This document shows, piece after piece, positions 1 through 64,000 of a stretch of 64,000 nucleotides of DNA. Both the position numbers and the translations under genes were made by a program. Source of the stretch: Pseudomonadota bacterium (lineage in GTDB: Bacteria > Desulfobacterota > Binatia > Binatales > Binataceae). Each line of letters opens with the position of its first letter. Position 1 is the first letter of the stretch. The notes under the pieces were generated by a model, which saw nothing but the letters and a program-made list of their open reading frames with translations, was not told where the DNA came from and ran no database searches. The stretch is from the NCBI GenBank assembly GCA_021323945.1, contig JAJPKA010000005.1, forward strand, positions 31,029-95,028, given 5' to 3'.

Positions 1-517
1 TTTCGAGTGTGTCGACGTCGGCAATGACAAGGCGGGGTTGATAGAAGGCACCAATCAGATTCTTTGCGTCCTTGAGGTTAACTCCGGTTTTGCCACCGAG
101 CGCGGAATCGACCTGCGCGATCATCGAGGTAGGCACCTGCACCAGCGCAATCCCGCGCAAATAAGTCGCTGCGGCAAACCCTGCGAGGTCGCCTACCACA
201 CCTCCGCCGAGCGCAAAGACTGTGCTCTCGCGGTCCAGCTCCGCATCCGCCAGCCGCTGATAGATGGTTTGCAGCACCGGAAATGACTTGCTCGGCTCTC
301 CAGGGGCGATCTCAATCAGTGCCGCATCGAAGCCTTCCCGCCGCAGGCTTTGGAGCACAACATCTGCATAAAGCCGCCCGACGTTGGCGTCGGTAACGAG
401 AGCACAACGGTTAGGCGATAGGCCAGCGTCGCGTGCGAGGCGACCAATAGCGGTGAGCAACCCGCAGCCCACTGTAACCTGATACGAACTACGGCCCAAA
501 TCTACTACAAACTCCAT
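1..517 (-). CDS. aroB: 3-dehydroquinate synthase, partial (C-terminus outside window)
   Basis: Minus-strand translation from ATG at 517 reads MEFVVDLGRSSYQVTVG...ALVTDANV...ALGGGVVGDLAGFAAATYLRGIALVQVPTSMIAQVDSALGGKTGVNLKDAKNLIGAFYQP, typical AroB; sits next to aroK and aroC. Confidence 0.95.
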   Translation of the reverse strand, partial: MEFVVDLGRSSYQVTVGCGLLTAIGRLARDAGLSPNRCALVTDANVGRLYADVVLQSLRREGFDAALIEIAPGEPSKSFPVLQTIYQRLADAELDRESTVFALGGGVVGDLAGFAAATYLRGIALVQVPTSMIAQVDSALGGKTGVNLKDAKNLIGAFYQPRLVIADVDTLE

Positions 518-520
518 CGT

Positions 521-1171
521 TCATTCGCCATCGCGCGTTGCTGTATCATCCTGAGTCGAATTGGATGCTCTATTCGCCCTGGGCGGCGACGACATTGCGC
601 TTGCCGGATGACGAGCAACCAATCGATAGTTCTGCGCCAGCGCGGTCAGGATCGCATCGGTCACCTGCTCGACCGTACGCTCGGAAGTATCTATGGTCAG
701 CGCCGCGCGAGCATAGGCTTCGCGCCGCGCCTCCATCAATTCGGTGATTCGTTGCCTGAGGGGGGTGGCATGCTGAGAGAGCATTGGCCGGGTTTTCATC
801 CCCCGCGCAATTCTTTGCGCTATCACGTCGGGGCGCGCGCTCAGACAAATAATAACTCCGCATTGGCTGAGTGCGGCAAAGTTCTCAGGATCAACAATAG
901 CGCCGCCGCCGGTTGCGATGACCGCCGGGGCGGGGTTACCACACTGCGCACAGCGTCGGCGATCCGAGGCAATTTCTTTGATAAAATCCCGCTCGAGCGC
1001 GCGGAAGTGCGCTTCACCATGGTCTCGAAAGATCTCCTCAATCGGCTTTCCGGCCCGCAGGCTTATCTCGGCATCACAGTCGACTAATCGCCAGGTGAGC
1101 AACTGCGCGAGATGGCGGGCGACTGTGCTTTTGCCGGTTGCCATGAAGCCGGCGAGGATCAGTTTGGTCAT
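521..1171 (-). CDS. aroK: Shikimate kinase (internal ATG of the 521..1306 ORF)
   Basis: MTKLILAGFMATGKSTVARHLA P-loop; DCDAEI; ATGGGAIVDPEN; synteny with aroB and aroC. Confidence 0.92.
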   Translation of the reverse strand: MTKLILAGFMATGKSTVARHLAQLLTWRLVDCDAEISLRAGKPIEEIFRDHGEAHFRALERDFIKEIASDRRRCAQCGNPAPAVIATGGGAIVDPENFAALSQCGVIICLSARPDVIAQRIARGMKTRPMLSQHATPLRQRITELMEARREAYARAALTIDTSERTVEQVTDAILTALAQNYRLVARHPASAMSSPPRANRASNSTQDDTATRDGE

Positions 1172-1302
1172 GAATTGGCCCAAGCATGACGTGTTAGCCG
1201 GCCCTTGATCAATCTCTGAACCGAAACACGTCTGCGGCGAACTGCCTGGTGCGTGCTGCTCGAGCGCATCGCCTCCGTCCCCGGGCAGAACGCAGCAATG
1301 TC

Positions 1303-2469
1303 TCAATAATTGCGCACCTGTTCGAGATAGCCGTAGTAATTGCGTCGAATTTCGGTGAACGAATCACCGCCGAACTTTTCCAGAAAGGCGTTGGCGATTT
1401 CAAAAGCCACAACTGATTCGGCGATAACGGCCGCCGCTGGGATAGCGCAAACGTCGGAACGCTCAATCGCAGCGATCGCTTCAGCCTTGGTCTTAATGTC
1501 CGCGGAGCGCAACGGGCGCATCAACGTTGACAGCGGCTTGAAGGCAATGCGGACCCGCAGCGGCTCACCGGTGCTCATCCCACCTTCAGTACCTCCCGAG
1601 TTGTTCGAATAACGCGTGAAACGGCGCTCAGCCTGATCGTACCCAATCTCGTCGTGCAGTTGTGAACCGCGCAAGCGGGATGCACCGAAGCCGAGGCCAA
1701 ACTCAACTCCTTTTACAGCTTGCAGACCCATCAGGGCATGAGCGATTCGACCGTCGAGTTTGCGGTCCCACTGCACATGACTGCCCAACCCGACCGGGAG
1801 TCCGGTGGCCACCACCTCCACCACGCCGCCCAGTGTGTCGCCCTCCCGCTTGCACGCGTCAATCTCGGCAACGATCGCGCGTTCCGCCTCGGCATCGGCG
1901 ACCCTGACAGACGATTGCTCGGTAATCCGCGCGAGCTCCTGCAGCGTGAGGTCGGGTGAGATTTTCGCTTCGATGTTGCCAATGCTGACGACGTAGCCAA
2001 GAACCGAAATACCAAAGGGTGCGACGAATTGTCTGGCAAGGGAGCCAAGGGCAACACGCGCCGCCGTCTCGCGAGCCGAAGCACGTTCCAGCACGTCGCG
2101 GACATCGTCGAGATTATATTTCAATACCCCGGCGAGGTCGGCATGACCCGGGCGGGGCCGGGTAACAATCTTGGCCTCGCCACGATCGCGCGGGTCTGGA
2201 GACATCCGCTTCTCCCAGTTTTTGAAGTCGCGGTTCTCAATGATTAACGTGATCGGACTGCCCAGAGTACGGCCAAAACGAATGCCCGACACAACACGGA
2301 CCTCATCGCGTTCAATAGCCATGCGCCCGCCACGTCCGTAGCCCTTTTGCCGTCGCGCGAGGTCGCGATTGATCGCATCTACGTCAATGTCATAGCCTGC
2401 CGGCGCACCCTCAACAACAGCGATGAGTTGGGGACCGTGCGATTCGCCGGCCGTGAGAAAACGAAGCAT
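1303..2469 (-). CDS. aroC: Chorismate synthase
   Basis: MLRFLTAGESHGPQLIAVVEGAPAG; RRQKGYGRGGRMAIERDEV; SRLRGSQLHDE; NNSGGTEGGMSTGEPL. Confidence 0.97.
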   Translation of the reverse strand: MLRFLTAGESHGPQLIAVVEGAPAGYDIDVDAINRDLARRQKGYGRGGRMAIERDEVRVVSGIRFGRTLGSPITLIIENRDFKNWEKRMSPDPRDRGEAKIVTRPRPGHADLAGVLKYNLDDVRDVLERASARETAARVALGSLARQFVAPFGISVLGYVVSIGNIEAKISPDLTLQELARITEQSSVRVADAEAERAIVAEIDACKREGDTLGGVVEVVATGLPVGLGSHVQWDRKLDGRIAHALMGLQAVKGVEFGLGFGASRLRGSQLHDEIGYDQAERRFTRYSNNSGGTEGGMSTGEPLRVRIAFKPLSTLMRPLRSADIKTKAEAIAAIERSDVCAIPAAAVIAESVVAFEIANAFLEKFGGDSFTEIRRNYYGYLEQVRNY

Positions 2470-2678
2470 CAGAGGTCCTTGGTCCTTACAATTGCAGACA
2501 CACCCGCAAGCAACGATTGAACCAGAAGCAAACCACTGGTGGCAATGCTCGCGCTTCAGTGCGGCGGAGCTGCATTCTAATCATTCGATTCATCAGCTTC
2601 CTCCCAAGCGCGAGTTCGACCAAGTTTATAATAATAGCAGTCGCTGGACGGCATTGGTTATGCTAGTTTTGACCAGTT

Positions 2679-3575
2679 ATGCGTCGTGACGTCGACTTCG
2701 ATGCCGAAGGGGTTACCCTAAGAGGCTGGCTTTATACTCCTGAGCCTACCAAAGACCCTGTGCCCGGTGTGGTAATGGCGCACGGTTTCTCAGCGGTCAA
2801 GGAAATGTATCTCGACCGTTACGCCGAAGTTTTTACCGCTGCCGGGCTCGCTACGCTTGTATTTGACAACCGCAACTTCGGCGCGAGCGATGGCGAGCCT
2901 CGGTACGAAATTGACCCATGGCAGCAGGTACGTGATTATCGGCATGCGATAACCTGGCTCTGCCGCCAACCGGGTATCAATCGGGAGCGGATTGGGGTTT
3001 GGGGATCGAGTTATAGTGGCGGTCATGCTCTGGTGCTGGGTGCCATCGATCGCCGCATCAAATGTGTGGTGTCACAGGTTCCGCTCGTTAGTGGATCACG
3101 CAATCTGGCGCGGTTGGTGCGTGCCGACATGGCTGCTGTCCTGCGCGCACAGTTCGATGCCGATAGGGAAGCCCGCTATACCGGAGCAGCGCCAGCTATG
3201 ATTCCTGTGATAACGTCCGAAGCCAACGGAGTTGCGGCTTTGCCAACCGCGGACTCCTGGCAGTGGTTCACTGAGACGGCGAAAACCCGGGCGCCGTCCT
3301 GGCGCAATCAGGTAACCTTGCGCACGGTCGAAATGCTCGGGGAATACGAACCAGGTTCGTACATTGACCGGATCAGTCCCACTCCGTTGCTGATGCTAAT
3401 CGCCGATAGTGACCACTTGGCGGTGGCCGATGAGGCATTTGCTGCTTATAATCGCGCGCTCGAACCTAAACGGCTTGTAATCTTGAAGGGTGGTCACTTC
3501 GACGCGTACGTGGAAGCATTCGAACAAACCAGTGGCGCTGCGCGTGACTGGTTTGTCGAGCATCTCACCTCTTAG
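2679..3575 (+). CDS. Alpha/beta hydrolase (dienelactone hydrolase / X-Pro dipeptidyl-peptidase-like)
   Basis: GVVMAHGFSAVKEMYLDRYAEVF; GVWGSSYSGGHAL nucleophile elbow; LLMLIADSDHLAV; GGHFDAY. Confidence 0.85.
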   Translation: MRRDVDFDAEGVTLRGWLYTPEPTKDPVPGVVMAHGFSAVKEMYLDRYAEVFTAAGLATLVFDNRNFGASDGEPRYEIDPWQQVRDYRHAITWLCRQPGINRERIGVWGSSYSGGHALVLGAIDRRIKCVVSQVPLVSGSRNLARLVRADMAAVLRAQFDADREARYTGAAPAMIPVITSEANGVAALPTADSWQWFTETAKTRAPSWRNQVTLRTVEMLGEYEPGSYIDRISPTPLLMLIADSDHLAVADEAFAAYNRALEPKRLVILKGGHFDAYVEAFEQTSGAARDWFVEHLTS

Positions 3576-3604
3576 CAGGATCGAGCCCGTGCACGTTTGA
3601 GCAG

Positions 3605-5404
3605 ATGAAACTGAAATGCCGCACCCGCTTATCCTCAGCGGCAATCTTCTTCGTCGCTGTACTGTTCTCGGGCACGGCACTAGCCCGTGCTATTCCCAAA
3701 CGTGACGGACGAGTCTGCATCGTGATGGTCTGGGACGGACTGCGGCCGGATTTAGTCAATGAACGCGATACCCCCAACCTCTTCTCACTCGAGCACGAAG
3801 GAGTCTTGTTCAGCCATCATCATGCGGTCTTCCCGACCATAACAATGGTGAATGCCGCAGCTCTGGCGACTGGTGGCAAGCCTGGTTACACGGGTATCCT
3901 TGATGACGCGATGTATTTCCGCCCTCTGATTCGAGTTAAAACGAAAAATGAACAGCAACACTCTATGGTGTTGGCCGACTCCCCAGTTAATCTCGAAAAC
4001 TCCGCTAATCTCGCCGCGCTCAACAGCAGCGTCATGTTCAACGGTTACCTGGTTGGAGTCGAGGGAGTGGCGCAGCAAGTGCTGCGCAAGGGGGGCTACG
4101 TCGCGATTATCGGCAAGCAAGGGCCGACATTCCTGTTTGACGACGAAGCCGACCAACGTCAACCTGCTCCTTCCGACTATTTGTTCGTCGCCGACGATCT
4201 GGCGCGCCCCAAATTGTCCGATGCAATGGCCGCATCCAAACCCTTGATGCGCCTGGGGGACCTGCAGTCCGTCAGCGATCGTGACCAATGGTTTGCGCAA
4301 ATCCTCATAAGTCGTGCTCTTCCCGCCGCTCGAGCTGCATCCTTAAAGGGGCACTCGGCACTGATTGTCTTCTGGCAACATAACCCGGATCTTGTCCAAC
4401 ACGTCGCGGGATTAGGCACGCAACCGGCACTGAACGCATTGCGCCAATGCGATGCCAATCTAGGCCGGATTCGAGCCGCCCTAGCGCGTCTGGGCCTCGT
4501 TCATCGGACTGATCTTATAGTGGTTTCGGACCATGGCTTCGCCACAATTCGCATGTCTGTCTCACTGGCCGATCTGTTAGTCGGAGCGGGAATCAAGAAG
4601 TCGGCCACCAGCCACGATATCGTGGTGGCGCGAAACGGTGGCAACGACCTCGTTTACCTGTCGCGCGAAACTTTTCCGTCGGAGGAGGCTCGACGGGCCA
4701 CCCTCGCTCGCATTGTCGATTTCGCTGCAGCGCAGGAGTGGTGCGGCCCGATTTTTTCCCGCAAGCCCGCGACCCAGACTTCCGCCACTAATCGGCAGAA
4801 TCGGCTGGGATGGATTCCCGGAACGTTCGCACAGGAAGCGCTTGGCGTGTACAACGCCGAACGTTCGCCTGACCTGATTGTGTCATTCCGAGAGATTACC
4901 GATTTGGATAACCGGGGACTTACGGGTCCCGGCAACCCCGCATTTGTCGTGGGTTCGGGTGGGCAGGGGTTACGGCAAAACGCGTCTTTCCCGCTGGTCA
5001 CGCCGGTCCCCGGCGCGGTGTACGCCGACAGCCGCTCTCTCTCCACAGGGCAGGGGACCCATGGTGCAGCAGGGGCCCACGAACTGCAGGCGTTTTGCGC
5101 GGCTATCGGTCCTGACTTTCGCCGACATTTTAACGATCCGCTGCCGAGCGGCAATGCAGATCTCGCACCAACCATCCGGCAACTTCTCGATCTCGCCACT
5201 CCGGCGGGAGCCACAGGTCGAGTTCTTGAAGAGGCGCTCGCCCCGCCAGCTGAAACGGGACCAATCCATCAAGAGATTCTAACGTCCTACCTCGTACTGC
5301 AGGGCCAGGAAATTCTCACCAAACTGCGCCTGACCAATTACAAGGGACAGGATTATTTTGAAGATTCCTCAGTGACCAGGACCCCGCTCAACGGCTCTCC
5401 GTGA
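3605..5404 (+). CDS. Alkaline phosphatase superfamily / type I phosphodiesterase-nucleotide pyrophosphatase-like protein with signal peptide
   Basis: N-terminal hydrophobic segment; VCIVMVWDGLRPDLVNERDTPNLFSLEHEGVLFSHHHAVFPTITMVNAAALATG; LIVVSDHGFA. Confidence 0.85.
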   Translation: MKLKCRTRLSSAAIFFVAVLFSGTALARAIPKRDGRVCIVMVWDGLRPDLVNERDTPNLFSLEHEGVLFSHHHAVFPTITMVNAAALATGGKPGYTGILDDAMYFRPLIRVKTKNEQQHSMVLADSPVNLENSANLAALNSSVMFNGYLVGVEGVAQQVLRKGGYVAIIGKQGPTFLFDDEADQRQPAPSDYLFVADDLARPKLSDAMAASKPLMRLGDLQSVSDRDQWFAQILISRALPAARAASLKGHSALIVFWQHNPDLVQHVAGLGTQPALNALRQCDANLGRIRAALARLGLVHRTDLIVVSDHGFATIRMSVSLADLLVGAGIKKSATSHDIVVARNGGNDLVYLSRETFPSEEARRATLARIVDFAAAQEWCGPIFSRKPATQTSATNRQNRLGWIPGTFAQEALGVYNAERSPDLIVSFREITDLDNRGLTGPGNPAFVVGSGGQGLRQNASFPLVTPVPGAVYADSRSLSTGQGTHGAAGAHELQAFCAAIGPDFRRHFNDPLPSGNADLAPTIRQLLDLATPAGATGRVLEEALAPPAETGPIHQEILTSYLVLQGQEILTKLRLTNYKGQDYFEDSSVTRTPLNGSP

Positions 5405-5448
5405 AGAGACCTTCGACGGACATTTGCGTGGTCAAGGGGTCGCTTGCC

Positions 5449-5514
5449 ACTTCGCCCCAATGTCCTTGCAGTTAACCGACCACTCGCTAGTGTGGTTAGC
5501 GAGCGGGCGAAAGT
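5449..5514. other. Nested inverted repeats (stem-loop) between the phosphodiesterase gene and sppA
   Basis: Inner CTCGCTA (5483-5489) / TAGCGAG (5497-5503); outer ACTTCGCCC (5449-5457) / GGGCGAAAGT (5505-5514, one-base bulge). Confidence 0.5.
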
Positions 5515-5623
5515 CGCGCAGTTCAGTTTGAACCGATGGCAGAATATCCCGCATCCGACCTCCTCCGCCGTTCATTCATGACCAGGAGCCTTGACGTCGA
5601 TCTGCGGGTAGAACGGAGATGAA

Positions 5624-7372
5624 TTGATGCTGAAGCGATTTCTTAGGCGCATATTCAAACTGCTGATTTTCGCGATCGCGATTATCGTGATCGTGGCACT
5701 GACCCGTTTTTTTGCTCATCGCTACCGGCCGGGTTCCGTTCTGGTGTTGAAACTGGACGGGCCGGTGATGGAACGTGGCAGCTACTCGATCACTGGCCTG
5801 GCTCAAAGCCGTTATACAGCGCTGAACGTGGTCCGGCGGGCTTTGCGGGGTGCTGAAACAGACCCGCGCATCGCTGGCCTTGCCGTGAAGGTTATTGATC
5901 CCGACATGGAGCTGGCCCAGGCGCAGGAGCTGAGCAATCTCATCACTGAATTCGGCCGACACGGGAAGTGGACTACCGCCTATCTCGAGACTGCTGGCGA
6001 ATCAGGCTTTGGCAATCTCCCCTACCTGGTGGCCAGCGCCGCCAGCGAAGTATCGATGATGCCCCAGGGTGAGATGAATCTGTTGGGAGTAAGCATCCGA
6101 GAGGTATTCGCTCGCGGGTTACTGGATCGATGGAAAATCAAGCCCGATCTCTATGCGATCGGCAAGTACAAGGACGCAGGTAATATCTTCACCGAAAAGG
6201 GTTATACAGCTCCCCAGTACGAACAGGACGATGCCTTGGCGAGTGCCATGTTCGAGCAGATCGTCGACGAGGCCGCGCGCCACCGCCACCTGGCCACCGA
6301 GACTATCCGTGCACTTATTGACCGTGCCCCCATCAGCGCCAAAGAGGCTGTTCGCGTACGCTTGCTCGACCGGCTTGAGTACGAAGATCAATTTACTGAA
6401 CGAGTGCGGAACTACCGGGGTGAGCATCATGACTTGATCGATTACGACTCTTATGTGCCGGCCGGTCAATCGCTGCTGGCCACCTATCCCAAGATCGCGG
6501 TGGTCTATGGTACCGGCGCAATCCAACGCGGCGAGAGCAGCTATGATCCGCTCCTGTCACCCGAATCCAATTCGATGGGGGCGGACGACATGACCGAGGC
6601 CTTCAAAAAGGCCCGCGAGGATCCGTCGATTCGTGCGGTGGTTTTTCGGATTAATTCGCCAGGCGGATCGGTGATCGCCTCCGAGTTGATTCGTCGGCAG
6701 GTCGAATTGTGTTCGAAGAAGAAACCCGTCGTAATCAGTATGTCCAGCTACGCGGCCTCTGGCGGATACTGGATCGCCACGCCGGGCGCTCGGATCTTCG
6801 CCGACCCGGGGACGATCACTGGCTCAATTGGGGTGCTTGGCGGAAAATTCGATTTTTCGGGCAGCGCGCAAGCACTGGGCATAACTACCGCCGCTGTCAC
6901 CAAGGGGAAAAATGCCGGCATGTTCGATCCGTTCTCCAGCTTTACTCCCTCCCAGGCTGAATTATTTAACCAGCAGATTCTCGGCGATACCTATCAGTAT
7001 TTCTTGCGGCTGGTCGCCGAGAGCCGCCACCTTTCGATCGCGCAGGTAAATGATGTTGCCCAGGGACGTGTGTGGACAGGGGCCGAGGCGGTCCAAAGAA
7101 AGCTGGTTGATAAGATAGGCGACTTCGATGATGCGCTGACTGAAGCCAAAGTCCTCGCGAAGATCGGCCCGACCGAGCAAGTGCAAATCGTCGAGTTGCC
7201 GGGCAGGCCCAATTTGCTTTCGCGCTTGCTGACCGGCCGTATCTATGGACAGACACAACAATCAGCCGCCTTGTTGCGTCCGCTAGAACCCTTACTGTTG
7301 CTGTCGCGTGCAATGCTCGCAGACCACGGTGCCCTTGGACGGGCCTATTGCCCATTAGTGCCATTATTGTGA
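5624..7372 (+). CDS. sppA: Signal peptide peptidase SppA, 67K type
   Basis: N-terminal TM; two ClpP/crotonase-like halves; AVVFRINSPGGSVIASELIRRQV; SSYAASGGYWIATPG; GTITGSIGVLGGKF. Confidence 0.93.
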   Translation: MMLKRFLRRIFKLLIFAIAIIVIVALTRFFAHRYRPGSVLVLKLDGPVMERGSYSITGLAQSRYTALNVVRRALRGAETDPRIAGLAVKVIDPDMELAQAQELSNLITEFGRHGKWTTAYLETAGESGFGNLPYLVASAASEVSMMPQGEMNLLGVSIREVFARGLLDRWKIKPDLYAIGKYKDAGNIFTEKGYTAPQYEQDDALASAMFEQIVDEAARHRHLATETIRALIDRAPISAKEAVRVRLLDRLEYEDQFTERVRNYRGEHHDLIDYDSYVPAGQSLLATYPKIAVVYGTGAIQRGESSYDPLLSPESNSMGADDMTEAFKKAREDPSIRAVVFRINSPGGSVIASELIRRQVELCSKKKPVVISMSSYAASGGYWIATPGARIFADPGTITGSIGVLGGKFDFSGSAQALGITTAAVTKGKNAGMFDPFSSFTPSQAELFNQQILGDTYQYFLRLVAESRHLSIAQVNDVAQGRVWTGAEAVQRKLVDKIGDFDDALTEAKVLAKIGPTEQVQIVELPGRPNLLSRLLTGRIYGQTQQSAALLRPLEPLLLLSRAMLADHGALGRAYCPLVPLL

Positions 7373-7422
7373 TGGGCCGCCGATGAGGACTGAACCTTGA
7401 TAATTTGATTGGTCCCTCGCCC

Positions 7423-7436
7423 AGCTCGTACGAGCT
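7423..7436. promoter_or_regulatory. Perfect 14-bp palindrome AGCTCGTACGAGCT, candidate operator
   Basis: Self-complementary sequence in the intergenic region upstream of the 7551 gene, followed by the AT-rich catataaaat. Confidence 0.35.
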
Positions 7437-7550
7437 TTAGCTGACGATCATATAAAATGCTTTCACAAGTTCACTGGGTGTTCGAGAGTGGGCGCGAGCG
7501 CAGCTCGGAGACCGAGTAAACCGAAAACTCTCCACGAGGTTGAGGTCAAC

Positions 7551-7967
7551 ATGGATGCGCAGTTAGAAAGCTTCCTGAACATGATGGGCGAAGCGGAACG
7601 CGCCGGCGGGCGAGTGCTGCACGAATTGACCGAACAAGCCCAATCGCTTGAGCTCCGAGAATTGCTAAAGAAGGTCGCGCACGACGAGGGATATTATGCC
7701 GGTGAGCTGGCCGCGCACGTGCGCCGGCTGGGAGGCTCCGCTTCCAACAAAACCGGTGACTTTGTCGAGAAGGTTCGGGCGGTCCCCGACTTCAAGGGCA
7801 AGCTCGAATTGCTCAATCGTGGTCAGCGATGGGTGATCCGAAAGATCGACGAGCATTTACCGTCGATCAGCGACTCTCCGCTACGGGCCTTTCTAACGGT
7901 CATGGCCAAAGGACATCAGGTCAATATCGGTGCGCTCGAGGATGCCCTAAAGCAAGGGATGCAGTAG
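7551..7967 (+). CDS. Ferritin-like / DUF6306-type small protein
   Basis: Internal ATG of the 7488..7967 ORF: MDAQLESFLNMMGEAERAGGRVLHELTEQAQSLELRELLKKVAHDEGYYAGELAAHVRRLGG; helical, looks like a ferritin-like bundle. Confidence 0.65.
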   Translation: MDAQLESFLNMMGEAERAGGRVLHELTEQAQSLELRELLKKVAHDEGYYAGELAAHVRRLGGSASNKTGDFVEKVRAVPDFKGKLELLNRGQRWVIRKIDEHLPSISDSPLRAFLTVMAKGHQVNIGALEDALKQGMQ

Positions 7968-8027
7968 AAGCTCCGCAACCAATCAACGTGCGGGAGCGTC
8001 CACGCGGTTATCAGCAGGAGCCTAGCT

Positions 8028-8693
8028 TCAGGCAGGGTCAACGATACGGTGTTTTATAGCGTACCGAACCAGGTCCGCGGTGGTCCGCAGGTTGAGCTTT
8101 TGTTTGAGATTCTCCCGATGCACCTGCGCGGTTTTGGGGCTGATGCCGAGCCGCTCGGCGATCTCTTTGCTGGTCATACCGTGCCCGATTAATCGAAGCA
8201 CTTCTCGCTCGCGCGGAGTCAGGCGATCGAGAATCGACCCCGATGCGCACGGAGACTTGAGTCGGCCGAGCAGAATCGGCGCAATCGACGGGCTCACATA
8301 TCTCTTGCCAGCAGCAATGGCGCGAACCGCGTTAAGCAGTTCGTCAAGACCATCTCTTTTGACAAGATAACCCCAGGCACCACCCCGAGTAAGTGCTTCA
8401 ATCACATATTCCTCGTCATCGTAGGCGGACAAGATCAAAACTCTTGGAACGGATGCCAATTTGCCTAGATGGTGCGTTATCGCCAGACCGCCCACACCCG
8501 GCATTTCAAGGTCCATCAGCACGATCTGCGGTCGCAGCTTGACAGCCAAAGCCAATGCTTCTTCACCGGTTGAAGCTTCAGCGACTACCTCGCACCCGTT
8601 CTTTTCCAGAAATAGTTTCAGGGAGTCTCGCAGCACCTTATGATCGTCTGCGAGCATGACCCGAAGGCTTTCCCCGGGTCCACGTGCGGTCAT
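8028..8693 (-). CDS. LuxR/NarL-family response regulator (orphan)
   Basis: REC: MLADDHKVLRDSL, IVLMDLEMPG, GYLVKRD; C-terminal HTH: LTPREREVLRLIGHGMTSKEIAERLGISPKTAQVHRENLKQKL. Confidence 0.95.
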   Translation of the reverse strand: MTARGPGESLRVMLADDHKVLRDSLKLFLEKNGCEVVAEASTGEEALALAVKLRPQIVLMDLEMPGVGGLAITHHLGKLASVPRVLILSAYDDEEYVIEALTRGGAWGYLVKRDGLDELLNAVRAIAAGKRYVSPSIAPILLGRLKSPCASGSILDRLTPREREVLRLIGHGMTSKEIAERLGISPKTAQVHRENLKQKLNLRTTADLVRYAIKHRIVDPA

Positions 8694-8742
8694 CGAATTC
8701 CCCCGAGCCTGATGATGGGCGCGCGATTGCGGTCAACGCCTA

Positions 8743-11547
8743 TCAATGGCTGGATCCCTCCGGTGCCAAAGTGGCACCGAGTTTCTGCATCTCTGTGCCG
8801 AACCCCGCCCAATCACCCGCGCGCAAGGCCTGCAAGGCCCTGGTGTAATGCTCCGAAGCTGCAGTTAGCGATGTCGAGACGCGAGTAGTGTGGTCAGCCG
8901 CGGTTTCCGTGACTCGAGCCGCCACTCGATTCCCCGGGTTGCTGAGGGGACCCGTCTTTGCCACTACCGGCGGTGGTGCACCCGGCTGCCCCTTAAACAA
9001 AGCCGCCAAGGTCAGGTCAAGATTTTCTGCCATCACAGTGCGATCGCCATATGAAGCCAGGACGCGCCTTAGCTCCGGCAACTGCCCATTTTGTGCCCGA
9101 AGATACAGAGGCTCAACATAAAGCAGCGAATCTCCCACGGGAATCACCAGGAGATTGCCCAGAATCACCTTGGAGCCCATTTGATTCCACAACGACAGCT
9201 GCTGCGAAATCTCGGGATTCTGGTTGATGCGAGCCTGGATCTGGTAGGGACCATAGAACAGCTTGTCCTTGGAGAAAGCAAATTCAAACAGGTGGCCATA
9301 GTCACTGCCGTCACAGCGTGCAGCCATCCAGGCGATCATGTTGTCGCGCCCTTGAGGCACCATCGGCAGCATCAGGATATATTCCGCGTGCTGTTCGCCC
9401 GGTAATCGCATGATGACGTAGTACGGCTGCATCAGAGTGGTTTCGTCGGCGTAGTTTTCCTTGGGAAAAGTCCACAAATCCTCGCGGTTGTAGAAGACGG
9501 CCGGATCGGTCATGTGATAGGTCGCGTAGGTCTCGGCCTGAATCAGAAAGAAATCCTCAGGGTAGCGGATGTGCAAGCGCAACTGAGGCGGCATGTCGCG
9601 CAGAGGCTTGAACATCCCCGGATATATCCGTTCCCACGTCTGGATCACAGGGTCATCAGGATCAGCGACGTAGAATTGTGTGTCACCGTCGTATGCGTTC
9701 ACCACGACCTTTACTGAATTGCGGATGTAATTGATCCCAAGGGAGTTGCGCTGGGAGTAAGGATAATGATCACTGACGGTATAAGTGTCGATTATCCAGT
9801 ACAGGCGGCCATCATGCACGACCAAATACGGATCGTGATCCTGGTTAAGAAATGGAGCCAGCCGTGCCACCCGGTCGACAATATTGCGTCGAAACAAAAT
9901 TCGACTGCCAGACACAATATTCTGGGTAACTAGGAGATTGACATCGCGGTAATAGTAAGCGAAGAGCAGGCGACGCCAGATGCCGCTGAGCGGCACCCCA
10001 CCTGACCCTTTGTAGTAATCAAACACGTTGTCATTGCCGCGCGGATAATCGAACTCCGGCGTCCGTGCTTTGACAATGACATAGTTGTCAGGAAGCGTAC
10101 CGTAGTAGATTGCGGGCTGGGTCACTTTGAGGCCGATACTCGATTCCGGAGGGATGTTTTTGATGTAGAGTACGGGAAGACCTTCGGGGTCCTTGGTGTT
10201 GACAGGACTCATTACCAGACCGTAACCGTGCGTGAATTTAAGATGTCGGTTGACCCAGGTCTGGGCGGTTTCCGGCAACAGTTCCACGTTAAGCTCACGC
10301 GCTGACAGCATTACCTCGGTCTCATTATCGCCGATCCAGTAACGATCAATGTCGACGTCCTGAAACGCATAATAGAGACGAATCTCCTGAAGTTGCTGAT
10401 AGGTTGCGATCAGAGGGCGTGGATCCCACAGCCGGATATTTCTGATGGTGGCGGAATCCTGCTCGTGAGTGGCGGGCGTCAAGCGCCCGCTGCCAACAAA
10501 TGGCCTCACGTCGACCCCGTCGATTTGATAGGCGCGCCGTGTCAACTGGATGTTGCGTTCGAGGTATGGCTCTTCGATTCGAAGTTCGTCCGGCTTAACC
10601 CACAGCCGTTCGATCATGGGCTGCAATAGACTGAGACTAATCGAGGGCAGGAACACCATCAGCAAGGCGGCTACAGGCATTCGCACGCCGCGCTCGCCGA
10701 CATTGGCAGCGCACACGAACGAAGCCGCCACCGCCAAGGCGACCAACACCCAAAGCCCGGGTTTCCATAGCACCTGATCGACGTAACGAAGGCCGAAAAC
10801 GATGCCGTTGGAATGCAAAGTCAGCTCATAACGGGCCAGCCAATAGTTCATCGCTCGCTGGAGAAAGAACAAGGCCAGAAGCACCGATGCATGAGCTGCA
10901 CAGCCGCGGCTCACATAGGGGGGAGATTCGCGGAAGTCTATACCTCCGCGCGCCCAGTAGACTGCGGCCCCGACCGCCGTGGCCAACACCAGGACAGTCA
11001 AGAAGAAGTCGCGCAGTTCCTCCCAGAACGGCAACTGAAATACATAAAAGCCGATGTCACGCCCAAATGCGGGTTCCGTGAAGCCAAAAGGAACACCGTT
11101 CCAGGCTTTCAGATAGACATCCCAGCTCGACGCTTCCCCCTGCGCCACAAACACCGCCAAGATGGCGGCAACAACTACTACTATCGCCTTCCATGGTACG
11201 CGGTCGCCCAAAGAGCGAATCAGCTCCGGGAGGGTGACCTCGGTGACCTGGTCGCCCCGTCGCACGACGTGAAGCCGCTCGCGATCATGGCTGAGCCTGA
11301 GCGCCACCAAGCCGCTTACTGCTATGGCGCCGAAGGTAATGAGCCAGATGCTCAGAAAAATTGCGACCTCCGCTGCCAGAGTGATAGTGAATACCCGCCG
11401 GTAGCCCAGTGAGGTAAACCACATCAGGTCTACCAACAGGCCGTCGGCGATGGTCAGGCCGATCAGCGCCAGGGCGATGATCGCCGCGGCGCCTACCAGC
11501 AGTAATCGTGTGCGCATGGAAACTCTGCTGTTATTGCCGCCGAGCAA
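8743..11547 (-). CDS. UPF0182 family membrane protein
   Basis: 934 aa with N-terminal TM segments; ERNIQLTRRAYQID; IWDPRPL-like WDPRPLIATYQQLQEIRLYYAF; ILGNLLVIPVGDSLLYVEPLYLRA. Confidence 0.93.
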   Translation of the reverse strand: MLGGNNSRVSMRTRLLLVGAAAIIALALIGLTIADGLLVDLMWFTSLGYRRVFTITLAAEVAIFLSIWLITFGAIAVSGLVALRLSHDRERLHVVRRGDQVTEVTLPELIRSLGDRVPWKAIVVVVAAILAVFVAQGEASSWDVYLKAWNGVPFGFTEPAFGRDIGFYVFQLPFWEELRDFFLTVLVLATAVGAAVYWARGGIDFRESPPYVSRGCAAHASVLLALFFLQRAMNYWLARYELTLHSNGIVFGLRYVDQVLWKPGLWVLVALAVAASFVCAANVGERGVRMPVAALLMVFLPSISLSLLQPMIERLWVKPDELRIEEPYLERNIQLTRRAYQIDGVDVRPFVGSGRLTPATHEQDSATIRNIRLWDPRPLIATYQQLQEIRLYYAFQDVDIDRYWIGDNETEVMLSARELNVELLPETAQTWVNRHLKFTHGYGLVMSPVNTKDPEGLPVLYIKNIPPESSIGLKVTQPAIYYGTLPDNYVIVKARTPEFDYPRGNDNVFDYYKGSGGVPLSGIWRRLLFAYYYRDVNLLVTQNIVSGSRILFRRNIVDRVARLAPFLNQDHDPYLVVHDGRLYWIIDTYTVSDHYPYSQRNSLGINYIRNSVKVVVNAYDGDTQFYVADPDDPVIQTWERIYPGMFKPLRDMPPQLRLHIRYPEDFFLIQAETYATYHMTDPAVFYNREDLWTFPKENYADETTLMQPYYVIMRLPGEQHAEYILMLPMVPQGRDNMIAWMAARCDGSDYGHLFEFAFSKDKLFYGPYQIQARINQNPEISQQLSLWNQMGSKVILGNLLVIPVGDSLLYVEPLYLRAQNGQLPELRRVLASYGDRTVMAENLDLTLAALFKGQPGAPPPVVAKTGPLSNPGNRVAARVTETAADHTTRVSTSLTAASEHYTRALQALRAGDWAGFGTEMQKLGATLAPEGSSH

Positions 11548-11845
11548 CGCGCGTCACATGTTCGCGCACCACCTCGGGGGGACACAGCCAGATAAACACT
11601 TTGAGCGAAATAAAGATGACCAGCAACCAATCCAGTTCCCCGACCAAAGGAACCAGATCAAGTTCGAGCGCCGGCGGTGTAACCAATAACAACAGTCCCA
11701 AGAAAGGCACGGCCTTGGCAAGTAGCGGGACCCGCGGGTCCTTCATGAGCCGATAAAAAACCCTGAGGAAACTCGGTAGGTGGCTGACGAAGCCGCCAAC
11801 CCGAGTTGGGCTCAACAAGTGCATCCGCAAAAAGGTCCGAAACAC
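11531..11845 (-). CDS. YkvA/DUF1232-family protein
   Basis: FYRLMKDPRVPLLAKAVPFLGLLLLVTPPALELDLVPLVGELDWLLVIFISLKVFI; overlaps the start of the UPF0182 gene by 17 bp. Confidence 0.8.
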   Translation of the reverse strand: MFRTFLRMHLLSPTRVGGFVSHLPSFLRVFYRLMKDPRVPLLAKAVPFLGLLLLVTPPALELDLVPLVGELDWLLVIFISLKVFIWLCPPEVVREHVTRVARRQ

Positions 11846-11943
11846 ATCCTTAACTGTATCATATCCTGGGCCAGGAGATTATACGGGAAAAGGGACTCAC
11901 TGCAGCTTTTCCGCTACAATAGGCCATAGGGAGGTGCTGCTGG

Positions 11944-13644
11944 ATGAAGCGGCGCATGACGCTCGGCGATTTTCTGGTGGCTTACCTGCGCAAAATCGGC
12001 GTTCGCCACGTCTTCGGAATTCCCGGTGACCTCGCTCTCAAACTCTTCTTCGCCTTCGGCCGCAAACAAGACCTCCACGTCCATACCCTTTCCCATGAAC
12101 CAGGTGTGGGTTTTGCTGCTGACGGTTATGCCCGCGCGACCGGCAAGATCGGTGTAGCCTGTGTAACCTACGGAGCCGGCGGTCACAACATGGTCAATCC
12201 AGTGGCAGGCTCGTTTTCTGAGCGTGTGCCATTGCTCGTATTTTCCGGCGGTCCCGGAGAGGAGGAGCGCAAACTCGGCACCCTAATCCATCACCAGGCA
12301 CGCGAAATTGAATCGCAGCACCGAATCTACCAGGAAGTCACCTGCGCCTCGCGCGTTATTACAGACCCGCGCGACGCTGCCCAGCAAGTTCACGAGGTCG
12401 TTTGCACGGTTTGGGCAGAGCAGCGCCCGGGCTATATCGAGATTCACCGCGACATGGTCGACCGCGAAATCGAAGTGCCTGAGGAGTTGCTGGAAGAAAG
12501 CCATCTACGGTTTTACGACTCCGATGCACGACGGGTCGAAGAGGCCGCCCGCGAAACAGCAGCGATGTTCAACGCAAGCCGTCACCCGGTCGTTATTGCC
12601 GGAATCGAAATCCATCGTTACAAAGCGACTCACGAACTGATTGAGTTGGCGGAAAAAATGGGCGCGCCGGTGCTCACCACGGTGCTCGGCAAAGGCGCGT
12701 TTCCGATGGATCATCCACTGCACATGGGCGTCCACATTGGTCCAATCAGCCCTCCTCCCATCGTTGCGAGGATGGACGAGGCGGATTTCGTGCTCAATCT
12801 CGGCTGTTTGCGAACTGACATGAATTTCGGCAACCGCCCGCCACAGATCATTCAGGAAAAGTCCGTCTGGGCGGTCGATCGGAAAGTCGATGTGAAATAT
12901 CACACCTATATTAACGTCGCTGTACGAGACTTCGTCCGTGCCCTACTTAAGCAGGAATTGCGCAAACATCGCGAGGTGGTAACCTACGCCAGCAATTTGA
13001 CCAACGGTCTGCCGCATTCCAATGGGGCAAGTGGTCCGGTCAAAGTCGCCGAGCTGCTCCACGCGGTTAATGATTTTATCGCCGAAAACCGCCACTACAT
13101 GGTGGTCGCAGAATCGGGCGACATGATGTTTGGCGGCCTTGATCTAAAGGTACCCCGCGAGGGTCTCTATCTTGCTCAAGGCTTCTATGCGTCGATGGGG
13201 TTTGCTGTTCCCGCCGCCATCGGTGCTCAGTTGGGCTGCGGGTTGCGGCCGCTAGTGCTGTGCGGCGATGGTGGCTTTCAAATGACCGGCCCGGAGATCT
13301 CACACTGTCCCCGGCTGCGCACCAACCCCATCGTTTTGGTCGTCAATAACGGGGGCTGGGGGATTTTTCGGCCGATCGCTTCAGACCGACGCGACCTCCT
13401 GGAGATCCCTCCCTGGCCTTACGCACGCCTTGCTCAGGACTGGGGCGGAGTGGGCTTCGAAGCCTCCAGCAGCGCTGAGTTGCGAAGCGCGTTGCGAGCA
13501 GCTCATCAAAGTGACACTTTCGCCGTTATCGACGTGCACGTCGACCGCGATGATCTGTCACCGGTCACTGTCAAGTATATCAAGGCCGCGGCTAAACGCT
13601 CGCAACCGGCACCATCAGAACGCAAATCCAGCTCGGCTCGATAG
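11944..13644 (+). CDS. ThDP-dependent 2-oxoacid decarboxylase (indolepyruvate/phenylpyruvate decarboxylase-like)
   Basis: FGIPGDLALKLFFAF; LSHEPGVGFAADGYARATG; VLCGDGGFQMTGPEIS...NPIVLVVNNGGWGIFRP ThDP-binding region. Confidence 0.88.
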   Translation: MKRRMTLGDFLVAYLRKIGVRHVFGIPGDLALKLFFAFGRKQDLHVHTLSHEPGVGFAADGYARATGKIGVACVTYGAGGHNMVNPVAGSFSERVPLLVFSGGPGEEERKLGTLIHHQAREIESQHRIYQEVTCASRVITDPRDAAQQVHEVVCTVWAEQRPGYIEIHRDMVDREIEVPEELLEESHLRFYDSDARRVEEAARETAAMFNASRHPVVIAGIEIHRYKATHELIELAEKMGAPVLTTVLGKGAFPMDHPLHMGVHIGPISPPPIVARMDEADFVLNLGCLRTDMNFGNRPPQIIQEKSVWAVDRKVDVKYHTYINVAVRDFVRALLKQELRKHREVVTYASNLTNGLPHSNGASGPVKVAELLHAVNDFIAENRHYMVVAESGDMMFGGLDLKVPREGLYLAQGFYASMGFAVPAAIGAQLGCGLRPLVLCGDGGFQMTGPEISHCPRLRTNPIVLVVNNGGWGIFRPIASDRRDLLEIPPWPYARLAQDWGGVGFEASSSAELRSALRAAHQSDTFAVIDVHVDRDDLSPVTVKYIKAAAKRSQPAPSERKSSSAR

Positions 13645-13649
13645 CTACA

Positions 13650-15266
13650 ATGGGCAGATACGAAGATTTGTCGGCGAATTTCCAATGGAATACCCCGCCC
13701 GAGTTTAATTTCGGTGAAGTGATCGACGGTTTTGCCACAGAGCCCGCGCGGGTCGCATTGCTCTGGGAGGATCAGAACGGCAACCGGGCGCGCCTGACTT
13801 TCCGCGACATTTCGCAGCAGTCAAACCGCGTCGCCAACGTGTTGACAGGCCTTGGCGTCCGGCGTGGGGACCCCGTCATGATCATCCTGCCACGAATTCC
13901 GCTCTGGCAGTGTGCCTACATCGGTGCGCTCAAGGCCGGCGCTATGGTAATCCCGTGTGTTTCGATGCTGCGGGAAAAGGATTTAACCTACCGAGCCAAC
14001 CATTCTGGCGCTACTACAGTCATAGCGGGGATTGACAATGCCGAAATGATCGGTGACCTGCGCGCCCAGTGTCCATCATTGCGACATTTCCTGATGGTAG
14101 GGAGAGCTCAGTCGGGATGGATCAGCCTCCAGGAGGCGATGAATCAGGCGTCGACCAACTTCAATTCGGTCAAGACTCGCGCCGATGAACCCGCGATTTG
14201 CTATTACACCTCGGGCACTACAAAAGAACCAAAGGCGGTGCTGCATGGGCACGCCTACACTTTCGCCCATCAATTCACCGGCTCCGTTTGGCTTGACTTG
14301 AAGCCCTCCGACATCCATTGGACCACCTCCGATACCGGCTGGGCGAAGGCCGCCTACGGTGTCCTGTTCGGTCCATGGATGAATGGAGTGACGGTCTTTA
14401 TGTACAACGGACGGTTTGAGCCGGCCAAGGAGCTGGAGCTGCTTCAACGATACCGGATCAGCACATTTTGTGCACCGCCAACAGAATTTCGAATGCTCGT
14501 CAAAGAAGACCTTACCAAAGTCAAGCTCCCGGCCCTGCGTCATTGTGCCGCTGCTGGCGAGCCGTTGAATCCTGAGGTTATCGAAATCTGGCGCGAGCAT
14601 TTCGGTATCACTATTCACGACGGCTACGGTCAAACCGAGACAACACTCGTTGCTGCAAATATTCCTGGTGTCGAGATTCGCCCTGGCTCGATGGGTCGAC
14701 CATTTCTTGGACTGGATGTGCGAGTGTTGGATGATGAGCTTAATGAATGTCCTATCAACCAGGTCGGCCAAATAGCAGTGCGGGTGAAACCCATTCGGCC
14801 GCCTTCCATCATGCTCGAGTATTGGCAAAATCCCGAAGAGAACGCTGCTGTCCACCGGGGAGACTTCTATCTCACAGGCGACCAGGCCTATCGCGATCGT
14901 GATGGCTACCTGTGGTTTGTGGGGCGGGCCGACGACGTTATCACCTCGGCAGGTTACCGGATCGGGCCGTTTGAGGTAGAGAGTGCCCTACTGGAACATC
15001 CGGCAGTGATGGAATCGGCCGTAGTCGCCAGTCCCGACCCAGACCGGGGAGCGATCGTCAAAGCGTTTGTGCGCTGCAAGCCCGGTGTCACACCGGACAA
15101 GCGGCTCGCTCAAGAGCTTCAGGATCACGTCAAACGGATTACCGCTCCTTACAAATACCCGCGCGAAATCGAATTCGTCGACGACCTGCCCAAGACGGTT
15201 AGTGGCAAGATTCGCCGTGTCGAGCTGCGACGACTCGAAGAACAAAGAAAGGCTGCTCGTCGCTAA
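13650..15266 (+). CDS. AMP-dependent acyl-CoA synthetase (medium-chain/aryl-CoA ligase-like)
   Basis: YYTSGTTKEPKAVLHGH; DGYGQTETT; YLTGDQAYRDRDGYLWFVGRADDVITSAGYRIGPFEVE; KTVSGKIRRVELR. Confidence 0.93.
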   Translation: MGRYEDLSANFQWNTPPEFNFGEVIDGFATEPARVALLWEDQNGNRARLTFRDISQQSNRVANVLTGLGVRRGDPVMIILPRIPLWQCAYIGALKAGAMVIPCVSMLREKDLTYRANHSGATTVIAGIDNAEMIGDLRAQCPSLRHFLMVGRAQSGWISLQEAMNQASTNFNSVKTRADEPAICYYTSGTTKEPKAVLHGHAYTFAHQFTGSVWLDLKPSDIHWTTSDTGWAKAAYGVLFGPWMNGVTVFMYNGRFEPAKELELLQRYRISTFCAPPTEFRMLVKEDLTKVKLPALRHCAAAGEPLNPEVIEIWREHFGITIHDGYGQTETTLVAANIPGVEIRPGSMGRPFLGLDVRVLDDELNECPINQVGQIAVRVKPIRPPSIMLEYWQNPEENAAVHRGDFYLTGDQAYRDRDGYLWFVGRADDVITSAGYRIGPFEVESALLEHPAVMESAVVASPDPDRGAIVKAFVRCKPGVTPDKRLAQELQDHVKRITAPYKYPREIEFVDDLPKTVSGKIRRVELRRLEEQRKAARR

Positions 15267-15562
15267 TACCATAAACATAAACCGGTCGGAGCACGACGAA
15301 CATCGGTGTCGAAAGCTTCGCTTGGAAAGGCTGGGAAAACCGGAACATCCCTTCGTCGTTAGCTACCCCAATACTACCCGCAGTGCGGATCCTGCGAGCG
15401 GTGTGTGCGAACCACCATTTAGCTGGTGCGGCCATCATTGATGCTGTAGTGGTCTAAAAGAATAGAATTCGTTGTAACGATCAACCACTTCGCTACATGG
15501 CACACCCTACGCCTTGACACAGCACTGAGCTGCCGTATGGCTTTTCTGCCGAGTGAATTAGA

Positions 15563-16288
15563 CTATTCCTTGGGCTTGCCGGTATTCGGATCGAGCTGTA
15601 GCCTGGCAGTCGAAAAAGGAGAAATAAACGCACGCGACGGCTCCGGCAGCCAATTCATGAACTTGACTTCGGCAAAATTGCCGGCAATTTGAATTCCCGA
15701 AAGGGCTGCATTGTCAATTCGCACTCGGTGAAAAAACTTGAGATCGAGGCCGAGGAAATAACAAAGCACGGTACGAATAATGTCGCCGTGCGAGACGAAC
15801 AGTATGCGGCATCCCGGATGAGCTTCGATCGCTCGATGCACGGCAGCGACCCCACGGGCTTGCACATCCGGAATCGTCTCGCCACCGGGAGTGGGATAAT
15901 TTACCGGCGATTCACGGTACACTGCGTAATGCGGATCATTGACCAATTCCTTATAGGTCATTCCCTCCCATCGGCCGTACGAAACCTCGGCGATCGCTGG
16001 GTCCTCGGTGATTTCGATTCCCCCGATTGCGCTGGCAACAATTTCCGCTGTCTGGCGTGCCCGAATCAACGGGCTGGTGACGATCAAATCGGGCTGTAAG
16101 GACCGCGCCAGAAGAGTCGCCGCCTGCACTTGAGCACGGCCGTTCTCGCTCAGTTCTACTGGATTACGCCCCATCACGCGACCTTCGCGATTCCAGTGAG
16201 TCTCCCCGTGTCTCATCAGGATCGCCGTCCCGTGCAAATTGTTGGGCTCACTCAGTTTCTGCGCCACGTAGAAGGGGCCCAAGGCCAT
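15563..16288 (-). CDS. Histidine phosphatase family protein (phosphoglycerate-mutase-like)
   Basis: ILMRHGETHWNREGRVMG; SPLIRARQTAE; EVSYGRWEGMTY; LFVSHGDIIRTVL. Confidence 0.93.
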   Translation of the reverse strand: MALGPFYVAQKLSEPNNLHGTAILMRHGETHWNREGRVMGRNPVELSENGRAQVQAATLLARSLQPDLIVTSPLIRARQTAEIVASAIGGIEITEDPAIAEVSYGRWEGMTYKELVNDPHYAVYRESPVNYPTPGGETIPDVQARGVAAVHRAIEAHPGCRILFVSHGDIIRTVLCYFLGLDLKFFHRVRIDNAALSGIQIAGNFAEVKFMNWLPEPSRAFISPFSTARLQLDPNTGKPKE

Positions 16289-16425
16289 GGTCTCACCGAT
16301 CTAAACCCACATGCTTTTCGGCAGCGTCAGGGATGTCTGCAGCCACAAAGCCTCAAGAAACCGGCCACGCCCTTGCACCGGCTGATGCAAAAGCGTTGAT
16401 AACTACCTCCTCGCTGAAACGTCAC

Positions 16426-16444
16426 AGGCGGGGCTTTCCCGCCT
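16426..16444. terminator. GC-rich hairpin between the moeB-like gene and the histidine phosphatase gene
   Basis: AGGCGGG-GCTTT-CCCGCCT, 7-bp perfect stem; no clear U-tract, so a weak terminator call. Confidence 0.3.
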
Positions 16445-16501
16445 CCCCACGGCAGCATGGTTACCCTTCAATTCCACTGGCGCGGCTGCGCCCATTTGTC
16501 C

Positions 16502-17767
16502 TCAACGACCAGCCGCAGCGGCGGTGTGGCTGTTTGCCGCCGCAGCCCCATTTGGCGCTGCGGCAAGTCCACAAAATGCTTCGTAATCAATCAGGCTGGT
16601 TTGCGTTGGATGTTCGCTGCATACTGGGCAATCAGGATTGCGCCGAATCTTGAGAATTCGCACATAATCGGCCGATAACGTGTCAAAGTAGACCATTCTG
16701 CCAATGAGTGGCTTGCCTACGCCCAATAGCAGCTTAATTGCTTCCAACGCCTCAATCGATCCGATTATGCCGGGTAGTGCGCCCAGCACGCCAGCCTCGG
16801 CACAAGATGGAGCCATGTCTGGCGGCGCCGGCTCCGGATAGAGACATCGATAACAGGGTCCTCCTGCCGCGGGGTAGAAGACGGTCGCGTTGCCCTCGAA
16901 TCGGAAGATCGCACCGTCCACCAACGGCTTTTTGGCAAAAACGCATGCGTCATTGATAAGGTAGCGGGTAGGAAAATTATCACCGCAGTTGACGATTACG
17001 TCGTAATCTTTGATTACTTCAAGAGCGTTTTCCGAACTCAGCCTAAGATCATGCCTGACAACCTTGATTCCGGGATTGATAGCATTGATCTGTTTCTGCG
17101 CAGATTCGGTTTTCGGTGTGCCGACCCGATCGACCGTATGGATGATTTGCCGTTGCAAGTTGGAGAGGTCCACTACATCGAAGTCGACTAAGCCAATCGT
17201 CCCGACCCCGGCAGCTGCCAGATAAAGGGCCGAAGGTGAGCCGAGCGCCCCGGTGCCGAGGATTAATACTTTCGAATCAAGCAGTTTCGCCTGTCCCTTC
17301 TCGCCTACTTCTGGAATTACGAAGTGCCGCGAGTAGCGCGTTACCTCATCGGGCGTAAAGGAGCGTTCCGCTGTGAACGGCAGGCCTCGGTCCTTCCAGG
17401 CATTAAAGCCGCCGTTGAGGTTGAAGACGTTCTCATATCCGAGTTCGCGCAACGAACGCGCCGCCAATAGCGAGCGAGTGCCTGATGCACACTGCAGAAT
17501 TATAGGCGTGCGGCGATCGGGTACTTTCTCCTCGATTCGTAATTCGAGGAACCCGCGGGGAATACCGATCGCTTGTGGAATATGGCCCTGTCGCCACTCA
17601 TCACTTTCGCGGACATCGATTAGCACCGTCCCCGGCTGTTCGAGCATCCGGAGCGCTTCATCTATATCGATTTGCTTAATTGCGGAACGGGCCTCGTCAA
17701 GAATATTTTTCGACGTTTTTGCCATTTTTTTGACCGCGCATGCGTTAGCGACGCCACAGCTTTGCAT
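16502..17767 (-). CDS. Rhodanese-MoeB/ThiF/HesA fusion (sulfur-carrier adenylyltransferase)
   Basis: N-terminal rhodanese (VLIDVRESDEWRQGHIPQAIGIPRG...LQCASGTRS) then E1-like domain (RYSRHFVIPEVGEKGQAKLLDSKVLILGTGALGSPSALYLAAAGVGTIGLVDFDVVDLSNLQRQ; CYRCLYPEPAPP). Confidence 0.92.
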   Translation of the reverse strand: MQSCGVANACAVKKMAKTSKNILDEARSAIKQIDIDEALRMLEQPGTVLIDVRESDEWRQGHIPQAIGIPRGFLELRIEEKVPDRRTPIILQCASGTRSLLAARSLRELGYENVFNLNGGFNAWKDRGLPFTAERSFTPDEVTRYSRHFVIPEVGEKGQAKLLDSKVLILGTGALGSPSALYLAAAGVGTIGLVDFDVVDLSNLQRQIIHTVDRVGTPKTESAQKQINAINPGIKVVRHDLRLSSENALEVIKDYDVIVNCGDNFPTRYLINDACVFAKKPLVDGAIFRFEGNATVFYPAAGGPCYRCLYPEPAPPDMAPSCAEAGVLGALPGIIGSIEALEAIKLLLGVGKPLIGRMVYFDTLSADYVRILKIRRNPDCPVCSEHPTQTSLIDYEAFCGLAAAPNGAAAANSHTAAAAGR

Positions 17768-17873
17768 CGATGCTGCCGTGACTGGGTACCGGCTCGGCCA
17801 ACACCGATTGGCCTTGTAGCATGATAGCTATCACGCGCGCCTGTTGCATCAGAACCGGGTGCTCGAATCGAGG

Positions 17874-18362
17874 TCAGCCACCCAGCATTCGATGGGATTC
17901 GAGCAAGGTGCGGACGAAGTTCAACACCCGTTGCGCGTGACCGCGTGGCGTAACTTCAAGGAAGGAACGCACCAGACGCCCCTCGCGATCCAGCACAAAC
18001 GTGGCGCGTTGTGCCCGGCTACCTTCCAGCACGCCGAACGCGCGCGCGAATTCCCCATCGGTGTCGGCCAGGAGCGGGAAGGGAAAGCCATATTTTTGCG
18101 CGAATTCCCGGTGGGACTCCACCGAATCAGTGCTGACCCCGAGGACCACACAGTCCTGAGCGACAAATTGCTCGTGAAGCTCACCAAACTCCTTACCTTC
18201 GATGGTACATCCGGGAGTGTTGTCGCGTGGATAAAAATAGAGCACGACATTCATACCCCGGTAATCGGCCAGCCGCCGTGTCTGGCCATGCTGGTCCGGG
18301 AGGGCAAACTCCAAAAGGTGGCCTAACCCCTCGTTGCGAATCTCTTCAACCCGCGGCGGCAT
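17874..18362 (-). CDS. bcp: Peroxiredoxin, Bcp/PrxQ type
   Basis: Internal ATG of the 17874..18575 ORF; VVLYFYPRDNTPGCTIEGKEFGELHEQF; VLGVSTDSVESHREFAQKYGFPFPLLADTDG. Confidence 0.9.
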   Translation of the reverse strand: MPPRVEEIRNEGLGHLLEFALPDQHGQTRRLADYRGMNVVLYFYPRDNTPGCTIEGKEFGELHEQFVAQDCVVLGVSTDSVESHREFAQKYGFPFPLLADTDGEFARAFGVLEGSRAQRATFVLDREGRLVRSFLEVTPRGHAQRVLNFVRTLLESHRMLGG

Positions 18363-19662
18363 TGACTTGCACTCCCTCGGCAATCGCGCGCCGCTTGCTG
18401 AACTTAATCGCTGCGTTGTCGATGTTAATCGAGCAGAGCGAACCGCACATGCTGCAGACATTCGAGCCAGCAGCCTCGCTCTCCTCTTTATAGCGGCGAG
18501 CCTTATCCGGGTCCATCGCCATTGCGTACATGCCTTCCCAGTTAAGCGCCTTGCGATAACGCGACATCTGGTCATTCCAGACTTTGGCAGCTCTCACGCC
18601 TTTGACCAGATCGCCTGAATGGGCCGCTATTCTTGTGGCGATGAGCCCCTCACGTACGTCGTTGAGGTCGGGCAGACGTAGATGTTCCGCGGGCGTTACA
18701 TAGCAAAGGAAGTCCGTGCCCGCGGCCGACGCGATCGCACCGCCGATTGCACCGGTAATATGGTCGTAGCCTGGTGCAACGTCGCAGGTCAGCGGTCCGA
18801 GCACGTAAAAAGGCGCCCCGGCACAGACCCGCTTCTCGAGTTTGACATTAGCTTCGATTTGATCAAGCGGAACGTGCCCCGGTCCTTCGATCATAACTTG
18901 CACGCCGTTGGCGCGGGCACGCTCGGTGAGCTCGCCCAACACCAGGAGCTCAGCTAATTGCCCACGATCGGTCGCATCACCGGTCGCACCGGGGCGAAGC
19001 CCATCGCCCAGTGATATCGTCACGTCATGCTCGCGAAGGATTTCGCACATTTCATCAAAGTTCTCGTACAGCGGGTTCTCCTTCCCTGTGCGCTCGATCC
19101 ATGCGGCCAAAAGCGAGCCGCCCCGGGAGACGATTCCCTCGATGCGCTGATGGGCGCGCAGTCTCCGCACCGTTTCCCGGGTGACGCCGCAATGGAGTGT
19201 CATGTAATCAACCCCTTGGCGTGCCTGGCGCTCGATCACTTCCAGGAAGAAAGCCGCATCGAGATCCATGATCGAGCGTTCGGAAGCAACCTGGTAAATC
19301 GGCACCGTCCCCAGAATCACCGGACAGCGCGACAGGATTTCGATCCGGATCCGATCGAGATCGGTACCGGTTGACAGATCCATAACCGAATCGGCACCGA
19401 AGCGCACCGCCGTATAAAGCTTTTCTATTTCTTCGTCAAGAAGTTGGTGAAAGTTTGATGCCCCGATATTGGCGTTAACCTTGGTCCGCAGCTTTCGCCC
19501 GATGCCAATGGCGCGAAACTGATGATGAATATTGTGCGGAATGACAACTTCACCGGTCGCAACCAGCGCGCGCACCTCATCCGGGCTGAGGCCCTCGTCG
19601 GCCGCGACCTCTTCCATTTGCGGCGTGATAATGCCCTTACGGGCAGCCTCAATTTGAGTCAT
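18346..19662 (-). CDS. thiC: Phosphomethylpyrimidine synthase ThiC
   Basis: MTQIEAARKGIITPQMEEVAADE; KVNANIGAS; TLHCGVT; MIEGPGHVPLDQIEANV; GPLTCDVAPGYDHITGAIGGAIA; C-terminal CSMCGSLCS. Confidence 0.95.
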   Translation of the reverse strand: MTQIEAARKGIITPQMEEVAADEGLSPDEVRALVATGEVVIPHNIHHQFRAIGIGRKLRTKVNANIGASNFHQLLDEEIEKLYTAVRFGADSVMDLSTGTDLDRIRIEILSRCPVILGTVPIYQVASERSIMDLDAAFFLEVIERQARQGVDYMTLHCGVTRETVRRLRAHQRIEGIVSRGGSLLAAWIERTGKENPLYENFDEMCEILREHDVTISLGDGLRPGATGDATDRGQLAELLVLGELTERARANGVQVMIEGPGHVPLDQIEANVKLEKRVCAGAPFYVLGPLTCDVAPGYDHITGAIGGAIASAAGTDFLCYVTPAEHLRLPDLNDVREGLIATRIAAHSGDLVKGVRAAKVWNDQMSRYRKALNWEGMYAMAMDPDKARRYKEESEAAGSNVCSMCGSLCSINIDNAAIKFSKRRAIAEGVQVNAAAG

Positions 19663-19876
19663 TTCGGCACCTCTGTCTGAGCTGCAATCGATTGGAGCCG
19701 TGTTTTTTATAGGACCGCTTGGCCAAATCGTCCAGCGCAAGCGATTGGTCTTAATAGCTTCATTGTATCAGCACGCCGGGTCAAATCCGAAGTATCGGTT
19801 TTTTACTTATACACGCTGCCGATGTCATCGTCACGGGTCAGGACCTCTCCCCCGGAGCCGTTGCTTATCACGCTGC

Positions 19877-19890
19877 TTGCCAAGCGGCAA
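19877..19890. other. Short hairpin TTGCC-AAGC-GGCAA
   Basis: Perfect 5-bp inverted repeat with 4-nt loop in the thiC/VOC divergent intergenic region. Confidence 0.4.
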
Positions 19891-19902
19891 TTAGCTTATC
19901 TT

Positions 19903-19918
19903 GAGTTCAGACGAACTC
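19903..19918. other. Short hairpin/operator-like repeat GAGTTC-AGAC-GAACTC
   Basis: Perfect 6-bp inverted repeat with 4-nt spacer, 12 bp from the previous hairpin. Confidence 0.4.
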
Positions 19919-20102
19919 ATACGTCATTAGACGAGTCGCGGGCGGTTTGTCCATTAGGGGTCTTTCGTTCCGATGCGTTTTCCGCTGCTGACCCTACGTT
20001 TACGTGCTCGCCCGCTTTCAGCACTTCGCCGGTTGAGATCTGACCTGTTACCTCGTCCTTACTGGGATGATTTATGCTGCAGTGACAACCAGGAGGCTAG
20101 TT

Positions 20103-20567
20103 ATGATCCGCGGGATTCATCATACGGCGATTTCCACCCCTGACCTCGAACGCGCCGTCACCTTCTACCGTGACCTGCTGGGGTTTGAGCAGGTATTTAC
20201 CTCCGCGTGGGGACGCGGCACCGAAACCGCCGACAAGATAACCGGCCTGAAAAATTCCGCGGCTCGGGTCGTGATGCTCAAAGCTGGCAACGCGTGCATC
20301 GAGCTCTTTGAATATTCAAACCCGGAGCCGAAAACCGGCAGCCTCAGTCGGCCTGTCTGCGACCACGGGATTACACACTTATGCCTCGAGGTTCGCGACA
20401 TCGAAGCCGAGTACCATCGGCTCAAGGCTGCGGGAATGGTCTTCCACTGCCCTCCCCAAAAGATGGGAGGAGTGAGTGCGACCTATGGACGCGACCCTGA
20501 TGGAAACGTAGTGGAATTGCTCGAGGTGAACAATCCCGACAATCCAATGGCGCTGAATCTTGGCTGA
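20103..20567 (+). CDS. VOC/glyoxalase family protein
   Basis: MIRGIHHTAISTPDLERAVTFYRDLLGFEQVFT; HLCLEVRDIEAEYHRLKAAGM; YGRDPDGNVVELLE. Confidence 0.92.
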   Translation: MIRGIHHTAISTPDLERAVTFYRDLLGFEQVFTSAWGRGTETADKITGLKNSAARVVMLKAGNACIELFEYSNPEPKTGSLSRPVCDHGITHLCLEVRDIEAEYHRLKAAGMVFHCPPQKMGGVSATYGRDPDGNVVELLEVNNPDNPMALNLG

Positions 20568-20828
20568 ATCAGTCAGCCCACAGTAGCCCTTGCGGCCGGC
20601 GCAGCTGACCTGGAATCGGCAGCAGCGGTGGCCACATTGCACTCAAAACCACATTGATAGTCTTTAGCTCAAAGAGATAGTTTCCGGCATAAAGCGAGCA
20701 ATGGGAACCGGTCACGGGCATATTGGAGATGCTTCTGACGCGAAACTCAACCATCCGGTTGCGTCTACCCTGGAGGTTCACTCCCTAAAGCCCGTAGACA
20801 CCCGCGTCAAGCAGGCAGAGAGCGGCAT

Positions 20829-22517
20829 ATGACGAGACGTTCGGATGAACGCAGCGGCGGGCAGCTGCTGGTTGACCAGCTAAAGCTTCATGGTACCGAT
20901 TTGGTGTTTTGCGTGCCCGGAGAAAGCTTTCTCGCTGTACTCGACGCGCTATACGACGTCCGCAACGAGATTCGGCTAATCGTCTGCCGACAGGAAGGCG
21001 GTGCCGCATATATGGCGGACGCTTATGGAAAACTGACCGGCCGCCCCGGGGTCTGCTTCGTGACGCGAGGGCCGGGAGCCAGCAATGCCTGTGCAGGCGT
21101 CCATACGGCTTACCAGGACTCCACTCCCATGATTCTGTTCGTCGGGCAGGTCGCACGCTCCCATCACGAGCGACAGGCGTTCCAGGAAGTCGACTTGCGC
21201 CGGATGTATGGCCAGCTGGCCAAGTGGGTAGCAGAGATCGAGGAGGCGCGCCGAATTCCCGAGTTTGTGGCGCGCGCATTCACGGTCGCAACCTCCGGAA
21301 GGCCCGGTCCGGTCGTGCTTGCTTTGCCTGAAGATATGTTGCGCGAGCGGGCGGTGGTGAGTGATGTCGCTCCATACAAAGCCGTCCAAGCCCATCCGGG
21401 GGCATCCGACCTCGCGCGGATGCGCCAGATGCTAGCGGGCGCCCAGCGTCCCATTATGATCCTTGGAGGAACCACCTGGAATTCCCAAGCGGTGGCAGAC
21501 ATCAAGGTGTTTGCTGAGAACAATCACCTTCCAGTAGCAACGACCTTTCGGCGCCAGGACCGGTTCGACAACCTCCACCCCTGCTATGCGGGAGACCTCG
21601 GCATTTCCCCCAATCCGAAGCTTGCAGCTCGGATTAAACAGGCAGATCTTGTGATAGCCGTCGGTACTCGTTTGGGAGAAGCAGCCACCGACAGCTACAA
21701 ACTTCTGGCCGTGCCACGGCCTGCCCAAAAACTGATCCACGCCTACATGGAAGCCGATGAACTGGGGCGTGTATATCAGGCCGATTTGCCCATCAATGCG
21801 GGAATGCAGCAATTCGCGGCCGCAGTACGAGCGTTGAAGCCGGTTGATGCGTCAGTGTGGGCGGCCGAAACTCACATCGCCCATCATGAGTATTTGGAGT
21901 ATAGCCGACCCGTCCCCAATGCCGGTCGCTTGCAAGTCGCCGAGATAATTGCGCTGCTCCGTCAAAAACTACCTCCCGAGACGATCGTCTGTAACGGAGC
22001 TGGTAACTACTCGGGATGGGTGCATAGGTTCTGGCAGTTTCGCGAATACCCGACTCAGCTCGCGCCAACCAGCGGGTCGATGGGCTACGGCGTGCCGGCT
22101 GCGGTAGCCGCTGCGTCGCTCTATCCCGAGCGGCCCGTCTTATCGTTTTCAGGCGACGGATGCTTTCTCATGAATGGTCAGGAGATTGCCACAGCCATCC
22201 AATACGGTCTCAAACCGATCTTTTTCGTCGTCAACAATGGCATGTACGGAACCATCCGGATGCATCAGGAAATCAATTACCCTTCACGAATCATCGGTAC
22301 GATGCTTACCAACCCTGACTTCGCCGCCCTTGGCAGTGCCTATGGGCTTTATAGCGAGACGGTCGAAAGCACCGACCAGTTTGTGGAAGCGTTTGCGCGG
22401 GCGCGTCAGGCCGACCGCGCATCTTTAATTGAGCTTCGGCTTGATCCGGAAGCTATCAGTACGCGTATCAGCTTGAGTAAACTTCGTGAACAGTCTGCTA
22501 ATCGGCATCGTGATTGA
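20829..22517 (+). CDS. ThDP-dependent enzyme, acetolactate-synthase-like
   Basis: GGQLLVDQLKLHGTDLVFCVPGESFLAVLDAL; CRQEGGAAYMADAYGKLTGRPGVCFVTRGPGASNA; FSGDGCFLMNGQEIATAIQYGLKPIFFVVNNGMYGTIRMHQ. Confidence 0.9.
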   Translation: MTRRSDERSGGQLLVDQLKLHGTDLVFCVPGESFLAVLDALYDVRNEIRLIVCRQEGGAAYMADAYGKLTGRPGVCFVTRGPGASNACAGVHTAYQDSTPMILFVGQVARSHHERQAFQEVDLRRMYGQLAKWVAEIEEARRIPEFVARAFTVATSGRPGPVVLALPEDMLRERAVVSDVAPYKAVQAHPGASDLARMRQMLAGAQRPIMILGGTTWNSQAVADIKVFAENNHLPVATTFRRQDRFDNLHPCYAGDLGISPNPKLAARIKQADLVIAVGTRLGEAATDSYKLLAVPRPAQKLIHAYMEADELGRVYQADLPINAGMQQFAAAVRALKPVDASVWAAETHIAHHEYLEYSRPVPNAGRLQVAEIIALLRQKLPPETIVCNGAGNYSGWVHRFWQFREYPTQLAPTSGSMGYGVPAAVAAASLYPERPVLSFSGDGCFLMNGQEIATAIQYGLKPIFFVVNNGMYGTIRMHQEINYPSRIIGTMLTNPDFAALGSAYGLYSETVESTDQFVEAFARARQADRASLIELRLDPEAISTRISLSKLREQSANRHRD

Positions 22518-23337
22518 AATCCAGTGGATCGGCTTTGATGTGCCTGTGACCACTATCAGCTACAGACAAACAATCAATCAAAACGCTCTCAAAAACCGTC
22601 AACCAGCAACTCTACCCTGGTTGGGTTGCAGCTGGGTCGTCAGTGTTATTCTTTCTGTCATCCTGACGAAGGCACCCAGCCTGGCCGCGGGCGAGCCTTC
22701 GCCGACCGGCGCGAAGCCCTTCTTTTTGGTGGCAAGCCGTGATATGCCCGACCCGGTTTTTCAAAAATCAGTGATCTTGATGCTGCCGCCCACCGAACCA
22801 CCACTCGTGGCAGGTGTGATTATTAATAAGCCCACCGATGTTAGGCTGGGCAATCTTTTCACGCAGCCACTGGCCGCCGGCAATCGAGCGCAGAAAGTAT
22901 ATTTCGGCGGACCGGTCGATCTCGCCAGACCGTTGCTAGTCATTCGAACCACGGTGCCGCCCGAGCAGGCGACTCGGCTCGACCGCAATGTCTTCGCAAT
23001 CGACAACCCGGCTTCTATCCGCGAGCTCTTAAGGTCTTCCGGTTACGGTGATGACGCGCGCCTATTCCTTGGACGGGCCCAATGGGCGCAGGAACAACTG
23101 CGCGGCGAACTCCTCGAAGGCGCCTGGAGCGTAGTGCCATTGCAGACCGAGCTCATCTTCGATCATGATCCCGGCAGGGTTTGGCCGCTCTTGAGCCAGC
23201 ACGAGCACGTCCGCGAAGTCAAAGCGGAGACCTGCGATACCGGTGTTTTGTCTCTAACAATGTGCGGCGACGATCCCCCGTGGGAATTCCATTCTACCCC
23301 GGGGGTTATCCTTGAATTACCCGGCAGGCACCTATGA
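22486..23337 (+). CDS. YqgE/AlgH (UPF0301) family protein with a candidate N-terminal export signal; start uncertain
   Basis: KPFFLVASRDMPDPVFQKSVILMLPPTEPPLVAGVIINKPTDVRLGNLF; YFGGPVD; upstream hydrophobic segment WLGCSWVVSVILSVILTKAPSLAAGE. Confidence 0.8.
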   Translation: MNSLLIGIVIEIQWIGFDVPVTTISYRQTINQNALKNRQPATLPWLGCSWVVSVILSVILTKAPSLAAGEPSPTGAKPFFLVASRDMPDPVFQKSVILMLPPTEPPLVAGVIINKPTDVRLGNLFTQPLAAGNRAQKVYFGGPVDLARPLLVIRTTVPPEQATRLDRNVFAIDNPASIRELLRSSGYGDDARLFLGRAQWAQEQLRGELLEGAWSVVPLQTELIFDHDPGRVWPLLSQHEHVREVKAETCDTGVLSLTMCGDDPPWEFHSTPGVILELPGRHL

Positions 23338-23703
23338 GCGCAAAGGAGTGGATGGCTCATCGCACCGGTTGGTGCAATGTCATCTGGATTCGATGCAGCC
23401 ACCGCATCGCGTCAATGCTCTCGGCCCTGCTCCGCGGCTGCCCGCTCGGCGATTGCGCTGCGTATACAGCCAACTTGGTCGTTCCAAGCGCGTCTGGCCT
23501 GAAGGTTTGCTGGAAATGTATGAAGCACGGCTTAAACGATTATGAGGAGTAGCAACTGCCAGCTGCAGATCGCTTAACACGGGCAGAGCAAATTCATCGG
23601 CCGCAGTTCCAGCGGTGCTCTGGCCACAGCTGGCGAACGGTGATCAGACGACCGGTGGTCATCTGTTCAGCTCGGCCGCGGGTCCTACAGAGAGGAAAAG
23701 TCT

Positions 23704-24873
23704 ATGAAATTCATGCTTCATCTCAACCCAGTCGTGCCGGCCTCGCCCGATGAACGTGAGCGCTTGCGCCCAATTGCTCACCGCACGGAGAAGATCCAAC
23801 AGATGCTGCAGGAGATGGTTGAACTCGCTCAGATGGCCGAGGAACTGGGTTTCGAAATCGTGACTTACTCCGAGCACCACTTTTATACCGAGGGAATGGA
23901 AGCGGGGGCCACACCCACCCCGCATTTGCTCAACCTGCTATTGAAGACAAAACGCATCAAGGTCGGTCCGCTCGGTTTCGTGCTTCCTACCTGGGATCCG
24001 ATTCGATTGGCCGAAGACGTCGCCTGGGCGGATCAGATCAGCCAGGGGCGCGTTATCGTGGGACTGGCCAGAGGTGTCTTCCCCCGATGGGTTAACGTGT
24101 TGGGGCAGCAATACGAAACCCGGCCCGGCGTCCTCGGCCCCGAGGCCGAACAACACAACCGCGAGGTCTTCGAGGAACTGTTCAAGGTCGTCAAGTTGTC
24201 GTGGGCCGATGAGCCGTTCTCCTTCGATGGCAAGTACTATCGGGTGCCCAATCCCGCTGAAGGAATCGAGTGGCTGCCGCATCGCGCAACCGCCCGCTAT
24301 GGGGCGCCGGGAGAACTCGATGAGAATGGACGCCTGCGTCGGATCTCGCCGGTACCCAAGCCGTTTCAAAAGCCGCACCCGCCGCTTTTCCAGGCTCTAA
24401 CCACCGCCGAAGAGACGATCCGCTGGGCCGCTCGTGAATCCGTAACGCCGGTCATTTTTCTTCCTTTCCCGGAACAAGCAATTAAAGGCGCCCAGTTTTA
24501 CCGAGACGAGGCAGCCAAAGTTGGCCGAACCCTCGATCTGGGTCAGAACATCGGCTTGGCCCGCTTGCTTTACATTGGCGACAGTTATGCTGAAGCGATG
24601 GAAATGGCACGTGCCGGCTCAATCTTTCTGTTTCGTAATTTTCACTCAAAATTCTACCCGCAGATCCCGGAAACCGTAGAGCCGCTGGTTGAAGCGGGCA
24701 TGGTCTTCGCCGGAACGGTTGACGGCATTCGTCAGCGCCTAGCCGAGGTGCAACAAAAGCTGAACCCGGAGTATTTTCTATGGGTGTGTGATCAGGGGTA
24801 TCTGCCGCTCGACCAGGTCAAGCGCCAGACTGAACTTTTTGGCACCAAGGTAATGCCGGAATTCATGGGATGA
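23704..24873 (+). CDS. LLM class flavin-dependent oxidoreductase
   Basis: ELAQMAEELGFEIVTYSEHHFYTEGMEAGATPTPHLLNLLLKTKRIKVGPLGFVLPTWDPIRLAEDVAWADQISQGRVIVGLARG. Confidence 0.93.
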   Translation: MKFMLHLNPVVPASPDERERLRPIAHRTEKIQQMLQEMVELAQMAEELGFEIVTYSEHHFYTEGMEAGATPTPHLLNLLLKTKRIKVGPLGFVLPTWDPIRLAEDVAWADQISQGRVIVGLARGVFPRWVNVLGQQYETRPGVLGPEAEQHNREVFEELFKVVKLSWADEPFSFDGKYYRVPNPAEGIEWLPHRATARYGAPGELDENGRLRRISPVPKPFQKPHPPLFQALTTAEETIRWAARESVTPVIFLPFPEQAIKGAQFYRDEAAKVGRTLDLGQNIGLARLLYIGDSYAEAMEMARAGSIFLFRNFHSKFYPQIPETVEPLVEAGMVFAGTVDGIRQRLAEVQQKLNPEYFLWVCDQGYLPLDQVKRQTELFGTKVMPEFMG

Positions 24874-24988
24874 ATATGACGTCAATGCCGGTGAGAGCGT
24901 TTCTGTAAGTTCGCGGAGTCGTCGCAATCTCAACGTTGAAATCTGCCGGTAACAGTCAAGATATTTGCCATTGCCTCGGAGGGTACTC

Positions 24989-26113
24989 ATGCGGATCCAG
25001 TACTCAAAAGGTCGCGTTCCCAAGCAGGCCCACGTCGCGATACCTGAAGGGCTATACGAAGAAGAGCATGGACGCCAGGGTTTTTTCGGGCCGGCAACTC
25101 AGTTCTATCACACTCATCCGCCGACCGACTGGAAACGGATCGAAGGACCACTACGCCCTCGCGCTTTCCGAACTTATGATCTTAAACCGGGCGATCTCGA
25201 GGACCCACGCGGCGAGCCAGTAAAATTGTTGTTTAACAATGACGTGGCACTGTTCGTGTCGCGACGCTCCCAACCGATGCCCTTCTGCTTTCGCAATGCG
25301 GACGGTGACGAGATTCACTTCATCCACAAAGGCCGAGGTTTACTCCAAAGTGACTTTGGCCCACTTAATTACTCGGAGGGGGATTATATCGTTGTCCCCA
25401 AGGGCACCAACTACAGAATCGTCCCCGAGACCAGCGACAATTTGACTTTGATTATTCAGTCCCGAACCCCGGTCCGTTTTCCCGAACGCGGAGCAATTGG
25501 CCATTATGCGCCGTTCGACTACGACGTAATCGAAACCCCTGAACCTGAACCAGTGACAGAGCAAAGGCCCGAATGGGAGTTGCGCGTGCGCCGGCGCGGC
25601 GAATACACGTCTGTGTTCTATGATTTCTGTCCGCTCGATGTAGCGGGTTGGAAAGGCACTCACTGTGTCTTCAAATTGAATGTCAAACATTTCCGACCGC
25701 TAATGAGCGAAGGAATTCATCTGCCTCCCAGCGCCCATGGAACATTCGAGGCTGACGGATTTGTCGTCTGTACATTCGCCCCCCGCCCGCTAGAGGGCGA
25801 CCCCCAGGCTCTACGAGTGCCGTGGTATCACCGAAATATCGACTATGATGAAGTGTTTTTCGTGCACAGCGGAGAATTCAGTCTCAGTCGGCGAAGCGGC
25901 ACCACGCCGTTCGGCGTCCTGTCGCTTAATCCGCAGGGCTTGCACCATGGTCCCCAGCCCGGAGTCTGGGAAGACAGTATCAAGAACTGGCGCAAGGATG
26001 CGCGGCTCGACTTCGTAGCCGTTAATCTTGACGCCGAGGAACCCCTGACGATGACACCCGAGGCCCACCAGGTCGAAATCGCCGCCTACGCTGATCTGTG
26101 GTCGCGAAAGTAG
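24989..26113 (+). CDS. Homogentisate 1,2-dioxygenase-like protein
   Basis: PAFCFRNADGDEIHFIHKGRG-like cupin half; VPWYHRNIDYDEVFFVHSGEFSLSRR...NPQGLHHGPQPG with conserved His/Glu. Confidence 0.85.
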   Translation: MRIQYSKGRVPKQAHVAIPEGLYEEEHGRQGFFGPATQFYHTHPPTDWKRIEGPLRPRAFRTYDLKPGDLEDPRGEPVKLLFNNDVALFVSRRSQPMPFCFRNADGDEIHFIHKGRGLLQSDFGPLNYSEGDYIVVPKGTNYRIVPETSDNLTLIIQSRTPVRFPERGAIGHYAPFDYDVIETPEPEPVTEQRPEWELRVRRRGEYTSVFYDFCPLDVAGWKGTHCVFKLNVKHFRPLMSEGIHLPPSAHGTFEADGFVVCTFAPRPLEGDPQALRVPWYHRNIDYDEVFFVHSGEFSLSRRSGTTPFGVLSLNPQGLHHGPQPGVWEDSIKNWRKDARLDFVAVNLDAEEPLTMTPEAHQVEIAAYADLWSRK

Positions 26114-26140
26114 GTAACGGTTACTCGCACAGGAGCTTGA

Positions 26141-27577
26141 ATGGGCATTCGCACAGGCAGGCAATACCTCCAAGGCCTTAGAGATGACCGCGCGGTCTAC
26201 GTAAGCGGCGAGCGGATCAGAGACGTAACCGCTTACCCGCCTTTCCAGCGGACCGTAACAACGCTAGCGGAATTATATGAGCTACAGCACGATCCCGCAC
26301 ACAAACCAGTTCTGACGTATCCTTCGCCGACCACGGGCGAGCCAGTCAGCACCTCGTTCCTAATCGCTGAGACCGCTGAGGACGTTGCCCGTCGGGTAGC
26401 CGGGGAGGAGTTGCGGGCCGAAGCGACGTTCGGTCTGATGGGCCGCTTGCCCGACTTTATGAACGCGATGGTCACGGATGCCGCGGTTGCGGCAGCTTAC
26501 CTCGCCCAGCACCAACCGCAATTCGCAAACAACCTGGTGCGTTACTACGAGTACTGCCGAGAAAACGATCTCTGCCTCACGCATACCCTGGTCGATCCGC
26601 AAATCGACCGCTCGAAGGGGCCAGCCGAGCAAGCCGATCCGGCAGCCGCCTTGCATCGCGTGCGGGAAACCGACCGCGGCATTATTGTCCATGGGGCCCG
26701 GATGTTGTCGACCCTGGCCCCCTTCGCCGACGAGATCTGGGTCGGACCGTTTTATCCGCGCAAGGCCGGCGAGGAACCGTACGCGCTCTGCTTTGCAATT
26801 CCGATTGATACGCCCGGCTTGAAGTTTATCTGTCGCGAACCCTACGACACCGGCCGCAGCAGATTTGATCGTCCAGTCTCGTCACGTTTCGACGAAGAGG
26901 ACGCGTTGGCGATCTTCGACCACGTGCTGGTTCCATGGGAACGCTTGTTCATTAATGGAGATATCGAGGCGTCCAACTCCTTCCTCGTGCACGGCGCCGG
27001 CTACGCTTTGCTCCAGGCGACCATCCGCGGCGTGGTTAAATTGCGCTTCCTGGCCGGCCTTGCCTGTCACCTGGCCGAAGCCATCGGGCGTAGCGCTGCC
27101 CCTCATGTACAGGCCCAACTGGGTGAGCTGGTTGCCAAAGTGGAACTGGGCAACGGGCTATTGCGCGCCTCCGCTCAGGACGTTGTTGCGGCGCGGCGTG
27201 AGGGTCTCTCTTTGCGCGCGCTGGCCGCGGCGTTGTGGGTCTTTATCCCCGAGACCCAGATGCGTGCTGCAGAAATCATCCGGCAGTTAAGCGGCAGTGG
27301 GTTGATTATGACACCGACCGAGCGGGATTTTGACAATCCCGAAATCGCGCCCTTTTTGGAGCAATACCTCCAGGGCAAAGGTCTGAGCGCACGCGCCCGG
27401 GTGCGGCTGTTTAAACTCGCCTGGGACTTGATCGGAGAGCAGTTCGGCAGCCGCCAGTTACAGTACGAATGGTTCTATGCCGGCGATCCGATCTTTACCC
27501 GTTCCCGCTTCTATCGCTCTCCAGTAGTAGATAACTACAAGCAGATGGTTATGCGGCTATTGGAGACGGCGAATTAG
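26141..27577 (+). CDS. 4-hydroxyphenylacetate 3-monooxygenase (HpaB-like) oxygenase component
   Basis: MGIRTGRQYLQGLRDDRAVYVSGERIRDVTAYPPFQ; LTHTLVDPQIDRSKGP; FDEEDALAIFDHVLVPWERLFINGD; QYEWFYAGDP. Confidence 0.93.
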   Translation: MGIRTGRQYLQGLRDDRAVYVSGERIRDVTAYPPFQRTVTTLAELYELQHDPAHKPVLTYPSPTTGEPVSTSFLIAETAEDVARRVAGEELRAEATFGLMGRLPDFMNAMVTDAAVAAAYLAQHQPQFANNLVRYYEYCRENDLCLTHTLVDPQIDRSKGPAEQADPAAALHRVRETDRGIIVHGARMLSTLAPFADEIWVGPFYPRKAGEEPYALCFAIPIDTPGLKFICREPYDTGRSRFDRPVSSRFDEEDALAIFDHVLVPWERLFINGDIEASNSFLVHGAGYALLQATIRGVVKLRFLAGLACHLAEAIGRSAAPHVQAQLGELVAKVELGNGLLRASAQDVVAARREGLSLRALAAALWVFIPETQMRAAEIIRQLSGSGLIMTPTERDFDNPEIAPFLEQYLQGKGLSARARVRLFKLAWDLIGEQFGSRQLQYEWFYAGDPIFTRSRFYRSPVVDNYKQMVMRLLETAN

Positions 27578-27627
27578 AGGGCTGGCCGAAGCTTTCACAC
27601 TGAAGGTTCGCGCTTCGTGACTCGACC

Positions 27628-27882
27628 TCACAATTCACCGCGCAGCGAAGCCCACAACAAAAATGCCGCCCAGGCAATGATAGGATCATCCGAGACTTTG
27701 CCTTCCCCGGGAATTTCGGGGGCAGGGGGTAGCGTGCGCAGCTCCTCAGGCGTCAGAGCCTCGCGAGCGATTGCGCAAATCGCCGCCATGCTCGGCTCCT
27801 GCTTCGATTCGTTGAATGCACGCATCACTCCCAGCATCTTAACCACGCCCGGCGACTGGGTTGGGTCGAAATCGAACTTCAT
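27628..27882 (-). CDS. Small conserved hypothetical protein
   Basis: 84-aa ORF MKFDFDPTQSPGVVKMLGVMRAFNES..., stands alone on its strand; sparse evidence. Confidence 0.5.
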   Translation of the reverse strand: MKFDFDPTQSPGVVKMLGVMRAFNESKQEPSMAAICAIAREALTPEELRTLPPAPEIPGEGKVSDDPIIAWAAFLLWASLRGEL

Positions 27883-28000
27883 GGCGGTACCTGGGATAAA
27901 CCATTCTTGTCGGTATACAAAAGCCGCACGTGACCCCGATGCATCCGTGCGGACCTTGCAGCCTACCCGTCTCTTACTTCTGATGGAATCAGTTTCAAAA

Positions 28001-28600
28001 CTACTGCGACCGAGGCGCGGAGGGCAACAGCGTTCGCATCAGAAACGATTCGCGTTTGAAGAAGCCCGTCGTGTGATATGAGTCATCGAGCCCCAGCAGC
28101 ACGTAATCGAGGTAATGACCCAACTCGTGCATCAAGGTTCGCACAAAGGTGCGCGGCTTGACCACGTCACGGCGCTGCGCCGTTCGCATCCAGAGGACAA
28201 TCAACGGCAGTCCCGGCTGCATCGCCGGCCCACGAGGGTAGAAGATGCCGTGTAACTCACCGCGCGCGTTGTGAGGCCTCACTCCACGGACTTCAACTTT
28301 TACTGGCCTTACTCTCAGCGAGCGGCAGACCCGGTCCGTCAGTGCCTGAGCCGCTACCGCAATTCTTGCGGCCGAGCCGGATGACACCACTGTAACCAGA
28401 GCGGCGGCTAGCGACAACATTTCGGCATCTGGTTGCAGGTCCAGACGCTCGATTGCATCGCTTTTGAGCCACACACGCTGAGCGCGCGCGGATAGACGAT
28501 AGAAATAGGACGGCAGCGCTCCGCGTTTGACCTCGTCGGTCACTTTCTCCTCCACCGCCACAGCGACTATCATCCTGGAGCGAAAGCTTTGAAAGAGCAA
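28001..28600 (-). CDS. Putative zinc metallopeptidase-like protein (HExxH)
   Basis: RTFVRTLMHELGHYLDYVLLGLDDSYHTTGFFKRESFL; alternative start at 28573. Confidence 0.7.
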   Translation of the reverse strand: MLFQSFRSRMIVAVAVEEKVTDEVKRGALPSYFYRLSARAQRVWLKSDAIERLDLQPDAEMLSLAAALVTVVSSGSAARIAVAAQALTDRVCRSLRVRPVKVEVRGVRPHNARGELHGIFYPRGPAMQPGLPLIVLWMRTAQRRDVVKPRTFVRTLMHELGHYLDYVLLGLDDSYHTTGFFKRESFLMRTLLPSAPRSQ

Positions 28601-28605
28601 CCGAT

Positions 28606-29091
28606 ATGGAATTCAAGCTAGTCGAGATTGCGAAGCCAAATCAGGACTGGAACGTCATCATTGGGCAGGCCCATTTTATCAAGACCGTCGAAGACCTCTA
28701 CGAGGCATTGGTGCAGGCGGTTCCGGGCATCAAATTCGGCGTTGCATTTTGTGAAGCTTCCGGTCCGTGCCTAATCCGGCACACCGGTACCGACCGTGAA
28801 ATCGAAAGCGCTGCCATAGCCGCAGCCCAGGCTATCGGTGCCGGACACGTGTTCGTCGTGATGCTCGCCAACGCCTTTCCCGTAAACGTGCTCAACCAGC
28901 TCAAGACCGTTAGCGAGGTGTGTACGATATTTTGCGCGAGTGCGAATCCGTTGGCGGTTGTGGTTGCCGAACACAATGGCGCCCGCGGAGTCATGGGCGT
29001 GATTGATGGTAGCGGCCCGAAAGGCACTGAGGGAGAAGCGGAGCAGGCGGCGCGTCATTCGCTGCTGCGCCGGTTCGGTTACAAGCAGTAG
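28606..29091 (+). CDS. Adenosine-specific kinase (COG1839-like)
   Basis: MEFKLVEIAKPNQDWNVIIGQAHFIKTVEDLYEALVQAVPGIKFGVAFCEASGPCLIRHTGTD; NPLAVVVAEHNGARGVMGVIDG. Confidence 0.9.
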   Translation: MEFKLVEIAKPNQDWNVIIGQAHFIKTVEDLYEALVQAVPGIKFGVAFCEASGPCLIRHTGTDREIESAAIAAAQAIGAGHVFVVMLANAFPVNVLNQLKTVSEVCTIFCASANPLAVVVAEHNGARGVMGVIDGSGPKGTEGEAEQAARHSLLRRFGYKQ

Positions 29092-29705
29092 GGGAGGGGG
29101 ATCATGAAATACCAATCATCCATCAGGAAGACCGAGCTGCTCGCCGACCACGAAGGATTGCTGCAGGTCTACTGTTCGAACTGCGCTCAATCACTGTCAC
29201 TGCAACGCTGCGCAAAACTTGCAGCATTGCGGCTGGCTGGTCGCAAATTTGATCGCGTGCAGCCGTGAAACGCCGCGCATAGTCTATCCCGAGATGTTCG
29301 CGCGAGTCTTCGATCTACAGGAATGTGCGATCGAAAAGGTTCTCGAGTTTTCGCGGCAACAAAGCGCCTTGAAAGCGGCGCGTGCGCAGTGGCGGCGCTT
29401 CAACAGACTGTCGCAGCGCCCCCTTCAGGGCTTCTTGGGCAACTGGTCTGCGGCCAAATCCATGAGCGCTCCATCTCTGCGCAGAACCAGATGCAGGTGA
29501 AAGAGCGGAGATGCGATGGAACTAAATCGCATCATCACCGACCGGGTTAACGAAAAGCTGGAAGCGGTCACGTCCGCTGTTGCAAACCTTGCGCAAAAAC
29601 AAGCACCGGGACAATCCCAGGCGCAGAAAGCAGATCAAAGCTTCTGAACATCGCCATTCGAACATAGGCTATAATGTGTAAACCCGCCGCTGATAAGCTC
29701 GGCCA

Positions 29706-32309
29706 GTGGCACGGCCGTCCGGTCAGCAGACGGAGTGGGTTGGGGAGCGAGGTCTTAGCCAGGGTAGAGGCGGATTCAAGCCTATGGCAAATGGAGCAGG
29801 CGGGGGCAGGAATGATAGACCGAGGAACCGAGCTTCGGGAACGTCAATCAACCGCTCAGCTGCGCGGAGGGAGTTCCGGTTCCAGCGGGCAATGCACTCG
29901 GCGGCGACTTTGATTCGTCGGCTGGGCTGGCGTCGCATTTTGCTCGGGAGCTTGCTCTTCACCGCGTTTTCATGCGGTTTCTATCTGGCCAATCTTTACA
30001 ACGAGATTTCCCAACTAATCGCGCAGCGGCGGGCGGCGCTGACTTCCGCAATCTATTCGGCGCCACTGGTGATTAGCGTTGGCGATGACATAGCAGCGCT
30101 TCACTTGACTGATCGGCTCGAACGGCTGAGCTATGCGCGAGTTCCACAGCCCGAGCACCCCGGGGAATATTCGCTCGGACCGGATGGTCTGACAATTTAC
30201 GTGCGGGAGTTTAGAGTTGGCGATCGCGGCTACCCAGCGACGCTCGTTCACCTTACCTGCAACCACGGCCAGATCACGGAAATCACCGATTCCAGCGGCG
30301 CCGTGCAACCCGACGCGATAGTTGAACCCGAAATAATTGGTCGTCTGTTGCCGGATGCGCCGGCAGAACGGGTGGAAGTGTCGTTAAGTGAAGTGCCGCC
30401 CTTTCTGATCAAGGGGCTGCTGGCCACCGAGGACCGCTTTTTCTATTACCATTTCGGTTTTGATCCAATCCGGATGATCGAAGCGGCGGTCGTCGACCTG
30501 CGGTCACATCGACTGAGTCAGGGAGCCAGCACCCTCACCCAGCAACTCGCCCGCACCTTCATCGAGCAGCACACTCGCACCTTCCGACGCAAGCTGCGCG
30601 AACTCGCAATCGCGCTCGTGCTCGAAATGCGACTGTCGAAAAACGAGATTCTGGAGCGCTATATCAACGACGTTTGGATGGGTGAGTACCAGGGCACGCC
30701 GATTTACGGCATGCCGCTGGCCGCCCGTTATTTCTTCAACCGAGACTTACGCCAGCTGACCCCTGCCCAGGCCGCCACCTTAATCGGCATGATCCAGGCG
30801 CCCAGCAGCGATGACCCTCGGCGGCATCCGGAGACTGCTCGACAGCGTCGCAACATCGTGCTGGCCCTGATGCGGCGCACCGGTGCTCTCAATCAAGCCC
30901 TCTACCAGGCAGCACTGGCAGAGCCGGTCGTCACCGTTCCAGTGGCTGGCCTGCGGCGGGCACCCTACTTTACAGATTATGTGACTGCGCAGGTAGCGAA
31001 GCTGCCTGCCGTAAGCGGGATGCTTGCGGGCTTGCGCGTTTACACCACCTTAGACCCGGAACTCGAGGCCGTCGGACGGCAGGCCATAGTGGAAAACCTC
31101 AAGCAGCTCGAAATGAAGCATCCACGGCTGCGACGTCGGACACCCGCGCAGCAGCTCCAAAGCGCCTTAGTCGCCATCGAGCCACGCTCCGGCGCTATTC
31201 TGGCGATGGTCGGAGGGCGCGACTATGAAACGAGCCAATTCAACCGGGTCACCAGCGCTGAGCGCCAGCCGGGGTCAGCCTTCAAGCCGATTGTTTACCT
31301 AACCGCGCTCGATCCGCTGCTTTCGCCCCTGAATCGGCCGGTGACGCTCGCATCAATTTTGCCCGACCGACCAATGTCCTTTGGCGGGTGGCGACCGGTG
31401 GATTACGAGGGAACTTATGCCGGTGATGTAACGGTCGCGGAAGCACTGGCTGATTCGTTGAATGTCCCGACCGCCTACCTGGGCAGCTTGTTGGGCCCCA
31501 GAGCGATGATTCATACTGCGCATTTAATGGGAATCCATGAAGATTTACCCAATTACCTGCCAATTTCTATCGGAGCCGGCGAGGTAACTCTGCTCGAACT
31601 AACCTCCGTCTATGGCACCTTCGCCAATGGGGGTGTAGTTCGCACCCCGTATGCGATCGAATCGGTCGTGAATAGTCGAGGCGAGGTCATCTATCGGCAC
31701 GAAGCCCAGCCAAGGCGTTTAATGAGTCGTGCTGTCGCCTATGTAATGACCGCCGCGCTGCGCGGTGTCCTGCAGTACGGAACGGCCAGGAATGCGGCGC
31801 GAATGGGACTGAATTTTCCCGCGGCGGGTAAGACCGGAACGACCGAGGACTATCGTGACGCCTACTTCATTGGCTATACGCCGCAACTGGTGTGCGGAGT
31901 CTGGGTTGGCTTCGACCAGCCTCAGGACATTGGTCTACCAGGCGCAGACGCTGCGCTGCCCGCGTGGGTCAGATTCATGCGCGAGTCAGTGCGACAGCCA
32001 CAACTCGGCTTCGGTCCCCCGCCCCCGGGCATCACAATGGCAACGATTGATCCGGTCAGCGGAGGTTTGGCGACTCCGGCATGTCCGCGGGTCCTCACGT
32101 TGCCGTTCCTCTCGGGCACTGAACCAACGCAAACTTGTCGTCTGCATAGCCAGCTCTTTGCGGCTAGTGCTCGCCCTTCGAGCAATCCGCCGCTTCAGCC
32201 GCCGCCGGCCTTGGATACGCAACCCCCGCCAGCGGTTGCGCCAGCTGCGAATAACGTGCTCGGCGCCCTCGGAAATTTCTTCGGCGACTTGTTCGGACAC
32301 CATCATTAA
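29706..32309 (+). CDS. Class A penicillin-binding protein (bifunctional transglycosylase/transpeptidase, PBP1b-like); start uncertain (29706, 29784 or 29892)
   Basis: GT51: LLATEDRFFYYHFGFDPIRMIEAA, RLSQGASTLTQQLARTF; transpeptidase: RQPGSAFKPIVYLTA, SLNVPTAYLG, AAGKTGTTEDYRDAYFIGYTPQLVCGVWVG. Confidence 0.95.
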   Translation: MARPSGQQTEWVGERGLSQGRGGFKPMANGAGGGRNDRPRNRASGTSINRSAARREFRFQRAMHSAATLIRRLGWRRILLGSLLFTAFSCGFYLANLYNEISQLIAQRRAALTSAIYSAPLVISVGDDIAALHLTDRLERLSYARVPQPEHPGEYSLGPDGLTIYVREFRVGDRGYPATLVHLTCNHGQITEITDSSGAVQPDAIVEPEIIGRLLPDAPAERVEVSLSEVPPFLIKGLLATEDRFFYYHFGFDPIRMIEAAVVDLRSHRLSQGASTLTQQLARTFIEQHTRTFRRKLRELAIALVLEMRLSKNEILERYINDVWMGEYQGTPIYGMPLAARYFFNRDLRQLTPAQAATLIGMIQAPSSDDPRRHPETARQRRNIVLALMRRTGALNQALYQAALAEPVVTVPVAGLRRAPYFTDYVTAQVAKLPAVSGMLAGLRVYTTLDPELEAVGRQAIVENLKQLEMKHPRLRRRTPAQQLQSALVAIEPRSGAILAMVGGRDYETSQFNRVTSAERQPGSAFKPIVYLTALDPLLSPLNRPVTLASILPDRPMSFGGWRPVDYEGTYAGDVTVAEALADSLNVPTAYLGSLLGPRAMIHTAHLMGIHEDLPNYLPISIGAGEVTLLELTSVYGTFANGGVVRTPYAIESVVNSRGEVIYRHEAQPRRLMSRAVAYVMTAALRGVLQYGTARNAARMGLNFPAAGKTGTTEDYRDAYFIGYTPQLVCGVWVGFDQPQDIGLPGADAALPAWVRFMRESVRQPQLGFGPPPPGITMATIDPVSGGLATPACPRVLTLPFLSGTEPTQTCRLHSQLFAASARPSSNPPLQPPPALDTQPPPAVAPAANNVLGALGNFFGDLFGHHH

Positions 32310-32365
32310 AGTCTAGCCGACGCCCAACTGTAGGCGACCCTTGCCCGCCAACGCTTTAGAGTCAA

Positions 32366-33040
32366 TTGAGGCGGGAAGCAATTCAGGCGGTCCCACGTCG
32401 CACGCTTCTATTTTCTCCGACAGGTGGCTCCGTTATCATCCTGGCATCCCCGCCGCGAGTAAGAGACTTGGCTTGGCAATCCTTCGGATGGGAAAAATCG
32501 GCGGTGCGTCAATGCCGGCACGCGCGTAACAGCTTCGTCCTGAAGTTCACCGTCCTCCTGTCAACAATATCGTTTATGATTGCCGCGACAGCGCGAGCGG
32601 CGAATGTGGAGGTGGGCAAAGGCCCTTTCTTTCTGCCGTCCGGACCGGCCACGAAAATTGTCACGGTGAGCAGAACCGGTGAAGCCCAGGCATCAATCAC
32701 AGTCTTAACCGAGGCTGTCGCAGTTAAGGAAACCGGCCCAAGAGCGACCATAAAGAAATTCGGTGAAGTCTATGCCTTCAGCCCGGCTTTTTTCACTGTC
32801 CATCGCGAGCAGCCGACTCAAATCGAATTCTGGAATCTGCAGCCGGACGACGAACACGATTTTGCACTGGTGGCCCCGGATCTAACTGTGCTCATGTATG
32901 TCAAATTGCCACCCTTGAGCAAAACTTCGTACATATTCACCTTCCATCGGGAAGGCGAGATTGATTTCAAGTGCTTGCGGCATCAGCCGGAGATGAGCGG
33001 TCAAATTCTCGTCCTGCCGCCAGTCAAACAAGGTGCGTGA
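32366..33040 (+). CDS. Exported cupredoxin-like protein (start uncertain)
   Basis: Signal-like FTVLLSTISFMIAATARAA; type-1 Cu ligand pattern DDEHDFALV ... FKCLRHQPEMSGQI (C-x2-H-x3-M). Confidence 0.75.
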   Translation: MRREAIQAVPRRTLLFSPTGGSVIILASPPRVRDLAWQSFGWEKSAVRQCRHARNSFVLKFTVLLSTISFMIAATARAANVEVGKGPFFLPSGPATKIVTVSRTGEAQASITVLTEAVAVKETGPRATIKKFGEVYAFSPAFFTVHREQPTQIEFWNLQPDDEHDFALVAPDLTVLMYVKLPPLSKTSYIFTFHREGEIDFKCLRHQPEMSGQILVLPPVKQGA

Positions 33041-33182
33041 CAACTTCTCGACGATTCGCGTTGGTCACGCTTGTTGCAGGGCGCGACAGTACTGGGACGG
33101 CTTTGGACCCACCTTGTGGCAAAGGTTACAATCGGGCGGTCAGCCAAGCCCAAGGGATTTCGCTTAACAAGGGTGTCGCGCG

Positions 33183-33941
33183 ATGAAAGTTATTTTCGAA
33201 AAAAAAGGCCCTATCGCGTACGTTACGATTAATCGCCCGGAACGGCTCAATGCCTGCGACTTTGAGACCTACGGACTACTTGCGGATTATTGGCGCGAGT
33301 TTCGCGATGATCCTGAGCTACGTGTCGCAATTCTGACCGGAGCGGGAGAGAGAGCCTTCTGTGCAGGTAGCGACGTCAAGAGCAATTATGTCGAGCGTCC
33401 CGGAATCGAACCCCACAATGCACCTTTCGCCGTAATGTTCGATTTGTACAAGCCGATCATCGCCGCCATTAACGGTCACGCGAACGGGGGCGGACTCGAG
33501 CAGGCTCTGGCCTGCGACATTCGGGTCGCCGCAGAACATGCGCAATTCGGCTTGGGTGAAGTGCGGCTGGGATGGTTGCCGGGCGGCGGTGGCACTCAGC
33601 GACTGCCGCGGCTGATTCCGCTGGGACGCGCGCTCGAATTGTTGTATACGGGCAATCGCATCGGCGCCGCCGAGGCTCTACGTCTGGGACTGGTCGACCA
33701 TGTGGTGCCGCTGAGTCAACTAATCAGCAAATGTGAAGAGATCGCCGCGGAAATTTGTAAGTCTGCGCCACTCGCAGTCCAAAGAATCAAACAGGCAGCG
33801 TTACGTGGGCTCGACATGCCGTTGGCTGACGGACTGAAACTCGAGCGCGAATTATATGAATGGCTGCAGAAGACCGAAGATGCTCGCGAAGGTGCGCTCG
33901 CCTTCACCGAAAAGCGCCCTCCGCGTTGGAAAGGCCGATAG
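33183..33941 (+). CDS. Enoyl-CoA hydratase/isomerase (crotonase) family protein
   Basis: GPIAYVTINRPERLNACDFETY; AFCAGSDVK; INGHANGGGLEQALACDIRVAAEHAQFGLGEVRLGWLPGGGGTQRLPRLI. Confidence 0.95.
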   Translation: MKVIFEKKGPIAYVTINRPERLNACDFETYGLLADYWREFRDDPELRVAILTGAGERAFCAGSDVKSNYVERPGIEPHNAPFAVMFDLYKPIIAAINGHANGGGLEQALACDIRVAAEHAQFGLGEVRLGWLPGGGGTQRLPRLIPLGRALELLYTGNRIGAAEALRLGLVDHVVPLSQLISKCEEIAAEICKSAPLAVQRIKQAALRGLDMPLADGLKLERELYEWLQKTEDAREGALAFTEKRPPRWKGR

Positions 33942-34037
33942 CACTATCTGCTGAGACAATGCTCGTCGAGGGCTCCAATCGACTAAAAATTCAGTCAAAT
34001 TGAGTCAGGGGGTCTGCCGCTGCTCAGCATAAATCAG

Positions 34038-35006
34038 ATGAAATTTGGAATCCTGCAATTCTTCAGTTGGCCCGAGCGACGAATTCCATTGCCCACGGTT
34101 TACCAACGCGCCTTACAGCGGATCGAGATCATGGACCAAAGCGGCTACGACGCAGTATGGCTCACCGAACATCATTTCAGCGACTACAGTGTCTGCCCGT
34201 CAATCCCGGTAATGGGAGCGCACGTTGCCGCCCGCACTCGCCGGCTAAGAATCGGAGCTGGGGTGACGCTGGCCGCATTTTATCATCCGCTGCGGCTCGC
34301 CGAGGAGATCGCACTTCTCGACATTCTCTCTGCAGGCCGAGTAAATTGGGGTGCCGGTCGCGGCTTCGACGAGCGCGAATTTCGGACCTTCAAGGTTCCG
34401 ATCGAAGAGAGTCAAGCTCGTTTTCGCGAGGCGGTCGATGTAGTAATCCAGGCCTGGACCAGCTCGCGGCTCACCTACCGCGGCCAATTTTTTTCCTTCG
34501 ACGATGTCGAGGTTTTGCCCAAACCCTTGCAGCAGCCGCATCCGCCTATGTGGGTGGCTGCAGGCTCACCTGAGGCTACTCGGTGGGCGGCCGCGGCGGG
34601 GTACTCGATTTTGATCGGACCTCATGGGACAGACGTTGAGATCGCACAGCAATGGCAGCATTACAACGAATGCCTGAACGAGAACGGATATTCGATAGCG
34701 GGCCGCGAAATTCCGATGGCCCGCTTAATCGCAATCGCACCGACTGACAGCGGTGCCGCCGACGTCGCGCGTGAAGGCGCCAAATGGCTGTTGAAGACTT
34801 ATGTCGATCCAAGACAAATGGGATGGAGCAATGATCCGCTCGAGCGCTATCTTAACTCGGTAGTGATTCACGGCAGCCCTGAGCGAGTGGCCGATCGAAT
34901 TATGCAGCTCCACGAAGAAGCTCATTTGGACTATTTGATAGGAGCCCCGCTCAGTCACCACACTTTTCTTTCCTTCACCGACAACGTGCTACCGCGTCTG
35001 GTCTGA
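34038..35006 (+). CDS. LLM class flavin-dependent oxidoreductase
   Basis: IEIMDQSGYDAVWLTEHHFSDYSVCPSIPVMGAHVAARTRRLRIGAGVTLAAFYHPLRLAEEIALLDILSAGRVNWGAGRGF. Confidence 0.93.
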   Translation: MKFGILQFFSWPERRIPLPTVYQRALQRIEIMDQSGYDAVWLTEHHFSDYSVCPSIPVMGAHVAARTRRLRIGAGVTLAAFYHPLRLAEEIALLDILSAGRVNWGAGRGFDEREFRTFKVPIEESQARFREAVDVVIQAWTSSRLTYRGQFFSFDDVEVLPKPLQQPHPPMWVAAGSPEATRWAAAAGYSILIGPHGTDVEIAQQWQHYNECLNENGYSIAGREIPMARLIAIAPTDSGAADVAREGAKWLLKTYVDPRQMGWSNDPLERYLNSVVIHGSPERVADRIMQLHEEAHLDYLIGAPLSHHTFLSFTDNVLPRLV

Positions 35007-35165
35007 GCCTTAAGATCGATCAAGTCCGCATCGCAAGCCTATCGACGTTATTGCTCGTCACTTCGGCAACGGCACGAAAGCTGCTCAATAAGATTGAAGC
35101 GGGAAACCAGCGCCCTGCGCTGGGCACCACTTGCCATCAAAAAACTTTCAAGGAGCAGCTTGAAT

Positions 35166-35366
35166 ATGAAATTGATTTGCCGCGCCTGGCACGCACTCAG
35201 CATGGTGGTTGCGACCGCGTTGTTAGCGGGCTGCTTTTCGTACCATCGAGAAGTTGAACGCACAACCGCTCAGAATCCTCCGCCCAGTTCCACCACGACT
35301 ACAACCACGACCAATGACAATGGTACGGTCCAACGCCAATCGACCACAACTTACAGCAACCCTTAA
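35166..35366 (+). CDS. Small lipoprotein with Thr-rich low-complexity tail
   Basis: MKLICRAWHALSMVVATALLAGCFSYHREVERTTAQNPPPSSTTTTTTTND; lipobox LLAGC. Confidence 0.65.
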   Translation: MKLICRAWHALSMVVATALLAGCFSYHREVERTTAQNPPPSSTTTTTTTNDNGTVQRQSTTTYSNP

Positions 35367-35521
35367 GGCGATAAGCAGAGCTGGTACGCAAGTGCCTGCT
35401 AAGAAGGGGGACTGTTTCCCACCGTGTGCAGGACAAAATGGATTCCGCAGTCAGCTCGGCCGTGCACGACGTTTCGGTTTTGCCAGATTGCGCTATGGTG
35501 TAATAGGCTACAGTTGCTGCT

Positions 35522-36703
35522 ATGGACTTCAACTATACGGCTGAAGATGAGGCGTTCAGGGCTGAATTCCGCGCATGGCTGCATAAGAATCTGCAATATG
35601 CGACGCCGATCCGCGAGCCGTTGGCCGATGAGGAGGCGGGCGATTGGGAGGCCCGCATTCGTTGGCATCGCAAGCTCAACGAAGGCGGATGGGTAGCGAT
35701 CAATTGGCCCAAGGAATATGGAGGGCGGGGAGCCAGCATCCTCCAGAACATTATTTATCACGAGGAGCTTGAGCGAGCCGGTACCGAACTGCCATTCACC
35801 GGCTTCGGCATCCCGCTGCTTGGACCGACCTTGATTCATTGGGGAACCCCCGAACAAAAGCGGCGCTTTCTGCCCAAGATTCTGACGGCTGAAGAGATTT
35901 GGTGTCAGGGATACTCGGAACCTAACGCCGGCTCTGATCTTGCGGCTTTACAGACACGTGCCGTTGAGGATGGCGACTATTTCATTGTAAACGGCTCCAA
36001 GATCTGGACCTCCGCCGCGCATCATGCCGATTGGATCTTCCTGCTCGTGCGAACCGACCCTGAAGCTCCCAAGCACAAGGGCATCAGTTATCTCCTGGTC
36101 GACATGAAAACCCCGGGGATAACTGTGCGCCCGCTGGTCCAAATGACCGGGGCACACGGTTTCAACCAGGTTTTCTTTGAGGACGTCCGCGTGCCCAAGC
36201 AGAATCTGGTCGGGGCGAAGAACGAAGGCTGGCAGGTAGCATTAACCACGCTAATGTTCGAGCGTTCAACCGGCCATGACCGGGGTCTCGCCAAGCAGAT
36301 CGCGGAGTTGGTGCAACTGGCCCGGCGCGTCCGCTACGGCAGTACAACGGCTTGGGAATCTTCGGCCGTGCGCCAGCAGATTGCGCAATTCGTGCTTGAC
36401 GCTGAGGCACTCAAATATACGAGCTATCGACAGCTCACGCGCCAATTAAAAGGCTTGCCTCCAGGCCCTGAAGGCTCAATGCTGAAGCTCTGTTCTACTG
36501 AACTTGCCCTGCGGATTGCCGCCTTTGCGTTGGAACTGCTCGGCACCTACGGCCAACTAGCCCGGAATTCGCCCTTTGCGCTCGATGGTGGCAAGTGGTC
36601 ACAGCGGATGCTCGCCGCCCGAGGACCCACCATTTATGCGGGCACTAACCAGATCCAACACAACATCATTGGCGAGAGGGTACTTGGACTGCCGAAGGGC
36701 TGA
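35522..36703 (+). CDS. Acyl-CoA dehydrogenase family protein
   Basis: IWCQGYSEPNAGSDLAALQTRAVEDGDYFIVNGSKIWTS; C-terminal ARGPTIYAGTNQIQHNIIGERVLGLPKG. Confidence 0.95.
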   Translation: MDFNYTAEDEAFRAEFRAWLHKNLQYATPIREPLADEEAGDWEARIRWHRKLNEGGWVAINWPKEYGGRGASILQNIIYHEELERAGTELPFTGFGIPLLGPTLIHWGTPEQKRRFLPKILTAEEIWCQGYSEPNAGSDLAALQTRAVEDGDYFIVNGSKIWTSAAHHADWIFLLVRTDPEAPKHKGISYLLVDMKTPGITVRPLVQMTGAHGFNQVFFEDVRVPKQNLVGAKNEGWQVALTTLMFERSTGHDRGLAKQIAELVQLARRVRYGSTTAWESSAVRQQIAQFVLDAEALKYTSYRQLTRQLKGLPPGPEGSMLKLCSTELALRIAAFALELLGTYGQLARNSPFALDGGKWSQRMLAARGPTIYAGTNQIQHNIIGERVLGLPKG

Positions 36704-36864
36704 ATCCGAAAGGCGTGGAAGCATATTTTCCAGCGAACGGCGGGAGCTTTCTGAGTCTGCGTTTTTGCCGCAAACTCTGAATTCTCCCATTGTTTGTGCC
36801 GAGCGAAGCTTTACCTGACGTCGCTGCTTAGAGCGCGGGCGACGACTCTGGTAGGGAGAAGAGG

Positions 36865-38058
36865 ATGGAAGCCAAAGGCAATATCTCCCCAAATCTCACG
36901 GCAGGATCAGCCCGTCAATATCAGCCCTACCTCGAAGCTGAATGGGGGTTCAAGAACAGCTGGTACCCGGCACTCTTCAGCTCTGAGCTCGAGGAGAACC
37001 AGATTAAAGGCGTTACGATTCTCGGGCGCGAAATCGCTTTACGACGCGCACGCGGCCAGGTCTATGCGCTTGATGATCGATGTGCCCATCGCGGCGTTCG
37101 GATGTCGTTGCGTCCGACCTGTCTGACCGATGAGACGATTACCTGCTGGTATCATGGGTTCACCTATAATCTGCGCGATGGCATTCTCAGGACTATAGTC
37201 GCTTCTCCGGACGACCCGCTGATCGGCAAAATCAGACTCCGGACATATCCCGTCGCCGAACGGGCAGGCATAATCTTTGTTTTTGTGGGGGACGAGGAAT
37301 ATCAGCCTGCACCACCTCTTGAAGCTGATCTTCCTATCCGGATTAGCGACGATAAGAATGCCGTCGCCCACATTCTGGATGAGCAGGCTTACGTGCGGGG
37401 GATACATCGCCGGGGCAACTCCAACTGGCGCCTGGCAGTCGAAAACGGTTTCGACCCCGGGCATCTGCTGATTCATTGGGATAACCAGATCATCGCTGCC
37501 ACCGACCGCAACCTAGGGCTCGGCGCGCTTCCGGTCACCGAGGATGCAATCAAGATCATCGATGAGCCTGGCGGTCCCAAGGGCATGATGAATATGTATA
37601 ACACCCGCGCGTATAAGTTTTTCGGCGAGAATCGCGAAATCGGCCTCAAGGCGCGCGGGAAGAAGCCCTACTACGCGCGTACCTCGGTGTTCTTGCCAGG
37701 TTTGCTTCTGGTCGAGCACTGGCCCGCTCCCGGATGGGCGCAATACGAATGGTATGTTCCGATCGACAACAGGCACCATGAGTATTGGGAGGTGCTGGTC
37801 GGACGTTGCACCAGTCCGCAGGAGCGGCAGGAAGCCGAGTACCTTTACGAGCATTTTTTTGAACCCCTCGCGCTGAAGGATTTCAACGATAACGATCTGT
37901 TCGCGCGCGAAGCAATGCAGAGTTTTTATGAACAGGGCGGCTGGGAACGGGAAAATCTCTGCGCCTTCGACGACGCGACCATCGTTTGGCGCAAAATCGC
38001 GTCGCGGTTCAACCGGGGTATTCAGGAGTCACCCCATCGGCGAACCATTCACTCGTAA
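36865..38058 (+). CDS. Rieske aromatic ring-hydroxylating oxygenase, terminal oxygenase component, CarAa (carbazole dioxygenase)-like
   Basis: Rieske CAHRG...CWYHGFTY; SNWRLAVENGFDPGHLLIHWD (H-x4-H); FEWYVPID-like YEWYVPIDNRHHEYW; EPLALKDFNDNDLFAREAM...WRKIASRFNRGIQ. Confidence 0.9.
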   Translation: MEAKGNISPNLTAGSARQYQPYLEAEWGFKNSWYPALFSSELEENQIKGVTILGREIALRRARGQVYALDDRCAHRGVRMSLRPTCLTDETITCWYHGFTYNLRDGILRTIVASPDDPLIGKIRLRTYPVAERAGIIFVFVGDEEYQPAPPLEADLPIRISDDKNAVAHILDEQAYVRGIHRRGNSNWRLAVENGFDPGHLLIHWDNQIIAATDRNLGLGALPVTEDAIKIIDEPGGPKGMMNMYNTRAYKFFGENREIGLKARGKKPYYARTSVFLPGLLLVEHWPAPGWAQYEWYVPIDNRHHEYWEVLVGRCTSPQERQEAEYLYEHFFEPLALKDFNDNDLFAREAMQSFYEQGGWERENLCAFDDATIVWRKIASRFNRGIQESPHRRTIHS

Positions 38059-39122
38059 AAACAGCGAATCAGTCTCAGACAGCCTTGAGGACCGTTACCC
38101 TTCATTTCGAAGACGGTGAACAACGGCGGATCAAAGTTCGCGAAGGCGAGTTTGTGTTGGATGCGGCCCTTCGCCAGGGAGTGCCGCTGGTGCATCAATG
38201 CCGGTCGGGGAGCTGCTCGACCTGTGTCGCGCAGCTAATTACCGGTAACATCGAGACAGCGTCGGATCGCTCCACTTCATTGCTGGCTATAGAGGCCGCT
38301 GAGGGCAAGCGGCTCTTGTGCAGTTCCTACGCTCACGCAGACAGCGAGCTTGCCCTCCATTATCCGGCCTCCTTGATTTATGGCACCCGTATCAAGGTAG
38401 TCGAGGCATCCGTAGCCGCGCTCGAATGGCCTGCACCCTCTGTCGCCAGGCTCACACTGGAACTTGCCACGGACCGCGACTTCACGTTTCGCAGTGGTCA
38501 ATACGTCCGCCTCAAGATTCCCGGCGCCAACGAATGGCGCTCCTATTCGATCGCATCGACCGTACGCGAGCTGCCCTGCCTGCACTTTCTCATCCGGATC
38601 CTCGAGGGAGGGGTGGTCTCCGAATATTTGCGGACTCGATGCCGCCAGGGTGACGAAATCCTGATTGAGGGACCAATGGGCGCGTTCATCCTCCGCCCGG
38701 TCAAAGCACCGCAAATCTTCATCGCCGGCGGTACCGGCCTTGCCCCGATTATGGCCATGCTCGATGAAATGCGTTACCGTCCAGGTCCGCGTCCGCCAAT
38801 GTTGCTGAGCTTCGGCTGCGCCAGCGAGCGCCAGTTCTTCTATCGCGACGAGATCGAATTGCGGCAATGGTGGATGCCAGAGCTGCGGGTAATCTTAAGC
38901 GCGGACCGTGTCGAGAATCGAAATTCCGACCTCTATGAGGGCAATCCGGTCGCCGCCGTAGCGCGCGAGCCGATAACCGACCGGGAAACCGTCGCATACC
39001 TGTGCGGACCACCGACAATGATCGAAGCTGGTCGTCGGCAATTGACCGAAATGGGCCTTGCGCCGGAACATATCTACGCCGAACAGTTCCTACCGAGCGC
39101 GATCAGCCTGGCCGGACGATAA
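37986..39122 (+). CDS. Oxygenase reductase: 2Fe-2S ferredoxin + FAD/NAD(P)H domains (BenC/CarAd-like); start uncertain (TTG at 38085 possible)
   Basis: CRSGSCSTCVAQLITG; GQYVRLKIPGANEWRSYSIAS; GPMGAFIL...IFIAGGTGLAPIMAMLDEM; YLCGPPTMIEAGRRQL. Confidence 0.92.
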   Translation: MAQNRVAVQPGYSGVTPSANHSLVKTANQSQTALRTVTLHFEDGEQRRIKVREGEFVLDAALRQGVPLVHQCRSGSCSTCVAQLITGNIETASDRSTSLLAIEAAEGKRLLCSSYAHADSELALHYPASLIYGTRIKVVEASVAALEWPAPSVARLTLELATDRDFTFRSGQYVRLKIPGANEWRSYSIASTVRELPCLHFLIRILEGGVVSEYLRTRCRQGDEILIEGPMGAFILRPVKAPQIFIAGGTGLAPIMAMLDEMRYRPGPRPPMLLSFGCASERQFFYRDEIELRQWWMPELRVILSADRVENRNSDLYEGNPVAAVAREPITDRETVAYLCGPPTMIEAGRRQLTEMGLAPEHIYAEQFLPSAISLAGR

Positions 39123-39344
39123 GAACAAAGACGGCGACGGCTACGGTTGATTTCGACCAGATCGACACGGCAAGTTCCTAAGGCGGCTCCCGATCGGGTT
39201 CACCAAACCGGACGCGATGGTCTCGTTCATTGAGAACGAACCAAGCATCACGTTAACTTCTGGCAATCTGAACTGAACTTTTGAGGACGCCGACTATCCA
39301 GCTGCTTGGCAATTTCGAATCGCCGAATTTCGCGGAGTCGTGCC

Positions 39345-40721
39345 ATGGATGTAGAGCAAAAGCCGAAGCTTCAATCCGCCGACCAAGACGACCAGCTGAC
39401 AAAACCAGTGCGGCTATCGGCGGAACAGGAACGATGGTACTCGGAAGCATGTGCGCGATTGGACCCAAACCGGCTGCGGCAGTTGTTGATCGACCTTGTG
39501 AACATTCCAAGCCCGACGGGCGCCGAGCGACCCGCTAATGAATTCGTCACTGAGTACCTGAGACACCGACTCGACGGTCACGCTCGCTACCAGCCAGTCA
39601 ATGAAGATACTGGCAATGCGATCGGAGAAATCCGCGGCCAAGGCGAAGGAGCCACTCTACTTCTGTACTCGCCCATCGATACCCACCTCGAGGGCAATGC
39701 GGAAAAAGACCTGCCTTGGGCAGGACCGGTGCTGCGAGCTGACATGATTACCCGAGGCCGTGCCGAGGGTGACCTGGTATTCGGCCTGGGAGCTGCCAAT
39801 CCCAAAGGTATGGTCGCAACCTTGGCCGAAATCGCAGTAGCCCTTCACGAAGCAAGGGTTCCGCTGGTTGGCGATCTCGTCGTCGGCTTCGCCGGCGGAG
39901 GCATGCCGGTCAATGTTGGCGAGCGGCGGCATTACGGCATGAGCGACGGGATCTATCATTTGCTCACGCGCGGAGTTGCTCCGGACTTCGCCATCATTAT
40001 GAAGCCCGTGTGGCGCGTCTACGCCGAAGAACCGGGCATGTGTTGGTTTAAAATTTCGGTGCGCGGCACGCTGGGCTACGCAGGAATTCCTCGCAACACA
40101 CCAGGTTACCGAGATTCAATTGTGGCTGCAGCCGAGATCATCAAGCTGTTAGAGGCCTGGATTCCCGAATACACGGCGCGCAACACTTCGGGCGAGATTG
40201 CACCAGAGGGCCGCATCGCGGCGGTGCGAGCCGGTTGGCCCGAGCGTCCCGCCTTTCCCTCTGCCACCACTGAAATCTATCTGGACCTTCGTTGTAATCC
40301 GCGCACCTCACCCGCCGAGGTTAAAGCCCAGTTTGCCGCGGCAATGCGATTGATACAAACACTTAAGCCGGACATAGAATTCGATTGGGAAATGTACGGG
40401 GCTTGTCCGGGCGGCGCCACAGATCCGAACAACTGGATAATCCAGTCGGTGCGCCGGGGATGGGAGCGCGTTCAAGGTCGACCACATGGGACACCGCCAA
40501 AACTCGGCGGCCAAACCGATGGTGCTCTCATACGACGTTTGGGCATCCCCTGTGCACGCATTGGATTCCCATGGCCACCGCGCGGCTGCCCGCAGGAGTT
40601 TACACAAGGGCTGGGTGGAATGGGAGTCGCATCAATTCCCGATCTGATAAAGTCAGCGCGCGCCATCATCTACGCGGTAATCGACACGCTTACTCGGCCA
40701 CGTCACGAACTCGGCCTATGA
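39345..40721 (+). CDS. M20-peptidase-family-like protein, probably lacking the catalytic metal site
   Basis: Overall M20 layout (IPSPTGAERPANEFV; GLGAANPKGMVATLAEIAVAL; DFAIIMKPV; GQTDGALIRRLGIPC) with ligand positions substituted. Confidence 0.75.
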   Translation: MDVEQKPKLQSADQDDQLTKPVRLSAEQERWYSEACARLDPNRLRQLLIDLVNIPSPTGAERPANEFVTEYLRHRLDGHARYQPVNEDTGNAIGEIRGQGEGATLLLYSPIDTHLEGNAEKDLPWAGPVLRADMITRGRAEGDLVFGLGAANPKGMVATLAEIAVALHEARVPLVGDLVVGFAGGGMPVNVGERRHYGMSDGIYHLLTRGVAPDFAIIMKPVWRVYAEEPGMCWFKISVRGTLGYAGIPRNTPGYRDSIVAAAEIIKLLEAWIPEYTARNTSGEIAPEGRIAAVRAGWPERPAFPSATTEIYLDLRCNPRTSPAEVKAQFAAAMRLIQTLKPDIEFDWEMYGACPGGATDPNNWIIQSVRRGWERVQGRPHGTPPKLGGQTDGALIRRLGIPCARIGFPWPPRGCPQEFTQGLGGMGVASIPDLIKSARAIIYAVIDTLTRPRHELGL

Positions 40722-41212
40722 AGCCCAACGATTGGCTAGCTGACCGACGCGCGCCCTATCTGGTCGGCCTGATTTCCGATACTCATGGCCTGATGCGCGC
40801 TCAAGCCCTGGACGCTCTTCTGGGCTCGAAGCTGATACTCCACGCTGGAGATATAGGTGATGCGGCGGTGCTGAAATCCCTCGCAGCCATTGCCCCGGTA
40901 CGAGCGGTGCGCGGCAACAATGATAAAGGCAAATGGGTCGCAAACATCCCCGCCACTGATGCTCTCGCGATCGGCGCCCATTCGATTTATCTTTTGCACA
41001 ATCTTGCGGAACTCGACCTGGATCCAATAGCGGCAGGCTTTACCGTCATCGTTTACGGCCATTCTCACAGACCGCTCGTTGAACAGCGCGAGGGAATTCT
41101 CTTCGTTAATCCAGGCAGCGCTGGTCCACGCCGCTTCAGTCTGCCGGTGACCGTCGCTAGATTGAGCATTTGCGGCCGGCGCTGCGAGGCGAAACTCATC
41201 CAGCTCCTGTAA
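40718..41212 (+). CDS. YfcE-family metallophosphoesterase
   Basis: ATG at 40718 overlaps the previous stop region; LVGLISDTHGLM; LILHAGDIGD; VRGNND; VIVYGHSHRP; LFVNPGSAGPRR. Confidence 0.92.
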   Translation: MKPNDWLADRRAPYLVGLISDTHGLMRAQALDALLGSKLILHAGDIGDAAVLKSLAAIAPVRAVRGNNDKGKWVANIPATDALAIGAHSIYLLHNLAELDLDPIAAGFTVIVYGHSHRPLVEQREGILFVNPGSAGPRRFSLPVTVARLSICGRRCEAKLIQLL

Positions 41213-41496
41213 CCAGCCCGCTACGGAATGTCGGTAGTTTCAGAAACGTCATCGCAAGGTGGTCGAGCCGTGAGGAACTCCGGAATACCGCGGTTGACCA
41301 AAGTTAGTAGAGCCACTGATAAGATTCCTCGCCACCGAACGGGACGCGGTTGATGTTGATCTCGGTGGGTGAGGCGGTGCCAGGTCTTGATTCGCTGCCC
41401 TCCCAGCCATTCGTGGCGCGTAAGCGCCCGCAGAATTCGCACCCGACAAGCAAGAAGTTGCTCGCTGGGTTGACCGGCGATCCAAACGACCGCGGC

Positions 41497-42021
41497 TCAG
41501 CGCGCTGGATCGGTGAAATCGCCAATCACATGAAAGGTAACCATATCCCAAGCGTTATGGATTCCGGCGAAGAGGAGCATCAGCGTTGCCGCGCCGACCA
41601 CGAACAGAGTGGCATGCAAAGAGTTAGTAGCGGCTACAGCCGACAGCGCAAGCACCGCGTAGGCGGTGAGCGGAAGAATGACATGGAACAGCCAATCCTC
41701 AAAGACCGGACGATAAGCACCCACAGCGCACATGTGACGAGCTACCATCGCTTCGTACACGGTGCCCCCACAGCCGATCACTCCCCAACATGCGACCGGA
41801 CCGAGCGTCGAGCGCCATGGTACCTGCAAAATTGCTGAGAGCATCAGCGCGCAACTGAAATGGACGATCGTTGGGGTCAGATAGGCGGGACCGCCCTCGC
41901 CTAGATGCGGCGGCGGATGCGGCGCAATTAGCGTCATGACCACAAACTGCAGGCCGATCAGCGCTCCCGCGGCCGTGCCCACGATTACGTAGAAGCTGCT
42001 CCATGCGCCGAGTTCCGACAT
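41497..42021 (-). CDS. Small integral membrane protein of unknown function
   Basis: 174 aa with several hydrophobic helices (FYVIVGTAAGALIGLQFVVMTLI...VILPLTAYAVLALSAVAAT...). Confidence 0.75.
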   Translation of the reverse strand: MSELGAWSSFYVIVGTAAGALIGLQFVVMTLIAPHPPPHLGEGGPAYLTPTIVHFSCALMLSAILQVPWRSTLGPVACWGVIGCGGTVYEAMVARHMCAVGAYRPVFEDWLFHVILPLTAYAVLALSAVAATNSLHATLFVVGAATLMLLFAGIHNAWDMVTFHVIGDFTDPAR

Positions 42022-42059
42022 CGCTAGCGGTGATTATAGCCGCTTGCAGCACCCAAACG

Positions 42060-43259
42060 TCAGATAATCTGCTTGGCCCGCAGCTCTGCAATTTGCTCCG
42101 GACTGTATCCGAGTAGCTGCTGCAGCACTTGCTCGGTATTCTCGCCAAGCGAGGGTGCTCGAGTTGCAGGCGCACCGCGTATACCAGCGGTTTTCAAGGG
42201 CGAGCCGGGCACGATTAGGTCGTGGAACACCGGATGATCGGCTCGAAGGATCATGTCTCGTTCCTGCAAATGAGGATTGGCAGCCACTTCATCCACGGTG
42301 GCAATCGGTGCGGCGGGCACGTTAGCCTGCTGCAGCTGTGCCAGCCAATGCGAACGCGGTCGGGTTGCAAAATGGCGCGACAGGATCGCCTCGAGTCGGG
42401 AGTGGTTGGCCGTGCGATCGGCATTGGTCGCGAATCGCTGGTCATCTTTTAATTCGCTCAAACCGATGGCATCGCAGAATCGCCGCCAAATCGCCTCGTT
42501 GCCACAGCCAGCTACAAAATAACCGTCCGCGGCTCGAAACGGCTGAAATGGCGTGATCGAAGGGTGGCGCGAACCGATCGGTCCCGGCACGCGACCCGTA
42601 GTCGAAAAACGCGCCAGTGCATCTTCAAGCCAGGCAACCTGGCAATCCAGCATTGCGATGTCGAGATGCTGGCCTTCACCTGTCTGGTCACGGATACGTA
42701 GTGCGGCCAGGATTGCGACGGCCCCATAAAGAGCGGCGGCCAGATCGCCGATGGAAACACCGCAGCGCGTCGGCGCCCCATCAGGTGCACCCGTTATGCT
42801 CATGGTGCCGCCAAGCGCCTGGGCTACGATGTCATAGGCGGGCGCGGATGCCATAGGTCCGGTTTGGCCGAAGCCGGAAATTGAACAAAGGATTATACGG
42901 GGATTGGCTGCCTGCAGGCGCTGGAAGCCGAGATTAAAGCGTTCCATCGTGCCCGGTGAAAAATTCTCGACGACCACGTCAGCGTGCCGGACGAGCTCGC
43001 AGAACAATTCGGCGCCGGCTGAACGACGCAGGTCCAGAGTGACGCTCAGTTTTCCGCGGTTAACACTATAGAAGTAAGCGGAATCACCTGAATCAGGAAT
43101 GCGGGGGGCATAGCCGCGCGAATCGTCGCCGGTGCCTGGCAGCTCGATCTTGATCACTTCTGCACCGAGATCCGCCAGATTCATTGTACAGAAGGGGCCC
43201 GCCAGTACCCGGCTCAGATCGAGCACGCGAATTCCGGCCAATGGCCTCTGGTGGATCAT
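42060..43259 (-). CDS. CaiB/BaiF family CoA-transferase
   Basis: PLAGIRVLDLSRVLAGPFCTMNLADLGAEVIKIELPGTGDDSRGY; SVNRGKLSVTLDLR; ISGFGQTGP; GVSIGDLAAALYG. Confidence 0.96.
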   Translation of the reverse strand: MIHQRPLAGIRVLDLSRVLAGPFCTMNLADLGAEVIKIELPGTGDDSRGYAPRIPDSGDSAYFYSVNRGKLSVTLDLRRSAGAELFCELVRHADVVVENFSPGTMERFNLGFQRLQAANPRIILCSISGFGQTGPMASAPAYDIVAQALGGTMSITGAPDGAPTRCGVSIGDLAAALYGAVAILAALRIRDQTGEGQHLDIAMLDCQVAWLEDALARFSTTGRVPGPIGSRHPSITPFQPFRAADGYFVAGCGNEAIWRRFCDAIGLSELKDDQRFATNADRTANHSRLEAILSRHFATRPRSHWLAQLQQANVPAAPIATVDEVAANPHLQERDMILRADHPVFHDLIVPGSPLKTAGIRGAPATRAPSLGENTEQVLQQLLGYSPEQIAELRAKQII

Positions 43260-43354
43260 CGGTCACGTACCTCCTGATCTATTGGGGTCCTGCAAACTGG
43301 TCTGCCTGGTGATCGCGATTGGCGATCGGCTTGCCCGCGCCGTAGGTGGCAGGC

Positions 43355-44551
43355 CTAACGCAACCGGCCGCGCTGAGCCGCTCTCGCTTGCGCGGCGGCT
43401 CGTGCCCGCATCATCTCCGCTGGCGTCATGATGAGACGCGGCTGCTCCTGCTGCTTTTCCTGTTCCTCGGCCAGCAGCGCGCCGAGTTGTGCACGCATGA
43501 AAAGCTGGAAAAAGGGGCTGCGCTTGAGGTCTGCACCATCGCGGAGCCTGGCCGCAGCGGCCACTGCCCAGCCGGCCTGCGGACGTTTACCCGTCCGCAT
43601 AAGGTAATACGCCGTATCCTCGAGTCGGCGGCGCAGGCCCGAACCTAGCTCGCCGCGCAAAAGTTGGTCAATCGCTCGGTCAAGCAAGTCGTTGATCCGT
43701 TCCTGCTGGACCATGCGGTTGAGCAGCAGTGTGCTTTGCTGGAGTTGTGCGGCTTGTTCAACGAACGGCTTGATCGCATCCTGCGGCAACCGATAGGCGG
43801 CGACCTCCGGCTCTTTCATCAGATCCGCTGCCGGCTCTTGCGCAGCCTCGGCCGCCAATTCCTGGTAAACCGGATGAGAGAATTCGACCGGTACCGGAGC
43901 AGCGATTAACTCGGTTCGCAGCGCAAGAAAATCGCCGATCCGGGTCCGGCGCTCCGCAGCCGTCCGCCGATAGGCTTCGCACATAATAAAATCGGCCAGC
44001 TCCCAGTCAGCGTCGATCATGCGAGCGCCGGCACGCTTCTCCAGTTCGGCGCGATCCGCTCGAAGCTCCTTGCGCGAAAGGGTTTCGGCTTTGACTGCCA
44101 GCAGACCATCGTTCTCCGAAACCAAAGCCCACAGGCGCCTCAGTCCGCCACCCGGTCGGGATTTGGTTATCCAGACCACGCGCATACCTTCGGCGTCCGT
44201 GACCGAGAGCGCACCGGTAAGTCCACTGGCATCATCCCCCCTCGCCTTGACGGCGTCATAAGGGCTGGCGGTTTCAGTCGTGCCGACCCCTTGTTGCCGC
44301 AGGCGGAAAAGAGCGCGACGAATCTCGCGACGCAGCGCACCACTGCTCCCCGCTTCCATTTCGGTCAGCAGGGCTGCGGCCTCGGGAGCGGCGATCTGAC
44401 CGAGAGCTTGAGCGATGGCAATTAAGGTATCATCCGCTCGGAGTGAAGATAGTTTGGCGACCGCCTCCGCGGGCGGCGCTGCAGGGTCGAAACCTCTCTC
44501 GCGGAGCTGCGCGAGGGACTTGTCGGTTGGCTTGGAGATGCTCATTGCCAA
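43355..44551 (-). CDS. Hypothetical protein with HEAT-like N-terminus
   Basis: 398-aa ORF on the only open strand; helical ALGQIAAPEAAALLTEMEAGSSGALRREIRRALFRLRQQG; no clear family. Confidence 0.75.
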   Translation of the reverse strand: MAMSISKPTDKSLAQLRERGFDPAAPPAEAVAKLSSLRADDTLIAIAQALGQIAAPEAAALLTEMEAGSSGALRREIRRALFRLRQQGVGTTETASPYDAVKARGDDASGLTGALSVTDAEGMRVVWITKSRPGGGLRRLWALVSENDGLLAVKAETLSRKELRADRAELEKRAGARMIDADWELADFIMCEAYRRTAAERRTRIGDFLALRTELIAAPVPVEFSHPVYQELAAEAAQEPAADLMKEPEVAAYRLPQDAIKPFVEQAAQLQQSTLLLNRMVQQERINDLLDRAIDQLLRGELGSGLRRRLEDTAYYLMRTGKRPQAGWAVAAAARLRDGADLKRSPFFQLFMRAQLGALLAEEQEKQQEQPRLIMTPAEMMRARAAAQARAAQRGRLR

Positions 44552-44674
44552 AGAATTCCAAAAACCGCGAAATCGTGAAAGCTTCTCTCGCCACCACCTA
44601 TTCGCGCCAGGCTTGCAAGCCTCGGCGCGAGGCTAGGCAGGGGTTCTGATGAACAACCACAGACGAGCCCAGAA

Positions 44675-45187
44675 ATGCAAAATCTCGAAGCAAAATTTCC
44701 GATCAGCGATATTGTAGCAATTCGACACCGAGCAGAAGCTCTCGGCTTTGAATACGTCGCCACGTTGGTTCAGCACGATACTTTTTTCATGGTCGCAGAC
44801 GGCAAGCTCAAGCTTCGCGTCCAAAATGACGAGGCTCAGCTCATATATTACCGGCGCTGTCACGCCCAGGGACTCGAAGTCAGCACTTACCAGACCGTCG
44901 TGGTCCAGGAACCGGGCAACCTGCGCAACCTGCTGAGCACAGCGCTCGGGATACTGGCCGAACTCCGGAAAAAAAGGATCCTGCTGCGCCGCCGTCATCT
45001 CCGCCTTCATCTGGACGAGGTGGTCGGCCACGGCACCTTTGGCGAGCTCGAAGCGGTAGTGGCCCCGGACAGCGTCCCGGCTGATTATCGGCCGGAAGTC
45101 AGCGAGGTCCTGGCTGCGCTAAAGATTCCTCCGGAGCAACTCCTGTCGCTGTCCTATTTTGAACTGGGTATCAATGGGCCGCGCTGA
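44675..45187 (+). CDS. CYTH-domain protein (CyaB/ThTPase-like)
   Basis: MQNLEAKFPISDIVAIRHRAEALGFEYVATLVQHDTFFMVADGKLKLRVQNDEAQLIYYRR; HLRLHLDEVVGHGTFGELEAVV. Confidence 0.88.
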   Translation: MQNLEAKFPISDIVAIRHRAEALGFEYVATLVQHDTFFMVADGKLKLRVQNDEAQLIYYRRCHAQGLEVSTYQTVVVQEPGNLRNLLSTALGILAELRKKRILLRRRHLRLHLDEVVGHGTFGELEAVVAPDSVPADYRPEVSEVLAALKIPPEQLLSLSYFELGINGPR

Positions 45188-45242
45188 CGCCAACCCCCCG
45201 GCTTTCGCACATGGTGTCTGGCGCTACCGGCGGTCCGCCGTA

Positions 45243-45470
45243 TCAGCTGCTTTCATCGTTTTCAACCAGCGCCGCGGCTTGTAAACCGGCGTTTCTCAGA
45301 GTGTCGACTGCCCGAGAGATTCTCAGCTCTTCGACCCAGACAAATCCGCAAGCCGGGCCCACGACCACATTAAGGGGATCAATTCCAGCCTTCCTTAGAT
45401 GCCTGATCGAATCACAAAGCTCCAATCCGATCTCATGGTTGGGTCGAGGAACGATCGCGATTGGTTTCAT
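45243..45470 (-). CDS. Small conserved hypothetical protein
   Basis: 75 aa MKPIAIVPRPNHEIGLELCDSIRHLRKAGIDPLNVVVGPACGFVWVEELRISRAVDTLRNAGLQAAALVENDESS; protein-like composition. Confidence 0.55.
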   Translation of the reverse strand: MKPIAIVPRPNHEIGLELCDSIRHLRKAGIDPLNVVVGPACGFVWVEELRISRAVDTLRNAGLQAAALVENDESS

Positions 45471-45662
45471 ATCAAATTGGGTGCGTTAGTAATCTCAGCC
45501 AAATCCCGGAATCCCGCCTCCATGGGCGGTTAAGCCCCATGCTATCACATAGTCTCTTCGTCTTAACAGATAGATACCATAAGCCGCTGCGGACTATCAG
45601 ATGCGGTGCTGACCCGCCCCATTTGAATCCCGGCTGGCACGCACCAGTTGCTTATAGGGGCA

Positions 45663-46955
45663 TTAGGTCGGGACCCAATGCCGCAGGGGAGAACCCTTGT
45701 AACGCATCCGCGGCCGAATCAAGCGATTGTCAGAATATTGCTCGAGGCTGTGGGCAATCCAGCCGGCCGCTCGCCCAAGCGCGAAGATCGCGGCCGGCAA
45801 CCCGCGTGGGAACCCCAGCATACGCGTACAAACCGTCAGGTAGAAATCGAGATTGGGGCGAAGCTCGCTCCGCCGCCAGACGCGCTCCTCGATCTGGCAA
45901 GCCGTGTCGAACCAGCGTCTGCCCTTGTGCTGCGCGATCGAGGCCGCCACCTTTTTAAGCAGGCGAGCTCGCGGGTCGCCTGCTGGATAGATGGCGTGGC
46001 CGAAACCTGGCGGTAGCTGATTCTGTTCGCCGAACTCGCGGAGGATCGTGTCCAGCCGCACGCCCGATTCCAGCGCGGCAAACATGTTTTCGATGCGGTC
46101 GCACGCCCCACCGTGGATCGGCCCGGAGAGCGAACATAATGCTGCCAGCACCGATGCATAGAGGTCCGCCCCGGTGCTTGCCACCACTCGCGCGGCGAAA
46201 GTAGAAGCGTTGAGCTCGTGTTCGGCACAGGCAATCAGTACGCGGTCCAGCGCTCGCTTCTCCCAGGTTCGGAATTCCGGCCCCGAGAATGAGTACAACA
46301 GGCGTTCCGCAGTCCCGCAAAGCTGGCGTTTGGTGCCGCTGGTACCGGGCGAAGTCAGTGCCAGGGGCATCATTCGTACGATCTCCTGGGCATCATCGGC
46401 ACGCTGACGGTCACGGCTGCGAGGTTGAGCCGCGAGTACCGGCATCATCACCGCAAGCCGCAGCAGCGATGGCGCCTGTCGGCCTACGCCAGACAAAGCT
46501 GCGGCAACTGCCGCCGGCATCTGAGCGGTTGCAATAGCCTTGCGGAGCCGCTCGACCTCCAGGGGCGAGGGTCGCTCCCCGTGCCATAGCAGCAGGCAGA
46601 TTTCCTCGTAAGTCGCATGCTCGATCACTTCCTCGATAGGATAACCGCGATAGGCGAGCTGGCCTTCGATGATCGAACTCACCGCCGACTCGGCAACGAT
46701 CACCCCCGAAGGCGAAGCTTCAGCCTTTGGAGGTTGCGCAATGGTGACCCACGAGGATGCATCTGGCAGGCTACGAGCGCGACGGCCCCGCTCGGGCATG
46801 GTCATGCCGCGCAAAGCCTCGATATCGCTGCGGCGATAAAGGGCCTGTCGCCCAACCCGTCGCCGATAGCTCTTAAGCCATCCGCGGCTGACGTAGGCGT
46901 AGAGAGTTCCCAGTTTGACGCCCAGTTGAGCCGCAGCCTCGGCTGCGGTCAGCAT
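45663..46955 (-). CDS. Citrate synthase family protein with N-terminal helix-turn-helix domain
   Basis: HTH: MLTAAEAAAQLGVKLGTLYAYVSRGWLKSYRRRVGRQALYRRSDIEALRG; citrate synthase: ACAEHELNASTFAARV, SGPIHGGA, GFGHAIYPAGDPRA. Confidence 0.92.
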   Translation of the reverse strand: MLTAAEAAAQLGVKLGTLYAYVSRGWLKSYRRRVGRQALYRRSDIEALRGMTMPERGRRARSLPDASSWVTIAQPPKAEASPSGVIVAESAVSSIIEGQLAYRGYPIEEVIEHATYEEICLLLWHGERPSPLEVERLRKAIATAQMPAAVAAALSGVGRQAPSLLRLAVMMPVLAAQPRSRDRQRADDAQEIVRMMPLALTSPGTSGTKRQLCGTAERLLYSFSGPEFRTWEKRALDRVLIACAEHELNASTFAARVVASTGADLYASVLAALCSLSGPIHGGACDRIENMFAALESGVRLDTILREFGEQNQLPPGFGHAIYPAGDPRARLLKKVAASIAQHKGRRWFDTACQIEERVWRRSELRPNLDFYLTVCTRMLGFPRGLPAAIFALGRAAGWIAHSLEQYSDNRLIRPRMRYKGSPLRHWVPT

Positions 46956-47251
46956 CTGGGGGCCCTCGGAGGTGGGATGAGCCGCCACTTCGCAATCACG
47001 CCATGCTGATGCCGCTTCGTCAAGCCGTACGCCTCCGCTCGTGCGCAACAGCTTGAGCCGGTACCGCTACAGGAAGACCGAGGAACAGTGCGGGTAAGAC
47101 GAGCGGTGAGTGGCAACAATTTACTTTGCTGCTCTGGTCAGTTAAAAATCATCTAAACTCGGCGGGGTTTTCACTCTTTAGCGGAACGGTAACGAAGAGC
47201 AGGCGCGCATTACATCAATTCTAGCAACACCGCACAGACCAACGGAGGGAC

Positions 47252-48349
47252 ATGTCCAACATTCGACTGGCAATCGTCGGGGTGGGTAATTGCGCATCTT
47301 CTTTACTCCAAGGCTTGGAGTACTATCGCCACCTCGGTGAACAAACCAGGCCGGTTGGCCTGATGCACTACGATCTTGGGGGCTATCGACCCAATGACCT
47401 GGAGGTGGTTTGTGCTTTCGATATCGACAGCCGCAAGGTCGGTCGCCCCTTGGAAGAAGCCTGCTTCGCCCCACCGAACAACACGGCTACCATCTGGAGC
47501 GATTTGCCCCATTACGGGGTCACAGTGCAGATGGGAGAACTGCACGACGGCGTTGCGCCGCATATGCGCGATTATCCACCGGAGAGGACGTTCGTCCCAG
47601 CATCACTGCCACCGGTGAATATCGAGGAAGAGCTGCGCAAGAGTGGTGCGGAGATCATGTTATGCTATCTGCCGGTTGGCAGTCAGAAAGCCGTTGAGCG
47701 GTACGCCCGGGCCTGTCTTGAAACCGGGGTCAGTTTGCTGAACTGCATGCCGGTCTTCATTGTCTCTTCCCCAAAATGGGCGGCCGAATTTACCGCCCGG
47801 CGTATCCCGGTGGTAGGCGACGACGTTAAGTCGCAGCTTGGTTCAACTATTTTGCACCGCGCGATCATGAAGTTATTCGCCGAACGCGGCATCAAACTCA
47901 AGCATACTTATCAGCTCAATACCGGTGGCAACACCGATTTTCTCAACATGCTGGACCGTTCGCGTCTGGGCAGCAAACGCCAGTCCAAGACCGAGGCAGT
48001 GCAAAGCGTTTTGCCCGAGCGAATGCCCGATGTAAATGTCCACATCGGGCCCTCCGACTATGTTCCTTGGCAAAAGGACAACAAGGTCTGCTTTCTGCGC
48101 ATCGAGGGCGAAGGTTTCGCCGGCATTCCGATCGAGTTGGAATTGCGGATGTCGGTTGAAGATTCGCCCAATTCAGGCGGGGTGGTTATCGATGCCATTC
48201 GCTGCTTAAAGTTGGCGCGTGATCGCAAAATTGGCGGGCCGCTTATCTCGATTGCCGCCTATACGATGAAGCATCCTCCGGAGCAGATCCCCGACAATAT
48301 TGCGCGTGAACGGGTAGAAAAGTTCATCAGCGGCGAAATTGAACGCTAG
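47252..48349 (+). CDS. ino1: Inositol-3-phosphate synthase (actinobacterial/archaeal-type)
   Basis: IRLAIVGVGNCASSLLQGLEYY; LLNCMPVFI; GDDVKSQLGSTILHRA; YQLNTGGNTDFLNML; GPSDYVPWQKDNK. Confidence 0.93.
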   Translation: MSNIRLAIVGVGNCASSLLQGLEYYRHLGEQTRPVGLMHYDLGGYRPNDLEVVCAFDIDSRKVGRPLEEACFAPPNNTATIWSDLPHYGVTVQMGELHDGVAPHMRDYPPERTFVPASLPPVNIEEELRKSGAEIMLCYLPVGSQKAVERYARACLETGVSLLNCMPVFIVSSPKWAAEFTARRIPVVGDDVKSQLGSTILHRAIMKLFAERGIKLKHTYQLNTGGNTDFLNMLDRSRLGSKRQSKTEAVQSVLPERMPDVNVHIGPSDYVPWQKDNKVCFLRIEGEGFAGIPIELELRMSVEDSPNSGGVVIDAIRCLKLARDRKIGGPLISIAAYTMKHPPEQIPDNIARERVEKFISGEIER

Positions 48350-48439
48350 GCAAGCTCGCTCCCGGCAATGATTACGAAGCAGGACCGACCACATTCCGCC
48401 TTTGGCTCCCAGCCGCTGGGTGAGTAAGATCTGGCTGCC

Positions 48440-49690
48440 ATGAATCCGCTGTCAGGAAAAACGATAGTGGTGGGCGTTTCCGGCGGAATCGCGGCCTACA
48501 AGGCGGCTGAATTGGTACGGCTGCTGATTTCCGCTGAGGCGCGTGTGCGCGTGATGATGACGCGCAATGCGCAGCAGTTCATCACCCCGCTTACTCTGCA
48601 GACCCTTAGCCTTAACCCGGTCGCCACCGAGACTTTCAGCCTCACTCAGGAATCCGAGATCGGCCATATCCGCCTGGCCGACTCAGCGGATGCTATTGTG
48701 ATTGCACCCGCCAGTGCTGACGTGATCGCCAAGGCGGCGCATGGCTTGGCCGATGATCTGGTTTCAACGGTGCTGCTGGCGGCACGATGTCCGATCGCCT
48801 TTGCGCCGGCCATGAATGTTCACATGTATGAGCATCCTGCGGTGGTGGAGAACCTCGCCAAGTTAAGGGCTCGAGGTATAACTATCGTGGAACCTGCCGC
48901 CGGCGAGCTGGCTTGTGGTTATGAGGGTAAGGGCCGTTTGCCGGAGCCCGCTTTCATTGTCGAGGAGCTGATCCGGATGCTCTCCCGCCAGGATCTTGCC
49001 GCTGAGCGGATCCTGATAACGGCGGGGCCCACCCAGGAAGCTATCGACCCGGTGCGCTTCGTGTCGAATCGTTCCACCGGCAAAATGGGCTTCGCCATCG
49101 CAAAGGCCGCATGGCGCCGCGGAGCCACCGTGCGTTTGGTGGCCGGCCCCTCGAGTTTGCCCACGCCCTATGGTGTGGAGCGCATCGACGCTGTCAGTGC
49201 AGCCGATCTGCTGCGGGCAACCTCCCTCAACTTCCCTTGGTGTTCCGTCCTGATAATGGCAGCGGCAGTCGCTGATTTTCGTCCAGCCAAACCCGCCACT
49301 CATAAGCTCAAGAAAAATCCGAAGGGAATGACTCTCGAGCTCGCCGCCATCGACGATGAACTCCCCCGGCTCGCCGCACAAAAGGGCGACCGGCTGCTGG
49401 TCGGATTTGCTGCAGAAACCGAAGATCTCGAAAGCAATGCGGTCGACAAGCTCCGACGGAAAATGCTCGACTTCATTGTGGCCAACGACGTATCGCGCTC
49501 TGATGCAGGATTCGCGGCCGATACCAATGTTGTTACAATCATCGACGCGGAGGGGCGGCGCGAGACCACGCCGAAGCTGAGTAAGCTCGAGGTTGGCGAC
49601 GTCATTCTGAATCGGCTGGTCAGTCTCCGAACGCAACGTTCGAAACCCTCCGATTCCAAGGCTCATCGACTTGCATCTGCGTCGAACTAA
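48440..49690 (+). CDS. coaBC: Bifunctional phosphopantothenoylcysteine decarboxylase / phosphopantothenate-cysteine ligase
   Basis: [88 protein letters not shown]. Confidence 0.97.
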
Positions 49691-49730
49691 GCCAATCTGG
49701 CCTTTAGTAGTTACCCTAATCCGAGCGACG

Positions 49731-49980
49731 CTACAGATTTGAACCCGCCGAAGCGATTTCCAGCCGAGCGGGACCACCGAACTCATCGCCGACGATTCGG
49801 GCTTAGAGTCGTCGCCAAGAGGTTTGTGGTTCATGGTTTATCTCTTTGAGTTGAATAGACAAACTCAGACCTTAGCGGCGTGCGCCGCTAAAGCGCTCGG
49901 TTGCGCATGGAGCCTGACAACCAACAGAGATGAGGCGGGAACTGCCAGGCTTGTGATCCTTCCAAAGGGCTCGGGTCGCA
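49731..49980 (+). pseudogene. Possible decayed remnant of RdgB/HAM1 (XTP/dITP diphosphatase)
   Basis: Two frames together give RFEPAEAISSRAG / TTELIADDSGLESSPRG...NRQTQTLAACAAKAL...NRDEAGTARLVILP, resembling the RdgB order TFEENA..KA - ADDSGLE - NNAKLLAAL - RTARFVCVL; no intact ORF. Confidence 0.45.
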
Positions 49981-49983
49981 GCC

Positions 49984-51807
49984 CTATTCGATGGTCACAC
50001 CTTCGAAATCGCCCTTTTCGCGCCAGCGGGCAAGCATCTCGTAGAATCGCACGGCGCCATCCGGGTCCGAGGCCTCAAGGAAACCCTGCCCTCCCTGCTG
50101 ACCCTCGCCATTGTAGTAACCCGGAGTGCACGAACTCTGATATTCCGACATCAAGGTTTTCCGAGTAACCCTTTCCACCCAGCGCGCCTCGGCTTCACGG
50201 GTGGGCTCAATCGAGCGTGCTCCACGAGCTTTTACCTCGGCTGCCAGATGCGCGATATGGGTCGCCTGCCCCTCAAGCATATAAGTGAAGTTCGGGGCCA
50301 GGCCGGTCTGCGTCAGTCCCATGTGAAACAAATTGGGGAAGCCATGACTGAGAAAACCAAAATGGGTCTTCATTCCGTTGGCCCAGTACTCGGACAGCGC
50401 CAAGCCGCTGCGTCCATAGACTTCGAGCTCAGCGCGACGAGTATAGGCAGTCCCAACCTCAAACCCGGTCGCGAAGATAAGGCAGTCGAGCTCGTATTCG
50501 ACTCCGTCCACTACGACTCCACGCTCAGTGATGCGCTCGACCCCTTTACCCCGAGTGTCAACCAACTTCACGTTAGGCCGATTAAAGGTGGGGAGATATT
50601 CGTCGTTAAAGGTTGGACGCTTACACCACTGTCCGTACCACGGCTTGAGCGCCTCGGCGGTCGCGCGGTCCTTGACGATTGCTTCAACGCGGGCCCGGAT
50701 TTCATTCATCTTTTGAAAGTCGGCGATTTCGGCCATTAGTGCCATCTCTTGCTCAGAGAGATTGCCTTGCTTATCGGACAGCAGCCTAGCCAGATTTTTG
50801 AACAGGCTCGTCCACTTATCGCCGACCAAATCTTCTTCAATCGGAATTCCCGCCAGAATCGAGCAAAAGTTGTGGTTACGGTACGCCTGCCATCCAGGTC
50901 GCAGCGATTTCACCCATTCCGGATCGGTTGGCTTGTTGCCCCGCTCATCGACCGAAGATGGCGTGCGCTGGAAGACATAAAGCTGCTTGGCCCATTGGCC
51001 GAGATGCGGAACACATTGAACCGCGGTGGCCCCCGTACCAATTATTCCTACTCGCTTGTCGCCAAGCTTGGTCAGACCACCGGTCGTGTCGCCACCAGTG
51101 TACTCATAGTCCCAGCGACTGGTGTGAAAGGTGTGCCCTTTGAATTTCTCGATTCCCGGGATACCGGGTAACTTGGGCCGGTTGAGAGGTCCGCTCGACA
51201 TGATAACGAAGCGCGTTCTAAAAACGTCGCCCCGATCAGTTGTCACCGTCCAACGTTTATCGGTATCATCCCAGCGAGCTTCCTTTACCTGAGTTTGAAA
51301 ACAAGCGCATCTGTACAAATCGAAATGCCTGCCAATGCGTTGAGCATGTTCATAGATCTCAGGTGCGAACGAGTATTTTTCTTTCGGGATATAACCTGTC
51401 TCTTCCAGCAAAGGTAAGTAGATATACGATTCGATATCGCACTGCGCACCTGGATAGCGGTTCCAGTACCAGGTTCCGCCAAAATCGCCTGCTTTTTCGA
51501 TGATCCGAATTACCGTTATGCCGACCTGCTGCAGTCTGGCTGCAGCCAGCAGACCACCAAACCCGCCGCCCACGATCAGGGCCTCGAGCTCCTCGTGAAG
51601 CGCAGCTCGAGTAAACGGCTTGGTATACGGATCGTTCTCATAGCGAGAAAGGTCACCCGCGACCTCACGATACTGGTTGTTACCGTCGGGGCGCAGCCGT
51701 TTAGCCCGCTCTTCGGCATACTTCCGCCGCAGTTCAGCGGGGTCGAACCCGAGTTCGTTAGGCGTGGGAATTCGAGTAGATTGGCTTTCGATTGTCGATT
51801 CGCTCAT
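49984..51807 (-). CDS. Type I Baeyer-Villiger / flavin-containing monooxygenase
   Basis: [24 protein letters not shown] fingerprint [52 protein letters not shown]. Confidence 0.95.
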
Positions 51808-51885
51808 CGCTTGCTCCCCTTGAACGGGCGTGACAGCGCTTCTCTGTCAGGTGACCTCTTCGGCTTATCTTGTCTCCGGGTCGGT

Positions 51886-51900
51886 GACACTTTATGTGTC
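51886..51900. promoter_or_regulatory. Inverted repeat GACAC-TTTAT-GTGTC upstream of the BVMO gene, candidate operator
   Basis: 5-bp arms, 5-bp AT spacer, ~80 bp upstream of the BVMO start; GGTGAC also repeated at 51850 and 51883. Confidence 0.3.
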
Positions 51901-52241
51901 CAGGCAGCACTACTTAATTACTCGAGCATATGTCAAGTGCGGCAACATTCGGCGCCGGAGCTATCTCGGTCGCCAATTGGAGCACGGCATTCTGAGGCCA
52001 GAAGACGCGGCTTCGACCATGACGTTCCTGGAGTGCTGCGCCAGGAAAGAGCCAGGGTGCTTTTCGGTCGAGGCCGGCAAGGCCGAGGTCAAAGCGAATC
52101 GCCGATAAGCTCGACCGCCCAGGGGGCAGGTCTAACGACTTTGATAGACTTGCGTGCTCCTCCCATGGGCATCTACGACCTGCATTGATGTGCGGGGTTG
52201 CACAAGCGGTCGTTTCGTCCAGCACGCCTTAATCGATTCGA

Positions 52242-55200
52242 TCAATTCAATTGGTCCAGCAATGTTCTGGCATCACGCAGGTCAGCAGTATCGAAGCCCT
52301 CAGTAAACCAGTCGTAAACTCCTGAAAGCGTGGCGCGCGCCTCGGCCGGGCGGTCCTGTTGCATTAGCAGACGCGTCAAACTGATGGCAGCGCGCAGTTC
52401 GGCGGACTTAGCGATCTGTTTGCGTGAAATGTCGAGCGCCGCACGGAAAGATGCCTCACCGGCCGCCAGATCAACCGGGCTGGCCATCAGCGTAAGCTCG
52501 CCCCGGAGTCGATGCAATTCCGCTTTGGCCTCTGCGTCGCCGGTCTGATCTCCCAGGTCCACAGCTGCTGTGACCACCTTTAGCCCTTCCGAAGGCTGAT
52601 GCGCTGTGAGCAATGAAAACGCCAGACTTGCATTAACCCAACCCGGGACGGTCGCTCCGGTGCTCACGATGGAATTCAGGGCGGTTTTTATTTCCTTGAC
52701 TCCATCCTCGGCTCTTCCTACAAGTCCGAGACTTTGGCCATGGATCACCTGGCCGAAATAATGCCAGTTACTGAAGCCGTGTTCGGCAGTCAGCGCGAGT
52801 AACGCGTCGCTGTATTTCAGTGCTTCTACCCCCTCACCGCGCCATGCCAGAACCGTTGCTAAGCCGTTCAACGCAAATGCTACCGGCAAGAGTTGGCCAC
52901 GCTCTCTGGAAGACGCCAGGAACTCCAACGCCAGACGCAGTGCCTTGTCCGGGTAGCCCAGCGCGTGGGTGCACAGGCAAGTGAAATAAAGGCAGGCAGC
53001 TCGTAAATGTTCCTCCCCCGCCGGCAGCGCAGGTTCATGCGCTACCGTGCTAAGCCCCTTCTCGGCATGTTCGCGAGCGGCGGTGAAATCTCCAAGCAAC
53101 CACAGCACGTTGGCGAGAGAGCCATGAGCTTGCAATTGCAGGTTCGGGTCATGCTCATGATCTGCAATCCCGAGCAGCTTCCAGCCGATATCCTGCGCCT
53201 TGCGCAACTCGAGGCGAAACGCCGCAAGGACCGACATTCCCACCAGTGAGTAGAAGATCTGGTTAGTGTCACGAAGCCCTTCTGCGAGCTCGTAGCGGCG
53301 CGCCAGGTGATGCTCGTACTCAGCCGTGGCGTAGCCATTCATCACAATAGCCGCGTCACCCAGGCCCGCACGAATCGCTATCTCCTTACGGTCACGCTCA
53401 GCACCAGGCGGTAACTTCTCGAGGATAGCCAAGGCCTGTTCCAGATATGCAACAGCCTGTGAGTACGTGGAACGCAGCTGCGCCTGCTGTCCAGCGCGGA
53501 TGAGGTAATCGATAGCGCGCGAAGCGTTTGCGCTGCGGCTGTAGTGATAGGCAACATCCGCCGCATGGTCATCGATCGCGTCGCTAAACAGCGTTTCGAG
53601 CGCCTGTGCGACCCGCTCATGCAGCACAACGCGCCGTTCGAGCAACAGCGAATTGTATGCGACCTCCTGGGTCAGTGCATGTTTGAAAACATATTCAACT
53701 TCCGCAAAGGCCGGCCGCTCGTAAAGGAATTCGCCAGCCTGCAAGTTGACAATCGCACCGTCCAGTTCGCTCTCCGGGTAGTCAAGGACGCGACTCATCA
53801 AGGGCCGCGAAAACTGTCGGCCGATTACGGCCAGAGTTTGAAGCACCTCTTTCTCCCTGGTCGGAAGCCGGTCGATACGCGATGAGAGCAATGTTCGTAC
53901 GGTCAGGGGGAGTCGTAACGTCTCGAGCTCCCTGGTCAGCTTTAGCTCTCCGGAATCCGCAGAGCGCCGCACGATACCTTGCTCGAACAAGGCTTGGACC
54001 AATTCTTCGATAAAAAACGGGTTGCCCTGAGTCTTGTCGATAATCAACTGGCGCAGTCGCGCCAATTCCCCTCGTTCGCCCAGAATCGCGTCGAGCATCT
54101 GCGCCGCATTTTCAATTGAAAGCGGCTCCAACCGTACCTGATTATAGTAGCTCTTGTTGCTCCATTCGTGCCGATAGTCTGGGCGATAGTTGACAAGTAA
54201 CAAGAGCGGAGCGTTGGCGATGCTATCTACCAGTAAATTAAGAAAGCCCTGGGTCTCGTTGTCCAGCCAGTGCAGGTCTTCAAACACGAGCAGCAGCGGC
54301 CGGTTCAGCGCTTCACGCAGCAGCAGGCGCTTGACCGCATCGAGCGTGCGCCGCCGCCTTATCTGAGGATCCATCTGAGCAAGCGGATCGGAAGAATCCT
54401 GTATACCCAGCAGGGTGAACAGGTACGGCAAGGTATCTTCGAGGCGCCGCTCAAGTGCAAGCACTTTGCTGGTCACTTTATCGCGGGCCCGCCGGCGCCA
54501 CGGCGAGAAGACACGGCCTGCATCGACAGCCAGCAATCGAGCTACCCGTTCTTCGCGCCGTCTCCGCTTGTCATCTTCCTCGGCGACCCCAAAGTAGTGC
54601 TTCAATAACTCAATGACCGGAAAGTAGGATGTTTCTCTGTTGTGCGCGAGCGAAAACGTTTCCAGTACCGTGCACTCGCTCTGTGCCAGTATTTTGAATT
54701 CATGAAATAACCGCGACTTGCCGACGCCTGCCTCGCCCAGAACGGCGGCGATCTGTCCGCGACCGCTCTTGACGGCTGCAAGCGACATTCTTAGCTGCTC
54801 GAGTTCACGCCGCCGTCCGACAAAGCTGGAAAGTCCTCGCTCCGCAGAGAGCTGGAAACTGGTTCGAAGCGGTCCCAGTCCGACGACTTCATAAATAGCA
54901 ACTGGCTCGCTCACCCCTCGAATGCGGACGGGACCCAATGGTCTGAATTTGAAGTAGCCATCACACAACTTTCTGGTCTCGGCTGTCACCGCAACCGAGC
55001 CGATCGGTGCCAGCGCTTGGAGCCGGGCGGCTAAGCCGATCGAATGTCCGATGGGCGTGTACTCAGCTCGTCCACCGACTGACAGAGAGCGCACAACCGC
55101 CTCGCCGCTGTTAATCCCAACCCTGGCTTGCACGCGCCTGCTCTCTTCAACACCGATGCGGTTGCAATGCCGGTTTAACTCGTCGTGTATCCGCAGAGCG

Positions 55201-55664
55201 GCGTACAGCGCACGTTGAGCGTGATCCTCATGCGCAATTGGAGCGCCAAAAATGGCGAAGACGCCGTCGCCAGTCGACTGAACCACGTAGCCGCTGTAGC
55301 GGCGGATTGCCTCCACCATCAATCGCAATGCCGGATCGATGATATTACGAGCCTGCTCAGGGTCGAGGTCTTCAATGAGCTCCATCGAGCCCTTGATATC
55401 CGCAAACAGCGCGGTAACGGTTTTGCGCTCGTCTTTGCCTGAGAGCCGCGACTCCATCGGCTGCAGGCTGATGGATTTTGAGGCGGCAGTGCTACCTGAA
55501 TGGGTGGAGTCGCGGGCCAGAGCCGTGCCACAGTCGCCGCAGAATCTGGACGTCGCCGCATTTTCCGCACCGCACCTGGCGCAAACGATGGGCAACGCCG
55601 CGCCACACTGGGAGCAAAACCTTTTTGCGACTGGATTTTTGGTTCCGCAGTTTGAACAGAGCAT
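52242..55664 (-). CDS. Class III adenylate/guanylate cyclase with N-terminal double zinc ribbon, AAA ATPase and TPR-like C-terminus
   Basis: MLCSNCGTKNPVAKRFCSQCGAALPIVCARCGAENAATSRFCGDCGTAL; VTALFADIKGSMELIE...STGDGVFAIFGAPIAHEDHAQRAL; FVGRRRELEQL...VLGEAGVGKSRLFHEF. Confidence 0.95.
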   Translation of the reverse strand: MLCSNCGTKNPVAKRFCSQCGAALPIVCARCGAENAATSRFCGDCGTALARDSTHSGSTAASKSISLQPMESRLSGKDERKTVTALFADIKGSMELIEDLDPEQARNIIDPALRLMVEAIRRYSGYVVQSTGDGVFAIFGAPIAHEDHAQRALYAALRIHDELNRHCNRIGVEESRRVQARVGINSGEAVVRSLSVGGRAEYTPIGHSIGLAARLQALAPIGSVAVTAETRKLCDGYFKFRPLGPVRIRGVSEPVAIYEVVGLGPLRTSFQLSAERGLSSFVGRRRELEQLRMSLAAVKSGRGQIAAVLGEAGVGKSRLFHEFKILAQSECTVLETFSLAHNRETSYFPVIELLKHYFGVAEEDDKRRRREERVARLLAVDAGRVFSPWRRRARDKVTSKVLALERRLEDTLPYLFTLLGIQDSSDPLAQMDPQIRRRRTLDAVKRLLLREALNRPLLLVFEDLHWLDNETQGFLNLLVDSIANAPLLLLVNYRPDYRHEWSNKSYYNQVRLEPLSIENAAQMLDAILGERGELARLRQLIIDKTQGNPFFIEELVQALFEQGIVRRSADSGELKLTRELETLRLPLTVRTLLSSRIDRLPTREKEVLQTLAVIGRQFSRPLMSRVLDYPESELDGAIVNLQAGEFLYERPAFAEVEYVFKHALTQEVAYNSLLLERRVVLHERVAQALETLFSDAIDDHAADVAYHYSRSANASRAIDYLIRAGQQAQLRSTYSQAVAYLEQALAILEKLPPGAERDRKEIAIRAGLGDAAIVMNGYATAEYEHHLARRYELAEGLRDTNQIFYSLVGMSVLAAFRLELRKAQDIGWKLLGIADHEHDPNLQLQAHGSLANVLWLLGDFTAAREHAEKGLSTVAHEPALPAGEEHLRAACLYFTCLCTHALGYPDKALRLALEFLASSRERGQLLPVAFALNGLATVLAWRGEGVEALKYSDALLALTAEHGFSNWHYFGQVIHGQSLGLVGRAEDGVKEIKTALNSIVSTGATVPGWVNASLAFSLLTAHQPSEGLKVVTAAVDLGDQTGDAEAKAELHRLRGELTLMASPVDLAAGEASFRAALDISRKQIAKSAELRAAISLTRLLMQQDRPAEARATLSGVYDWFTEGFDTADLRDARTLLDQLN

Positions 55665-55704
55665 GACTTGCCATCAATGAGCAGCGTTGCCGTTGTGCGA
55701 GCTT

Positions 55705-56490
55705 CTACCGGCGTGAGCCGAGCGCCTCTCTTAGGTCTCGGACTGCCGAAACTGCGCCAAAACGAATCAGATTGGCGTCGGCACAGATGGTTACGAAACC
55801 AAACCCCATCGCGATGGCCCGAGCCGCGTACTTGCTCGAATTCGTGTGCAGGCCGGGAATCTTGCCATGGCGATTGGCGCGCTGCGCGATTTCTTCGAGC
55901 GTGCGCAAAAACTCCGGTTCTTCGCGATCGGTTCCGGCCGGCATCCCCATCGCCACACCGAGATCATTCGGACCCACGTAAATGCCGTCCACAGTCTCGA
56001 CCGCGAGAATCTCATCGAGGTTCTTGACAGCATCAGGGGTCTCAATCATCCCCATCACCACGATGGCGTCGTTCACTTGCCTGAAGTAGTCCGCCCCGTA
56101 AAGCATCGCGGCTCGCAGCGGTCCTGAACTGCGGTTACCGCGCGGGAAATATCGAGCGCCTGCCGCGAAGGCTCGCGCCTCTGCAGCACTCGTTATCATC
56201 GGACAAATGACACCCAATGCGCCGAGGTCGAGCACGCGAGTGATAAATGTCGGATCCGAGTTGGGCACCCGAACCAGTGGCGTAACCTCGCTGGCGGCAA
56301 GCGCCGTCAGCAGCTGAAGAAGGTCAGCGTAGTCGATCGCACCGTGCTGCATGTCAATCGTCAGGGAATCGAAACCGGCTCGCGCCATTATTTCAGCAGC
56401 CAACGACGTGGGTAAGGTGAGCCAGCCGTTGATGGTCGGAATCCCCTGGTTCCAGCGCTCCCGTATCGAATTTTTCAAAGAAGCAGGCAT
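55705..56490 (-). CDS. HpcH/HpaI aldolase / citrate lyase family protein
   Basis: INGWLTLPTSLAAEIMARAGFDSLTIDMQHGAIDYADLLQLLTAL; GVICPMITSAAEARAFAAGARYFPRGNRSSGP; VDGIYVGPNDLGVAMG. Confidence 0.95.
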   Translation of the reverse strand: MPASLKNSIRERWNQGIPTINGWLTLPTSLAAEIMARAGFDSLTIDMQHGAIDYADLLQLLTALAASEVTPLVRVPNSDPTFITRVLDLGALGVICPMITSAAEARAFAAGARYFPRGNRSSGPLRAAMLYGADYFRQVNDAIVVMGMIETPDAVKNLDEILAVETVDGIYVGPNDLGVAMGMPAGTDREEPEFLRTLEEIAQRANRHGKIPGLHTNSSKYAARAIAMGFGFVTICADANLIRFGAVSAVRDLREALGSRR

Positions 56491-56784
56491 GGCAAATAAC
56501 CTGTGGCAGGTATCTCCAAACGCTTACGCGGAAACTCCTGGCGCGGACAGCACCCCGCCGCCATGGAGGGCGCATTGCGGTTAGGCGAACGACCGCAATT
56601 TACCACCTCTATCGCACATAACCGGACATAGTACTGCATTGAGCCGTTGCTCAACAGAGGCTGGAAACCGCTGCCATATCCGGTCGGCGCTGTGCTCGGC
56701 GCAATCGGGCGTGTGCTGTGCGACAAGGGAGTTGTAGTGAGCGGAATTCCCAAATGGGCTCCGGGGGCGTTCGACGCCGGTCGT

Positions 56785-58230
56785 CTAACCGGAGAACTTA
56801 GATGGTGCACTTCGTCTGCAGATTAACCCGCCGCTGGCCGTCTCGAAAGTACCGTAGGCGCACTCGATTTCTCCGCCAATCGTCGCGTTTTCCAACTGAA
56901 TGCTTCCGAGGCTGTGAAACCCGTCGTTGAGGAGAACGCTGCCGGCAATCCGAGCCTCATTCAGGGACAAGGCGATGCCGTTCGGATTATCGAATCTGCC
57001 CTCGCTGCATACAAGTTCGGCCATTTCGCTGCCGTCCAGCACTACTGCGCCCCGCGCCCTGAAGCTGTTATTCAGCGCCACACGCTTGGACACCTGGGCA
57101 TTGCGCATCAGAAGAGCGACACCACGACTGTTCCGGAACGACGCTCCCGAAGCAATCAAGCTGCCCCCGATAACAACGTTATCCATTTGCACAGACCCGT
57201 CTGCCATGAAACGGGTATGCATATGAATATCGCCGTCAATTCGCGAACCATCGAGTTTCAGCGCGACACCGCCGGAATTGTCGAACGCTCCCCCCACGCA
57301 TCGAAGATTCCCGTGAATTTCACAGTTACCGAGACACACCGTACCTCTTGCGTAGAACCAGTTTGCCAACAGCACGTCATTGCCAATCACTGTTCCGTCA
57401 GCCGCGAGCGCGGAATTCCCGGCGTTGTCCAGGCTACAATTGCTGCAGTAGAGCATTCGCTTGATAGTGGCATCGCGGCAGCTGACTTCGCCTCGCACCT
57501 TGAAGCCGTTGCCGAAAATCACACTCATGCCGAATCTGGCATTGTCCATTGAAAGTGCTCTCGACCTCGGATTTTCGAGCATCGCGTGGGCACAGTACAA
57601 AAGCCCACCCACATATGAGTGGTTGAGGTTAACTTGTCCCGCGAATGACGAGCCGTTGGCCAAAATGACGTGGCCATCAACGGCGCCGCCTTCCAGGTTG
57701 AGAGCGATGCCCAGAGGATTTCTGAAAATACCGCCGACACACGATAAATCGCCCCCGATGCGCGCACGACGAAGACAAATCTCGCCTGCGGCCACCAATC
57801 CGTCACCCAAAAAAACTCCTGAAGACACTTCGAGTGATTCGGCCGCGAGGCTCACGAGGTGTGAGCCGGCGAGATTGAGAAACTCCACCGTAGCGCCGTT
57901 CAACGTGATGGGAGAATCTATACGGCATTTGACCAGCTCCAATGGATACGCAAAGTGCACCGATGTCAGCTGGATGTCACCGTCGATCCTCGCGCCGGCA
58001 ATTCTTAACCCGGCCGTTGTTGGTCGCAGCCCCGGTATTGATCCTTCGACAATCGCTCGAATGGTTTCAGCGGTGATTCTGGGTCCACTGAAGTCTCGGC
58101 TCGGCTCCGATGCGATATCAGATGGACGATAATCGGCCACGCGCCCGTCACTAACGGCGCGCAAAAGCTCCATTTCGGCTGGCGAAAACGCGTGCCTTTC
58201 AGACATTATGCTGAGCTCGGTCCGAGCCAA
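56785..58230 (-). CDS. Repeat protein with predicted beta-solenoid-like architecture, function unknown
   Basis: About seven ~48-residue repeats of form (D)xxxIxGDVxLxNGFxAxGxVxLxxAxIGGxLxCxGGxFxNxxGxAL. Confidence 0.85.
   Translation of the reverse strand: MARTELSIMSERHAFSPAEMELLRAVSDGRVADYRPSDIASEPSRDFSGPRITAETIRAIVEGSIPGLRPTTAGLRIAGARIDGDIQLTSVHFAYPLELVKCRIDSPITLNGATVEFLNLAGSHLVSLAAESLEVSSGVFLGDGLVAAGEICLRRARIGGDLSCVGGIFRNPLGIALNLEGGAVDGHVILANGSSFAGQVNLNHSYVGGLLYCAHAMLENPRSRALSMDNARFGMSVIFGNGFKVRGEVSCRDATIKRMLYCSNCSLDNAGNSALAADGTVIGNDVLLANWFYARGTVCLGNCEIHGNLRCVGGAFDNSGGVALKLDGSRIDGDIHMHTRFMADGSVQMDNVVIGGSLIASGASFRNSRGVALLMRNAQVSKRVALNNSFRARGAVVLDGSEMAELVCSEGRFDNPNGIALSLNEARIAGSVLLNDGFHSLGSIQLENATIGGEIECAYGTFETASGGLICRRSAPSKFSG
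56820..57831 (-). repeat. In-frame tandem repeat array (about 7 units, ~145 bp each) within the 56785..58230 gene
   Basis: Units visible in protein: EVSSGVFLGDGLVAAGEICL..; EGGAVDGHVILANGSSFAGQVNL..; DNARFGMSVIFGNGFKVRGEVSC..; ADGTVIGNDVLLANWFYARGTVCL..; DGSRIDGDIHMHTRFMADGSVQM..; RNAQVSKRVALNNSFRARGAVVL..; NEARIAGSVLLNDGFHSLGSIQL.. Confidence 0.8.
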
Positions 58231-58311
58231 TCGCTGGTGCAGAATCCGGCTTCATATGGTACATCTCCGTTGCTGCTGTGCAGATGGACTGCGGACGACC
58301 GAGGATTCAGT

Positions 58312-59226
58312 ATGAGCACGATTGCCTGTGGCATAGCAATTCCACAAACGTTTTCCGCCGCGGTAGATGTCGACCTTATACGCAATTTTGTCGCTCGAGC
58401 CGAAGAGCTCGGCTTCGATAGCCTCTGGGTCCAGGAGCAGATTATCTCGGATTCAGCTATTCTCGAGCCGGTGACGCTTCTGACCTACGCGTCCGCCCTG
58501 TCGAATAAACTGCGCCTCGGCACCTCAGTGTTGTTACCTGTAGTGCGGAATCCGGTGCAATTGGCCAAGAGTCTTGCAACTCTCGATCAGCTAAGCAAAG
58601 GCCGACTGACAGTCGGTGTCGGCATTGGCGGCCCCCATGTTCGGGAAAATGTATTCGGCGTGTCTAATGGTCACCGCGCACGGCGCTTTGTTGAAGGGCT
58701 GACGGTCATGAAGGCGCTCTGGACGCAGACGCGGGCAAGTTTCACGGGGGAGTTCTGGCAATTCGCGGATGTTCCGATGGAGCCAAAGCCGGTACAGCAA
58801 CCCCATCCGCCCCTATGGTTTGGCGCCCGCGACACGATCGGGCTGCGTCGAGCAGCGCGTCTAGGCGATGGTTGGATGGGAGCTGGTTCCTCTTCGTCTG
58901 CCGACTTTGCCCAACAAGTCAGTTTGCTGCGCCGTTTCCTCGAGGCTGAAAAGCGTGACCCGACACAATTTCCAATATCCAAGCGGGTGTATGTTGCAAT
59001 CGACAACGATAAATGGCGAGCAGAGCAGCGCTTGCGGCAATGGTTTGCCGTGCGCTACAAGCGAGCCGAGATGGCTACCCAGGTTTCGCTTTGGGGCAGC
59101 CGGCAGGAATGCGTGGAACAGCTCACCCAACTGATCAGCGCAGGCGCCCGGCATCTAATGCTCAATCCGGTGTTCGACGAGATGGAACAATTGGAACAGC
59201 TGGCTGAAGTCATCAAACAACTGTGA
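58312..59226 (+). CDS. LLM class (F420-dependent-like) oxidoreductase
   Basis: Internal ATG at 58312: MSTIACGIAIPQTF; ARAEELGFDSLWVQEQIISDSAILEPVTLLTYASALSNKLRLGTSVLLPVVRNPVQLAKSLATLDQLSKGRLTVGVGIGG. Confidence 0.93.
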   Translation: MSTIACGIAIPQTFSAAVDVDLIRNFVARAEELGFDSLWVQEQIISDSAILEPVTLLTYASALSNKLRLGTSVLLPVVRNPVQLAKSLATLDQLSKGRLTVGVGIGGPHVRENVFGVSNGHRARRFVEGLTVMKALWTQTRASFTGEFWQFADVPMEPKPVQQPHPPLWFGARDTIGLRRAARLGDGWMGAGSSSSADFAQQVSLLRRFLEAEKRDPTQFPISKRVYVAIDNDKWRAEQRLRQWFAVRYKRAEMATQVSLWGSRQECVEQLTQLISAGARHLMLNPVFDEMEQLEQLAEVIKQL

Positions 59227-59353
59227 ACAACTTGCAGCACGAATAAAAGTGGCCGAGCTTGACTGTCGCACCGAGTCGCGCCATTTAGCGCTCATCCCAT
59301 CAGTGCCTTTGAAATACCCTCTCGGGCCAGTTTCACTCGCGCTGGCAGGGAAA

Positions 59354-59917
59354 CTAGCGCACCGACCAGGTCACAAGCTGCTTGCCGGCACGATCAGCCT
59401 TGGTATGCACAAAACGGTCGGGATTCGTATAGAGATGCGCGGTGAGGTTACTTTCACCACATTTCCAGCCGAACTGTCGCTCCAGTGCAACGATTAGTTC
59501 GCGCACGGTCAATCGCGGATGACGCTTGAGCACGGCAGCAATCATGTCGACTCGCCTCATGCCGCCGTTGCTGCTACGGGCTCCGGTGGGAGAACTCTTC
59601 GTCCCGCGTTGAGCGTTCCGTGGGGCATTACCGCGCGCCATTGATGATTTGTGAAGCGCCTTCTCCGTGGACGGGGCTGATGATCTTGAAGTTGCGGTAT
59701 CGAATTGCAGGCCAGCCACTCCAGTCCGTAACAGTTCGGCAACAGCGATTTGCTCAGAGTCGCAAAGTTCGAGCGCCCGCTTAAGCCCTTCAAGGCGGGT
59801 ATTAAGGCTTTCGATCTGCTGATTGTGCGACTCGATCTCCTGCTCGACGAGCGAGACCTCCTCGCGAAGTCTCTTCTGATAAGTCTCGACCGAATTCATA
59901 AGCTCCTCGTGAGTCAC
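59354..59917 (-). CDS. Hypothetical protein: N-terminal coiled coil, C-terminal winged-helix-like domain
   Basis: ETYQKRLREEVSLVEQEIESHNQQIESLNTRLEGLKRALEL coiled coil; MIAAVLKRHPRLTVRELIVALERQFGWKCGESNLTAHLYTNPDRFVHTKADR. Confidence 0.7.
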   Translation of the reverse strand: MTHEELMNSVETYQKRLREEVSLVEQEIESHNQQIESLNTRLEGLKRALELCDSEQIAVAELLRTGVAGLQFDTATSRSSAPSTEKALHKSSMARGNAPRNAQRGTKSSPTGARSSNGGMRRVDMIAAVLKRHPRLTVRELIVALERQFGWKCGESNLTAHLYTNPDRFVHTKADRAGKQLVTWSVR

Positions 59918-59920
59918 TAA

Positions 59921-59934
59921 TATCGATTGATATA
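59921..59934. promoter_or_regulatory. Inverted repeat ATATC-GATT-GATAT just upstream of the 59354..59917 gene
   Basis: Perfect 5-bp arms with 4-bp spacer immediately 5' of the predicted start. Confidence 0.3.
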
Positions 59935-60334
59935 GTCTACTTCTAGCACGATGTGCTGACAGGTCTATAGTTAGAGTTCGAACTTTATCGAATCCCGGTC
60001 TGGCGCAGGCAGCGGCCCGTTAGGTGTGCATAGGGTCATGACAAGAGATAGCAAGTTCGACGCCGAGGCTCGCACTCCACTCCACGATCCTTCTCCACCG
60101 TTAGGGGCGGAATCAAACTTGAATCATCAACTCACTCACCTATTGCTTCAGGCTTACTTACGCTTTTCGATGGACTCGTAGACATCTATCGTCGCTAAGA
60201 TCAGCGACTCAAATGTCCTTCCCTCAACCGACTGAATCGGGGGAATTGAAGAATTTAAAGACTCAGGAGGATCAGACCCCAGTAACAAGCTCATACAGTT
60301 TTGGGCAATTGACCAGGCCCTGCACACATCACTG

Positions 60335-61420
60335 TCAGCTGCGCCATGGCTCTACCAGGATCTTGGCATGCTGCTCGGGCGAGGCCAGCGCCGCGAACGC
60401 GTCCGCCACACCGTCGACCCCAACTTTGCCGGTTATAAGTTGATCGTAATTGATCCTGCCTTCGGCCAGGTGAAGCAGCGTGGTTCTGAACTCATCTCCG
60501 GAGTAACCAAGCACAAACTGGATGCTCAACTCCTTGTTTATTCCCATCATCGGTTCGATTTGGTCGTGCTCCATACAGACTCCCACCACGACCAATCGCG
60601 AATTAGCGGGCGCACCTGCCATGAGTGAATCAATCATTCCCGGCACACCCACGCACTCAAAGATGACTGCGGGCCGCAGTGCCGGACCGGGTAACCAAGG
60701 AGCCAAAGCCGGAGCCTTGGCTTGATCCTTATAGATCGCCATTTGCTTCCAGCTTTCGAAGGGCGATTGTTCCGCTGGATTGACGATCACGTCAGCACCT
60801 ATTGCTTCGGCCAGTTGACGGCGGCGCGGGGAAAAGTCCGCAGCAACGATAGGAGCAGAACCATTCAACTTCAGAGCAGCGATCACGGCGAGGCCGACCG
60901 GTCCGCAGCCAACCACGAGCGGGACGTCGTCGGGGGTCAAACGAGCCTTTTGCACCGCATGATACCCAACCGCCATCGGTTCGGTTAACGCGGCTCGCTC
61001 GCTGGAGAGGTGATCGGGCACTTCGAGCAGCAGTTTCTCGGCAAGACGCATGTACTCGCCATAACCGCCCGGATTCTCGTTCGAATAACCAATCGTCTCG
61101 ACTCTCGAGCCTCTGAACAGCACCGGCATGGCACATACACGTGTGCCCAATTTAATTCTACGCTGCGTCTCTGGTCCAAAATCGACCAGTTCGGCGCAGA
61201 ACTCGTGACCCATGACGATATCGCGCTTCGGATCCATGATGAAGGGACCACCCGAACGGCGCGAGACTTCCACCAATCGCTCGGCATGTTTGAGTGCGTG
61301 AAGATCCGAACCACAGATCCCGCAGGCGAGGGTTTTGACCAGAACTTCCCCGGGACCGGGGACAGGCACCGCAATGTCGTCAACTACGATCTTCTTGTCA
61401 CGCATCACAGCAGCTCGCAT
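60335..61420 (-). CDS. Zinc-binding medium-chain alcohol dehydrogenase family protein
   Basis: VPGPGEVLVKTLACGICGSDLHALKHAE; VMGHEFCAELVDFG; VVGCGPVGLAVIAALKLNGSAPIVAADFSPRRRQLAEAIGADVIVNP. Confidence 0.95.
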   Translation of the reverse strand: MRAAVMRDKKIVVDDIAVPVPGPGEVLVKTLACGICGSDLHALKHAERLVEVSRRSGGPFIMDPKRDIVMGHEFCAELVDFGPETQRRIKLGTRVCAMPVLFRGSRVETIGYSNENPGGYGEYMRLAEKLLLEVPDHLSSERAALTEPMAVGYHAVQKARLTPDDVPLVVGCGPVGLAVIAALKLNGSAPIVAADFSPRRRQLAEAIGADVIVNPAEQSPFESWKQMAIYKDQAKAPALAPWLPGPALRPAVIFECVGVPGMIDSLMAGAPANSRLVVVGVCMEHDQIEPMMGINKELSIQFVLGYSGDEFRTTLLHLAEGRINYDQLITGKVGVDGVADAFAALASPEQHAKILVEPWRS

Positions 61421-61653
61421 ATTCCCCCTCCCGTTTGACCCCAGGGCGTCCTGCTTCGGCGACGGTTGCCTCGCTCACACGACACTTCGAACGCTCCATC
61501 TCGCTGATGCCGGTTTTTCAGCGCACGACGGATTGAGTTGATCGCAGGCAGCATTGTTCAGCAAACCGACAGCATTCGACCAAAAAGTTGACGACTGGCC
61601 TTTTACAGCGATACACGGAGTAACGCAACCCCAATTTCTAGCGCATCACCCCA

Positions 61654-62556
61654 ATGGAGGGACAAATGTTTAAGATCGGCAAGCTGTTTCACTTGACACA
61701 TGTCGTCAGCGACCTGGCGGCGGTTGACGAGTGGTACGACAATGTTTTCGCGGTAACTCGCTTTTATCGGGGGTACGAGAAACTGGCGGGCCGTGACGCC
61801 TCCCTGCTAGCGATAGGCGAGGTGATCATGGAACCGATGATGCCCGCGCGGGTGGCTAATCTGCAGAATCAATCAGTCAAAAAGTTTCACGACCGCTTCG
61901 GTCAACATTTTCACTCAATTGCGTGGTACGTCGACAATGTCGCCGAGCTATCCGCCAAGCTCGACAGCGAGGGGCTGCGCCTGTTCAACATTGTCGGTAA
62001 GCGCGTCAAACCTGGCGAAGAGAGTTTCGCGATTTGGACTCACCCCAAGGAAACGCACGGTCAGCTCGAATTTGCCGTCATTGGCAAGTACACGATCGAC
62101 CCGCGGCTGCAACCGGCTTGGTCGGCAAACTTCTGGCGTGAACAGCACCCACTCGGCATCGAACGGGCTTCACATATCACTGTCGTGGTTCGAGACTTGC
62201 CGGCCGCCAAGCGCCTGTACTGCGACATCCTCGACGGCAAACTATTACACGAAGAGGAGATGGCAGGGCGCAAGCGCAGTGCTTTCGTAGCCATCGGCGA
62301 AGATACCGTCGTCGAATTGGCGCAACCGCTCTCCCAGACCGGTCCGGAAGGGCGCGAGCTGGAAGCAAACGGAGAGGGGATTTATTCGGTCACCTTCGCT
62401 ACTCGCAATTTGACGCGGGCGAAAGCATTTCTGGAATCCAAGCAATTGAAGCCCGAGCCCGACGGCGCTGATGCGGTGGTTCTCGACCAAAACCAAGCCT
62501 TTGGCATGGTGGTGAGATTCACCGAACGCCCCGTGCCAAATGATCCTCGTGGTTGA
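61654..62556 (+). CDS. Two-domain VOC (glyoxalase/dioxygenase-like) protein
   Basis: KLFHLTHVVSDLAAVDEWYDNVFAVTRFYRGYE ... RASHITVVVRDLPAAKRLYCDILDGKLLHEEEMAGRKRSAFVAIGEDTVVELAQP. Confidence 0.9.
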   Translation: MEGQMFKIGKLFHLTHVVSDLAAVDEWYDNVFAVTRFYRGYEKLAGRDASLLAIGEVIMEPMMPARVANLQNQSVKKFHDRFGQHFHSIAWYVDNVAELSAKLDSEGLRLFNIVGKRVKPGEESFAIWTHPKETHGQLEFAVIGKYTIDPRLQPAWSANFWREQHPLGIERASHITVVVRDLPAAKRLYCDILDGKLLHEEEMAGRKRSAFVAIGEDTVVELAQPLSQTGPEGRELEANGEGIYSVTFATRNLTRAKAFLESKQLKPEPDGADAVVLDQNQAFGMVVRFTERPVPNDPRG

Positions 62557-62654
62557 GTTGCGGATTATTTGAGCTCTTCGCTGCCCGATTGCGCCGCCGC
62601 AAAGTAAGCCGGCGGCAGAGGTCGCAGTCTGTCACATACGTTCGAGGTTCTCAA

Positions 62655-64000
62655 ATGTTCGGTTCGAAGACGCTGGTTTTGGCTCTTACCGGTTTGGCCC
62701 TGATGGGCTTTTCGACATTGCTGTTTGCAGGCGCGGAGCCTATGCATGGGGCAGGTGAGCCTGCGTCAACGTCGTTTAATCAGGCTGCTAGCGCTCAGAC
62801 TGACAGCAGCCTGAATACGGGCATCCCTCCTGGAACCAGTATTACGATGCAGAATTGGGAACGCTACCGCCAGTTCATGCCGGACGGGATGATCGCACTG
62901 TTCGAAGGTAAGTATTTCTGGAAGATGCCGTCAGATGTTCGCATCGATGTCGGCCCAACAATCATCCATTCGCTACCGCGCAACTATTTGGCAGCAACGG
63001 AAAAATATGCGGGGCAGGTCAGAATTGTTGAGCTTCCGAACGGAGGCCTCAATTTAACGGGCTATCAGGGCGGAATTCCTTTCCCCTCACCGGCGGAACC
63101 TCACAAAGGTTGGAAGATTCTGGCTAATCTCTGGTTCCGATACGTTCCCCATCTTGCGGTCGACACGTACGGCCAGGGTTGCTATGTGGACAGCTATCTA
63201 AACGTCAACTGCAACGCCGGTTTACTTCTGTATCGTCAGCTCTCCTTCAATACCGACCCAGGTGTGCCAGCGACCATTCCAGGGGGTGAGGGGAAATTTT
63301 TCACCGAATATTTCGAAACGGTCGAGCCAGAACAGGATCGTTATAACGCGAATCTGAAGATCGACTACACGGACCTGTCGCGGCCGGAGGACAGCTACGT
63401 TTTTCTGCCATCGCTGCGTCGTTACCAGCCCGTATCAGCACTGGCACGCTGCGCCCCATCATTCGGGGGCGATACCACGCCGGAAGACTTTCGCGGTGGC
63501 TACGATTCGAACATGAGCGAAGTGAAGGCGGATTTTCTAGGCGAGAAGAAAATTCTCAACCTAATGGGTTTCGATATGCCAAGTACCGGCTTTCCCGACA
63601 ACTTCGATATGCCGCTGGGATGGCCGCAACCTTCATGGGGTAAATGGCAGCTCCGTGACGTCTATGTGATAAGCGTAAGTAAGCTGCCGGCATTTGCCCG
63701 AGGCTATTGTTACGGCAAGCGCGTCATGTACGTGGACAAACACTTTTATGGGCTGCTCTGGGAGGACCTTTACGATCGGCAGAATCAACCCTGGAAATTT
63801 CTCGCGGTGTTCAGGCCTGCTCGGCAAGCTCCCGGCATTGGACCGGTGGACGAAGCACTGTCCTACAATGAATCGATCTGGGATATCCAGCGAAAGCACG
63901 CAACCTTTTTTGTCGACCCCCCCAAGGGACATCCCCTGTATCTCAATGAGCAGGCCCCTGCGAGCTATCTCGACATTACCCGATACACCACGCCCACCGG
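62655..64000 (+). CDS. DUF1329-family exported protein, partial (runs off window)
   Basis: ATG at 62655, open to the end; MFGSKTLVLALTGLALMGFSTLLFAGAEP signal peptide; NWERYRQFMPDGMIALFEGKYFWKMPSDVRIDVGPT; GGIPFPSP. Confidence 0.85.
   Translation, partial: MFGSKTLVLALTGLALMGFSTLLFAGAEPMHGAGEPASTSFNQAASAQTDSSLNTGIPPGTSITMQNWERYRQFMPDGMIALFEGKYFWKMPSDVRIDVGPTIIHSLPRNYLAATEKYAGQVRIVELPNGGLNLTGYQGGIPFPSPAEPHKGWKILANLWFRYVPHLAVDTYGQGCYVDSYLNVNCNAGLLLYRQLSFNTDPGVPATIPGGEGKFFTEYFETVEPEQDRYNANLKIDYTDLSRPEDSYVFLPSLRRYQPVSALARCAPSFGGDTTPEDFRGGYDSNMSEVKADFLGEKKILNLMGFDMPSTGFPDNFDMPLGWPQPSWGKWQLRDVYVISVSKLPAFARGYCYGKRVMYVDKHFYGLLWEDLYDRQNQPWKFLAVFRPARQAPGIGPVDEALSYNESIWDIQRKHATFFVDPPKGHPLYLNEQAPASYLDITRYTTPT

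Follow-up and report, generated by a model that had tools for sequence, protein, structure and literature searches.

Within the window, by which we mean the whole stretch of 64,000 nucleotides, the gene at 39345..40721 (+) is an intact open reading frame with an ATG start that encodes 458 amino acids of a metal-less M20-fold protein. Upstream on the same strand lie a Rieske oxygenase of the homotrimeric ring-hydroxylase type (36865..38058; PF11723 and PF00355) that resembles OxoO, and an OxoR-like ferredoxin/FAD/NAD reductase (PF00111, PF00970 and PF00175) listed at 37986..39122 (+). The true start of the reductase probably lies inside this listed frame, and the reductase is a conserved neighbour of the M20-like gene. 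Downstream, a YfcE-type metallophosphoesterase (40718..41212, +; PF12850) overlaps the M20-like gene by 4 bases through an ATGA at 40718. A preliminary description of this stretch had reported both the intact frame and the overlap correctly, but the link it drew to YfcE is not supported. Of 74 loci, just 2 have YfcE beside the M20-like gene, one in the window genome and one in a second genome of that genus, so YfcE is probably not part of the system and we reject the partnership. A CaiB-type CoA transferase at 42060-43259 on the minus strand is conserved beside the M20-like operon, and close copies of it (75-81% identity) occur in Binatota only.

The PDB sequence closest to the M20-like protein is NaaA, the 5-nitroanthranilate aminohydrolase (E 3.5e-23). 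Its match to the ArgE/DapE superfamily in NCBIfam, at 42 bits, is far below the cut-off of 218. An AlphaFold model made from an alignment of 63 homologues has a mean pLDDT of 91.7 and a pTM of 0.91. Foldseek places the NaaA structure 5k8p first (E 1.5e-34; TM 0.80 by query and 0.86 by target; about 23-25% identity), followed by carboxypeptidase G2 (CPG2), DapE, ArgE and carnosinase with a probability of 1.00. On this model the protein has a confident M20 fold. The likeness to DapE, ArgE and carboxypeptidase G2 covers the whole chain, catalytic and lid domains both (with target-based TM values reaching about 0.8), and it includes the structural Asp112 and the order of the motifs. What separates the protein from the M20 metallopeptidases and deacylases is that it has no metal ligand and no catalytic Glu, and that its PF01546 score of 19.7 bits is below the Pfam gathering cut-off of 24.6.

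The metal-binding positions of the M20 enzymes and of NaaA we take to be those established for the family. We assigned them here by aligning the protein to NaaA and to Binatota relatives in which GHMDT is retained. All of the motifs quoted in the preliminary description are present on the + strand. At YSPIDTH (39666..39686), which had been read as a lost GHxD, the metal His is indeed replaced by Pro110, but the Asp of HxD is kept as Asp112; His114 is new. At GAANPKG, which runs from 39789 to 39809 and so starts one base earlier than had been given, the bridging Asp is Asn152, followed by an invariant Pro153-Lys154. Gly185-Gly186 in FAGGGMP (39888..39908) take the place of the catalytic Glu and the metal Glu, and Lys220-Pro221 in MKPV (39999..40010) that of the third metal acid. 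GTLGYAGIP (40065..40091), with an invariant Tyr245, stands where M20 enzymes have the His motif of the dimerisation domain. The region of the C-terminal metal His reads QEFTQGLGG (40593..40619) and has no His; G422, L423 and G425 are invariant there, and M426 and G427 follow. In the alignment none of the di-metal ligands (His, bridging Asp, Glu, Asp/Glu and His) is present, nor is the catalytic Glu. The His and Glu of the mononuclear site that NaaA retains are likewise absent in the alignment with NaaA.

Judging by the sequences of its relatives, part of this erasure appears to predate the M20-like clade. NaaA and Binatota relatives of about 28% identity already have Asn at the bridging position and GE for EE, so the loss of ligands looks stepwise. 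These proteins keep the metal His and the second Glu; beyond the NaaA-like state, our family has Pro for the His, Gly for the Glu and Lys for the third acid. NaaA (PDB 5k8m-5k8p) is the best match in both sequence and fold and shares the Asn, whereas the His, Glu and third acid of NaaA are Pro110, Gly186 and Lys220 in our protein, and Arg289 of NaaA is Ala303 (59 of 63 homologues). A large metallohydrolase fold seems to have shed its metals in steps, from a di-metal M20 enzyme through a NaaA-like state with Asn to a ligand-free family. Other Binatota (L084-L102) have many NaaA-like M20 paralogues, with up to 6 matches per genome, that carry the GHMDT and GE motifs; these are probably mononuclear and are candidate aromatic or amide hydrolases.

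A scan of 84,980 species genomes found 72 loci whose homologues are 53-76% identical; they fall in Binatota, Actinomycetota (Rhodococcus, Nocardia, Mycolicibacterium and Pseudonocardia) and Pseudomonadota. The preliminary description had asked whether homologues share the substitutions and form a conserved clade, and they do. P110, D112, H114, N152, K154, G185, M187, K220, P221, Y245 and D392 are invariant in 63 of 63 aligned homologues, and G186 is kept in 62. Two of the search patterns spanned K220 and residues 414-421, so the invariance of these positions is partly ascertained; the remaining sites lie outside every pattern. A pattern-free search also found a sister clade at 38-42% identity that has Pro110, Asp112, Asn152-Pro-Lys, GGMP and Lys220-Pro in common with the first. 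The metal-less sequences form one branch against the relatives that retain His, with 100/100 support, although the branches are long. Values of dN/dS for close pairs are mostly 0.03-0.13, with two exceptions, one of 0.42 at very low dS and one of 0.29.

These data bear on whether the gene is simply a decaying M20 gene, a sequencing error or an artefact of alignment. The weak Pfam score would fit such an explanation, but frames are intact in dozens of genomes from several phyla, purifying selection is strong and the fold is predicted with confidence, so that we take it as refuted and give it hardly any credence. The claim that this is not ordinary decay is borne out, as is the claim of an M20 fold with its metal site erased. 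The substitution pattern is neither chance nor local decay on the sequences compared, and the family is a living one. The ligand-free state is kept in three bacterial phyla. One Binatota homologue (G035:C1:35210-36541, loci L005/L080) has an in-frame TAG near its 3' end, which is either a sequencing error or a recent truncation. There is also a plasmid match (H1), which lacks annotation.

The conserved residues also bear on whether the protein is a metalloenzyme after all, with its metal held by shifted residues such as Asp112, His114, Glu228/229 and Asp392. Acids are available for this, since D112, D214, E228, E229 and D392 are conserved across both clades, and His114 is invariant in the clade linked to OxoO. 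However, the sister clade has Val or Ala at this position, so we reject a site relocated through His114 as a general explanation. No His and no Cys is found among the residues kept in at least 97% of both clades, and a relocated His/Cys site is therefore unlikely. Intact ligands supplied from shifted positions had been named as what would overturn the first reading; we looked for them and the wider family conserves no His or Cys that could supply the site. A Lys at 220 and a Pro at 110 would also disfavor a cation. We consider a shifted metal site quite improbable. What both clades do conserve is Asp112, Asn152, Lys154, Lys220, Tyr245, Asp392 and Arg397, and these residues make up a candidate catalytic set.

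The neighbours of the gene suggest what such an enzyme might act on. The best PDB match of the window Rieske protein is OxoO, the 2-oxo-1,2-dihydroquinoline 8-monooxygenase (1z01; E 9.8e-131, 53% identity, homology over the full length). PF11723 led at first to a reading as a carbazole-type pathway, and the operons do resemble those of CarAa (carbazole 1,9a-dioxygenase) in this Rieske type and in having an extradiol enzyme and an MCP hydrolase downstream. We reject this reading because OxoO is a much closer relative (440 bits against 301 for carbazole dioxygenase), and we know of no M20-like gene in the car operons. At a Pseudomonas alkylphenolica locus (L037) the oxygenase is 86% identical to OxoO from end to end, and the Pseudomonas loci with the M20-like gene also carry an AraC-type regulator, as does the oxoO/oxoR system of P. 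putida 86. The difference from that quinoline system is that genes for a molybdenum quinoline 2-oxidoreductase are not among the frequent annotated neighbour families of the M20-like loci; the substrate may therefore be something other than quinoline.

In most of the 74 loci the order is Rieske, reductase, (extradiol), (amidase), M20-like, (MCP hydrolase). Within the stretch of sequence examined at each locus, the reductase occurs with the M20-like gene in 68 of 74, an amidase in 66, the Rieske oxygenase in 65 and an extradiol dioxygenase in 53. The clade therefore does lie next to Rieske genes, one of the two neighbours (YfcE or Rieske) that the preliminary description had proposed to check. 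The extradiol enzyme resembles BphC, and the hydrolase resembles HsaD/BphD. In loci of high GC content, long open reading frames on the strand opposite to the Rieske and M20 genes (gene families 0 and 4) are gene-calling artefacts. Binatota operons are mostly reduced to Rieske, reductase and M20-like gene, with an amidase adjoining the latter in two Binatota loci. The window operon has neither an extradiol nor an amidase gene adjoining it. Elsewhere in the window organism's genome the best extradiol homologue is 36% identical and lies far from the operon, the best amidase homologue carries a stop, and there are four molybdenum hydroxylase matches; for these reasons the substrate of this organism is less certain.

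The oxygenase and the M20-like protein appear to be inherited together. Among 145 genomes of the Binatota class, the 10 that have an OxoO-like Rieske protein (at least 59% identity) are precisely the 10 that have the M20-like protein (Fisher 1e-15, a value that overstates independence because the genomes are related). The matrix of pairwise distances for the M20-like protein tracks the matrices for the Rieske protein (r = 0.90) and the reductase (r = 0.915), and 0 of 999 permutations were as high, although the relatedness of the hosts also contributes to these correlations. Two Binatota genomes (G002 and G017) have 5-8 copies each of OxoO/CarAa-type Rieske genes, which suggests an expanded aromatic catabolism.

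Such a close partnership would also be expected of a pseudoenzyme, a non-catalytic accessory that uses the M20 fold only for binding, either to hold a substrate or product or to stabilize or dock on the Rieske protein or reductase. Every metal ligand is gone, and the oxygenase and reductase are the main shared partners in Binatota operons and give the strongest distance correlations. Yet polar residues are invariant exactly at the old catalytic positions, which is more than a scaffold needs, and the same pattern is kept in the sister clade beside a distantly related Rieske protein. The OxoO/OxoR-type and carbazole-type oxygenases have been described without such a subunit; to our knowledge none of their solved complexes contains one. 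We regard a pseudoenzyme as unlikely, though it is the main rival to our own reading. The non-hydrolytic scaffold mentioned in the preliminary description is possible but less likely than a repurposed catalyst, because polar residues are invariant in the former active site and the gene is placed between oxygenase and ring-cleavage enzymes. The other suggestion made there, a different chemistry, gains support from the same substitutions recurring across a conserved clade.

We believe, with confidence that stops a little short of even, that the gene encodes a functional metal-independent enzyme that works with an OxoO/OxoR-type oxygenase in the catabolism of N-heteroaromatics like 2-oxoquinoline. 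OxoO adds a hydroxyl group to C8 of 2-oxoquinoline, next to the ring nitrogen, as established for P. putida 86. Extradiol cleavage requires a catechol, and the nitrogen must therefore be exchanged for oxygen before it can proceed. NaaA, which acts on an aromatic nitrogen substituent, catalyses hydrolytic aromatic deamination with a metal. The 8-hydroxycoumarin route gives off ammonia at some point between 8-hydroxy-2-oxoquinoline and 2,3-dihydroxyphenylpropionate; the latter, the substrate of 3-carboxyethylcatechol 2,3-dioxygenase, is the product of the pathway (PMC9029321). 8-Hydroxycoumarin itself is reduced by XenA (PMC7913881).

In the proposed scheme the Rieske oxygenase would hydroxylate the carbocycle ortho to the ring nitrogen. 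The M20-like protein, helped in many operons by the amidase-signature protein, would then replace nitrogen by oxygen hydrolytically, most likely by converting 8-hydroxy-2-oxoquinoline to 8-hydroxycoumarin and NH3. Alternatively the lactam might be opened first, perhaps by the amidase, and the resulting o-aminophenol deaminated. The catechol-type product would be cut by the extradiol dioxygenase and processed by the ring-cleavage hydrolase. We assign the M20-like protein to the C-N step because it is the conserved gene between the flanking activities and because its nearest solved relative deaminates aromatics. What the data show is the fold, the loss of the ligands, the invariance of the substitutions, purifying selection, the operon and joint occurrence with the oxygenase; that the protein is catalytic, free of metal in fact and active at this step is what we infer from them. 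The proposal that a Rieske-paired family of metal-free M20-fold hydrolases strips the ring nitrogen (C-N to C-O) from hydroxylated N-heteroaromatics is a tentative one, which we find credible without calling it probable. Metal-free hydrolysis of a C-N bond on an electron-rich ring is chemically demanding, and NaaA uses a metal. The amidase or an alpha/beta hydrolase could also do the nitrogen step instead.

It is possible that the M20-like protein is a metal-free hydrolase or isomerase at some other step, such as opening of the lactam, hydrolysis of the hydroxycoumarin lactone or processing of the ring-cleavage product. Two amidases, a cysteine-less racemase-like protein and two alpha/beta hydrolases in these operons have no assigned step, so genomics cannot fix the order of steps. 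Still, the M20-like gene is mostly alone with oxygenase and reductase in Binatota, and its place in the sister clade is between the oxygenase and the extradiol enzyme, where probes found no amidase. This pairing and this position favor a step straight after hydroxylation, and we think a role elsewhere in the pathway rather improbable.

The sister operon is informative in itself. In Rhodococcus (L111-L115, the clade at 38-40% identity) the M20-like gene stands beside a different Rieske gene, of about 30% identity to the OxoO type. These loci contain the Rieske gene, the metal-less M20 gene, a class III extradiol dioxygenase and alpha/beta hydrolases, then ABC transporter genes. The extradiol enzyme is most like 3-carboxyethylcatechol 2,3-dioxygenase and comes with an MCP-type hydrolase; no amidase was detected by the probes. 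A metal-less M20 protein paired with Rieske and ring-cleavage enzymes is thus found again, in a second and divergent operon. This operon may serve a second N-heteroaromatic pathway.

We know of no gene assigned to the C-N step by which hydroxylated quinolones become coumarins, and the M20-like family is a specific candidate for it. If it does remove the ring nitrogen, it would be the missing enzyme of the 8-hydroxycoumarin route and would perform a chemistry with no known case in the M20 fold. These genes are likely annotated as M20 peptidases or deacylases and will be misread in genome annotation. A literature search that took in few subscription papers, the kind that includes the original reports of the P. 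putida 86 cluster, returned nothing on metal-less M20 enzymes or this gene; within the same limited scope, nothing usable on it came from searches for M20 pseudoenzymes, for the combination of M20, Rieske and extradiol genes or for the P. putida 86 cluster.

A further protein in the same operons deserves mention. At 42 loci (for example L010:9326-10084) there is a racemase-fold protein (PF01177, Asp/Glu/hydantoin), our RAC family. We dropped an identification as maleate isomerase, since the protein matches the Asp/Glu/hydantoin racemases yet lacks both cysteines. If the M20-like enzyme removes ring nitrogen, it would share its operon with a second repurposed enzyme, this one of a cysteine-less Asp/Glu-racemase fold. 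From its sequence the RAC protein appears to be a second case, within one pathway, of an active site that has been repurposed or erased: both catalytic cysteines are invariantly replaced, one by Ser/Thr (N[ST]xSD) and the other by Ser (GSTTM).
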